In this document: in pieces, positions 1-37,952 of the stretch
Position numbering within the stretch: the stretch's first letter is position 1
How the letters are laid out: each line of letters begins with the position of its first letter
Origin: Acidimicrobiaceae bacterium
Lineage (GTDB): Bacteria; Actinomycetota; Acidimicrobiia; Acidimicrobiales; Aldehydirespiratoraceae
Length of the DNA stretch: 37,952 nt
Reading direction: 5' to 3'
Assembly (NCBI GenBank): GCA_009835735.1
Contig: VXWX01000166.1
Location: forward strand, 1-37,952
Translations under genes and position numbers: made by a program
The notes under the pieces: model-generated
What the model was told of the DNA's origin: nothing
What the model saw: only the letters and a program-made list of their open reading frames with translations
Database searches by the model: none

Positions 1-160
1 CCAGCGTGTACCGGTACTCGTCGATGTGGTTGACCCGCTGGATGATGCCCACCCCGGGCGGCGCCACATTCACGAACTGGGTGGGGGAGTCGTCGAAGAA
101 TTGCGGCGTGGTCACGAACCCCGCATAGGCCCGGTACTGGCGGCGTACGGCCTCGATCAT
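1..160 (-). CDS. N-terminal part of a possible Asp/Glu racemase-fold enzyme
   Basis: Only the first 53 codons lie in the window; the gene runs off the left edge. The ATG at 160 is preceded by a good ribosome site (AGGAGGAG about 7 bases upstream), so the start is well supported. The visible protein has a basic N-terminal helix and then a segment containing APPGVGIIQRV, which reminds me of the beta-strand and loop opening of the Asp/Glu/hydantoin racemase, maleate isomerase and arylmalonate decarboxylase superfamily. That assignment is from memory of the family and no catalytic cysteine is visible yet. It is the last visible gene of a minus-strand run with the diiron protein and two iron-sulfur proteins, 69 bases after the Rieske gene, so it probably serves the same pathway. 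Another small catabolic enzyme is possible. Confidence 0.4.
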   Translation of the reverse strand, partial: MIEAVRRQYRAYAGFVTTPQFFDDSPTQFVNVAPPGVGIIQRVNHIDEYRYTL

Positions 161-229
161 GGCGGGCTCCTCCTGCTCGGCACGACCAATCGGGCGGCAC
201 CCTACTAGCGGGTCGTTCTTCTACTCCGG

Positions 230-574
230 CTACTCCGGAGCGTCGGGGCCTCGCTTGGCGGGGAGTTCCAGGAAGATCCGGCCGTCACGCACTTCCAGCG
301 AGTAGCGGGGCTGGTAGCGCTCCCTGGCCGTGCAGTAGCCGGTGGTGACCTCGTAGGCCCACTGGTGGCCGGCGCACACCAGCCGGGTGCCCAGCATCAC
401 GCCCTCGTTGAGCTTGCGGCCCCGGTGGATGCACACGTTGGACAGGGCCACCGGCTCGCCGTCGTTCCACAGCAGCAGGATCTCGTGGCGGTGCAGGTGC
501 ACGACGAGCTTGCCTGCCTCGGCCAGCCCCTCGGAGGTGGCCTCCACTTCGAACCATCCCTTGGGTGCCGCCAT
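230..574 (-). CDS. Rieske-type [2Fe-2S] ferredoxin
   Basis: A 114-residue soluble single-domain Rieske protein that would pass single electrons to an oxygenase. The cluster motif is complete: C48-x-H50 in NVCIHRG and C67-x2-H70 in VCAGHQW, 16 residues apart, the two Cys/two His arrangement of Rieske ferredoxins. The domain fills the protein (about residues 6-105) with no catalytic iron domain attached, so it is a carrier and not the alpha subunit of a ring-hydroxylating dioxygenase. It follows the 2Fe-2S gene by 28 bases and the diiron-oxygenase gene lies upstream on the same strand, so all three are likely co-transcribed. The small subunit of a nitrite reductase (NirD-like) is the main alternative, but no partner is nearby. 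The ATG at 574 has only a weak ribosome site. Confidence 0.85.
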   Translation of the reverse strand: MAAPKGWFEVEATSEGLAEAGKLVVHLHRHEILLLWNDGEPVALSNVCIHRGRKLNEGVMLGTRLVCAGHQWAYEVTTGYCTARERYQPRYSLEVRDGRIFLELPAKRGPDAPE

Positions 575-602
575 GGCTCAGCCGTCCAGCCCGTCCCCAA
601 GC

Positions 603-956
603 TCAGCCGGTGCCGGCCCAGCCCGTGCGGGACCCGCCGGCGCCGCCGGGTTCGTCGTCGAGTCCCACCTGGTCGGGATCCCAACTGAAGGTCACGTCGC
701 CGCGGGTGTAGGTCTGGCAGGCCAGGCGGTAGCCCTCGTCCACCAGCTCGCCCAGCCGGGCCCGCTCGCGCCGCCGGGGCGGGTCGAGGTTCTCGGCCCC
801 CTCCTCGACCACCAGCCGGTCGGTGCCGCAGTTGCCGCTGGCGCACTGCCACGGCACGTCGATGTCCTCCCGGATGGCCATCCGGAGCACGTTGACCTCT
901 TCGCCCTCGGCGAACTCCACGTACTGGTCGGCCGTCTTGAAGTGGATGCGCGGCAC
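603..956 (-). CDS. Plant-type [2Fe-2S] ferredoxin-like protein with Asp at the third ligand position
   Basis: A 117-residue protein with the beta-grasp ferredoxin layout. The usual cluster motif is C-x4-C-x2-C followed about 30 residues later by C. Here C38, C43 and C80 are present, but the third position is D46 (QCASGNCGTDRL). The DNA reads clearly as GAC at 821-819. Either Asp serves as an oxygen ligand or the cluster is altered. The C-terminal 20 residues are Gly-rich and probably disordered. The start is a GTG at 956, lying 44 bases after the diiron gene, and the Rieske gene follows 28 bases later. The order suggests that this protein and the Rieske protein form an electron chain for the diiron enzyme. 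No dedicated reductase is visible in the window. Confidence 0.75.
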   Translation of the reverse strand: MPRIHFKTADQYVEFAEGEEVNVLRMAIREDIDVPWQCASGNCGTDRLVVEEGAENLDPPRRRERARLGELVDEGYRLACQTYTRGDVTFSWDPDQVGLDDEPGGAGGSRTGWAGTG

Positions 957-1000
957 GCGGACCTACAACCTCGACGGCACCGCCGCCAGCCGGTAGCGGG

Positions 1001-1750
1001 TCAGCCGACGAGCGCGGGCTCGCGCTCGTCTTCCTCGACCCACGGGCCGAGGTCGGGCAGCACGTAGGTCTCGTACAGCGCCTTGGTGTAGGCGAAGCGC
1101 ATGTCGGCCGCCTCCCGCACGTAGTGCAGGCAGCGCTGCTGCAGCTCGGGCGTGTCGGCGTACTTGAGCACGATCTGGTAGCCCCGCTCGCCGTGGATCT
1201 CGTCGGAGGTGATGTGCAGGTCGAAGAACTCCGCCTCCCACTCCGAGAACCCGTACTTGTTGATCAGGGTGGGGTACTGGGTCCGGTAGATCGACGGCAC
1301 CTGTGACTCCAGGCCGACGATCAGCGCGGCCGACGACACCACGAAGTTCTCCCGGCCCGACACGTAGTACATCCAGCCCTGCATGCCCTTGGCGAAGGGC
1401 ATGGCGTTGTCGCGGTTCTGCACGTATTCCCGGGTGCCCCCGCACGCCTCGGCGAAGCGGATCAGCAGGTCGGTGTGGCGGTCGTCGCTCAGCTCCTCCT
1501 CGTACATGTTCTGCAGCAGGAAGTCCTTGGCGTCGCGGGCGTGGTCGGGCGTGTTGGCGTACATGAGGCCGAGGTAGTCGCCGAACGGGCCGATGTAGTG
1601 GTAGTGGTTGGTGGCCCAGTGGACGAAGTGCTGCTTGTGGAGCTTGCCCGTGGCCCAGGCGCGGCTGAAGGACGCGTCCTTGGCCATGGTGCCCGAAAAG
1701 GCCTGCTCCAGGGCCACTCTGAACTCGCTCGATGACATCAATTCGGCCAT
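1001..1750 (-). CDS. Heme-oxygenase-like diiron oxygenase/oxidase (HDO; PqqC/CADD-like fold)
   Basis: A 249-residue all-helical protein of the TENA/PqqC/CADD fold. All six ligands expected for the non-heme diiron subgroup can be placed: E85-x6-H92, E148, then H179-x3-D183-x2-H186 (in DLHITSDEIHGERG). The spacing closely matches that of CADD-type enzymes, so this is a metal oxygenase or oxidase and not cofactor-free PqqC. HDO enzymes cleave C-C or C-N bonds, N-oxygenate amines or desaturate fatty acids; the substrate here cannot be read. The ATG at 1750 has a clear AGGAG site 6-7 bases upstream. It is the first gene of a minus-strand set with a 2Fe-2S protein, a Rieske protein and a possible racemase-fold enzyme, which suggests an enzymatic electron supply. 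No pqqA, B, D or E genes are present. Confidence 0.8.
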   Translation of the reverse strand: MAELMSSSEFRVALEQAFSGTMAKDASFSRAWATGKLHKQHFVHWATNHYHYIGPFGDYLGLMYANTPDHARDAKDFLLQNMYEEELSDDRHTDLLIRFAEACGGTREYVQNRDNAMPFAKGMQGWMYYVSGRENFVVSSAALIVGLESQVPSIYRTQYPTLINKYGFSEWEAEFFDLHITSDEIHGERGYQIVLKYADTPELQQRCLHYVREAADMRFAYTKALYETYVLPDLGPWVEEDEREPALVG

Positions 1751-1821
1751 TGACCGCTCCTAGCGATTTGGATTATTCTGATATCTGTATTGCTTCTGTT
1801 GTATCTGCTGCTGCGATTACG

Positions 1822-1922
1822 GGCGCCGGGGAGACATCACATCCCCGGCGCCTATCGATGATGATCGGTGACTGTCATTGCGATTGAAGGGCGCCGGGGA
1901 GAGGTCGGAATCCCCGGCGCCC
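1822..1922. promoter_or_regulatory. Two tandem strong hairpins in a divergent promoter region
   Basis: Two near-identical inverted repeats lie 67 bases apart between the divergent starts at 1750 and 2001. The first has perfect 10-bp arms (GGCGCCGGGG at 1822-1831 and its complement at 1843-1852) with an 11-base loop. The second has perfect 11-bp arms (1889-1899 and 1912-1922) with a 12-base loop. Both loops start with AGA and end with AT. The second lies just upstream of the likely -10 box of the hydrolase operon. The position argues for paired operators or transcript-boundary structures; a repetitive extragenic element is an alternative. Confidence 0.7.
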
Positions 1923-1931
1923 GCAACTGTA

Positions 1932-1937
1932 TACACT
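1932..1937 (+). promoter_or_regulatory. Probable -10 box of the hydrolase operon
   Basis: TACACT within an AT-rich patch matches the actinobacterial TANNNT form. It lies 10 bases after the second hairpin and about 63 bases before the GTG start at 2001. No convincing -35 box is seen. Confidence 0.4.
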
Positions 1938-2000
1938 ATCTCGCTCCAGCATTGGACTCCAAATCCGGGCCGGGTCGGCGGACCGCCAGGGGGGACGGTT

Positions 2001-2969
2001 GTGCACGAGACCGAGGTGGCCTTCTTCAGTGAAGGCGAGAGGCTGAGCGGCCTGCTGCGTTCGCCGGACGAGGTCTCGGGTCCGGTCCCGGCCATCGTCC
2101 AGGGGCCGGGCTGGCTCGGGCTCAAGGACGCCAAGCTCTACCTGCCCTACCACGAGGCCCTAACCGCGGCCGGCTTTCACGTGCTGATATTCGACTACCG
2201 CGGTTTCGGCGATTCCGGAGGCGACCGGGGGATGCTGCTGCCTCAGCTCCAGCTCGAGGACCTCATCAACGCGGTCACCTACCTGTGCACCCGCGACGAC
2301 GTGGACTCCGACAACATCGGCGTGTTCGGAAGCGGCGGCACCGGGGGCGGCAACGCCGTGCTGCTGGCCGCGGCCGACCGCCGGGTGCGGGCCGCGGTGT
2401 CGCAGGTGCCGGTGGCCGACGGCGAGGACTGGCTGCGCCGGATGCGCCGCGAGTATGAGTGGTACGAGTTCCTGGACCGTCTCGAAGCTGATCGCAACCG
2501 GCGGGTGCTGACCGGCGAGGGCGAGATGGTCCATCCCCGGGAGGACATCATGGTCCCGACCCCGGAGCGGCGGGCCTCGAAGGTGAAGGCAGACGTGGAC
2601 GACCGGATCCCGTCGTCGGTGCCGCTGCGCTGCGCCGAGGCGATCATGGACTACCGGCCGATCGACGTGGTCCACAGGGTGGCCCCGGCCGCGCTGATGA
2701 TCATCGCGGTGGCCGACGACGCCACCACCCCCACCGACCACGCCGAGCGGCTCTACGAGCGGGCCGGCGCCCCCAAGAAGCTGGTCATGCAGCGCCACAC
2801 CACCCACTACGCGGCCTACAAGCAGTACGGCGACGCGGTGATCCCCCAGATGGTGGACTGGTATCGCACTCATTTCACCGGCGGCTCGGTGGAGGTGCAC
2901 CAGAGTTCGCCGTCTGAGCCGTCCGAGCTGCTGGTCAAGGACCCCGACGGCGCGGCCGCGACCGGCTAG
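2001..2969 (+). CDS. Alpha/beta hydrolase with an atypical nucleophile elbow
   Basis: A 322-residue alpha/beta-hydrolase. I chose the GTG at 2001, with a GGGGGG ribosome site about 6 bases upstream; the open frame extends further 5' into the hairpin region without support. The fold is visible: IVQGPGW (oxyanion strand), FDYRGFGDSGG, the elbow after DNIGVF, an acid-site candidate in VADDATTPTDH and a histidine in THYAAYKQYG. The elbow reads G110-S-G-G-T-G, so where relatives of the YcjY/acetyl-xylan-esterase type carry the nucleophilic Ser (GSSYSGG), this protein has Gly112; Ser111 is one position early. It may be inactive, use another nucleophile or be a lyase-like relative. It leads a plus-strand run with an amidohydrolase and a luciferase-like enzyme, so a role in the same degradative route is likely. 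Confidence 0.75.
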   Translation: MHETEVAFFSEGERLSGLLRSPDEVSGPVPAIVQGPGWLGLKDAKLYLPYHEALTAAGFHVLIFDYRGFGDSGGDRGMLLPQLQLEDLINAVTYLCTRDDVDSDNIGVFGSGGTGGGNAVLLAAADRRVRAAVSQVPVADGEDWLRRMRREYEWYEFLDRLEADRNRRVLTGEGEMVHPREDIMVPTPERRASKVKADVDDRIPSSVPLRCAEAIMDYRPIDVVHRVAPAALMIIAVADDATTPTDHAERLYERAGAPKKLVMQRHTTHYAAYKQYGDAVIPQMVDWYRTHFTGGSVEVHQSSPSEPSELLVKDPDGAAATG

Positions 2970-3002
2970 CTCGCAGTTCTTTCCACGGACAAGGATGAGC
3001 CC

Positions 3003-3038
3003 ATGAGTGTGACCTTGCTGATGAGTGCGCGCCGATGA
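3003..3038 (+). CDS. Possible 11-codon leader ORF coupled to the amidohydrolase
   Basis: The ATG at 3003 follows AAGGA with suitable spacing, and its frame (MSVTLLMSARR) ends at a TGA that overlaps the amidohydrolase ATG at 3035 (ATGA). The amidohydrolase start has no ribosome site of its own, so translation could be handed over by termination-reinitiation. The local sequence contains a short tandem duplication of ATGAGTGCGC (3021 and 3035), so the leader could be a by-product of that duplication. Confidence 0.3.
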   Translation: MSVTLLMSARR

Positions 3039-4423
3039 GTGCGCCGAAGATCGATCGGATCGTGACCGGCGGCACTGTCGTGTCCGGCTCGGGCACCGAG
3101 CAGGCCGACGTGCTGATCGCGGGCGAGCAGATAGCGGCGATCGCCGCCCACGACGTGATCCCGCTGCCCGATTCCGTCGAGCGCATCGACGCCACCGGCA
3201 AGTGGGTGCTGCCCGGCATGGTCGACGTGCACGTCCATCTGCGCGAGCCCGGCTATGTCCACAAGGAGGACATCAGCACCTGCACCTCGGCGGCCGCGGC
3301 CGGCGGGGTGACCACCGTGTTCGGGATGCCCAACCTCAACCCGGTCACCAAGAACCTGCAGGTGCTCGAGGAGCTGTTCGACCTCTACGACACCAAGAGC
3401 ATCGTCGACTGGAACCACAACCCGGTGCCCAGCGTGCTCGGTGAGGTCAAGCCCATGGCCGACGCCGGGGTGGCCGCCTTCAAGATCTACATGGTGGTCG
3501 ACACCGGCCGCGACTACCCCCATCCCTCGGGCACCGGCATCCACGACCACGGCCATCTGCTGCGCATGTTCGAGGCCATCAACCCCACCGGGCTGCCGTT
3601 CATGATCCACCCCCACGACCAGGCCATCATGGACGTGACCGAGCAGACCCATTGGGACCGGGGCGACCGCAGCCCGGCCGCCTACGCCCAGACCCTGGCC
3701 ACCCACAACGGGCTGATCTGGGACGCCGCCATCGCGGTGATCCTGCAGATGGCCGAGGCCACCGGCACCAAGCTCCACATCGTGCACATGCAGACCGAGG
3801 GCTCGGTGGAGCTGGTGCGGCGGGCCAAGGAGCGGGGCGTGCCGGTGAGCTGCGAGGTCAACCACTGGGCGCTGTTCCTGTCGCGGTGGCGCGACATCGA
3901 GGAGCTTGGCCCCTACGCCCTGTCGTACTGGGTGCCCGACCACCACCGCGAGGCGGTGTGGGAGGCCCTCAACGACGGCACCATCGACATGCTCTCGTCG
4001 GACCACGCCCCCCACACCCGGGCCGAGAAGGAGATCGGCTGGGAGGACTGCTGGGCCTGCCACACCGGCACCCCCGGCGTCCAGGAGCAGTACCCCATGC
4101 TGCTGGACTGCTCGATGGACGGGATGATCTCGCTGCCCCGGGTGGCCGAGGTGGTGGCCGAGGAGCCGGCCACCGAGTTCAAGCTGCCCTCCAAGGGGTT
4201 CCTGCGACCCGGCTACGACGCCGACATCGTGATCTTCGACCCGGCCGACCAGACCCGCCACTCGGCCGACACCGTGCTGTCGAAGTGCGGCTGGACCGCC
4301 TATGACGGCCGGATCACCAAGGGCCGCATCCATCGCACCCTCGTGCGGGGACGCGACGTGTACGTGGACCGCAAGGTGGTGGGCGAGCCCGGCTGGGGCT
4401 GCCTCGCCCGCCCCACGCTGTGA
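3035..4423 (+). CDS. Dihydropyrimidinase/allantoinase/hydantoinase-like amidohydrolase
   Basis: A 462-residue cyclic amidohydrolase that would hydrolyse a ring amide or imide (hydantoin, dihydropyrimidine, allantoin or similar) with two metals. The metal ligands are visible: H66 and H68 in VDVHVHLREPG, the carboxylated lysine K150 in AAFKIYMV, histidines in MIHPHDQ (192-194) and LHIVHMQ (248-251), and the catalytic D323 in SSDHAPH. HLREPG is typical of the dihydroorotase/allantoinase branch, but the extra length and the lack of pyrimidine genes argue against dihydroorotase. The start may be coupled to an 11-codon leader ORF. It is followed 27 bases later by a luciferase-like oxidoreductase. 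The pair recalls ring oxidation plus ring opening of N-heterocycles; the exact substrate is not readable. Confidence 0.85.
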   Translation: MSAPKIDRIVTGGTVVSGSGTEQADVLIAGEQIAAIAAHDVIPLPDSVERIDATGKWVLPGMVDVHVHLREPGYVHKEDISTCTSAAAAGGVTTVFGMPNLNPVTKNLQVLEELFDLYDTKSIVDWNHNPVPSVLGEVKPMADAGVAAFKIYMVVDTGRDYPHPSGTGIHDHGHLLRMFEAINPTGLPFMIHPHDQAIMDVTEQTHWDRGDRSPAAYAQTLATHNGLIWDAAIAVILQMAEATGTKLHIVHMQTEGSVELVRRAKERGVPVSCEVNHWALFLSRWRDIEELGPYALSYWVPDHHREAVWEALNDGTIDMLSSDHAPHTRAEKEIGWEDCWACHTGTPGVQEQYPMLLDCSMDGMISLPRVAEVVAEEPATEFKLPSKGFLRPGYDADIVIFDPADQTRHSADTVLSKCGWTAYDGRITKGRIHRTLVRGRDVYVDRKVVGEPGWGCLARPTL

Positions 4424-4450
4424 GTTCGTGAGGTCTTTGAGGAGGGCGTG

Positions 4451-5446
4451 ATGACTGATACCTCGGCCATGCAGTTCGGTCTGCTGATGCCCCATTTCGG
4501 CGGCCATGCCAGCCGCCGGGCCGTGCTCGACGGGGCCGTGCTGGCCGAGAGCTTCGGCTTCGACTCGCTGTGGGTGCGCGACCACCTGGTGTTCGAGCCC
4601 CACTCCGAGATGGAGGCGGCCGACATCACCTTCTACGAGGCCCTGACCACCCTCACCGCCATCGGCGCGGTCACCGAGAGCATCACGCTGGGAACGGGGT
4701 CGCTGATCCCGTTCCGCCATCCGGTCCACACCGCCATCAGCGTGGGGACGTTGTGCAGCCTGGTCGGCGACCGGGTGGTGTTGGGCTTCGGGGCGGGGAC
4801 CTTCGACCATGAGTTCGATGTGATCGACATGGCCGGGGTGGATCGTGTGGGGCTGGTGCGGTCCAATGCTGAGATCCTGCGCCGCCTGCTGGCGGAGGAC
4901 GGCGTCACCTACCGCGACGACGTGTACTCGTTCGAGAACATCTCCATCGAGCCCAAGCCGGGGGCGCCGGTGCCGTTCTGGTACTGCGGGGCCACTCCTC
5001 GCTCGGCTCGCTTGGCCGCCGAGTACTGCGACGGCTGGATGCCGGGACGAACCACGCTGCTCACCATCGAGGAGCGGGTGGCCACCATGCGGGAGATGAC
5101 CGCGGCCAGCGGCCGGCCCATGCCCACGGTGGCGGTGATCCCGCCCACGTCGATCGCGGCCACCCATGATCTGGCGTTGTCCGGCGTGAACCTGGAGGGC
5201 CTGCTGGCGTGGGCCAACCTGCGGGGCAAGTGGTGGGCCAAGCCCCCGTCGGGCCAGTTCGCCACCGCTGAGGACATCGAGGGCTCGTTGATCGCGGGCA
5301 CCCCCGACGAGGTGGTCGAGCAGGTGGGCCGTTTCGCCGAGGTGGGGGTGGAGCACCTGGTGTTCGACCTGCGCATGAATTTCGACCGCTGGTTCGCCTC
5401 GGTCGAGCTCCTCGGCCGCGAGGTCCTCCCCGCCCTACGAGCCTGA
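4451..5446 (+). CDS. LLM-class (luciferase-like, probably F420/flavin) oxidoreductase
   Basis: A 331-residue TIM-barrel protein of the bacterial luciferase-like family. Recognisable blocks are FGLLMPHFGG at the start, FGFDSLWVRDHL, LGTGSLIPFRHPVHTA, GFGAGTFDHEFD, PFWYCGATPRSARLAAEYCDGWMP and the C-terminal GTPDEVVEQVGRFAEVGVEHLVF. These fit the F420-dependent type common in actinobacteria, though FMN-dependent monooxygenases share them. GTG 4448 and ATG 4451 are adjacent in-frame starts; I prefer ATG because GGAGG at 4441-4445 is spaced well for it. It is the third gene of the hydrolase/amidohydrolase run and could oxygenate or reduce a ring intermediate. It is distinct from the second family member at 17203. 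Confidence 0.85.
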   Translation: MTDTSAMQFGLLMPHFGGHASRRAVLDGAVLAESFGFDSLWVRDHLVFEPHSEMEAADITFYEALTTLTAIGAVTESITLGTGSLIPFRHPVHTAISVGTLCSLVGDRVVLGFGAGTFDHEFDVIDMAGVDRVGLVRSNAEILRRLLAEDGVTYRDDVYSFENISIEPKPGAPVPFWYCGATPRSARLAAEYCDGWMPGRTTLLTIEERVATMREMTAASGRPMPTVAVIPPTSIAATHDLALSGVNLEGLLAWANLRGKWWAKPPSGQFATAEDIEGSLIAGTPDEVVEQVGRFAEVGVEHLVFDLRMNFDRWFASVELLGREVLPALRA

Positions 5447-5650
5447 TCGCGCTCCGCTTGAGGTGTCTGGCGGCGGCATCTGCGCAGCTTGTATTGAAAC
5501 TTAGCGGCGAGGATTGTAAGAGAGTTGTACTACAATGAATCTGAGATTATTCTAATCTAGCAGCTTCGCCGCCGGGCCTAGAGCGGTGCGCCACTGTCCT
5601 TCATCACGCGTACGAGCTCCATCCGTGCCGCCGGGCCCAGGAGAAGCCTC
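5447..5650 (+). promoter_or_regulatory. AT-rich intergenic promoter region
   Basis: This 204-base gap is much richer in A and T than its surroundings. TACAAT at 5531-5536 is a good -10 candidate. A perfect short palindrome AGATTA-TTC-TAATCT follows at 5544-5558 and could be an operator. A related string, GATTATTCT, occurs at 1771-1779 just upstream of the diiron-oxygenase gene. I see no gene here. Confidence 0.35.
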
Positions 5651-6202
5651 ATGACATCAGCCGCACCCGCCCACCGGGCAGCACCGCACATGGCCCAGTC
5701 TCCCGATCCCACAACGACGCCGCAGGCTCAAATTGCCGCTCCGTCAGCCGAGGCCAAGACGGCCAGGTCCAGGTTGCGAGACCAGATCGCCGAGAACCCG
5801 TTGGGCGGACTCATGATGGCCGTGCTGGCCTTCCTCGGCACGGTGGTGGTGGCGCTGCTCATCTTCACGTTGAACAGCCTCGGTGAGCGCATTGATCGGG
5901 TCGAGGTGAGGCTTGTCGAGCAGCTTGATGGCGTTGAGATGCGCCTTGTCGAGCAGCTTGATGGCGTTGAGATGCGCCTTGGGGCGCGTATCGATGGCGT
6001 CGAGGCGCGCATGGATGGCCTCGAGGCCAGGATGGACGCCGGATTCGCGGAGCACGGTGCCCAGATTGCTGGGCTCGACCGCAAGCTGGCCGCCCTGATC
6101 GCCCACCTCAACGCGACGGAGGCGGTCGACGCCGCGCTCGAACACAGATTGTTGATCCCGAACGCGAGCGCCCGCGAGCCTGAAGGCGGTCCGCTCAGCT
6201 GA
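5651..6202 (+). CDS. Membrane-anchored coiled-coil protein with 11-residue repeats
   Basis: A 183-residue protein of unknown function. Residues 1-45 are polar and Ala/Pro-rich, then one hydrophobic segment (about 53-75) forms a single membrane helix. After it comes a long amphipathic stretch built of 11-residue units such as LVEQLDGVEMR (two exact copies), then LGARIDGVEAR, MDGLEAR and more diverged units, as expected for a coiled-coil stalk. The ATG at 5651 has a strong AGGAGA site. The two exact units are also identical in DNA (5912-5977), a sign of recent slippage. A second protein of this design, in the opposite orientation, is at 24329. Topology suggests a cytoplasmic N-terminus and an outward stalk, or the reverse; the sequence does not decide it. 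Confidence 0.65.
   Translation: MTSAAPAHRAAPHMAQSPDPTTTPQAQIAAPSAEAKTARSRLRDQIAENPLGGLMMAVLAFLGTVVVALLIFTLNSLGERIDRVEVRLVEQLDGVEMRLVEQLDGVEMRLGARIDGVEARMDGLEARMDAGFAEHGAQIAGLDRKLAALIAHLNATEAVDAALEHRLLIPNASAREPEGGPLS
5912..5977 (+). repeat. Two perfect tandem 33-bp units inside a coiled-coil gene
   Basis: The 33-base unit at 5912-5944 is repeated without change at 5945-5977 and encodes 11 residues per copy, so the reading frame is kept. Further diverged copies follow to about 6040. Confidence 0.9.
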
Positions 6203-6237
6203 GCCTCCGATCCCTAAGCTGGCCATCGGGGCTTGAT

Positions 6238-6714
6238 GTGAAGGAAGTAGTTGACCGGGAGTTCGTGGTTGAGGCGGCGCGTGGCGACGTTTGGCCCCGG
6301 CTGCTGGATGTTCATGCGGTGGCTTCGTGGCTGCCGATCATGCACTCGGTTACCGAGGTGTCGCCGGGCGCTGACAGCATCGACGGCTCCAGTTTCCAGG
6401 CGGCCTTCGAGGACAAGGTGGGCCCGTTCTCGCTGCGGGCAGACCTGCACATCGAGGTGGCCGGCGTGCGGGAGCCTGAGGAGGTGTCGATCCGGGCTCG
6501 GGGCGAGGACCGCCAGATCCGCTCCCGCATCATGATCGACGCCGCGGCCCGCCTGTCCGACGCCGGTCCCGGCCAGACCCGGGTCCAACTGGTCGGCTCC
6601 TACGAGATCACCGGCCGGGTGGCCACCCTCGGCGCCGGCATCATCCGCTCCAAGGCTGCCAAGCTCATCGACACCTTCTGCACCAACGCCGCCGCCGGTC
6701 TCTCGGGCACCTGA
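6238..6714 (+). CDS. SRPBCC / CoxG-like protein
   Basis: A 158-residue START/Bet v1-like (SRPBCC) protein similar to carbon-monoxide-dehydrogenase subunit G. The typical opening strand (REFVVEAARGDVWPRLLDVHAVASWLPIM) and the closing helix (about 125-155) with GRVATLGAGIIRSKAAK are present. CoxG-like proteins commonly accompany molybdenum hydroxylase operons and may act in maturation, membrane recruitment or substrate handling. That fits here: the FAD subunit of such an enzyme starts 58 bases downstream. The GTG at 6238 is the only sensible start, but it has no clear ribosome site. Confidence 0.8.
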   Translation: MKEVVDREFVVEAARGDVWPRLLDVHAVASWLPIMHSVTEVSPGADSIDGSSFQAAFEDKVGPFSLRADLHIEVAGVREPEEVSIRARGEDRQIRSRIMIDAAARLSDAGPGQTRVQLVGSYEITGRVATLGAGIIRSKAAKLIDTFCTNAAAGLSGT

Positions 6715-6772
6715 CGGGAGTCGCTCCCGTAGAAGTAGGCCACGCAGCCTGCTCTCCACAAGGATTGGGCTG

Positions 6773-7564
6773 ATGGCTGTACTGCCTGAGCTTGGGTTGG
6801 TCCGCTCCGGGGACTTGGACGACGTGCTGGCCGCGGTCGACTACGACCATGCGCCCTTCGCCGGCGGCACGGAACTGGTGCCGGCCATGGAGCTGGGTCT
6901 GCGCCGGCCGGCTGCGATCGTGGACCTCAAGCGGGTCGAGGCCTTGAAGGGGATCGAGGTCGATGCCGAGGCCGGCACTGTGACCATCGGGGCGGCCGTC
7001 ACTCACCGGCGGCTGTCGGACCACGCCGGCGTGCGTGAGCACCTGCCCACGCTGGCCGCGGCAGCATCGCGGGTGGGCAACGCCCGGGTGCGCTCCACCG
7101 GCACCGTGGGCGGCAACCTCTGCTTCGCCGAACCCCGCTCCGATCTGGGCTGTGTGCTGCTGGCCCTTGGCGCGACGGCTGAGGTCCGCTCCGCCCACGG
7201 TGCCCGCACCCTCGGCATCGACGAACTGATCGTGGGGGCGTTCGAGACCTCGCTCGAGCCCGACGAGATCCTCGCCACGGTGACCGTGCCCTTCGAGCCG
7301 CCGGGCATGTCGTACTGGAAGCTCCAGAGCTACGAGCGACCCACCCTGGGGGTGGCCCTGGTGGTCACGGAGGACCGGTGGGAGATCACCGTGGGCGCGG
7401 CCACCGAGCGTCCCACCCGCATCGTGCTCGCTGCGGGCGACACCGCCGGGCTGGCGGACTTCGTCGGCGGGCTGGAGTTCAGCGATGACATGACCGGCCC
7501 GCCCGACTACAAGCGATCGGTGCTGCGGGCCTACCTCCAACGGACTCTGGGAGCGGAGCTGTGA
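6773..7564 (+). CDS. Molybdenum hydroxylase FAD-binding subunit (CoxM-like)
   Basis: The 263-residue medium subunit of a xanthine-dehydrogenase/CO-dehydrogenase-family hydroxylase. It carries electrons from the 2Fe-2S subunit to an acceptor through FAD. Family landmarks are FAGGTELVPAM near residue 31, then GAAVTHRRLSDH, and the FAD pyrophosphate-binding block RVGNARVRSTGTVGGNLCFAEPRSD (about 98-122). It ends with the small C-terminal CO_deh_flav_C domain. A good AAGGA site lies 8 bases before ATG 6773. The stop overlaps the start of the 2Fe-2S gene by 4 bases, so subunit synthesis is coupled. Confidence 0.92.
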   Translation: MAVLPELGLVRSGDLDDVLAAVDYDHAPFAGGTELVPAMELGLRRPAAIVDLKRVEALKGIEVDAEAGTVTIGAAVTHRRLSDHAGVREHLPTLAAAASRVGNARVRSTGTVGGNLCFAEPRSDLGCVLLALGATAEVRSAHGARTLGIDELIVGAFETSLEPDEILATVTVPFEPPGMSYWKLQSYERPTLGVALVVTEDRWEITVGAATERPTRIVLAAGDTAGLADFVGGLEFSDDMTGPPDYKRSVLRAYLQRTLGAEL

Positions 7565-8052
7565 CCGCCCCGGCCCCCACCTCGACCGTGGTCCGGTGCC
7601 GCATCAACGGCCGGGACGTCGAGATGCTGGTGCCGGTGCGGCTCACCGTGGCAGAACTGCTGCGGGACCGCCTCGGGCTCACCGGCACCAAGGTCAGCTG
7701 CGAGATGCAGGTGTGCGGGGTGTGCACCGTGCTGGTGGATGGCAACCCGGTCAGCTCCTGCGCCACCCTGGCCTGCGACCTCGACGGCACCGAGGTGCTA
7801 ACCGTCGAGGGCCTGGCCCGGGGTCGGAACCTGCACCCGGTACAGGAGGCCTTCATGGACGCCAACGCCTTGCAGTGCGGCTTCTGTACACCCGGGTTCA
7901 TCATGATGGCCGTCGCCCTGCTGGACGCCCATCCCGACGCTGACCAGGCCGAAGTGAGGGAGTGGATGGACGGCAACCTGTGCCGCTGCACCGGCTACGC
8001 CCCCATCGAGACCGCGGTCACGGTGGCGGCCTCCCGAATGGACGCCCAGTGA
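7561..8052 (+). CDS. Molybdenum hydroxylase 2Fe-2S subunit (CoxS-like)
   Basis: The 163-residue small subunit carrying two [2Fe-2S] clusters. The N-terminal plant-type site is C47, C52, C55 and C67; the C-terminal helical site is C106, C109, C141 and C143 (QCGFCTPG and NLCRCTGY). All eight cysteines of the family are present, so electron transfer from the Mo centre to FAD should be intact. The GTG start at 7561 overlaps the FAD-subunit stop, and its own TGA overlaps the GTG of the large subunit at 8049, giving a tightly coupled M-S-L operon. Confidence 0.95.
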   Translation: MTAPAPTSTVVRCRINGRDVEMLVPVRLTVAELLRDRLGLTGTKVSCEMQVCGVCTVLVDGNPVSSCATLACDLDGTEVLTVEGLARGRNLHPVQEAFMDANALQCGFCTPGFIMMAVALLDAHPDADQAEVREWMDGNLCRCTGYAPIETAVTVAASRMDAQ

Positions 8053-10502
8053 CCAGCCCTCGGAGCGACGCTTGGGAGAAGGTCACCGGCCGGGCCCGCT
8101 ACGCCGTCGACGCGGTCCTCCCGAATATGGCCCACGCCGCGGTGGTCCGCTCCGAGCGGGCCCACGCCTACCTCACCGGCATCGACCGGGCTGAGGCCGA
8201 GGCGGCTCCGGGGGTGATCGCGGTGGTGACCGCCGAGGATCTCGGCGACCTGGGCCGCCGTTTCGGCCACATCGTGCCCGACCACGCCATCCTGGCCGTC
8301 GACAAGGTCCGCTACTACGGCGAGCCGGTGGCGGTGGTGGTGGCCGAGACCCCGCACCAGGCCGCCGACGCCGCCGAGCTGGTGTGGGTCGACTACGACG
8401 ACCTGCCCGCCCTCACCGACGCGGTCACGGCCCTCGCCTCCGACGTTCTCATCCACGAGCAGTCCTACGTCGAGCCGGGCCAGAAGTTCCTGGATGTGGC
8501 TCCGGCCGCCTCCACTGACAACATCGCCCACCGCAACGAGTTGGCCTGGGGCGACGCCGAGGCCGCCCTGGCCGCCGCCGCCACTGTGGTGGAGACCACG
8601 ACGACCTTCCCCCTCGTCTACGGCTACGCCATGGAGACCTACAACGCGCTGGCCGACTGGCAGCCGGGCTCCCTGCACGTGGTGTCCACCGCCCAGCATC
8701 CGCTGATGGTGCGCAGGGAGCTGGCCCGGATGTTCTCGCTGCCGCTGGCCGCGGTGCGTGTGGAGGTGCCCTACATCGGCGGCGGCTACGGCTCGAAGTC
8801 GTACACGAAGCTGGAGCCCCTGGCCGCGGCGGCGTCGTGGGCCGCGGGCCGGCCGGTCAAGGTCACCACCGACGTCGAGGCGGCCATGTACACCACCAGG
8901 GCCGACGGTGCGCTGGTGACGGTGCGCACCGGCTTCGACGCCGATGCCCGGATCTGTGCCCGCGACATCGACATCCGTTTCGACACCGGCGCCTACGCCG
9001 ACAACAGCCCGCTGGTGCTCACCAAGAGCATCAACCGCAGCTTCGGCCCCTACCGGATTCCCAACCTGCGGGTCCGGGGCGTGGCTGCCTACACCAACAC
9101 CTCCCCGGCGTCGTCGTACCGGGGCTTCGGCGCCCCCCAGGCCGCCCTGGCCGGGGAGCTCAACATGGACATGGCCGCCGACCGGCTGGGCATCGATCCG
9201 GTCGAGTTGCGCCGCCGCAACCTGCTGGCCCCCGGCGACACCATCATCGACGGCAAGCGCCCTCTCGACGCCGACCTGGCCGCCGACCTCGATGCCATCG
9301 TGTTCGCTCTCGACCAGCACGCCTTCGAACGGGATGCCGCTGTTCAAGCCGGTGGCGACCAGCACGCCGCTGACCAGCACGACGCCGTCGATGTGGGCAT
9401 CCGCCGTGGCCGGGCCGTGGCTGTGACCGCCAGCGACGCCGGGGCCTCGCCCATCTCTACCGCCCAGGTGCGCATGCACGCCGACGGGTCGGTCACCCTG
9501 CTGGTGAGCAGCACCGAGATGGGTCAGGGCAGCCGCACCGCCCTGGCCCAGATCGCGGCCCGGGAACTGTGCGTGTCGATCGAGGCGGTGGCCGTCGGGC
9601 AGAGCGACACCCGCTTCACCCCGTTCGAGTGGACCACCGGCGCCAGCCGCACCACCACCGTGGTCGGCCTGGCCGTCCAGGCCGCCTGCGCCGACCTGTG
9701 GGACAACCTGCGAGTCAAGGCCGCCGAGTCGGCAGGCGTCCCCGTCGACGACGTGGTCGTTCACGGCGGTCGCGTCCACCTCGCCGCTGAGGTCTCCAAC
9801 ACCGTGAGCGGCTTGGGTGCAGGCGGCGACGTCGTGGGCGAGCACGGGACTGGTTTGGGGGCTGGCGCTGCGGGCGCCCTCGGCGCAGGCGAGCGGGGGA
9901 CGGGTGCGGCTGACGCTGCTCCGGTGGTGAAGGACTCCGGCTCCGGCCTGACGCCGGCCGAGGTGATCCGGCAGTGGTTCGGTGCCGACGCCGGCGAGGT
10001 GGTGGGCGTGGGCGTGGTCCGCCGCGACGGCGCCACCGCGGTCCTGCCCCCGTTCTGGGAGATCGGCGCGGTGGGGGTGGAGGTGTCGGTGGACGTAGCC
10101 ACCGGCGAGGTGACCGTCGAGCATCTGGTCACCGTGGGCGACGTGGGCCATGCGGTGAACCCGGACCTGGTGAAGGGCCAGGACCTGGGCGCGGCCACCC
10201 AGGGTCTGGGCATCGCCCTGTGGGAGGAGATGGTCTACGACGGCGAGCAGCTCACCAACCCCAACCTGGTCGAGTACCGGGTGCCCCGCCTGCGCGACAC
10301 TCCCCGCCGCATCACGTCGGTGCTGGCCGAGCGGGGTGACGGGGCCGGCCCCTACGGCGCCAAGGGCGCCGGCGAGGGCGCCCTCAACCCGGTCCCGGCC
10401 GCGGTGGCCGCCGCAGTGGGCCGGGCCGTGGGCGTCTGGCCGACCGAGCTGCCGCTGACCCCGCCCAGGGTCTGGTCGCTCCTCCAGCAGGCCCAGCAAT
10501 AG
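8049..10502 (+). CDS. Molybdenum hydroxylase large (Mo-cofactor) subunit, xanthine-dehydrogenase family
   Basis: An 817-residue catalytic subunit that hydroxylates a substrate carbon with water. The start is the GTG at 8049 overlapping the previous stop; the frame stays open upstream but without family similarity. The N-terminal domain begins AWEKVTGRARYAVDA, and Mo-site blocks include GGGYGSKSYTKLEP, SYRGFGAPQ (near 356), TEMGQGSRTALAQI and the catalytic-Glu loop GAKGAGEGALNP (near 770). SYRGFG differs from the AYRCSFR loop with the Mo/Cu-bridging Cys of true CO dehydrogenase, so the substrate is more likely an N-heterocycle or aldehyde. An unusual Gly/Ala-rich insert of about 50 residues (about 578-629, bases 9780-9935) interrupts the second half. 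Accessory genes for cofactor sulfuration are not seen here. Confidence 0.92.
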   Translation: MTSPRSDAWEKVTGRARYAVDAVLPNMAHAAVVRSERAHAYLTGIDRAEAEAAPGVIAVVTAEDLGDLGRRFGHIVPDHAILAVDKVRYYGEPVAVVVAETPHQAADAAELVWVDYDDLPALTDAVTALASDVLIHEQSYVEPGQKFLDVAPAASTDNIAHRNELAWGDAEAALAAAATVVETTTTFPLVYGYAMETYNALADWQPGSLHVVSTAQHPLMVRRELARMFSLPLAAVRVEVPYIGGGYGSKSYTKLEPLAAAASWAAGRPVKVTTDVEAAMYTTRADGALVTVRTGFDADARICARDIDIRFDTGAYADNSPLVLTKSINRSFGPYRIPNLRVRGVAAYTNTSPASSYRGFGAPQAALAGELNMDMAADRLGIDPVELRRRNLLAPGDTIIDGKRPLDADLAADLDAIVFALDQHAFERDAAVQAGGDQHAADQHDAVDVGIRRGRAVAVTASDAGASPISTAQVRMHADGSVTLLVSSTEMGQGSRTALAQIAARELCVSIEAVAVGQSDTRFTPFEWTTGASRTTTVVGLAVQAACADLWDNLRVKAAESAGVPVDDVVVHGGRVHLAAEVSNTVSGLGAGGDVVGEHGTGLGAGAAGALGAGERGTGAADAAPVVKDSGSGLTPAEVIRQWFGADAGEVVGVGVVRRDGATAVLPPFWEIGAVGVEVSVDVATGEVTVEHLVTVGDVGHAVNPDLVKGQDLGAATQGLGIALWEEMVYDGEQLTNPNLVEYRVPRLRDTPRRITSVLAERGDGAGPYGAKGAGEGALNPVPAAVAAAVGRAVGVWPTELPLTPPRVWSLLQQAQQ

Positions 10503-10525
10503 CCGTACGAGACAACCCCAGAAAT

Positions 10526-10568
10526 CTCGGGTTGTAAATGTGGACTATGTCCGCAAGATCGCGCCGAG
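10526..10568. repeat. 43-bp palindromic intergenic element, copy 1
   Basis: CTCGGGTTG opens and CGCCGAG closes the unit. A wider perfect 14-bp inverted repeat, CCCAGAAATCTCGG at 10517-10530 with its complement at 10564-10577, encloses it. Copy 2 follows with a 70-base period. The pair fills the gap between the convergent molybdenum hydroxylase and GNAT genes. No T-run follows, so it is not a classical terminator. Confidence 0.8.
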
Positions 10569-10595
10569 ATTTCTGGGCGTCTGCCCCGCAGAGTT

Positions 10596-10638
10596 CTCGG
10601 GTTGTAAATGTGGACTATGTCCGCAGAATCGCGCCGAG
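10596..10638. repeat. 43-bp palindromic intergenic element, copy 2
   Basis: Nearly identical to copy 1 from 10525-10584 (here 10595-10654); the two differ by a swap in AAGATC/AGAATC. It ends directly at the stop codon of the GNAT gene. Confidence 0.8.
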
Positions 10639-10653
10639 ATTTCTGGGCGTCTG

Positions 10654-11781
10654 CTAGCTGGCGTCCTCGTCGAGCAGGGTTAGGGCGGCGTCGAGGTACT
10701 GCTCGGCGGCTTGGGTCATGCGGATCAGCCCGTAGCCGTCGAGCACGGCCCGCTTGAGACGCTCGGGGCTGGCCCGGCGCAGCGCGGCCTGCTGTATCAC
10801 GCCGGCCACCGCGTGGACGGGCTGGTCGCCGGCCCCGGTGCGGCCCAGCAGTTCGCGTCGCTTGTGCCCCACCAGTTCGGCGATCTCGTTGAGCGGCACC
10901 TCGTACAGCGAGCGCTCACCCAGTTCCCGCACCACCACCGCCGACGTCCCGGCCAGCCGAAGCACCTGCTGGACCCCGCTGCCACCATCGAGCTCGTCGA
11001 CGTCCACCTGGCCCCGCAGCGTCAGCCGTCCGAGCGCCTGCTCCATAGGGGCCCGGGCCCGCTGGGTGACCTTGGACGATCCCGCCCCCCGGATGTAGAG
11101 CCGGTAGGCCCGGTCGGCGGTCATCGGCCCCTCAGCGCTAACGATCTCCAGCAGGTGGGTGGCGACCTGCGACGCCGGAGCGGTCCGAGGATCGGGCAGC
11201 CCGTCTCCCTGCCACGCCGTGTACGGCCTAGGCCCGGCTGCCGGATCGTACGTGAGGGCTGGCATCCCGCCTTCGGCGTCGCCCGGACCGGCTACCCCGG
11301 CCCGATCGGCGGCCGCGTCGGCCGTCTCCGTCCCGCCCGGAACGGGCTGCAGCTCCATCCACCCTTCCGGCCCGGGCGGCTCGGTGAACCCGAACGACCG
11401 GTACAGCTCGTGCGCATCGCCGGTCTTCAGCAGCAGCCGCTTGATCCCGGCTACCGCCGGGTGTTCGCAGGCCGCGGCCACCACCGCCCGGCCCAGTCCC
11501 AGACCCCGGTGTTCGGCCAGCACGTACACGTCGGTGAGCCACCCGAACGTCGCCCGGTCGGTCACGATCCGGGCGCCGCCCACCATCGACCCATCGGGCC
11601 CGTAAACCCCCAGCACCACGCTGTTGGCCGCGCCCTCCGTGGTCTGCTCCCGGGTGCGCCCGGTCGCCCAGTAGCCCTCGACCTCTAGGAAGTCGTGCAT
11701 GGCGTCGGCATCGAACCGCGCCGGATCGTCGGAGATCACATACTCCCCGCACCGCCGCTCGAGTCCAACACCCCCGCTCAC
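10654..11781 (-). CDS. GNAT acetyltransferase fused to a C-terminal winged-helix-like region
   Basis: A 375-residue two-part protein. Residues about 5-140 form a GNAT N-acetyltransferase with the acetyl-CoA loop VLAEHRGLGLGRAVVAAA and the typical ending LYRSFGFTEP. After a linker, residues about 190-375 contain ASQVATHLLEIVSAEGPMT and a following helical block that resembles the DUF3320-like winged-helix module found at the ends of some helicase and nuclease proteins; this is my reading and is less certain. I chose GTG 11781 because TAGCGT lies exactly 7 bases upstream (11794-11789), giving a leaderless start; the longer open frame would run into the opposite-strand RCC1 gene. It is convergent with the molybdenum hydroxylase operon. 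The acceptor substrate is unknown. Confidence 0.75.
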   Translation of the reverse strand: MSGGVGLERRCGEYVISDDPARFDADAMHDFLEVEGYWATGRTREQTTEGAANSVVLGVYGPDGSMVGGARIVTDRATFGWLTDVYVLAEHRGLGLGRAVVAAACEHPAVAGIKRLLLKTGDAHELYRSFGFTEPPGPEGWMELQPVPGGTETADAAADRAGVAGPGDAEGGMPALTYDPAAGPRPYTAWQGDGLPDPRTAPASQVATHLLEIVSAEGPMTADRAYRLYIRGAGSSKVTQRARAPMEQALGRLTLRGQVDVDELDGGSGVQQVLRLAGTSAVVVRELGERSLYEVPLNEIAELVGHKRRELLGRTGAGDQPVHAVAGVIQQAALRRASPERLKRAVLDGYGLIRMTQAAEQYLDAALTLLDEDAS

Positions 11782-11923
11782 GCGGCAGACGCTACCCCTT
11801 GCAATAGGTGCCGCTGCATGGCAAACGCCCGCCGGTTGGCTGGCCCCATTCCTCGTGCGCTCAACCGTGGCACCGCGTAGTGTCTCGCGTGCGGGCTCAT
11901 TCCGGAGTCGGAGGCGTGGCTGT

Positions 11924-13015
11924 ATGACCAGGCCCAGTATTCGGCAGGTATCGGCCGTGTTGGCGGTGGCGACGTTCTTGTCCGCGGCTTGCGGTGGCGA
12001 CGAAGCGACGCCCGCCAGCTCGGACGCTGCGTCCCAAGCGCCTGCAACCAGCACGGGCGCGCCCGAACCGGTAGAGCCGGCGACGGAGGCGCCCACGACC
12101 ACGGCGCCGCCCACGACGACAACTCTCCCCGAATCGCCGCCACCCTCGGAGCGCGAGATCGTGTCGGCGGGCGATTGGCACTCTTGCGGGGTTCGGGTCG
12201 ACGGAACCGTCACATGCTGGGGATCCAACGAGTTCTTGTTCTTCGACGAAGCCGACAACTCCGGCTGGGACTACGCCGGCAACCTGGATGTGCCGCCGGG
12301 GCAGTTCCTCTCGGTCTCGGCCGGCGCCTTGCACACGTGTGGTCTGCGTCCCGGCCTGACCGTCTCCTGCTGGGGAGTGGACCATTCCGGGGAATCCGAT
12401 CCGCCACCGGGCCAGTTCCGGGCAGTGTCGGCGGGCCGTAGCCACTCGTGCGGTCTGCGTACCGACCGGACCATCGCCTGCTGGGGATGGGGCGACAAGG
12501 GACAGACCGATCCGCCACCGGGCGAGTTCCGGGCGGTGTCTGCCGGCGGTGGCCACTCGTGCGGTCTGCGTACCGACGGGACCATCGCCTGCTGGGGATT
12601 GGGCGACAAGGGGCAGACCGATGCGCCCGAGGGCCAGTTCCTGGCGGTGGCTGCGGGCAGCATCTATTCGTGTGGGGTGCGTGTCGAACATACGGTCGTC
12701 TGCTGGGGCTTCGACAACGGCGGAGTCCTGGATACCCCAGACGACCCGCTCCTGTCAGTGGCCACGGGCAACAGCCATGTGTGCGGCGTCCGCGCTGATC
12801 AGACACTCACATGCTGGGGATTGAGCGACTACCACGACTTGGCGTCCGACAGCTGGGTGGAAGTCGGGAAGCTGGACGTCCCGGCCGGCCAGTTCCTCTC
12901 GGTAGCCGCCGGAGAGTACCACTCGTGCGGGCTGCGGGTCGATGGCACGGTCGCATGCTGGGGACTGAACATTGAGGGGCAGGCCGACGCACCCGCCGGC
13001 TTGTTCGGCCCCTAG
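11924..13015 (+). CDS. RCC1-repeat (seven-bladed propeller) exported protein, probable lipoprotein
   Basis: A 363-residue secreted beta-propeller. Residues 1-23 are a signal peptide ending in LSAAC, a slightly non-standard lipobox, so lipid anchoring is likely but not certain. A Thr/Pro/Ala-rich linker (about 25-75) would span the cell wall. Seven repeats follow, each with the signature SCGLRTDGTIACWG or a variant, giving a pair of cysteines per blade that could form disulfides outside the cell. Two neighbouring blades (about 12440-12510 and 12560-12630) are almost identical in DNA, showing recent duplication. The ATG at 11924 follows GGAGG with 9-base spacing; the open frame extends upstream, but that part overlaps the divergent GNAT gene. 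The ligand is unknown. Confidence 0.82.
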   Translation: MTRPSIRQVSAVLAVATFLSAACGGDEATPASSDAASQAPATSTGAPEPVEPATEAPTTTAPPTTTTLPESPPPSEREIVSAGDWHSCGVRVDGTVTCWGSNEFLFFDEADNSGWDYAGNLDVPPGQFLSVSAGALHTCGLRPGLTVSCWGVDHSGESDPPPGQFRAVSAGRSHSCGLRTDRTIACWGWGDKGQTDPPPGEFRAVSAGGGHSCGLRTDGTIACWGLGDKGQTDAPEGQFLAVAAGSIYSCGVRVEHTVVCWGFDNGGVLDTPDDPLLSVATGNSHVCGVRADQTLTCWGLSDYHDLASDSWVEVGKLDVPAGQFLSVAAGEYHSCGLRVDGTVACWGLNIEGQADAPAGLFGP

Positions 13016-13150
13016 CCGGCCCGCCCGTGTCCCGCATGCCTGGAGCGAGAGACTTGGTAGTCTCGAACCGGGTAAGCGGGCCGATTTGGCCGTAGTTCGG
13101 CGCGACCGTCTGCACACCAGCCCCGGCTGACGGCGACCCGCCGCGAGAAT

Positions 13151-13193
13151 CTCGGGTTGGTTTTGTGGATCCAGTGCTCAGAACCAACCCGAG
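13151..13193. repeat. 43-bp palindromic intergenic element, copy 3
   Basis: Perfect 13-bp arms (TCTCGGGTTGGTT at 13150-13162 and its complement at 13182-13194) enclose a 19-base loop that begins TTGTGGAT. It lies between the convergent RCC1 and phosphorylase genes, where it could act as a two-way transcript boundary. Confidence 0.85.
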
Positions 13194-13227
13194 AAAATGG
13201 TTGGACGGCTGCCGGGTGGACGGCCGG

Positions 13228-14052
13228 CTACAGCGTCGGCAGTAGCTCGTCGAAGAGGGCGCTGAAGCGTTCGGAGGCGGCGGCTGCGGTCTCGATGACT
13301 TCGGTGTGCGACAGGGGCTGGTCGGAGATGCCGGCCGCCAGGTTGGTGCACAGAGAGATGCCCAGCACCTGGGCGCCCATGTGGCGGGCGGCGGTGGCCT
13401 CGGGCACCGTCGACATGCCGACCATGGAGCCGCCCAGCGCCTGGGCCAGGCGGATCTCGGCCGGGGTCTCGAACATCGGGCCGTGGAACCAGAAGTACAC
13501 GCCCTCGCGGAGTGTCTGCCCCAGCCGGGCCGCGGCCGCATGGGCTTTGGCCTGGAGTTCGGGCGTGTACACGTCGGTCATGTCGGTGAAGCGGGGTCCG
13601 AGGCGCTCGTCGTTGGGGCCGGCCAGCACGCTGATCCCGGCCAGGTTCACGTGGTCGGTGATTATGGCCAGGTCGCCGGCGGCCATGCCCTCGCCGCAGG
13701 CGCCGGCCGCGTTGGTGAGCACCACCACCCGGCATCCGGCCGTGATGGCGGTCCGCACCGCGAACGTGATCGACTCGGGGTCGTGGCCCTCGTAGGCGTG
13801 GGCCCGCCCCGACAGCAGCAGCACCCGGTTGTCGCCCATCTGCGCCGAGTAGGCGGTGCCGGCGTGGCCGATGGCGGTGGGGATGGGGAACCCGGGAAGG
13901 TCCCGGTACGACACCGCCACCTTGTCGCCGATCCGGTCGGGGTAGCCGCCCAGCCCCGACCCCAGCACCACGCACACGTCGTGCCGCTCGCACCCGGTCC
14001 GCTCGGCCAGCACTCCGGCCGTCTGATGCAGCCGCTCATACAGATCACTCAT
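13228..14052 (-). CDS. Purine-nucleoside / methylthioinosine-type phosphorylase
   Basis: A 274-residue trimeric-type nucleoside phosphorylase that splits a purine nucleoside with phosphate. Family blocks are VLGSGLGGYPDRI (phosphate site), GRAHAYEGH, VVLTNAAGACGEGM, and GPMFETPAEIR followed by GGSMVGMSTVPEATAA. The base-site segment reads SHTEVIE, as in bacterial PNPs that prefer 6-oxopurines. A strong AGGAGGAG lies 3 bases before ATG 14052. Its neighbours are a deaminase-like amidohydrolase and MtnA, so a role as methylthioinosine phosphorylase, or a dual PNP/MTI enzyme, is likely. Plain inosine/guanosine salvage (PunA) remains possible. Confidence 0.88.
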   Translation of the reverse strand: MSDLYERLHQTAGVLAERTGCERHDVCVVLGSGLGGYPDRIGDKVAVSYRDLPGFPIPTAIGHAGTAYSAQMGDNRVLLLSGRAHAYEGHDPESITFAVRTAITAGCRVVVLTNAAGACGEGMAAGDLAIITDHVNLAGISVLAGPNDERLGPRFTDMTDVYTPELQAKAHAAAARLGQTLREGVYFWFHGPMFETPAEIRLAQALGGSMVGMSTVPEATAARHMGAQVLGISLCTNLAAGISDQPLSHTEVIETAAAASERFSALFDELLPTL

Positions 14053-14127
14053 GCGCTCCTCCTCTTGCCGGCAGTGACTAACACGTAGGACGGGTCAGGA
14101 CACCGCCGTCCCCTACCAGGTCGGCGG

Positions 14128-14580
14128 TCACGGTGTGCTCCGGGTGAAGCGGGCGATGTCGGCGGCTGCTTCGGGGTAGGCCGCCGTCAGTTCGCGGCGG
14201 TCGCCCAGTTCGAAGCCGTCGGGGTCGTAGGGGGGAGCGAGCGTGGCTCCGGTGAGCGACCAGTCGCCGGTAGTGGTCGCGGCCATCCAGACCCCGGCGG
14301 GCACGGCCACCATCGGCCGCTGGCCGGAGCCCAGATCGTCGCCCAGCATCGGCCGGCTCACCGCTCCACCCGGTTCCAGCAGCAGCATCTCGACCGGAGC
14401 GCCCGCGTAGTGGTGCCACAGTTCCGGTCCGGGCAGCCGGTGCAGCGCCGAGAAGTCGCCCGGCCTCATCAAGTAGTAGATGGCCGACGACTTCTCGTCG
14501 CGCCAGGTGAGGGCCAGCATCCCGCCCTCGTCCTCCAAGGGCTCCAACCCCAACAGCTCGATCACCTCGTCGGCATTCAT
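14128..14580 (-). CDS. Cupin-fold protein (DUF985-like)
   Basis: A 150-residue single-domain cupin. The opening VIELLGLEPLEDEGG, then SAIYYLMRPGDFSALHRL, LWHHYAGAPVEMLLL and VPAGVWMAA match the DUF985 group, whose biochemical role is mostly unassigned. H64 and the HH pair in LWHHYAG could bind a metal. The ATG at 14580 overlaps the TGA of a 46-codon micro-ORF, which in turn overlaps the amidohydrolase stop, so this gene is probably translated by coupling from the deaminase. The phosphorylase gene follows 75 bases later with its own ribosome site. It is not obviously the acireductone dioxygenase MtnD, whose metal motif differs. Confidence 0.75.
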   Translation of the reverse strand: MNADEVIELLGLEPLEDEGGMLALTWRDEKSSAIYYLMRPGDFSALHRLPGPELWHHYAGAPVEMLLLEPGGAVSRPMLGDDLGSGQRPMVAVPAGVWMAATTTGDWSLTGATLAPPYDPDGFELGDRRELTAAYPEAAADIARFTRSTP

Positions 14581-14717
14581 GGCGCGGTTCCGGTCAGTGT
14601 CCGGGTCTGGGCCTGGGCCGCGGCCACCGTCGCCGGGTCGGCGGTCACGGGCGGGGCTCCCGCCAGTCTCCGGGTCCGGGCCTCGGCTTCGGCCACTGCT
14701 TCGGGATCGGCCTTCAC
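14577..14717 (-). CDS. 46-codon coupled micro-ORF made of two repeats of the deaminase tail
   Basis: A GTG at 14717 overlaps the amidohydrolase TGA, and its TGA (14579-14577) overlaps the cupin ATG. The 46 residues are two 23-residue units (VKADPEAVAEAEARTRRLAG and VTADPATVAAAQAQTRTLTG, each plus three residues), both similar to the amidohydrolase C-terminus AEAVAEAQARARRLTGARP. So this frame is either a tiny coupled gene or the former end of the amidohydrolase, cut off by a one-base loss (GCCCGGCC against GCCCCGCCC). It would form a short amphipathic helix. Confidence 0.5.
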   Translation of the reverse strand: MKADPEAVAEAEARTRRLAGAPPVTADPATVAAAQAQTRTLTGTAP

Positions 14718-14786
14718 GGCCGGGCTCCGGTCAGTCTTCGGGCCCGGGCCTGGGCCTCGGCTACTGCTTCGGCCACGTCGAGGGTG
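14580..14786 (-). repeat. Three tandem 69-bp units at the deaminase 3' end
   Basis: Read on the minus strand, unit 1 (14786-14718, one base short) is the end of the amidohydrolase, unit 2 is 14717-14649 and unit 3 is 14648-14580. Units 2 and 3 are exactly 69 bases and stay in one frame. All three encode an Ala/Glu/Arg-rich helix ending in L-T/A-G. Confidence 0.8.
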
Positions 14787-16045
14787 AGCACCCGGCCGTC
14801 TTCCACGACTTTGCGGCCGGCCACCCATACCGCGCTGATCGCCCTCGGGGAGCCCGACCACACGATCCTCGATAGCGGGTCGTCCTCGGCCTCGATCACC
14901 GGGTGCAGCGCCGGCTCCGACGCCGACAGCGCCATCATGTCGGCCCAGCACCCCGGTGCCAGCCGCCCCAGACCGTCCCACCCCAGAACCTCGGCCGCGC
15001 CGGCGGTGGTCATCCGCAGCGCCTCGGCCGGCCCGAACGTCTGGGCGTCGCCCGAGCGGATCCGGGCGGTGCGGATGGCGGTGCGCATCTCCTCGAACAG
15101 GTCGAGGCGGTGGTGCGACGCCGGCCCGTCCGTCCCTATCGCCAGCCGCAGCCCGGCGGCCTGCATGTCGGTCACCGGGGCCACCCCGGAGGCGTGTTTG
15201 GCGTTGGAGCACGGGCAGTGCACCACGGCGGTGTCGTTGCGGGCCAGCACGTCGATGTCGTCGGGGGTCAGCCACACGCCGTGGGCTGCGATCACGTCGC
15301 CGTCGAGCAGCCCGAGCGACTCGAGGTACTCGGGTGCGGCCAGCCCGCCGGTGCGCTCCCGCACGGCGGCGTCTTCCCATTGCTGCTCGGCCAGGTGGAT
15401 GTGCACCGGCATACCGGCGCCGGCTGCCCGTTCAGCGATGGCGGTCAGGCACTCCCGCGACACCGAGTAGGCCGCATGGGCCGCCATCCCCACGTCGATC
15501 AGGTCGCTTTCGGCCCACCGGTCCCGCAGCGCCACCATCTCGTCGAGCTGCTCGGGCCACGGCCTGGTAAGGGTGAAGTCGGGGTCTTCGATCACGCCGG
15601 GGGTCACCAGGCAGCGCATCCCGGCGTCGGTGGCGCCCTCGGCCACGGCCTGGCCGCTGAAGTACATCTCGACCGATGTGGTGATCCCGTTGGCCAGCAG
15701 TTCGAGTGCCCCGAGCCGCATCCCGGCTCGCACGTCTCCGGGGGTGAGCTTCGACTCGCGGGGCCACATCACCTCGTGCAGCCAGCGGTCCACCGGCAGC
15801 CCCTCACCGGCGCCTCTCAGCAGCACCATCGGCGTGTGGCAGTGGGCGTTGATGAGGCTCGGCATGAGGATGCCGGTTGTGTGCACGGTGGCGCCGGGGC
15901 CGAGTGCCGGCGCGTCCGCGGCGGGGCCGCACCAGGCGATCCGACCGTCGTCGCCCACGTCCACCGCGCCGCCGCTGATCGGTGCGGGGACGGCGCCGGC
16001 CGGCCCGTCCATGGTGACGAGCACGTCGCACAGGTACCGGTCCAT
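14714..16045 (-). CDS. Methylthioadenosine/S-adenosylhomocysteine deaminase-like amidohydrolase
   Basis: A 443-residue metal-dependent deaminase of the MtaD/SsnA/TrzN amidohydrolase group. The metal and catalytic sites are visible: INAHCHTPMVLLRG (HxH), VHIHLAEQ with the catalytic Glu, AHGVWL, VVHCPCSNAKHASGVAP, and the aspartate in IGTDGPASHHRLDLFEEMR. These blocks are typical of MTA/SAH deaminases, although guanine deaminase and atrazine-type hydrolases are close. I prefer ATG 16045 (AGGG 9 bases upstream) over an in-frame TTG at 16054. The 3' end lies inside a three-fold 69-bp repeat and the stop may come from a one-base loss. With the phosphorylase and MtnA beside it, deamination of MTA to methylthioinosine is the best guess. 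Confidence 0.82.
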   Translation of the reverse strand: MDRYLCDVLVTMDGPAGAVPAPISGGAVDVGDDGRIAWCGPAADAPALGPGATVHTTGILMPSLINAHCHTPMVLLRGAGEGLPVDRWLHEVMWPRESKLTPGDVRAGMRLGALELLANGITTSVEMYFSGQAVAEGATDAGMRCLVTPGVIEDPDFTLTRPWPEQLDEMVALRDRWAESDLIDVGMAAHAAYSVSRECLTAIAERAAGAGMPVHIHLAEQQWEDAAVRERTGGLAAPEYLESLGLLDGDVIAAHGVWLTPDDIDVLARNDTAVVHCPCSNAKHASGVAPVTDMQAAGLRLAIGTDGPASHHRLDLFEEMRTAIRTARIRSGDAQTFGPAEALRMTTAGAAEVLGWDGLGRLAPGCWADMMALSASEPALHPVIEAEDDPLSRIVWSGSPRAISAVWVAGRKVVEDGRVLTLDVAEAVAEAQARARRLTGARP

Positions 16046-16078
16046 CGCGCCCAACCCTAGAGAACCGCCCTGCCTCTC

Positions 16079-16131
16079 CCGAAATTCCTGTGGTAAAGGA
16101 CCTGAGGGGTCCTCAACTGCAGGGATTTCGG
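16079..16131. promoter_or_regulatory. Nested inverted repeat between the deaminase and mtnA genes
   Basis: Outer arms CCGAAATTCCTG (16079-16090) and CAGGGATTTCGG (16120-16131) pair with one G-T. An inner stem AGGACC/GGTCCT (16097-16102 and 16108-16113) sits around a 5-base loop. It occupies the divergent promoter gap, 19 bases before the likely mtnA -10 box, so it suits an operator controlling both salvage genes. It resembles but does not align with the 43-bp palindromic family. Confidence 0.55.
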
Positions 16132-16149
16132 CGGAGGGGCGGCGACAAC

Positions 16150-16155
16150 TAGCCT
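16150..16155 (+). promoter_or_regulatory. Probable -10 box of mtnA
   Basis: TAGCCT lies 9 bases before the ATG at 16165, which implies a leaderless or nearly leaderless transcript. Confidence 0.45.
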
Positions 16156-16164
16156 CGACAGCCG

Positions 16165-17184
16165 ATGGATGGCGGCAGTTTGCGGACGCTGGACTGGGCC
16201 GGCGGCCCGGACGGCGTGGTCGAGATGGTCGACCAGACCGCCCTGCCCGGCGCCTACACCGTCCTGCGCATCGACAACGTGCCCGACATGGTGGCCGCCA
16301 TCCAGCGCCTGTCGGTCCGGGGCGCCCCCGCCATCGGCGTGGCCGGCGCCTTCGGTGTGGCCCTGGCCGTGCGGGCCCACGGCACCAGCGGCCCGGCGTT
16401 CGACGACGCCGTCGCCTCCCTGCGCCAGGCCCGACCCACAGCCGTGAACCTGGCCCGCATGGTGGACCGGGCCGCGGCCAGGGCTCCCGAGGGTTTCGAC
16501 GCGGTGCTGGCCGAGGCCGCCGCCATCCGCGACGAGGAGTTGGCCGCCTCGCACGCCATGGGCAGCCTGGGCGCCGACCTGGTGCTCGACCTGGTGGGCC
16601 GGGCCGACATCCGGGCCATGACGATCTGCAACACGGGCGGACTGGCCGCGGTGGAGCGCGGAACGGCTCTGGCGGTGATCCAGACCCTGCACGAGCGGGG
16701 CCAACTGGCGGAGGCCTTGGCCCTGGAGACCCGCCCCCTGCTGCAGGGTGCCCGGCTCACTGCCTGGGAGCTGGACCGCATGGGCGCGCCTCACCGCCTG
16801 CTGGTCGACTCGGCCGGTCCGTTCATGCTGGCCAGGGGCCAGGCGGACGTGGTCCTCACCGGCGCCGACCGGGTGGCCGCCAACGGCGACACCGCCAACA
16901 AGATCGGCACGTTCTCGCTGGCCCTCGGCGCCCGCCACGCCGGGGTGCCGTTCATCGTGGTCGCCCCCGAGTCCACCGTCGACGCCGACACCCCCGACGG
17001 CGCCGGCATCGCCATCGAGGACCGGGGCACCGACGAGGTGGTGTCGCTGGCCGGGGTGGCCACCGCCCCCGACGGAACCGCAGCAGCCAACCCCGCCTTC
17101 GACGTAACCCCCGCCGAGCTCATAACCGCGGTCGTCACCGACCAGCGAGTAGTCCGCCTAGACCACAACCAAACCCCCGCCTAG
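16165..17184 (+). CDS. mtnA: S-methyl-5-thioribose-1-phosphate isomerase
   Basis: A 339-residue enzyme that converts methylthioribose-1-phosphate to methylthioribulose-1-phosphate in methionine salvage. The family signature is clear: VRGAPAIGVAGAFGVAL, ICNTGG with catalytic C155, ETRPLLQGARLTAWEL, and LTGADRVAANGDTANKIGT with catalytic D235. Length and N-terminus (DWAGGPDGVVEMVDQTALPG) fit MtnA rather than eIF2B-like regulatory relatives. It is divergent from the MTA-deaminase-like gene, while the phosphorylase lies in the deaminase operon. Together they can carry MTA to methylthioribulose-1-P without a kinase. The later steps (MtnB/C/D or an aldolase) are not in the window. Confidence 0.93.
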   Translation: MDGGSLRTLDWAGGPDGVVEMVDQTALPGAYTVLRIDNVPDMVAAIQRLSVRGAPAIGVAGAFGVALAVRAHGTSGPAFDDAVASLRQARPTAVNLARMVDRAAARAPEGFDAVLAEAAAIRDEELAASHAMGSLGADLVLDLVGRADIRAMTICNTGGLAAVERGTALAVIQTLHERGQLAEALALETRPLLQGARLTAWELDRMGAPHRLLVDSAGPFMLARGQADVVLTGADRVAANGDTANKIGTFSLALGARHAGVPFIVVAPESTVDADTPDGAGIAIEDRGTDEVVSLAGVATAPDGTAAANPAFDVTPAELITAVVTDQRVVRLDHNQTPA

Positions 17185-17202
17185 CGGTCGGCCGCCTGAG
17201 AC

Positions 17203-18075
17203 ATGCCTGTGCAGTACGCGTTTGTGGACTTGCCGACCCGGGTGGAGGCTGCGGTGGCCAATGCGGCCCGGGCCGAGGCGGCAGGGCTTGACCGTTTCAT
17301 GGTGCCCCAGGTCGAGCGGGCCGACCCGATCGCGGTGCTGGCGGTGGTGGCCGACCGGGTGCCCCGCATCGAGCTGGCCACCAGCGTGATCGTCATCCAG
17401 TCGACGCTGCCGGGGCTGCTGGCCCAGCAGACCCGCACCGTCAACCAGATCAGCGGCGGCCGGTTCACGCTCGGCATCGGGGTGTGCCACCAGCCCATCG
17501 TGACCGAGGCGTTCGGGCTCGAGTGGCGCCGGCCCTACAGCCACATGGTCCAGTACCTCGACGCCCTGCTGCCGCTGCTGACCGATCAGGCGGCGGATGC
17601 CGTCGGCGACCTGGCGTCGCACCGGGGCGAGATCCTGGTGCCCGGTCCGACTCCCAGGGTGATGCTGGCGGCCATGGGGTCGAAGATGCTGGCGCTGGCC
17701 GCGGCCCGCACCGAGGGCACGATCCTGGCCTGGACCGGGCCCCGCACCATCGAAGAGCACGTGCGTCCCACCATCGGCGACGCCCAGATCTCGGCCACCG
17801 TGTGGGTGTGCGTGACCGACGACCCCGACGGCGCCCGGATCCGCCTCGGCGAACTGCTGGCCGGCTACGGGACGCTGCCGTCGTATCAGGCCATGGCCAG
17901 CCGGGAGAGGGTGGCCGACATGATGGACCTCCTCGTCATCGGCAACCCGGATCAGGTCCGGGCCGAGCTGGCCCGCTACGCCGCCGCCTCCGCCGACGAG
18001 ATCGCCATCATCCTCCAGGGCAACCGCACCGAGCGAGAAGCCGGCTGGGCCATGATCGAGGAAGGCCTGGCCTAA
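17203..18075 (+). CDS. F420-type LLM-class oxidoreductase
   Basis: A 290-residue luciferase-like TIM-barrel protein, shorter than the one at 4451. Blocks such as ARAEAAGLDRFMVPQ, IELATSVIVIQST, GRFTLGIGVCHQPIV and RPYSHMVQYLDALLPLL are like the actinobacterial F420-dependent subgroup typified by TIGR03564. It would reduce or oxidise a small organic molecule with F420, but the substrate cannot be told. The ATG lies 18 bases after the mtnA stop without a clear ribosome site, so it is probably the second gene of the mtnA transcript. Its TAA shares bases with the stop of the convergent RDD gene. Confidence 0.83.
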   Translation: MPVQYAFVDLPTRVEAAVANAARAEAAGLDRFMVPQVERADPIAVLAVVADRVPRIELATSVIVIQSTLPGLLAQQTRTVNQISGGRFTLGIGVCHQPIVTEAFGLEWRRPYSHMVQYLDALLPLLTDQAADAVGDLASHRGEILVPGPTPRVMLAAMGSKMLALAAARTEGTILAWTGPRTIEEHVRPTIGDAQISATVWVCVTDDPDGARIRLGELLAGYGTLPSYQAMASRERVADMMDLLVIGNPDQVRAELARYAAASADEIAIILQGNRTEREAGWAMIEEGLA

Positions 18076-18656
18076 GGGCCGGGTGCCGGCGGCCCGGCGG
18101 GCGGAGCAAGCCAGGATGCCTCCACCACCACGGTTCCGGCGATCATGTCGTGCCAGCCCCGCCGGCCCCTGCCCCACAGCGGCGACACGTGGATCAGCAA
18201 CCACAGCCCGGGTATGCCCACGTAAGGCATCGGCAGGCCGATCGCGGCGGCGACGGCCCACCCGAGCGTGCCGGCCCAAATCGGGACTGCCCAGCGCGCG
18301 ACGCACCTGGACGCCGACGCGGCGCCGCCGTCCTGGTAGCGCACAATTCTCACCTGCTGGCCGCGCTTGCCGATGGTCTGTCCCGAACGGGCGGTCGTGA
18401 CCGGCTCGTAGAGCAATGCCACCAGTGACGCCATGCCGACGATGAAGAGGGCCAGCAGGCTGCTGACCACGGCTTGAGTGTTCTCGTCGCCCCAGTTCCA
18501 GTCGGCGCCGAGGAGAAGCCCCACGACGACGGCTGCCACTGCAAGGAGAATGGCCGCCAGCATGATCAGCGCCATGACGATGCAGTCGTGGAACCTGGCC
18601 AGGAAACGCTCAGGGATGCCGGCCAGCGGGGCCTCAACCCCATTGCGCAGCGTCAT
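18072..18656 (-). CDS. RDD-family membrane protein
   Basis: A 194-residue integral membrane protein. The name-giving residues are seen in PERFLARFHDCIVMAL (R17, R21, D24) at the first helix. Hydrophobic helices lie at about 25-50, 62-83 and 123-160, with SGQTIGKRGQQVRIVR between the second and third, and the closing RGRRGWHDMIAGTVVV motif is typical. RDD proteins are mostly of unknown function; some act in ion or small-molecule transport. The open frame continues upstream across the tRNA, so I set the start at the first ATG after it, 18656. No strong ribosome site is seen. Confidence 0.78.
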   Translation of the reverse strand: MTLRNGVEAPLAGIPERFLARFHDCIVMALIMLAAILLAVAAVVVGLLLGADWNWGDENTQAVVSSLLALFIVGMASLVALLYEPVTTARSGQTIGKRGQQVRIVRYQDGGAASASRCVARWAVPIWAGTLGWAVAAAIGLPMPYVGIPGLWLLIHVSPLWGRGRRGWHDMIAGTVVVEASWLAPPAGPPAPGP

Positions 18657-18674
18657 CGTCCGTGGCCGTGCACG

Positions 18675-18745
18675 AGCGGATGACGAGAATCGAACTCGCA
18701 TTCTCAGCTTGGGAAGCTGATGTTCTACCATTGAACTACACCCGC
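18675..18745 (-). tRNA. tRNA-Gly (CCC)
   Basis: Read on the minus strand, the acceptor arms GCGGGTG and CATCCGC pair fully (one G-T). The D arm GTTC-AATGGTA-GAAC, the anticodon stem TCAGC/GCTGA with loop TTCCCAA and the T arm GCGAG-TTCGATT-CTCGT are all intact. The anticodon is CCC, so it reads GGG. The CCA end is not encoded. Confidence 0.95.
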
Positions 18746-18787
18746 GAAGGGCCGCGAGCGTAGCCACCGCAGCGTCCGCTGCAAGTC

Positions 18788-19567
18788 CTAGCTGTAGCGC
18801 ACGTAGACGGGGCGGTCGGTGTCGGACCGTTCGGGGTCGAACCCGTAGCCGAGCCCGTCGAAGTCCCGCAGCCCCCTCACCGATTTGACCCGGTTGCGGA
18901 TGATCCACCCGGCCATCGATCCGCGGGCCCGCTTGGCGAAGAACGAGATCATCTTGGGTTCTGCGTCGCCCCGGCCGTCCAGGAAGGCGGGCGTCACCAG
19001 CCGACCCTCCAGCCGGGCCGCGTCCACCGAGCGGAAGTACTCGTGCGACGCCAGGTTCACCACCACGGCTGGTCCCGGGCTGGCGGCCAGGTCCTCGTTG
19101 AGCGCCTCGGTGATGCGCTCGCCCCAGTAGGCGTACAGGTCCCGTCCCCGGTCGGTGGCCAGCTTGGACCCCATCTCCAGCCGGTACGGCTGCATCAGGT
19201 CCAGCGGGCGAAGCACCCCGTACAGCCCCGACAGGATGCGCAGCACCTTCTGGGCGTGGGTGTAGTCCCGCTCGGTGAAGGTGGCCGCCGCGTCCATGCC
19301 CTGGTACACGTCGCCGGCGAAGGCCAGCAGCGCGGGCCGGGCGTCGGCGGTGGTGAACGGCGCCTCCCAGTCGGCGTAGCGGTCGAAGTTGAGTTCGGCC
19401 AGCTCGGCGGAGATGTCCATCAGCTTGGCGATCTCGTCGGGCGTCTTCTGGCGCATGACGTCCACCAGCGGCCCGGCCTCATCGAGCATCCGGGGCTGGG
19501 AGTGCTTGCGGGTGGGCAGCTTGGAGCTGTAGTCGAGCGCCTTGGCCGGAGAGACGACGATCAGCAC
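18788..19567 (-). CDS. yaaA: YaaA-family peroxide-stress protein
   Basis: A 259-residue member of the YaaA (DUF328) family, which in E. coli lowers free iron and protects DNA during peroxide stress. The full-length pattern is present: start LIVVSPAKALDY, middle FAGDVYQGMDA and LRILSGLYGVLRPLDLMQPYR, later VVNLASHEYFRSVD and the basic end FFAKRARGSMAGWIIRNRV. The start is GTG 19567, with TATAAC 5 bases upstream as a possible leaderless -10. It stands alone between the tRNA and the aminotransferase gene. Confidence 0.9.
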   Translation of the reverse strand: MLIVVSPAKALDYSSKLPTRKHSQPRMLDEAGPLVDVMRQKTPDEIAKLMDISAELAELNFDRYADWEAPFTTADARPALLAFAGDVYQGMDAAATFTERDYTHAQKVLRILSGLYGVLRPLDLMQPYRLEMGSKLATDRGRDLYAYWGERITEALNEDLAASPGPAVVVNLASHEYFRSVDAARLEGRLVTPAFLDGRGDAEPKMISFFAKRARGSMAGWIIRNRVKSVRGLRDFDGLGYGFDPERSDTDRPVYVRYS

Positions 19568-19604
19568 CGGACCGTTATACCCCCACTAGGGAGTGGGAGC
19601 GCGA

Positions 19605-20843
19605 TCAGGCTGCGGTGGCCTCGCCAGACGACACGGCTTCCGGCTCGCCGGCCCCGGCCTCGGCTCGGGGCTCGAGGTCGGGCAGGCACCGCCGCAGGTT
19701 GCGGATGCCCTGGTTGATGCGCTGGCGGTTCTCGATCAGGGCGAACCGCACGTGGCCCTCGCCGCCGGGTCCGAACCCCACGCCGGGTGATACGGCCACA
19801 TGGGCCTCCCGCACCAGCTTCGACGCGAACTCGATCGAGTCCATGTGCCGGTACGGCTCAGGGATCCTGGCCCAAACGAACATGGTCCCCTTGGGCGGCT
19901 CGACCTCCCAGCCGATGCGGTTGAGGCCGTCGCACAGGGCGTCCCGTCGGCGCTCGTACACGGCGCAGGCCTCCAGCGGGTAGTCGGGCTGCTCCCTCAG
20001 GGTGACCGCCGCCGCGATCTGGATCGGCTGGAACGACCCGTAGTCGAGGTAGCTCTTGAGCTTGGCCAGCGCGGCCACCACTTCGGCGTTGCCCAGCATG
20101 AACGCCATCCGCCATCCGGCCATCGAGAACGACTTGGTGCACGAGTAGAACTCCACCGCGCACTCCTTGGCCCCGTCCACCTGCAGGATCGACGGCGGCT
20201 GGTACCCGTCGAAGCCGAGGTCGGCGTAGGCGTTGTCGTGCACTATCAGCATCTGGCGGTCGCGGGCCCAGTCGACCACTTTCTGCATGAAGTCGAGGTC
20301 GACGCAGGTGGTGGTGGGGTTGTGCGGGAACGAGATCACCGCCACCCGGGGCTTGGGCCGGCTGTAGTGCCAGGTGAGCTGCATCCGGTTGACGAACTCG
20401 TCGCCGTCGGCGAGGGGCACTTCCCGGATCTGGGCGCCGGCGAACAGCGGCCCGTAGATGTGGATCGGGTAGCTGGGGGTGGGCACCAGGCAGGTGTCGC
20501 CGGGCTGGAGCAGCACCCACATGAGGTGGCTGAACCCCTCTTTGGCCCCGATGGTGTTGATGACCTCGGTGTTGGGGTCGAGCTCCACCCCGAAGCGGCT
20601 CTGGTACAGGGCGGCGACGTTGCGCCGCAGCGCGGGCAGCCCCCGGCTGGACGAGTACCGGTGGTTTCGGGGGTTGCGGGCCGACTCGCACAGCTTGTCC
20701 ACCGCGATCTCCGGTGACGGCAGGTCGGGGTTGCCGAACCCGAGGTCGATGATGTCGGCGCCCTCGTGGCGGAGCTGGATCTTCAGGTCGTTGATGATCG
20801 TGAAGACGTACGGCGGAAGGCCGTTGATCCGGCGGAACTCCAT
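19605..20843 (-). CDS. AlaC-like class I/II aminotransferase
   Basis: A 412-residue PLP-dependent aminotransferase of fold type I, closest in layout to AlaC-type alanine:pyruvate transaminases. The Schiff-base lysine is K237 in SCTKSFSMAGWR; N175 (FPHNPT), D203 (VHDNAYADL) and the opening FRRINGLPPYVFTII with DLGFGNPDLPSP are family marks. I chose ATG 20843, since TACCTT lies exactly 7 bases upstream as a leaderless promoter; 14 upstream codons in frame look non-coding. The Glu/Ala-rich last 25 residues are an extra tail. It is divergent from dcd. Confidence 0.85.
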   Translation of the reverse strand: MEFRRINGLPPYVFTIINDLKIQLRHEGADIIDLGFGNPDLPSPEIAVDKLCESARNPRNHRYSSSRGLPALRRNVAALYQSRFGVELDPNTEVINTIGAKEGFSHLMWVLLQPGDTCLVPTPSYPIHIYGPLFAGAQIREVPLADGDEFVNRMQLTWHYSRPKPRVAVISFPHNPTTTCVDLDFMQKVVDWARDRQMLIVHDNAYADLGFDGYQPPSILQVDGAKECAVEFYSCTKSFSMAGWRMAFMLGNAEVVAALAKLKSYLDYGSFQPIQIAAAVTLREQPDYPLEACAVYERRRDALCDGLNRIGWEVEPPKGTMFVWARIPEPYRHMDSIEFASKLVREAHVAVSPGVGFGPGGEGHVRFALIENRQRINQGIRNLRRCLPDLEPRAEAGAGEPEAVSSGEATAA

Positions 20844-20850
20844 CGAACCG

Positions 20851-20856
20851 AAGGTA
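20851..20856 (-). promoter_or_regulatory. Probable leaderless -10 box of the aminotransferase
   Basis: TACCTT on the minus strand, 7 bases before the ATG at 20843. Confidence 0.45.
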
Positions 20857-20920
20857 ACAGGCCGGCCGACCCGAGCAAGTGACATTTGTCACGCCCCGGG
20901 CGCTGGGATAGAACCGCACC

Positions 20921-21487
20921 GTGATCCTGTCGGACCGCTCGATCCGCGAGGCGCTGGCCGCCGGCCGCATCGTGATCGACCCGCTGGACGACGACGCGGT
21001 GCAGCCGTCGTCGGTGGACCTGCGGCTGGGGTCCAGCTTCAGGGTGTTCCGCAACCACACGCTGGGCCACATCGACGTGAAGCAGGACCTGTCGGAGCTG
21101 ACCACCCTGGTGGAGTCCGGCGGTGACGACGACCCGTTCATCCTGCACCCGGGCGAGTTCGTGCTGGGCGCCACCCTGGAGCGGGTGGCGCTGCCCGATG
21201 ACTTGGTGGCCCGCCTGGAGGGCAAGTCGTCGCTGGGGCGGCTGGGGCTGCTGATCCATTCGACGGCCGGTTTCGTGGATCCGGGCTTCGACGGCCAGCT
21301 GACCCTGGAGCTGTCGAATGTGGCCAACCTGCCGATCACGCTGTATCCGGGGATGCGGATCGGCCAGATCAGCTTCCAGCGGATGACCACCCCGGCCGAC
21401 ACCCCTTACGGCTCCAGCGAGCTGGGCTCGAAGTATCACGGCCAGCGGGGGCCGGTCCCGTCCCGCTACTGGGAGAACTTCAAGTAG
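20921..21487 (+). CDS. dcd: dCTP deaminase (probably dUMP-forming)
   Basis: A 188-residue trimeric nucleotide deaminase. The N-terminus [12 protein letters not shown], the block [10 protein letters not shown], the active-site region [24 protein letters not shown] with the catalytic Glu ([19 protein letters not shown]) and the C-terminal [15 protein letters not shown] are typical. The C-terminal form resembles the bifunctional dCTP deaminase/dUTPase of mycobacteria, so direct production of dUMP is likely but should be tested. The GTG start at 20921 is preceded by TAGAAC with a 6-base gap, a possible leaderless promoter. Confidence 0.93.
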
Positions 21488-21508
21488 CGCGGGCTGCCGG
21501 GGTGACGG

Positions 21509-22726
21509 TCAGCCGGTGACCACCGGCAGGCTCTCCCAGCCTCGCACGGTGGATGTGCGGGCCTGGACTGCGTTGTCCCAGTCGACGTCCCAGACGGGCC
21601 AGCGCTTGAGCACCTCTTCGAGGGCGATGCGGCCCTCGATCCGGGCCAGCGCCGCGCCCAGGCAGAAGTGGATGCCGTAGCCGAAGGCGAGGTGGAAGTC
21701 GATGTTGCGGTGGATGTCGAAGGTGTCGCCGTGGGCGAACTTGCGGTCGTCGCGGTTGGCCGCTCCGTTGAGCAGCAGCATGACGCTGCCGGCGGGGACG
21801 GTGTGGGAGTGGTGCTCGACGTCGGCGGTCACCCAGCGGGCCTGGACGGGGGAGGGCGTCTCGTAGCGGAGGATCTCCTCGATGGCCTGGGGTATGAGCG
21901 AGCGGTCCTCGACCAGGGCGCGGCGCTGGTCGGGGTGCTCGGCCAGCAGCTTGCCGGTCCAGCCGATGAGGCGGGTGGTGGTCTCGTTGCCGGCCCCGTT
22001 GAGCAGCGAGATGAAGTTCATGACCTCGCCGCGGGTGAGCCGGCGGAGTGTGCCGGTCTCGTCGGTGAACTCGGCGTATAGCAGCTCGGTCATGAGGTCG
22101 TCGGTCGGGTTCTCGGCCCGCCACCTGATGTACTCGCGGAGGAAGTCGGTGGAGCTCACGTCGCCCGGGGACTCGTAGGAGAAGTCGGGCATGGTGCCGT
22201 CGTCGAGCTTGAGGTTGTCGCCGACGATGTCTCGCAGGGTGGTCTGGTCCTGTTCGGGGATGCCGAGGAGCATGCCGATGGCCCGCATCGGCATCTGGGC
22301 GCCGAGATCGGTGATGAAGTCGAACCGGCCGGTGCCGACGTGCGGGTCGAGGCTGCGGGCGCAGAATTCCCGCAGCTTGGCTTCCAGGGCGTTCATCTTC
22401 TTGGGGGTGAACACTCTCGACACGAGGCCCCGGTGGTAGTCGTGGCTGGGCGGGTCCTCGAAGATGATGAAGCCCGGCGGCACGTCCATGCCGCTCTTGA
22501 TGATCTCGAGGACGGTGCCTTTGGCCGAGCTGTAGGTGCGCCAGTCCTTGAACGCGGCGGCGACGTCGTCGAACCGGCTCAGGGCGTAGAAGTCGTACCG
22601 GTCGTTGCGGTACAGCGGCGCCTCGTCGCGCAGCCGCTTCCAGGTGGGGTAGGGGTCGGCGTCGATCTCGAAGTCGAACGGGTCGTAGTACGGGTCGGAG
22701 CGGATCTCTGCCTCGGTGGTAGACAT
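21509..22726 (-). CDS. Cytochrome P450
   Basis: A 405-residue soluble bacterial P450 monooxygenase. The I-helix is GAGNETTTR (residues 244-252), the K-helix ExxR is in IEEILRYETP, and the heme loop is FGYGIHFCLGAAL with Cys355 as the thiolate ligand. Length and layout match actinobacterial P450s that act on lipids, terpenoids or xenobiotics; the substrate is not readable. I start it at ATG 22726, with TAGCGT 10 bases upstream; the longer frame overlaps the divergent SDR gene. No ferredoxin or reductase is adjacent. Confidence 0.93.
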   Translation of the reverse strand: MSTTEAEIRSDPYYDPFDFEIDADPYPTWKRLRDEAPLYRNDRYDFYALSRFDDVAAAFKDWRTYSSAKGTVLEIIKSGMDVPPGFIIFEDPPSHDYHRGLVSRVFTPKKMNALEAKLREFCARSLDPHVGTGRFDFITDLGAQMPMRAIGMLLGIPEQDQTTLRDIVGDNLKLDDGTMPDFSYESPGDVSSTDFLREYIRWRAENPTDDLMTELLYAEFTDETGTLRRLTRGEVMNFISLLNGAGNETTTRLIGWTGKLLAEHPDQRRALVEDRSLIPQAIEEILRYETPSPVQARWVTADVEHHSHTVPAGSVMLLLNGAANRDDRKFAHGDTFDIHRNIDFHLAFGYGIHFCLGAALARIEGRIALEEVLKRWPVWDVDWDNAVQARTSTVRGWESLPVVTG

Positions 22727-22736
22727 TGCCCCGGTC

Positions 22737-22742
22737 ACGCTA
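22737..22742 (-). promoter_or_regulatory. Probable -10 box of the P450 gene
   Basis: TAGCGT on the minus strand, 10 bases before the ATG. Only 38 bases separate the two divergent starts, so the P450 and SDR promoters must overlap. Confidence 0.4.
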
Positions 22743-22764
22743 GGCAGGAGGGCTGATCCGCGCA

Positions 22765-23592
22765 ATGTCACTGTCCGATGGGTTCCGGTTCGACGGCAAG
22801 CGGGTGCTGGTGGTGGGCGGCGCCACCGGGATGGGCGCGGCCGCGGCCGAGCTGGCCCTGGACCTGGGGGCCGAGGTGGTGGTGATGGACCGGGCCGAGG
22901 TGACGCTGGACGGGGTGACGGCCATCGGCTTGGACCTGGCCTCGGAGCCGTCCATTGACGCGGCCGTGGACTCCTGCGGCGGACCGGTGCATGCCCTGCT
23001 GGCCTGCGCGGGGGTGGCCGACGGCACACCGGGCATCGAGCGGATCAACTTCGTGGGCCACCGCCATCTGATCGACCGGATGCTGGACGCGGGGATGCTG
23101 CCGGCGGGTTCGGCTATCGGCTTCATCTCCTCGACGGCCGGCCTCGGCTGGGAGCGGAACTTGGAGGAGCTCAGCGAGGTGCTGGACATGTCCGGCTTCG
23201 ACGAGGCTGCCGCCTGGTTCGTCGACCATCGCAAGGCCGACTACTTCCACACCAAGCAGGCCATGTGCGCTTATGTGGCCACCAGGGCTTACTCGCTGCT
23301 GCGGCGGGGGGTCCGCGTCAACGCCATCTGCCCGGGCCCGACGGTGACGCCGCTGGCTGAGGCCAACAAGGAGCTGTGGCTGGAGTTCGGGGCCGACTAC
23401 CGGGCCGACGCCGGCGTGGAGGCGTCCACGCCGATGGAGCAGGCCTATCCGTTGCTGTTCCTGTGCAGCGACGCGGCCGCTTACGTCACCGGCGTGACGC
23501 TGATCGCCGACGCCGGCTACATGAGCGCGGGACTCACCGGCGCCTACCCGGCCGCCACCGACGCCGCCAGGTTCCTGGCAGGCCGCTGGTAG
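22765..23592 (+). CDS. Short-chain dehydrogenase/reductase
   Basis: A 275-residue NAD(P)-dependent SDR. The cofactor loop is GGATGMG near residue 18, the NAG-type strand reads ACAG, the catalytic Ser is in SSTAG and the pair Y-x3-K is in YFHTKQA. RVNAICPGPTVTPL follows the active site. The gap between Ser and Tyr is longer than usual (about 35 residues, with a Glu/Leu-rich helix), as in 3-alpha-hydroxysteroid dehydrogenase/carbonyl reductase-like members. A ribosome site (AGGAGGG) precedes ATG 22765. The tight divergent pairing with a P450 suggests that it oxidises the alcohol made by the P450. Confidence 0.88.
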   Translation: MSLSDGFRFDGKRVLVVGGATGMGAAAAELALDLGAEVVVMDRAEVTLDGVTAIGLDLASEPSIDAAVDSCGGPVHALLACAGVADGTPGIERINFVGHRHLIDRMLDAGMLPAGSAIGFISSTAGLGWERNLEELSEVLDMSGFDEAAAWFVDHRKADYFHTKQAMCAYVATRAYSLLRRGVRVNAICPGPTVTPLAEANKELWLEFGADYRADAGVEASTPMEQAYPLLFLCSDAAAYVTGVTLIADAGYMSAGLTGAYPAATDAARFLAGRW

Positions 23593-23593
23593 C

Positions 23594-23599
23594 TATCCT
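23594..23599 (+). promoter_or_regulatory. Probable leaderless -10 box of crgA
   Basis: TATCCT, 7 bases before the ATG at 23607 and directly after the SDR stop codon. Confidence 0.5.
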
Positions 23600-23606
23600 C
23601 GGGGTC

Positions 23607-23888
23607 ATGCCGAGACCTACGAAGCGCCGAGTGCCGGCCGGCCGTGTGACCGCCAAGGGCACCCGTCCCGACAACTACCAGCCCGACAGGCAGACCCACA
23701 CCGGGTTCGACGAGCTGCCGCCGAGCCCCATCTGGGTGCCGATCCTGCTGTTCGGCCTGCTGGGGCTGGGTATGGCGACGATCATCGTCAACTACCTGGG
23801 CGTGATCTGGGACACCTCAAATGTGGTGCTGCTGGTGGGCTTGGCCTTCATCCTGGCTGGGATCGTCACGGCCACCCAGTACCGCTGA
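23607..23888 (+). CDS. crgA: Cell-division protein CrgA
   Basis: A 93-residue membrane protein of the actinobacterial CrgA family, which binds FtsZ, FtsQ and penicillin-binding proteins at the septum. The basic N-terminus (PRPTKRRVPAGRVTAKG) is followed by PPSPIWVPILLFGLLGLG, the first membrane helix, then a short NYLG loop and a second helix (VVLLVGLAFILAGIVTATQ). This two-helix hairpin with a final charged residue is the CrgA layout. In mycobacteria and streptomycetes crgA lies near the replication origin; here a DnaA-box-like pair follows the gene. Confidence 0.85.
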   Translation: MPRPTKRRVPAGRVTAKGTRPDNYQPDRQTHTGFDELPPSPIWVPILLFGLLGLGMATIIVNYLGVIWDTSNVVLLVGLAFILAGIVTATQYR

Positions 23889-23932
23889 CCGGCGCCCGCC
23901 CGCATATCACACAGTTGTAATTATCCCCCGAT

Positions 23933-23953
23933 TCGTCCACAGCCTGTGGATAA
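23933..23953. other. Pair of DnaA-box-like sequences
   Basis: TGTGGATAA at 23945-23953 is the exact complement of the classical DnaA box TTATCCACA. On the other strand TCGTCCACA at 23933-23941 differs by one base from the actinobacterial TTGTCCACA. The two face each other and form a 7-bp inverted repeat, TCCACAG-C-CTGTGGA. TTATCCCCC (23921-23929) is a weaker third match. The place is the 77-base gap between the convergent crgA and zinc-ribbon genes. Confidence 0.5.
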
Positions 23954-23965
23954 CTCGGGTCGCTG

Positions 23966-24298
23966 TCACTCGATGGGTGTCACCAGGTCCATCTCGTCCT
24001 GGCAGTGGCGGGGCGGCTCGGGGTCCTCGTCGGGGGCGATGGTCATACGGACCTCGGCGCCGCAGATGCTGCATCGGTACTCGATCTTGACCTTGCGCAG
24101 GATGCCCGGGTCCGGCGGCTCCGGCAGCGGCCGGGCCAGGTTGCGAAGCATGGCCAGGCCGAGTCGCAGCACCCCGTAGGCGATCACCACCGCGATCAGC
24201 ACCTTGAAGAGGTCGGCCAGGATGGAGCCCACCACCAGGCCCGTCAGCGCCAGCAGCAGCAACCCGATGTTGACGGCCCTCTCCGACTTCACCTTCAC
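23966..24298 (-). CDS. Small membrane protein with a C-terminal zinc-ribbon-like knuckle
   Basis: A 110-residue protein of unknown function. Two hydrophobic segments (about 9-28 and 32-50) are followed by a soluble tail with CSICGAEV and later PPRHCQDEMD. The C-x2-C pair plus the H-C pair could bind one zinc. Similar proteins with a membrane hairpin and a CxxC...HC tail occur in actinobacteria as conserved hypotheticals, as far as I recall. It is convergent with crgA and followed upstream on the same strand by the coiled-coil protein at 24329. Confidence 0.7.
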   Translation of the reverse strand: MKVKSERAVNIGLLLLALTGLVVGSILADLFKVLIAVVIAYGVLRLGLAMLRNLARPLPEPPDPGILRKVKIEYRCSICGAEVRMTIAPDEDPEPPRHCQDEMDLVTPIE

Positions 24299-24328
24299 GC
24301 CAGCCTCCCACCGCCGACTGCCCCGATG

Positions 24329-24673
24329 TTATGCAGCCGTCTCGTTACCTCCTTGTTCGTCTTCATGTGGGCCTCCCTCAGAAGCCGAGTTCGGTGGCTG
24401 CGGATCGATCAGAGACCCGGAACGAGCCAAGCCCATGATCAGGTCGTCCACCTTTGCCTCCAGCCTGTCGAAGCGCGCCTCCAGCCTGTCGAAGCGGGCA
24501 TCGACCGTGGCGAACTGTGTGCTGGTGGTTGTGATCTGCTCTTCGAATCGTGTGTCGACGTGGCTGCGCAGGTCGCGAAAATCGGAGCGCAGCCAGCGGA
24601 AGCCCGCGCCGCACGCTGCCACGAGAGCGGCGAGCGAGACTCCCAGGAGCGTGGCGAGGACTTCGATTTCCAT
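24329..24673 (-). CDS. Small membrane-anchored coiled-coil protein
   Basis: A 114-residue protein with an N-terminal membrane helix (about residues 4-24) followed by a coiled-coil stalk and an acidic, polar tail. The stalk includes a heptad repeat ARFDRLEARFDRLEAKVDDL whose DNA is a 21-bp tandem duplication. Overall it has the same design as the protein at 5651 (membrane helix then repeat-built coiled coil), though the sequences do not align well. The ATG at 24673 has TACAGT exactly 7 bases upstream, so it is probably leaderless. Function unknown. Confidence 0.65.
   Translation of the reverse strand: MEIEVLATLLGVSLAALVAACGAGFRWLRSDFRDLRSHVDTRFEEQITTTSTQFATVDARFDRLEARFDRLEAKVDDLIMGLARSGSLIDPQPPNSASEGGPHEDEQGGNETAA
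24456..24497 (-). repeat. Two tandem 21-bp units in the coiled-coil gene
   Basis: Units 24456-24476 and 24477-24497 differ at one base and encode the heptad RFDRLEA twice. Confidence 0.85.
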
Positions 24674-24680
24674 GGGAGTT

Positions 24681-24686
24681 ACTGTA
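24681..24686 (-). promoter_or_regulatory. Probable leaderless -10 box
   Basis: TACAGT on the minus strand, 7 bases before the ATG at 24673, inside an AT-rich gap. Confidence 0.45.
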
Positions 24687-24720
24687 GCAGCCGACTATGA
24701 CATAAACAACTGAAAGTTAC

Positions 24721-25881
24721 TCAAATATCTGTTTGCCACACAATGGCCGCTGATCCGGTGGGGCCTGCGCTGATGGTGAGCAGCGGTCCTGCCGGGACCG
24801 CGAGCCCGTCGGTGATGAGGCGCAGTTCCTCGGCTGCTCCGGCGTTGCCGGTGGCCACCGCACCTCCGTCACGGTTGATGCGCTCCGCGTCGATGTCCAG
24901 GGACCGGGCCACCAGCATCGCCGTGGCCGCGTCGTGCTCGACGACGGAGATGGCGTCCACGGCGGCGAGTTCGACCCCGGCGTCGCCCAGCGCCCGACCG
25001 ACCGCCGCGGCCACGTTGCCGACAGGGTCGAACGGGTCGCCCGCAGCCCGGCCCATCCCGGCCACCGTGGCCGCCCCGCTCGACGCCCGAGCCTCAGATC
25101 CGGCCTGCAGCAGCACGGCGGTCACGCAGTCGGCTGGGGGAGCGAAGGTGGCCGCGGTCAGTAGGCCGTCGTCATCGAAGGCTGGCGGCAAGTCCGCGGC
25201 ATCGCCCCGGTCGCGTACCACGTCCGCGGCCACCGGGTCGCCCCGATAAACGCCCCGCCCCGCGGCGTCGCCCGGCCGGGCCGCCACCGCCACGATGGCC
25301 GGGCTCCTGTCCGCCTCTGTCCGACGGCGCCGGGACTCCTCGGCCGCGGCGTCGAGATCAGCCCGGCCGATGCCTGCGGTCTGAGCAGCCCTCTCTGACA
25401 GCCGGGGCGCCGGCAGCAGCCCCCCGACCTCCTCGAACTGCTCGGCCACTCCGCCCCACGGCGCCCCGTAGGTGCGGTTGAGCGCGGCGGCGCCCGGCGG
25501 CACCACCGAGCAGAGCCCTAGGCCTACCACCAGCACGGTCCGGGCCTGGCCGGCCCGTATGGCGGCCACCGCCGCCTGCACCGCGGCCGCGCCGCTGGTC
25601 TCGCCCCGGTCGATCACTGAACCGCCGACCGAGACCGGCCACCCGGCGGCCAGCACGATCGCCCGGGCCACGTCGGCCCCGGCCGCCCCCACCGGATCGC
25701 AGCACCCCACCACCACCTCGTCGAGCACGCCCGCGTCGAGTCCGGCTCGATCCAGCACCTCTCGGCCCACCACTCCGGCCAGCACCACCGGGTTCCAGCC
25801 GGCCAGCTCGCCGTCCACGGGCCGCACCGCCGTCCGGGCTCCAGCCACCATCGTCACAGCCACCGCTGGGGTCGCACCCAC
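24721..25881 (-). CDS. Thiolase-fold protein lacking the thiolase catalytic residues
   Basis: A 386-residue protein that follows the thiolase layout from end to end: MVAGARTAVRPVDGELAG, DEVVVGCCDPVG, ARAIVLAAGWP and the C-terminal GNAGAAEELRLITDG and GPTGSAAIVW blocks. At the nucleophile loop, where thiolases have DRQCGSS, this protein has DRGETSG, so Cys is replaced by E94. The GHP histidine is N346, and the second cysteine (CxGGG) is S371. It is therefore unlikely to be an acyltransferase; it could be a structural or acyl-CoA-binding partner, like thiolase-like proteins that work with DUF35 partners, or a new enzyme. The start is uncertain: GTG 25881 (TAGACA 8 bases before) or ATG 25851. 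It is divergent from the molybdoenzyme operon. Confidence 0.7.
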   Translation of the reverse strand: MGATPAVAVTMVAGARTAVRPVDGELAGWNPVVLAGVVGREVLDRAGLDAGVLDEVVVGCCDPVGAAGADVARAIVLAAGWPVSVGGSVIDRGETSGAAAVQAAVAAIRAGQARTVLVVGLGLCSVVPPGAAALNRTYGAPWGGVAEQFEEVGGLLPAPRLSERAAQTAGIGRADLDAAAEESRRRRTEADRSPAIVAVAARPGDAAGRGVYRGDPVAADVVRDRGDAADLPPAFDDDGLLTAATFAPPADCVTAVLLQAGSEARASSGAATVAGMGRAAGDPFDPVGNVAAAVGRALGDAGVELAAVDAISVVEHDAATAMLVARSLDIDAERINRDGGAVATGNAGAAEELRLITDGLAVPAGPLLTISAGPTGSAAIVWQTDI

Positions 25882-25994
25882 GGCATGAATGTCTACTCTC
25901 CGCCGGCCCCGCCAGCCGCCGACCGAGCGACGCACCCCGCCACCGGCGAGAGTTCGCGCCGGCCGGTGCTCGCGAGGGCAACCCACCGCCCCTT

Positions 25995-26021
25995 ACTTTG
26001 AAGAACAAAGTCAGCTATCAT
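25995..26021 (+). promoter_or_regulatory. Promoter with ACTTTG-N5-CAAAGT operator (probable HxlR site)
   Basis: A perfect 6-bp inverted repeat (25995-26000 and 26006-26011) is followed by TCAGC and the likely -10 box TATCAT (26016-26021). The 24 bases from 25995 to 26018 match 19 of 24 with 29006-29029 upstream of the isochorismatase-like gene. The operator lies between -35 and -10, suitable for repression or MerR-like re-spacing. The HxlR gene in between is the natural candidate regulator. Confidence 0.65.
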
Positions 26022-26030
26022 TCTTCCGTG

Positions 26031-26135
26031 ATGGGGAGACGCACCGCTGATACGACTCTCCTCGGAGTCGCCGCGTCTATCCCGTCCGCCGTCACGGCTG
26101 CGGCCAGGGTCCCGGTCGCAGACCGTGGCGGCTAG
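26031..26135 (+). CDS. Possible 34-residue leaderless leader peptide
   Basis: ATG 26031 lies 9 bases after the -10 box TATCAT, so it would be at or near the transcript 5' end. The frame runs 34 codons to TAG at 26133 and ends 32 bases before the molybdoenzyme ATG. The peptide begins MGRRTADTTLLGVAASIPSA, a basic pair followed by a mildly hydrophobic Ala-rich stretch. It may be a small leader with a regulatory role, or simply an open stretch in the leader RNA. Confidence 0.35.
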   Translation: MGRRTADTTLLGVAASIPSAVTAAARVPVADRGG

Positions 26136-26167
26136 ACACTCGCGCCACAAGAGTTCAGGGAGACCGC

Positions 26168-28390
26168 ATGACAACCGCAATCGACAGCCCGCCCCAGACC
26201 GACCGCCACGTCGTCTGCACGATCTGTGACATCGGCTGCCAGCTCCGGCCCGTGGTCACCGACGGGAAGCTGACTCAGATCCTTCCCCACGAGAACCCGC
26301 TGCTCGCCCACAACATCTGCTTCAAGGGCACTGCCGCCCCCCAGATCCACAACCACCCCGACCGTCTCCGGGTACCGCTTAAGCGGGCCGGCGAGCGGGG
26401 CGACGACCGGTGGGAGGAGATCTCCTACGAGCAGGCGATGGACGAGATCGCCCAGAAGCTGATGGCGATCGTGGCTGCGCACGGTCCTGAGGCCCTGGCC
26501 GTGTCGACCTCGGGCTGGAACACCCAGGTCACCCACGGTGTGGATCGGCGGTTCATGAACCTGCTCGGCTCACCCAATTGGATCAGCGGCGTGGCGCTGT
26601 GCGCGGGCAACACCGCGGCTGTCAACAAGTTCACCTACGGCTGGATGCCGTTCCCCGACATCATGAACTCGCAGTGCGTGGTGCTGATCGGGCACAACCC
26701 GAAGCGGCACTCGTGGACGCCGATCTTCAACATGATCAACCTGGCTCGGCTCAACGGGGCGAAGCTGATCGTGCTCGACCCGCGGGTGAGCGAGCAGGCG
26801 GCCCAGGCCGACCTCCACCTCAGCCTTCGGGCCGGCAGCGACGCAGCGATGCTCCTCGGCTGGTTGCACGTGATCATCGATGAGGAGCTCTACGACGCCG
26901 ACTTCGTGCGCGACTGGACGGTCGGCTGGGACGACCTCCGGGCCAGGGTCGCCGAGTATCCGCTCGAGCGGGTGGAGGAGATCACCGGCGTAGACCGCGC
27001 CCAGATCCGGGCCGCGGCCCGGATGTACGCCACGGCCGAGAGCGCGGTGATCCCCTGGACTCCAATCACCGACCAGCAGATCTCGTCGACATCCGGCATC
27101 CGGCTCCAGTCGATCCTGCGGGCCGTCACGGGAAACCTCGATGTGGTGGGGGGTGAGAGCCTCGGCGGGTTCAACCCCGACTACATCCCCGAGTCGAGGA
27201 TGCAGTTCCATGAGGCCCTGAGCCAGGAGCAGCGCGACAAGCAACTCGGCTCCCGGGACCATCCGGCCTTCACCTACCGGGCGCAGGACCTGCTCGCCGA
27301 CGCGACCGAGAGGGTGTGGGGGTACCGCTACGCCGATCTGGTGATGGGCTGCTACATGGCCAACCCGACGGCGGTGTTCCGGGCCATGGCCGACGGCGAC
27401 CCCTACCCCGTGAAGGCGTTCATCACCCTCGGCAACAACACACTGCTCAGCTATCCCAACCAGCACCAGATCCACCGGGGGCTCCTTAACCAGGAACTGA
27501 TCGTCGCCCATGAGATCTTCATGACGCCCACCGCAATGCTGGCCGACTACGTGCTGCCCGGCGACGTGTTCTCGGAGCGCAACCACATCGCCGACACGTG
27601 GAGCTGGACGACTCGGCTGACCGTCAACGAGCAGGTCGTCGATCCGCCCGCGGAGTCGTCGAGCACGTTCCGGTTCTGGCGCGACCTCGCCCACCGGTTC
27701 GGGTTCGGGGAGCACTTCCCCTGGGCCAACCTCAAGGACGTGCTCGATTTCCGGCTGTCGCCGTCGGGCAAGACGTTCGAGCAGTTCGTGCACGACTATT
27801 ACATGCACTCGCCTGTTGCCGAGTTCCGTAAGTACGAGCGGACGGGGTTCGCCACCCCGTCGGGCAAGGTCGAGCTGGCCTCCAGCGTGCTGGCCGAACT
27901 GGGCTTCGACCCCTTGCCCTACCACCGGGAGCCGCCGGCGGCCCCCGACGACGACTACCCGTACGCGGTCTTCACCGGCGTGCGCGAGGACCCCTTCTTC
28001 CAGACGGGCCAGCGCAACATTCCGGTGCTGCGCCGCCGGGTGCCGCGGCCGAAGCTGTTCCTGCACCCCGACGATGCCGCCCGCGAGGGCCTCGTCGAGG
28101 GGGACTGGGCACGGCTCGAGACGCCGACCGGCAGTGTGGTCGCCGCCATCGGGGTGAGGGACACGATGAAGGCGGGCCACCTGCGGGTCCCCCACGGCTG
28201 GTGGTATCCGGAGATGCGGGGCGAGGCCGATCTGGCCGGCGCGTTCATCAGCAGCGACGCCGTGCTGTGCGACGACGTCGACGAGTGGCTCGACCACGAG
28301 CAGGGCGTTCCCCACTTCAAGGGCTTCCCCGGGCGTCTGGTCAAGCTGGACGAGCCCCCGGCCCTGTCCGAGCTGACACTGAACGGCTGA
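26168..28390 (+). CDS. Molybdopterin (DMSO-reductase family) oxidoreductase with one 4Fe-4S site
   Basis: A 740-residue catalytic subunit binding bis-MGD molybdenum (or tungsten). The N-terminal 4Fe-4S site is C17-x2-C20-x3-C24 and C51 in CTICDIGC and NICFKG. The Mo-ligand position carries Cys145 in GVALCAGNTAAVNKF, as in formate dehydrogenase/Nap-like enzymes and acetylene-hydratase-like members. IGHNP, LDPRVSEQAAQAD and the C-terminal domain (PRPKLFLHPDDAAREG and LRVPHGWWYPE) complete the fold. No twin-Arg signal is seen, so it is cytoplasmic, and no separate electron subunit is adjacent. GGGAGA precedes ATG 26168. The promoter carries a site shared with the hydrolase/oxygenase pair at 29087, so the genes probably act together. 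The reaction is unknown. Confidence 0.85.
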   Translation: MTTAIDSPPQTDRHVVCTICDIGCQLRPVVTDGKLTQILPHENPLLAHNICFKGTAAPQIHNHPDRLRVPLKRAGERGDDRWEEISYEQAMDEIAQKLMAIVAAHGPEALAVSTSGWNTQVTHGVDRRFMNLLGSPNWISGVALCAGNTAAVNKFTYGWMPFPDIMNSQCVVLIGHNPKRHSWTPIFNMINLARLNGAKLIVLDPRVSEQAAQADLHLSLRAGSDAAMLLGWLHVIIDEELYDADFVRDWTVGWDDLRARVAEYPLERVEEITGVDRAQIRAAARMYATAESAVIPWTPITDQQISSTSGIRLQSILRAVTGNLDVVGGESLGGFNPDYIPESRMQFHEALSQEQRDKQLGSRDHPAFTYRAQDLLADATERVWGYRYADLVMGCYMANPTAVFRAMADGDPYPVKAFITLGNNTLLSYPNQHQIHRGLLNQELIVAHEIFMTPTAMLADYVLPGDVFSERNHIADTWSWTTRLTVNEQVVDPPAESSSTFRFWRDLAHRFGFGEHFPWANLKDVLDFRLSPSGKTFEQFVHDYYMHSPVAEFRKYERTGFATPSGKVELASSVLAELGFDPLPYHREPPAAPDDDYPYAVFTGVREDPFFQTGQRNIPVLRRRVPRPKLFLHPDDAAREGLVEGDWARLETPTGSVVAAIGVRDTMKAGHLRVPHGWWYPEMRGEADLAGAFISSDAVLCDDVDEWLDHEQGVPHFKGFPGRLVKLDEPPALSELTLNG

Positions 28391-28428
28391 GCTGGCGTCT
28401 GGCCGCAAGACGCCCTAGCCGGAACGCT

Positions 28429-28890
28429 CTAGCCGGCCGCCGATTCCTCGTTTATTCGCAGTTCGAGGGAGCCGAGGTCCACCGGCGTGCCGTCTTCGCG
28501 CACCAGTCCGACCGTGACCCGCTGGCCGGTGTCGCGGTCGAACATGCTCACCAGCCGGTTCTCGTCGTCGACGAGATGCTCGTACCCGAACTCGGCCAGG
28601 GCCAGCTGGACATAGAGGAGACCGAAGCCCCGCTCGGTTAATTGGTACTCGTAGCGGTGACGCCGACCCTCGGTCTGATAGGGGACCTTGGCGAGGATGC
28701 CGTGGTCGACGAGCTTCCCCAGGCGATCCGCCAGCACGGCCGTGGACACGCCCAGGTGATCGAGGAGGTCGCTGTATCGACGGACACCGGCGAAGACGTC
28801 GCGCAGGATGAGCTGCGTCCACCGGTCGCCAACGATCCCGGTTGCCGCGGCGACACCGCAGTGCCTCGTGTTGACTTCCTTCCAGTCCAT
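28429..28890 (-). CDS. HxlR-family transcriptional regulator
   Basis: A 153-residue winged-helix regulator. The N-terminal RHCGVAAATGIVGDRWTQLILRD, then GVRRYSDLLDHLGVSTAVLADRLGKLVDHGIL and the wing EYQLTERG are diagnostic of HxlR. C11 sits at the position where redox- or aldehyde-sensing HxlR/HypR members have their reactive cysteine. A C-terminal extension (about 105-153) could bind an effector. I prefer ATG 28890 over an in-frame GTG at 28941 because the family starts here. It lies between the molybdoenzyme and the hydrolase gene, and two matching operator sites flank it, one before each of those genes. I see no such site before its own start. Confidence 0.88.
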   Translation of the reverse strand: MDWKEVNTRHCGVAAATGIVGDRWTQLILRDVFAGVRRYSDLLDHLGVSTAVLADRLGKLVDHGILAKVPYQTEGRRHRYEYQLTERGFGLLYVQLALAEFGYEHLVDDENRLVSMFDRDTGQRVTVGLVREDGTPVDLGSLELRINEESAAG

Positions 28891-29005
28891 CGTTCTTCTT
28901 GAAGCCCTAGTTCTCAGCTGCCTCGTCGCCGACGCTGCCACCGTAATGGTTCACATTCGCTGCAGTTCACATTTGTTGCTTCTGTCAATTGCCAGGATCG
29001 CGATC

Positions 29006-29032
29006 ACTTTATAATACAGAGTCAGCTATACT
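29006..29032 (+). promoter_or_regulatory. Second copy of the HxlR-type promoter/operator
   Basis: ACTTT and AGAGT arms (one mismatch) spaced as in the site at 25995, then TCAGC and the -10 box TATACT at 29027-29032. Nineteen of 24 bases equal the first copy, including the run AGTCAGCTAT. It lies about 55 bases before the ATG at 29087. Confidence 0.65.
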
Positions 29033-29046
29033 CGCACCGTACCCGG

Positions 29047-29082
29047 GTCTCGAGCGGACCCCTCAAGCAAGGGAGTCGAGAC
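29047..29082 (+). promoter_or_regulatory. 5' leader hairpin carrying the ribosome site in its loop
   Basis: GTCTCGA (29047-29053) pairs with TCGAGAC (29076-29082). The 22-base loop includes the ribosome site AAGGGAG at 29069-29075, next to the 3' arm. The stem could tune translation of the hydrolase. Confidence 0.4.
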
Positions 29083-29086
29083 GCCT

Positions 29087-29701
29087 ATGCCGGACTACCC
29101 ACCCACCGAGACGGCCGTCCTCCTGGTCGATCCGCTCAACGAGTTCCTTTCTGAGGGCGGAAAGCTCTACCCGCTGACCGCGGCCACCGCGAGCGCGACC
29201 GGCACGGTTGCGAACCTCAAGCGCCTGGTCGACGGGGCCAGGGCTGCGGGACTCACCGTCGCATACGCGCTGCACCACGCCAACACCGGCGGCGACTACG
29301 ACGGCTGGAAGTTCCTCAACCCGTCGCACCAGGGAACCAGGGACTTCGGGCTGTTCGAGGCCGGAAGCTTCGGTGTGGAGGTCCATCCCGACGTCGCCCC
29401 GCAACCGGGGGACATAGTGGCACAGGAGCACTGGACTGCGAGTGGGTTCGCCGGCACGGACCTCGACTACCAGTTGATGCAGCGCGGAATCGATCATGTC
29501 GTCATTGCCGGCAACCGAGCCAACACCTGTATCGACTCGACCGGGCGGTACGCAGTCGAGTTGGGCTACCACGCCACACTGATCTCGGACGCGATCGCGG
29601 CGTTCAGCCAGGAGGAGATGGACGCCACGATCAAGACGAACTGGCCGTCGTTCGGCCACGCCGTGCTAACGACCGACGAGTTCCTAGGAATGCTCAACTG
29701 A
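29087..29701 (+). CDS. Isochorismatase-like (cysteine) hydrolase
   Basis: A 204-residue member of the isochorismatase/nicotinamidase fold. The catalytic Asp is D15 in VLLVDPLNEF and the nucleophile is C148 in AGNRANTCIDSTGRYAVELGY. The region PGDIVAQEHWTASGFAGTDLD matches a subfamily that usually reads AKEHW, so the expected catalytic Lys is Gln113 here. Substrates of relatives include amides, carbamates, ureidoacrylate and isochorismate. It starts an operon controlled by the HxlR-type site and its TGA overlaps the CTG start of the dioxygenase gene. The fold assignment is firm; activity with Gln in place of Lys is uncertain. Confidence 0.83.
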   Translation: MPDYPPTETAVLLVDPLNEFLSEGGKLYPLTAATASATGTVANLKRLVDGARAAGLTVAYALHHANTGGDYDGWKFLNPSHQGTRDFGLFEAGSFGVEVHPDVAPQPGDIVAQEHWTASGFAGTDLDYQLMQRGIDHVVIAGNRANTCIDSTGRYAVELGYHATLISDAIAAFSQEEMDATIKTNWPSFGHAVLTTDEFLGMLN

Positions 29702-30501
29702 CCCGCCGGCAGCTGGATTCCGACGGCTACACCGTCCTGGAGGGCATCCTTGACGAGGACGTCCTGGCCACCATCACGGCTGAACTGGAGCCCCATTTCG
29801 GTGCCGAGGGCTGGGGCCGGAACGACTTCGAGGGCCTCAGAACCGAGCGGACCTATGCGCTGCTCGTGAAATGCCCTTCGGTTGCGACGCTCGTCGAGCA
29901 CCCCGCAATCCTCGAGCTGCTCGACGACCACCTGAGGCCGAGTCGCCTTCTCGCCACATGCCAGGCCACCCGGATCCATCCCGGCGAGACCGCCCAGCTG
30001 CTCCACTGCGACGACGACCTCGCCGGGGTGGCGCGGCCCCGCCCGCCATGGAGCGTCAGTGTCATGTGGGCGCTCTCGCCGTACCGGCCCGAGAACGGCT
30101 CGACGTTGATCGTGCCGGGCAGCCACCGCTGGGAGACCAAGCGACAGCCGACCGAGGGCGAAGCGATCTCGCTCGATCTCCAGCCGGGAAGCGCCCTCGT
30201 CTGGCTCGGCGGCATTTACCACGGAGCGGGAGCCAACCGCTCGGACGAGACCCGGACCGGGGTATCGATCATCTACTTCCAGCCCTGGCTGCGTCAGGTG
30301 GAGAACATGGTGCTGGCCGTCGGCCCGGACGAGGCGGCGAACTTCAGTACCACCATCCAGCGTCTGCTCGGCTACGGGGTCGTGGACGGAACGTTCTTCG
30401 GCCACGTCGACGGTCGGGACCCGATCAAGCTGATCCCAACAAGGGACAGCGATGAGGCGCCAGGCCCGACGGCTTCGACGAGCGGGGCAATCACGGACTG
30501 A
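29698..30501 (+). CDS. Phytanoyl-CoA dioxygenase (PhyH)-like Fe(II)/2-oxoglutarate oxygenase, CTG start
   Basis: A 267-residue oxygenase of the PhyH family. The iron triad is H103-x-D105 (LLHCDDD) and H175 (GGIYHGAGANR); R186 (TRTGVS) is placed to bind 2-oxoglutarate. No ATG, GTG or TTG exists in this frame before 29866, yet the family N-terminus (LTRRQLDSDGYTVLEGILDE) is plainly encoded from 29698. CTG at 29698 overlaps the hydrolase TGA and is preceded by TAGGA with an 8-base gap, so I take it as the start. A start at GTG 29866 would remove 56 residues of the fold. It would hydroxylate a small molecule linked to the neighbouring hydrolase and molybdoenzyme. Confidence 0.8.
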   Translation: MTRRQLDSDGYTVLEGILDEDVLATITAELEPHFGAEGWGRNDFEGLRTERTYALLVKCPSVATLVEHPAILELLDDHLRPSRLLATCQATRIHPGETAQLLHCDDDLAGVARPRPPWSVSVMWALSPYRPENGSTLIVPGSHRWETKRQPTEGEAISLDLQPGSALVWLGGIYHGAGANRSDETRTGVSIIYFQPWLRQVENMVLAVGPDEAANFSTTIQRLLGYGVVDGTFFGHVDGRDPIKLIPTRDSDEAPGPTASTSGAITD

Positions 30502-30605
30502 GCGTTCCCGCCTGCTGCGGGTCCGAGCGAAGCCTGCGCTGCTGTCGATGTCGGCGTGGGCGCCGCGGGCAGGATCGGCGCCACGGGGGTGCCGGCAACC
30601 GTGTC

Positions 30606-30611
30606 TACACT
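30606..30611 (+). promoter_or_regulatory. Probable -10 box of the DoxX operon
   Basis: TACACT in a GC-rich gap, 60 bases before the GTG at 30672. No -35 box is recognisable. Confidence 0.4.
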
Positions 30612-30671
30612 CGCGCCGACCAGCCGCTGCAACGCGACCGCAGGACATCGGTCCACGGGGGGAGGGTCACC

Positions 30672-31358
30672 GTGAGCAAGCGCACAGCCGACATCGTCAT
30701 CCGGGTGCTGACCGCCGTGACCCTGGTCGCCCTGGCGCTGGCGGTGTTGTTCTACGAGGACCTGGTCTGGGGCGACGGGTCCTACGCTGCCGTGGCACCG
30801 CTCTTCGCCGGCGGCGAGCACAGCGCGATCGACTCGCCCCGAACCTTCGACACCGCCTTGCTGCTACTGCGGTCCGCCCTCGGGATGATGATCTTCGTCC
30901 ACGGCTACAACAAGGCGTTCCGGGGCGGCAAGCTCGCCGGCACCGGCCGCTGGTTCGAGTCGATGGGCATGCGCCCCGGCAAAATCCACGCCACCCTGGC
31001 CGCCGGCACCGAGATGGGCGTGGGCGTGCTGCTCGTCCTCGGCCTCCTCACCCAGCTGGCCGCAGCCGGGCTCATCGCCTTGATGGTGGTGGCCTTCTGG
31101 ACCGTCCACCGCGACAAGGGCTTCATGATCACCGGCGAAGGCTGGGAGTACGTGGCCCTGATCGCGGTCATGAGCCTGGTGTGTGCCATTCTCGGCCCCG
31201 GCGCGATGTCGCTGGACTACGAGCTCGAGATCGCCCACCGCCTCGACGGCATGACCGGCCTTGGCATCGCCCTGCTGCTAGGCGTCGGCGCTGGCGCCGC
31301 CCAGCTCCTGCTCTTCTTCCGCCCCCCGAGGCCCGACCCCGCCGCCGAGGATGGCTGA
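30672..31358 (+). CDS. DoxX-family membrane protein
   Basis: A 228-residue integral membrane protein with about five hydrophobic segments (near 7-29, 58-78, 105-130, 150-170 and 195-215). The pattern LLLLRSALGMMIFVHGYNKAF and the later FWTVHRDKGFM with GWEYVALIAVM are typical of the DoxX/DoxD-like family, which has been linked to quinone or thiol redox at the membrane. A GGGGGGAGGG ribosome site precedes the GTG at 30672. The extra N-terminal helix and loop (residues 1-55) make it longer than minimal DoxX proteins. It overlaps the next gene by 8 bases. Confidence 0.8.
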   Translation: MSKRTADIVIRVLTAVTLVALALAVLFYEDLVWGDGSYAAVAPLFAGGEHSAIDSPRTFDTALLLLRSALGMMIFVHGYNKAFRGGKLAGTGRWFESMGMRPGKIHATLAAGTEMGVGVLLVLGLLTQLAAAGLIALMVVAFWTVHRDKGFMITGEGWEYVALIAVMSLVCAILGPGAMSLDYELEIAHRLDGMTGLGIALLLGVGAGAAQLLLFFRPPRPDPAAEDG

Positions 31359-31635
31359 CCCACAACAGCCGCAAAGGAGCCTGTGGCTCCAGGTCTTATG
31401 GAAGCCCGAGTTCCGCAGCACCCGCGAGAAGGTCGTCTATTACTCCGTCAGCCATGGGTTGGTCCTTCTGTTCCTTTTCTTGGTCATCTATATGGAATGG
31501 CTGGGTTCGGTCCTCTTCGCCGTCGCGTTCGCTGCAGGCGTGCTGATCTTGCACGCCGCTGTCCTGGTGGTCTGGCTGACCTGGGGCCGCGAGCGGTTCC
31601 CCCCGCAGTCATCCGACGGGAGCCCAGCCTCCTAG
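31351..31635 (+). CDS. Small two-helix membrane protein
   Basis: A 94-residue protein of unknown function with two strongly hydrophobic segments (about 32-48 and 50-76) between a basic N-terminus (RSLWLQVLWKPEFRSTREK) and a polar tail. Its ATG lies inside the last codons of the DoxX gene, so the two are translationally coupled and may form one membrane unit. The stop shares bases with the convergent transporter gene. Confidence 0.65.
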   Translation: MADPQQPQRSLWLQVLWKPEFRSTREKVVYYSVSHGLVLLFLFLVIYMEWLGSVLFAVAFAAGVLILHAAVLVVWLTWGRERFPPQSSDGSPAS

Positions 31636-32579
31636 ATCCGGGGGCGAGTCCTGGGACGTAGCCATGGGCGGCTGACCCGGCCGGCGGCGAGGTCAGCGCC
31701 GGCGTGGCCGAAGATGGCGCCCAGCACCATCAGACCTCCGACCACCGTCGCCACCGGCGGGGCCTCGGCCAGCACGATCCACGCCAGCAGGATCGAGAAC
31801 GGTGTCTCGCTCGACCCCAGCAGGCCAGCCTCCGCGGCCGGGATCAGCCGCACCCCCTCGGCCCACAGCACCAGCGACACCGCGAACACCGCCCCGAAGA
31901 ACACCAGCATTGGCATCTGGTCGCCCGCCACCCCGAGTGGGTCGGCCACCACCAGCGCCACCACGAACAGCAGAACCCCGGCCGTGCCCAGCGCCAGCAC
32001 GGTGTCGGCGCCCTCGAATCGGCGGATCAGCACGATCAGCAACGCCAGCGTCAGCGCCAGGATCACCGCCCGCAGGTTGCCGTCGAGGTCGCCGGGTCCG
32101 AGGTTCCCGGCCACCGTCAGGGTCACGCCCGCCAGAGCGATCACCGCGGCCACCACTGTCGAGCGCCGCAGCCGCTCCCGCAGGACCAGCCACGCCAGCC
32201 CGGCGGCCAGGAACGGCACGGTGGCCAGGATCACGCTGACGTTGGCGACCTCGGTGCGTTGCAGGGCGTCGACATACAGGATCATCGACATCGCGGCCAG
32301 CCCGACCAGCAGCAGCCCCGAGGGGCCGAGGGTTGCGCCGAGCCGCAACTGGTCCGGCTTGCTGCCGATGCGGCCCCGCAGCCCCACGTAGATCAGCGCC
32401 GCGCCGCCGCCGAGCAAGCTCCGCCAGCTGGCGAGCTGCCATGCGTCGGCCTCGATGCTGCGGGAAATGGCCCCGGTGCTGCCGAAGCCCAGCCCCGACA
32501 CGAGCATCAGCGCCACCCCCAGGCGCCGGGACCGCGGTGATGGCACCCGCGGGTCTGGAGCCCCCCGGTCGATGGTCAA
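31632..32579 (-). CDS. EamA/DMT-superfamily transporter
   Basis: A 315-residue polytopic protein with about ten membrane helices in two repeats of five, the EamA (RhaT/YdcZ-like) arrangement. Recognisable blocks are MLVSGLGFGSTGAISR near the start, VANVSVILATVPFLAAGLAWLVLRERL at the end of repeat one and AGLLGSSETPFSILLAWIVLAE at the end of repeat two. Such carriers export metabolites or amino acids; the substrate cannot be told. The start is a TTG at 32579 without a good ribosome site; a GTG about 10 codons in is an alternative. It ends in a 4-base overlap with the small membrane gene. Confidence 0.85.
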   Translation of the reverse strand: MTIDRGAPDPRVPSPRSRRLGVALMLVSGLGFGSTGAISRSIEADAWQLASWRSLLGGGAALIYVGLRGRIGSKPDQLRLGATLGPSGLLLVGLAAMSMILYVDALQRTEVANVSVILATVPFLAAGLAWLVLRERLRRSTVVAAVIALAGVTLTVAGNLGPGDLDGNLRAVILALTLALLIVLIRRFEGADTVLALGTAGVLLFVVALVVADPLGVAGDQMPMLVFFGAVFAVSLVLWAEGVRLIPAAEAGLLGSSETPFSILLAWIVLAEAPPVATVVGGLMVLGAIFGHAGADLAAGRVSRPWLRPRTRPRI

Positions 32580-32606
32580 CTCAGGGACAATTCGGGGGAT
32601 AAACCG

Positions 32607-33263
<657 letters not shown>

Positions 33264-33269
33264 GTCGCG

Positions 33270-33275
33270 ACTGTA
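33270..33275 (-). promoter_or_regulatory. Probable leaderless -10 box of msrA
   Basis: TACAGT on the minus strand, 6 bases before the ATG at 33263. Confidence 0.45.
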
Positions 33276-33336
33276 TCGCCGGCTGCCCCCCGAGGTTTCA
33301 GGAACCCGTCGGGCCGTAGTCCCGGCCCCCCGGTTT

Positions 33337-33380
33337 CTCGGGGCGGTTTGTGGGTCTGGGCGACCCATTACTCACCCGAG
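33337..33380. repeat. 44-bp palindromic intergenic element, copy 4 (diverged)
   Basis: TTTCTCGGGGCGG opens and ACCCGAGAT closes the unit, with TTTGTGGGT after the left arm as in the other copies. It is one base longer and the inner pairing is weaker. It lies in the msrA upstream gap. Confidence 0.65.
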
Positions 33381-33408
33381 ATCCGGCGGGGGTGCAGGCG
33401 GCTAATTT

Positions 33409-33451
33409 CTCGGGTTGGTTTTGGGTGTTGACCGCGCATAACCGACCCGAG
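33409..33451. repeat. 43-bp palindromic intergenic element, copy 5
   Basis: Arms TTTCTCGGGTTGGTT and AACCGACCCGAGATTT (33440-33455) pair with few mismatches. It ends about 24 bases before the -10 box of the deacylase gene, so here the element sits in a promoter, not at a gene end. Confidence 0.8.
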
Positions 33452-33474
33452 ATTTCCCGGCACCGTGCCACGGC

Positions 33475-33480
33475 TACCCT
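33475..33480 (+). promoter_or_regulatory. Probable leaderless -10 box of the deacylase gene
   Basis: TACCCT, 7 bases before the ATG at 33488. Confidence 0.5.
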
Positions 33481-33487
33481 CTGCGCA

Positions 33488-35239
33488 ATGCTCGACACGC
33501 TTATCATCGGCGGCACGCTCGTTGACGGCACCGGCGCCGACGCCCGGCCCGCCGACATCGGCATAGCCGACGGCCGGATCGTGGCCGTGGCCGGCCCCGG
33601 CGAGCTCGCCGACGCCAACGCCGCCGAAACCATCGACGCGACAGGCCTGGTCGTGTGCCCCGGCTTCATCGACCCCCACACCCACTACGACGCCCAGATC
33701 TTCTGGGACCCGAGGGCCACCCCGTCCAACACGTTCGGCGTCACCACCGTGGTCGGCGGCAACTGCGGGTTCTCGCTCGCCCCACTCAGCCACCCGTCCG
33801 ACGGCGAGTACCTCAAGCGCATGATGGTGAAGGTGGAGGGCATGGAGCTGGCCGCCCTCGAACAGGGCGTGCCCTGGGACTGGGAGAGCTTCGCCGACTA
33901 CCTGCGGGCCGTCGAGAACAGGGGCATCGGCGTGAACGCCGGCTTCATGGTGGGACACTGCGCGCTGCGCCGGGCGGTCATGCGCGACGACGCCGTCGGC
34001 CACGAGGCCAACGACGACCAGATCGCCCTGATGCGGGCCCTGCTGGCCGAGTCGCTGGCCGCCGGCGGCCTCGGCTTCTCCACCGGCCGCAGCTACACCC
34101 ACAACGACTGGGACGGCCAGCCGGTGCCCAGCCGCTGGGCCTCCGAGGAGGAGGTGCTGGAGCTGTGCCGGGAGACGGCCACCCACGACGGCACCACCCT
34201 CGAGTGGGTCGCCGACGGCTGCATGAAGGGCTTCAGCGCCGAAGAGACCGACCTGATGACCCGCATGTCGCTCGAGGCCCGGCGCCCGCTGAACTGGAAC
34301 GTGCTGACGATCGACTCGGCCCGTCCCGACGACTACCGCAACCAGATCGCGGCCTGCGAGCAGGCGGCCGACGCCGGGGCCATAGTCATTGCCCTCACCA
34401 TGCCGATCCTGGTCGGCATGAACATGAACCTGGGCACGTTCTGCGCCCTGCACATGCTGCCCGGCTGGCCCGACACGTTCGGCCTCCCCATCGCAGAGCG
34501 CATGGAGGCCCTGCGCCGCCCCGAGACCCTCATCGCCCTCGAGAACTCGGCCGCCAGCCCGGAGGCGGGCGTGTTCAGCCGTCTCACCGGCTGGTCCGAC
34601 TACCGCATCGGCGACACCTACTCGGCCGCCAACGAGGGCCTGAAGGGCCGCCGCATAGGCGACATCGCCCGGGAGCGGGGCCAGCGGGACTTCTTCTGCC
34701 TGGTGGACATCTGCCTGGCCGACGATCTGCGCACCGTGCTGTGGCCCGCCCCCACCGACGACGATCCCGAGAGCTGGCGGCTGCGGGCCGAGGCATGGGA
34801 GCATCCGGCGGTGATGATCGGCGGCAGCGACGCCGGGGCGCACCTCGACCGCATGGCCGGCGCCTGCTACACCACGGCGTGGATCGACGACTGCCTGCGG
34901 GGCCGCCGGCTCACCACTCTGGAGAACGCGGTGCACCATCTCACCGAGGCGCCGGCCCGGCTGTTCGGCCTGAAGCGCCGGGGACGGATCGCGGAGGGCT
35001 GCTTCGCCGACGTCGTGCTGTTCGATCCCGACACGGTGGGCGCGCTCGAGCCGGTGCTGGTGGCCGACCTGCCGGGCGACGGCAAGCGCCTGTGGTCGGA
35101 GGCCACCGGGGTGCGCCGGGTGATGGTCAACGGCGTCACCACCGTGGTCGACGGCGAGTCCACCGACGCCCTGCCGGGCACGGTGCTGCGGTCGGGCCGC
35201 GACACCGAGACCGTCCCGGTAGGTATCGCAAGAAACTAG
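33488..35239 (+). CDS. N-acyl-D-amino-acid deacylase-like amidohydrolase
   Basis: A 583-residue amidohydrolase of the D-aminoacylase/AmdH-3 group. Metal ligands H64 and H66 lie in GFIDPHTHYDAQIFWDP, the bridging-Cys position C93 in VVGGNCGFSLAPL, and the late Asp in GGSDAGAHLDRM. The C-terminal RGRIAEGCFADVVLFDP closes the beta-sandwich. Members hydrolyse N-acyl-D-amino acids or related amides; substrate choice cannot be read. ATG 33488 is supported by TACCCT 7 bases upstream (leaderless). The acetyl-CoA synthetase gene starts 9 bases after its stop, so the acyl group released (for example acetate) could be activated directly by the next enzyme. Confidence 0.87.
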   Translation: MLDTLIIGGTLVDGTGADARPADIGIADGRIVAVAGPGELADANAAETIDATGLVVCPGFIDPHTHYDAQIFWDPRATPSNTFGVTTVVGGNCGFSLAPLSHPSDGEYLKRMMVKVEGMELAALEQGVPWDWESFADYLRAVENRGIGVNAGFMVGHCALRRAVMRDDAVGHEANDDQIALMRALLAESLAAGGLGFSTGRSYTHNDWDGQPVPSRWASEEEVLELCRETATHDGTTLEWVADGCMKGFSAEETDLMTRMSLEARRPLNWNVLTIDSARPDDYRNQIAACEQAADAGAIVIALTMPILVGMNMNLGTFCALHMLPGWPDTFGLPIAERMEALRRPETLIALENSAASPEAGVFSRLTGWSDYRIGDTYSAANEGLKGRRIGDIARERGQRDFFCLVDICLADDLRTVLWPAPTDDDPESWRLRAEAWEHPAVMIGGSDAGAHLDRMAGACYTTAWIDDCLRGRRLTTLENAVHHLTEAPARLFGLKRRGRIAEGCFADVVLFDPDTVGALEPVLVADLPGDGKRLWSEATGVRRVMVNGVTTVVDGESTDALPGTVLRSGRDTETVPVGIARN

Positions 35240-35248
35240 GAGTTACCC

Positions 35249-37243
<1,995 letters not shown>

Positions 37244-37268
37244 CCGTTCGCAAGCCGCCCCACAATTT

Positions 37269-37311
37269 CTCGGGTGGGTTTTGTGGATAGAGCACCCATA
37301 AACAACCCGAG
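37269..37311. repeat. 43-bp palindromic intergenic element, copy 6
   Basis: AATTTCTCGGGTGGGTTTT and AACAACCCGAGAT form the arms, with TTGTGGAT after the left arm as in copy 3. It lies between two tandem plus-strand genes, 21 bases before the next GTG start. Confidence 0.8.
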
Positions 37312-37331
37312 ATCTTGAGGACGGGCTGGAC

Positions 37332-37856
37332 GTGACGAGCACACCGGATAACTGGTACTTCCGCGACGGCGGGGCGCCGGCCGGCGGGCCGCTGGTGATC
37401 TTGGACCTCGACGGCATCATCTCGGACGCCACCCACCGCCAGCACTACCTGCGGGGAGCCTTCAAGGACTTCCGGGGCTTCTTCACCGCCGCGCCCGACG
37501 ACCCGCCGTACGAGTCCGGCCTGGCCCTGGCCGCCTCGGTCGCCGACGACCACACGGTCGCCATCCTCACCGCCCGCCCGCACTACATGGCCGACGACAC
37601 CCGCAGCTGGCTGGCCGCCAACGATGTCCGCCACGACCTGCTGATCCTCCGCCCGGAGCACGGCCGGGGCTCGAGGGGCCCGTCGGCCGACTTCAAACGC
37701 CACGAGCTGAGCCGCCTGCGGTCCGCCGGCTACGAGATAACCGCGGCCATCGACGACGACGAGCGGATCATAGAGATGTACCGCTCCGAGGGCGTCTTCG
37801 CCCTATACGTCCACTCCGGCTACTACGAGCGAGACGACGCGGCGAGGACCATTTAG
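37332..37856 (+). CDS. HAD-superfamily phosphatase-like protein
   Basis: A 174-residue HAD hydrolase. Motif I is ILDLDGIISD with nucleophile D25 and acid D27, motif II is in AILTARP, and the acidic motif IV is AAIDDDERI. The small cap and the histidine-rich segment after motif I (ATHRQHYL) recall polynucleotide 3'-phosphatase-like and related HAD groups, but the exact family is unclear. The GTG at 37332 has no strong ribosome site. It follows acs after an 88-base gap occupied by a palindromic element, so it may have its own transcript. Confidence 0.72.
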   Translation: MTSTPDNWYFRDGGAPAGGPLVILDLDGIISDATHRQHYLRGAFKDFRGFFTAAPDDPPYESGLALAASVADDHTVAILTARPHYMADDTRSWLAANDVRHDLLILRPEHGRGSRGPSADFKRHELSRLRSAGYEITAAIDDDERIIEMYRSEGVFALYVHSGYYERDDAARTI

Positions 37857-37918
37857 GAGCCCAAACCGGCTCTTACCTTCCGCGGGTAGGTTGGGGACGC
37901 AAGCGGAGGTGACGGACG

Positions 37919-37952
37919 ATGTTCAACGCGGCGAAGACGTTCACGCTGCTGG
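37919..37952 (+). CDS. Start of a probable HtpX-type membrane metalloprotease
   Basis: Only 11 codons are visible: MFNAAKTFTLL. GGAGG lies 9 bases before the ATG, and TAGGTT about 30 bases before is a -10 candidate. The opening MFN-x-x-KT-x-x-LL is typical of HtpX (M48) proteases, but the zinc site is outside the window. Confidence 0.45.
   Translation, partial: MFNAAKTFTLL

Follow-up and report, generated by a model that had tools for sequence, protein, structure and literature searches.

The window, a stretch of 37,952 nucleotides that forms one contig of a 167-contig genome, encodes a heme-oxygenase-like diiron oxidase/oxygenase (HDO), a Fer2-type ferredoxin and a Rieske ferredoxin on the same strand (Table 1). 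This arrangement raises the question whether the HDO is the oxygen-activating part of a multicomponent system that is supplied with electrons by carriers of its own. In the direction of transcription, the HDO gene is followed by the Fer2 gene, the Rieske gene and an arylmalonate-decarboxylase-like gene truncated by the contig end, with gaps of 44 bp, 28 bp and about 70 bp, respectively. In relatives, this last gene is complete and precedes a gene for an FrhB/FdhB-like F420 flavo-iron-sulfur protein. The representative in the genus relative L030, encoded two genes 3' of the Rieske gene, is a candidate for the electron source.

Table 1. Coordinates of the features discussed; positions refer to the window unless a locus (L) is named.
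Feature	Position	Strand	Basis or context
Start of arylmalonate-decarboxylase gene (Asp/Glu racemase superfamily), cut by contig end	1..160	minus	complete in relatives
Stand-alone Rieske ferredoxin, CIH...CAGH, 114 aa	230..574	minus	Pfam, motif
Fer2 [2Fe-2S] ferredoxin, Asp for third cluster Cys (CASGNCGTD...C)	603..956	minus	Pfam, alignment
HDO, 249 aa	1001..1750	minus	Pfam, six 3H/3C ligands, AlphaFold2
Second perfect palindrome, same arms as hairpin, other loop	1821..1852		degenerate or absent in genus relatives
Leader hairpin GGGCGCCGGGGATTCCGACCTCTCCCCGGCGCCC	1889..1922	minus	once per genome upstream of HDO in genus
TGTATACA, probable regulator site common to HDO loci	1928..1935		pattern search
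Alpha/beta hydrolase, UilS-like, below equivalog cut-off	2001..2969	plus, divergent from HDO	family search
Cyclic amidohydrolase (dihydroorotase/allantoinase/hydantoinase type) and LLM oxidoreductase	3035..5446	plus	family search
CoxG-like protein and three-subunit Mo hydroxylase	6238-10502		beside cyclic amidohydrolase
XDH-type Mo hydroxylase	6773-10502
tRNA gene	18675-18745	minus	sole Rfam match above gathering score in window
P450	21509-23029
Acyl-CoA-synthetase-like/HAD (PNKP-like) pair	35249-37856		about 35 kb from trio
Same pair, f24 locus	L054 15951-18999		near trio
Same pair	L041 4711-7202		near trio, by reading
Same pair	L042 5374-7970		near trio, by reading
FrhB/FdhB-like protein	L030 10453-11646		genus relative
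116-aa protein	L050 14078-14428		between two ferredoxin genes
Second HDO, 34% identical	L059 9054-9728		window's genome, contig C70
FAD reductase fused to C-terminal Rieske (Pyr_redox_2, Reductase_C, Rieske)	L065 7323-8885		beside HDO and Rieske ferredoxin

The HDO and its two iron-sulfur proteins

The HDO matches PF14518 above the Pfam cut-off (7.7e-32). The complete 3His/3carboxylate set proposed in the earlier note (E85, H92, E148, H179, D183 and H186) is present at these positions and shows no substitution when the window's sequence is aligned with 13 relatives, the most distant of them 33% identical. Since Glu84 and Glu86 are likewise invariant in this alignment, it is uncertain which of the three consecutive glutamates acts as ligand. 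An AlphaFold2 model based on the 14-row alignment reached a pLDDT of 92.1 and displays the helical fold of heme oxygenases, which excludes a hydroxylase of the bacterial multicomponent monooxygenases, for which a ferritin-like fold is required.

Comparison of the model with the PDB using Foldseek revealed CtCADD as the best match (TM 0.79/0.91), followed by PqqC and, further down, UndA, HrmI, BesC and FlcD. By sequence, too, pABA synthases, such as CADD and NePabS, and PqqC are the closest relatives with a solved structure. This proximity would suggest that the HDO is a self-sacrificing pABA synthase of the CADD type or a PqqC-type cofactor enzyme. According to the accessible part of the CADD report, however, Tyr27 is the residue sacrificed and Lys152 the amine donor (PMC11965152), and these align with Ser29 and Gln158 of the HDO. 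Moreover, TIGR04305 scores 82.7 bits (cut-off 200) and the NCBIfam equivalog for PqqC 40.2 bits (cut-off 240), and the genes around the HDO appear catabolic, with no folate or PQQ genes recognised alongside. Despite the similarity in fold and sequence, either function is thus considered extremely improbable.

Both small proteins downstream contain the domains that had been predicted for them. In the Rieske protein, the domain match lies above the Pfam cut-off (8.3e-13) and the CXH...CXXH motif is found in a small protein without further parts, confirming a stand-alone Rieske ferredoxin encoded on the HDO strand. The Fer2 protein comprises 117 residues when counted from the GTG start that aligns with relatives, and its Fer2 domain is detected with 5.3e-8 and 33.1 bits (cut-off 21). 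Its earlier description as a plant-type 2Fe-2S protein encoded behind the HDO on the same strand holds for domain and location. However, the cluster motif reads CX4CX2D...C instead of CX4CX2C...C, and a full plant-type ferredoxin with four cluster cysteines can be dismissed. The aspartate occupies the third cluster position without exception in the 19 distinct copies read from Actinobacteria (HDO loci of families f1, f7 and f24) and is therefore not a sequencing error; Burkholderiales homologues of the Fer2 protein carry four cysteines. An aspartate at the third ligand position of a [2Fe-2S] site is also present in SdhB of E. coli succinate dehydrogenase. In contrast to the Fer2 protein, which is a small stand-alone ferredoxin, this site is situated in a domain of a respiratory complex. 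A stand-alone ferredoxin with a conserved aspartate at a ligand position is of interest by itself.

Distribution of the HDO and exchange of its electron chains

The close relatives of the window's genome among the contigs searched are metagenome-assembled genomes of Acidimicrobiia, one of them named Candidatus Aldehydirespirator. Within the window's family, 17 of 51 genomes gave HDO matches (E 1e-10), 16 of them with this HDO (one cut by a contig end); in the genome G005, which is 87% complete, a paralog of 34% identity stands alone among the HDO matches. At order level, the HDO was detected in 10 of 347 genomes (E 1e-20), with an identity of at least 65% in eight and of about 51% in two. The class-level search gave 8 of 395 genomes and the phylum-wide search 2 of 396 with no further lineage, the samples of family, order, class and phylum being overlapping. 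Outside this phylum, sampling of Burkholderiales consisted of plasmid records: six of the 72,556 searched encode the HDO at 63-65% identity (two of Caballeronia, four of Cupriavidus), and two more match at 25% and are annotated as PqqC. A contig scan yielded 15 loci with an HDO of 90-100% identity, largely from the same genomes as the family search.

The Fer2 protein follows this distribution closely. Among the candidates scored, it is present in 8 of 347 order genomes (E 1e-8), which are exactly the eight with an HDO of at least 65% identity. If the genomes are taken as independent, two identical sets of eight arise by chance with a probability of 2e-16; this value is an indication only, as the genomes are related (three families, four genera) and candidates were partly scored in a few of them. 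The pairing of HDO and Fer2 protein nevertheless exceeds chance.

Alternatively, the iron-sulfur proteins might be expressed from the HDO promoter but act for another enzyme of the pathway, with a Mo hydroxylase, a P450, a Rieske dioxygenase and the FrhB-like protein as candidates. The window indeed encodes an XDH-type Mo hydroxylase and a P450, and in Caballeronia a Rieske dioxygenase located 10 kb from the HDO could share the ferredoxins. However, the Mo hydroxylase has a Fer2 subunit of its own, and no Mo hydroxylase gene is among the genes shared with the stretches of families f7 and f24, in which the motif scan shows no further Rieske protein. Together with the Fer2 gene adjoining the HDO gene in each of the eight genomes, this renders such a detour of the carriers unlikely.

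Conservation of the gene order extends beyond the window, and the carriers are best regarded as probable partners of the HDO. In the window's family, 15 loci were scanned, and the Fer2 gene follows the HDO gene in all 14 with a full HDO. The Rieske gene is present in 13 of the 14; in L037 its place is taken by a run of N. Some relatives are less compact: in L043, the Rieske gene lies about 800 bp from the Fer2 gene. Furthermore, the HDO clade comprises five actinobacterial loci at a greater distance, of which four (G056, G999, G124 and G190), which belong to two other families and encode an HDO of 65-71% identity, contain the trio in the same order and on the same strand. Adjacency of the three genes is thus kept in the genus of the window and in two families besides, a finding that the earlier note had named as support, whereas scattered homologues would have spoken against a common system. 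Gene calls at some loci originate from a rough GC3 script that sometimes gave wrong-strand ORFs; the conclusions on these loci rest on similarity and Pfam matches rather than on the calls.

The fifth locus (G871) belongs to another order. Here, the genes after the HDO encode a Rieske ferredoxin and an FAD reductase that is itself fused to a C-terminal Rieske domain, and no Fer2 motif is found in the 13.6 kb read. A third arrangement is observed in all six Burkholderiales records, in which two Fer2 ferredoxins and an FNR-type reductase (domains Fer2, FAD_binding_6 and NAD_binding_1) are encoded less than 5 kb from the HDO, with no stand-alone Rieske protein in the three loci that were motif-scanned. 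These records represent about four distinct loci, two pairs resembling copies of one locus each, and in EM10 (L077) the FNR match falls into two pieces and the gene may be broken. Within the stretches read, no carrier is therefore universal, and the clade HDO is accompanied by three different chains: the Asp-ferredoxin with the Rieske ferredoxin, the Rieske ferredoxin with the Rieske-fused FAD reductase, and two ferredoxins with the FNR-type reductase. A 116-aa protein without Pfam match, encoded between the two ferredoxin genes of L050, is kept in the Burkholderiales loci and is a possible effector or assembly protein.

Beyond the clade, neither Fer2 nor Rieske motifs were found within about 9 kb around the HDO of about 51% identity in G219 and G277 (19 kb read), or within about 9 kb around the 34% paralog at the two loci examined of 13 found. 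With carrier motifs seen at clade loci and not at these relatives, the pairing is ascribed to a single HDO clade. A reductase beside the trio was not recognised among the family-scanned ORFs of the f7 and f24 loci, nor was an FAD/NAD(P)H 2Fe-2S reductase adjoining the trio in the window. In the HDO tree, branching within the clade is mostly unresolved and the fork of the clade has a support of 85/96, which is not strong. Due to this, we do not claim that the HDO moved from Acidimicrobiia to Burkholderiales or the other way.

HDO clusters are often labile, as stated in the accessible part of a review (PMC13108848), and the carriers could accordingly load or protect the diiron site during assembly or reductive activation without taking part in turnover. 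This role appears highly unlikely, since in other lineages the carriers are exchanged for complete reductase chains, which is a better fit to electron supply. Electron supply to the HDO is favoured because a missing carrier is replaced by another chain with its own reductase. Judged from these gene arrangements, the partners of the clade HDO look exchangeable, and retention of the HDO while carriers are swapped in distant bacteria suggests a modular oxygenase system.

Neighbouring genes, promoter site and leader hairpin

In clade members of other families, the HDO gene is accompanied by genes for an aldehyde dehydrogenase (ALDH), an HbpS-like protein and a GntR regulator, which are present at all five actinobacterial clade loci and in all six Burkholderiales records, and its role is therefore probably catabolic. 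An OCD-type imine reductase is encoded at three of these five actinobacterial loci and in all six Burkholderiales records, while a GGT-like hydrolase (3/5), an SDR (4/5) and a related MFS transporter (3/5) recur at the actinobacterial ones. GGT-like genes, named by eye with no family search, are also located near the trio in the genus loci L033 and L037. In the window's family, ALDH and HbpS genes do not adjoin the trio; they are present elsewhere in eight of eight genomes, with ALDHs that are only about 40% identical. In NCBIfam, the ALDH comes closest to alpha-ketoglutaric semialdehyde and dioxovalerate dehydrogenases, with scores below cut-off. Because of the ALDH-, OCD-, GGT- and SDR-type neighbours, the substrate is probably a small, nitrogen-containing compound, and conservation of the ALDH hints at an aldehyde product. 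Routes via homarine, a gamma-glutamylated amine or an N-heterocycle were weighed from the ALDH, OCD, GGT and amidohydrolase neighbours, and literature searches settled none of them.

In the window, a divergent run of genes starts 250 bp from the HDO with the alpha/beta hydrolase, the cyclic amidohydrolase and the LLM oxidoreductase. Loci of the window's family have the latter two next to the trio, whereas in f7, f24 and f65 loci they are absent there. Next come genes for a CoxG-like protein and for a Mo hydroxylase of the xanthine dehydrogenase type with three subunits, and this group, together with the cyclic amidohydrolase, looks like a cluster for N-heterocycle degradation. The window further contains a tRNA gene and, distant from the trio, a pair of genes for an acyl-CoA-synthetase-like and a HAD (PNKP-like) protein, which is also located near the trio at an f24 locus and at L041 and L042.

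A promoter element is common to the clade. Each of the 11 clade loci tested has GTATAC in the 250 bp upstream of the HDO, compared with none of four other loci; elsewhere in the clade loci, 0 to 10% of 250-base windows contain it. In the window, this element is part of the site TGTATACA, which occurs six times in the window's genome against five times for the reversed control, so that the total is not enriched. One copy is the HDO promoter site, three are located on contig C70 and the others on C134 and C147. On C70, a second HDO is encoded between two ALDH genes in a cluster with a GntR/FCD regulator, GGT, isochorismatase, a family-5 solute-binding protein and an amidohydrolase. The first of the C70 sites lies about 60 bp before the ALDH gene preceding the second HDO, taking its ATG as start; the others are situated before the gene for the family-5 solute-binding protein and near glyoxalase-like and aspartyl-protease-like genes. 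Because TGTATACA stands both at the HDO promoter and at three places on C70, one regulon spanning two HDOs is plausible, and the C70 cluster is possibly a sister pathway within it. FCD regulators may favour palindromes of this kind, for which the literature search gave no confirmation, and control of the HDO locus by a GntR/FCD regulator that recognises TGTATACA is probable.

Between TGTATACA and the HDO start, the leader contains a predicted hairpin, GGGCGCCGGGGATTCCGACCTCTCCCCGGCGCCC. Of 16 genomes of the genus, 15 carry its 20-base core, each as a single copy on the strand of the HDO and at most 250 bp upstream of it; the sixteenth, G005, has neither the core nor this HDO. Across the 15 genus loci, pairwise identity is 99.2% in the hairpin, loop included, compared to 62% in other intergenic columns. 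In L042 a C-to-T change in the stem is paired with a G-to-A change, and in the sister genus (G016, locus L043) the hairpin is absent. The strict palindrome pattern is found in the genome only in the two leader copies listed in Table 1, and the lowest-energy fold of the whole leader (folding z -5.05) pairs these two with each other. No Rfam family scored above its gathering threshold on the leader, and the matches below it belong to unrelated families. The hairpin could be an operator or an RNA element. A leader peptide is less likely; one reading frame runs through the stretch uninterrupted, and by inspection both L042 changes are synonymous there as well as compensatory in the stem.

Proposed electron flow and relation to known systems

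From the observed gene content, ligands, gene order, conservation, co-occurrence, chain replacement and shared promoter site, we infer a pathway including electron transfer and its direction, chemistry, substrate and regulator. A reduced nucleotide, NAD(P)H or F420H2, would give electrons to a flavoprotein, from which they would pass through the Asp-type Fer2 ferredoxin and the Rieske ferredoxin, in either order, to the diiron site of the HDO. The Fe(III)2 form would thereby be reduced to Fe(II)2, and O2 binding to the latter may yield a peroxo-diferric species as oxidant of the substrate, a small organic molecule that probably contains nitrogen. Its oxidation product would be handled by the aldehyde dehydrogenase and, in several lineages, also by the OCD-type imine reductase, the GGT-type amide hydrolase and the SDR, and the pathway would probably be controlled by the GntR/FCD regulator at TGTATACA. 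That the HDO is in this way the oxygen-activating component of an electron-fed multicomponent oxygenase in a catabolic pathway, with carriers and regulator as proposed, is considered likely. The earlier reading of an HDO with a two-carrier system is in line with this, supported by conservation of the trio and by substitute chains with a reductase of their own.

A compatible variant is that the HDO acts as an oxidase, desaturase or C-C/C-N cleaving enzyme to which the carriers supply extra electrons, comparable to the reductase MboB described below. According to the accessible parts of two articles, characterised HDOs mostly desaturate, cleave or N-oxygenate (PMC13108848, PMC13185094), and the conserved ALDH would fit an aldehyde product. 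No specific point speaks against this variant, which sequence cannot separate from a monooxygenase, and it is tentatively retained, short of being the expected outcome.

The closest precedent is the MboA/MboB pair of mangotoxin biosynthesis, described in 2026. In the accessible part of that report, MboB is an NAD(P)H-flavin-2Fe2S reductase needed for the second step of the HDO MboA, the pair is presented as possibly the first characterised dedicated pair of HDO and redox partner, and other HDOs are run with chemical reductants or mediators (PMC13185094). MboB is also named as redox partner in the accessible text of the HDO review (PMC13108848), and MboA/MboB is the sole characterised pair of this kind that was found. 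MboA has the same 3H/3C ligand set as the HDO of the window, and its gene is likewise linked to that of a redox partner, in its case one required for full turnover. However, the partner of MboA is a single fused reductase encoded in a biosynthetic operon, whereas the trio comprises two separate carriers and is probably catabolic. The layout of the trio had not been recognised as described in the earlier note: a publication joining an HDO with Rieske and ferredoxin partners was indeed not found, a weak negative since subscription journals were mostly outside the coverage, but a dedicated HDO partner as such has its precedent in MboA/MboB.

In its logic the trio resembles toluene 4-monooxygenase, in which, according to the accessible part of the structural report, the Rieske ferredoxin T4moC docks on the diiron hydroxylase T4moH (PMC4200526). 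Both systems combine a Rieske ferredoxin, the putative donor in the trio, with a diiron O2 enzyme. In contrast to toluene 4-monooxygenase, which consists of a bacterial multicomponent monooxygenase hydroxylase with the effector T4moD, the trio is built on a heme-oxygenase-like scaffold, and no effector-like gene was seen among the proteins scanned from the HDO loci. As stated in the accessible part of the review, HDOs studied so far need no effector protein (PMC13108848). The wider proposal, that one HDO clade represents a true multicomponent oxygenase with at least three electron chains, following toluene-monooxygenase logic and provided with a catabolic regulon and, in the genus, a leader hairpin, is somewhat favoured.

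A clade with its own carriers and reductases offers a route to test how the HDO scaffold is fed with electrons. Moreover, while the accessible part of the HDO review deals mainly with biosynthesis (PMC13108848), this clade points to HDOs in catabolism.
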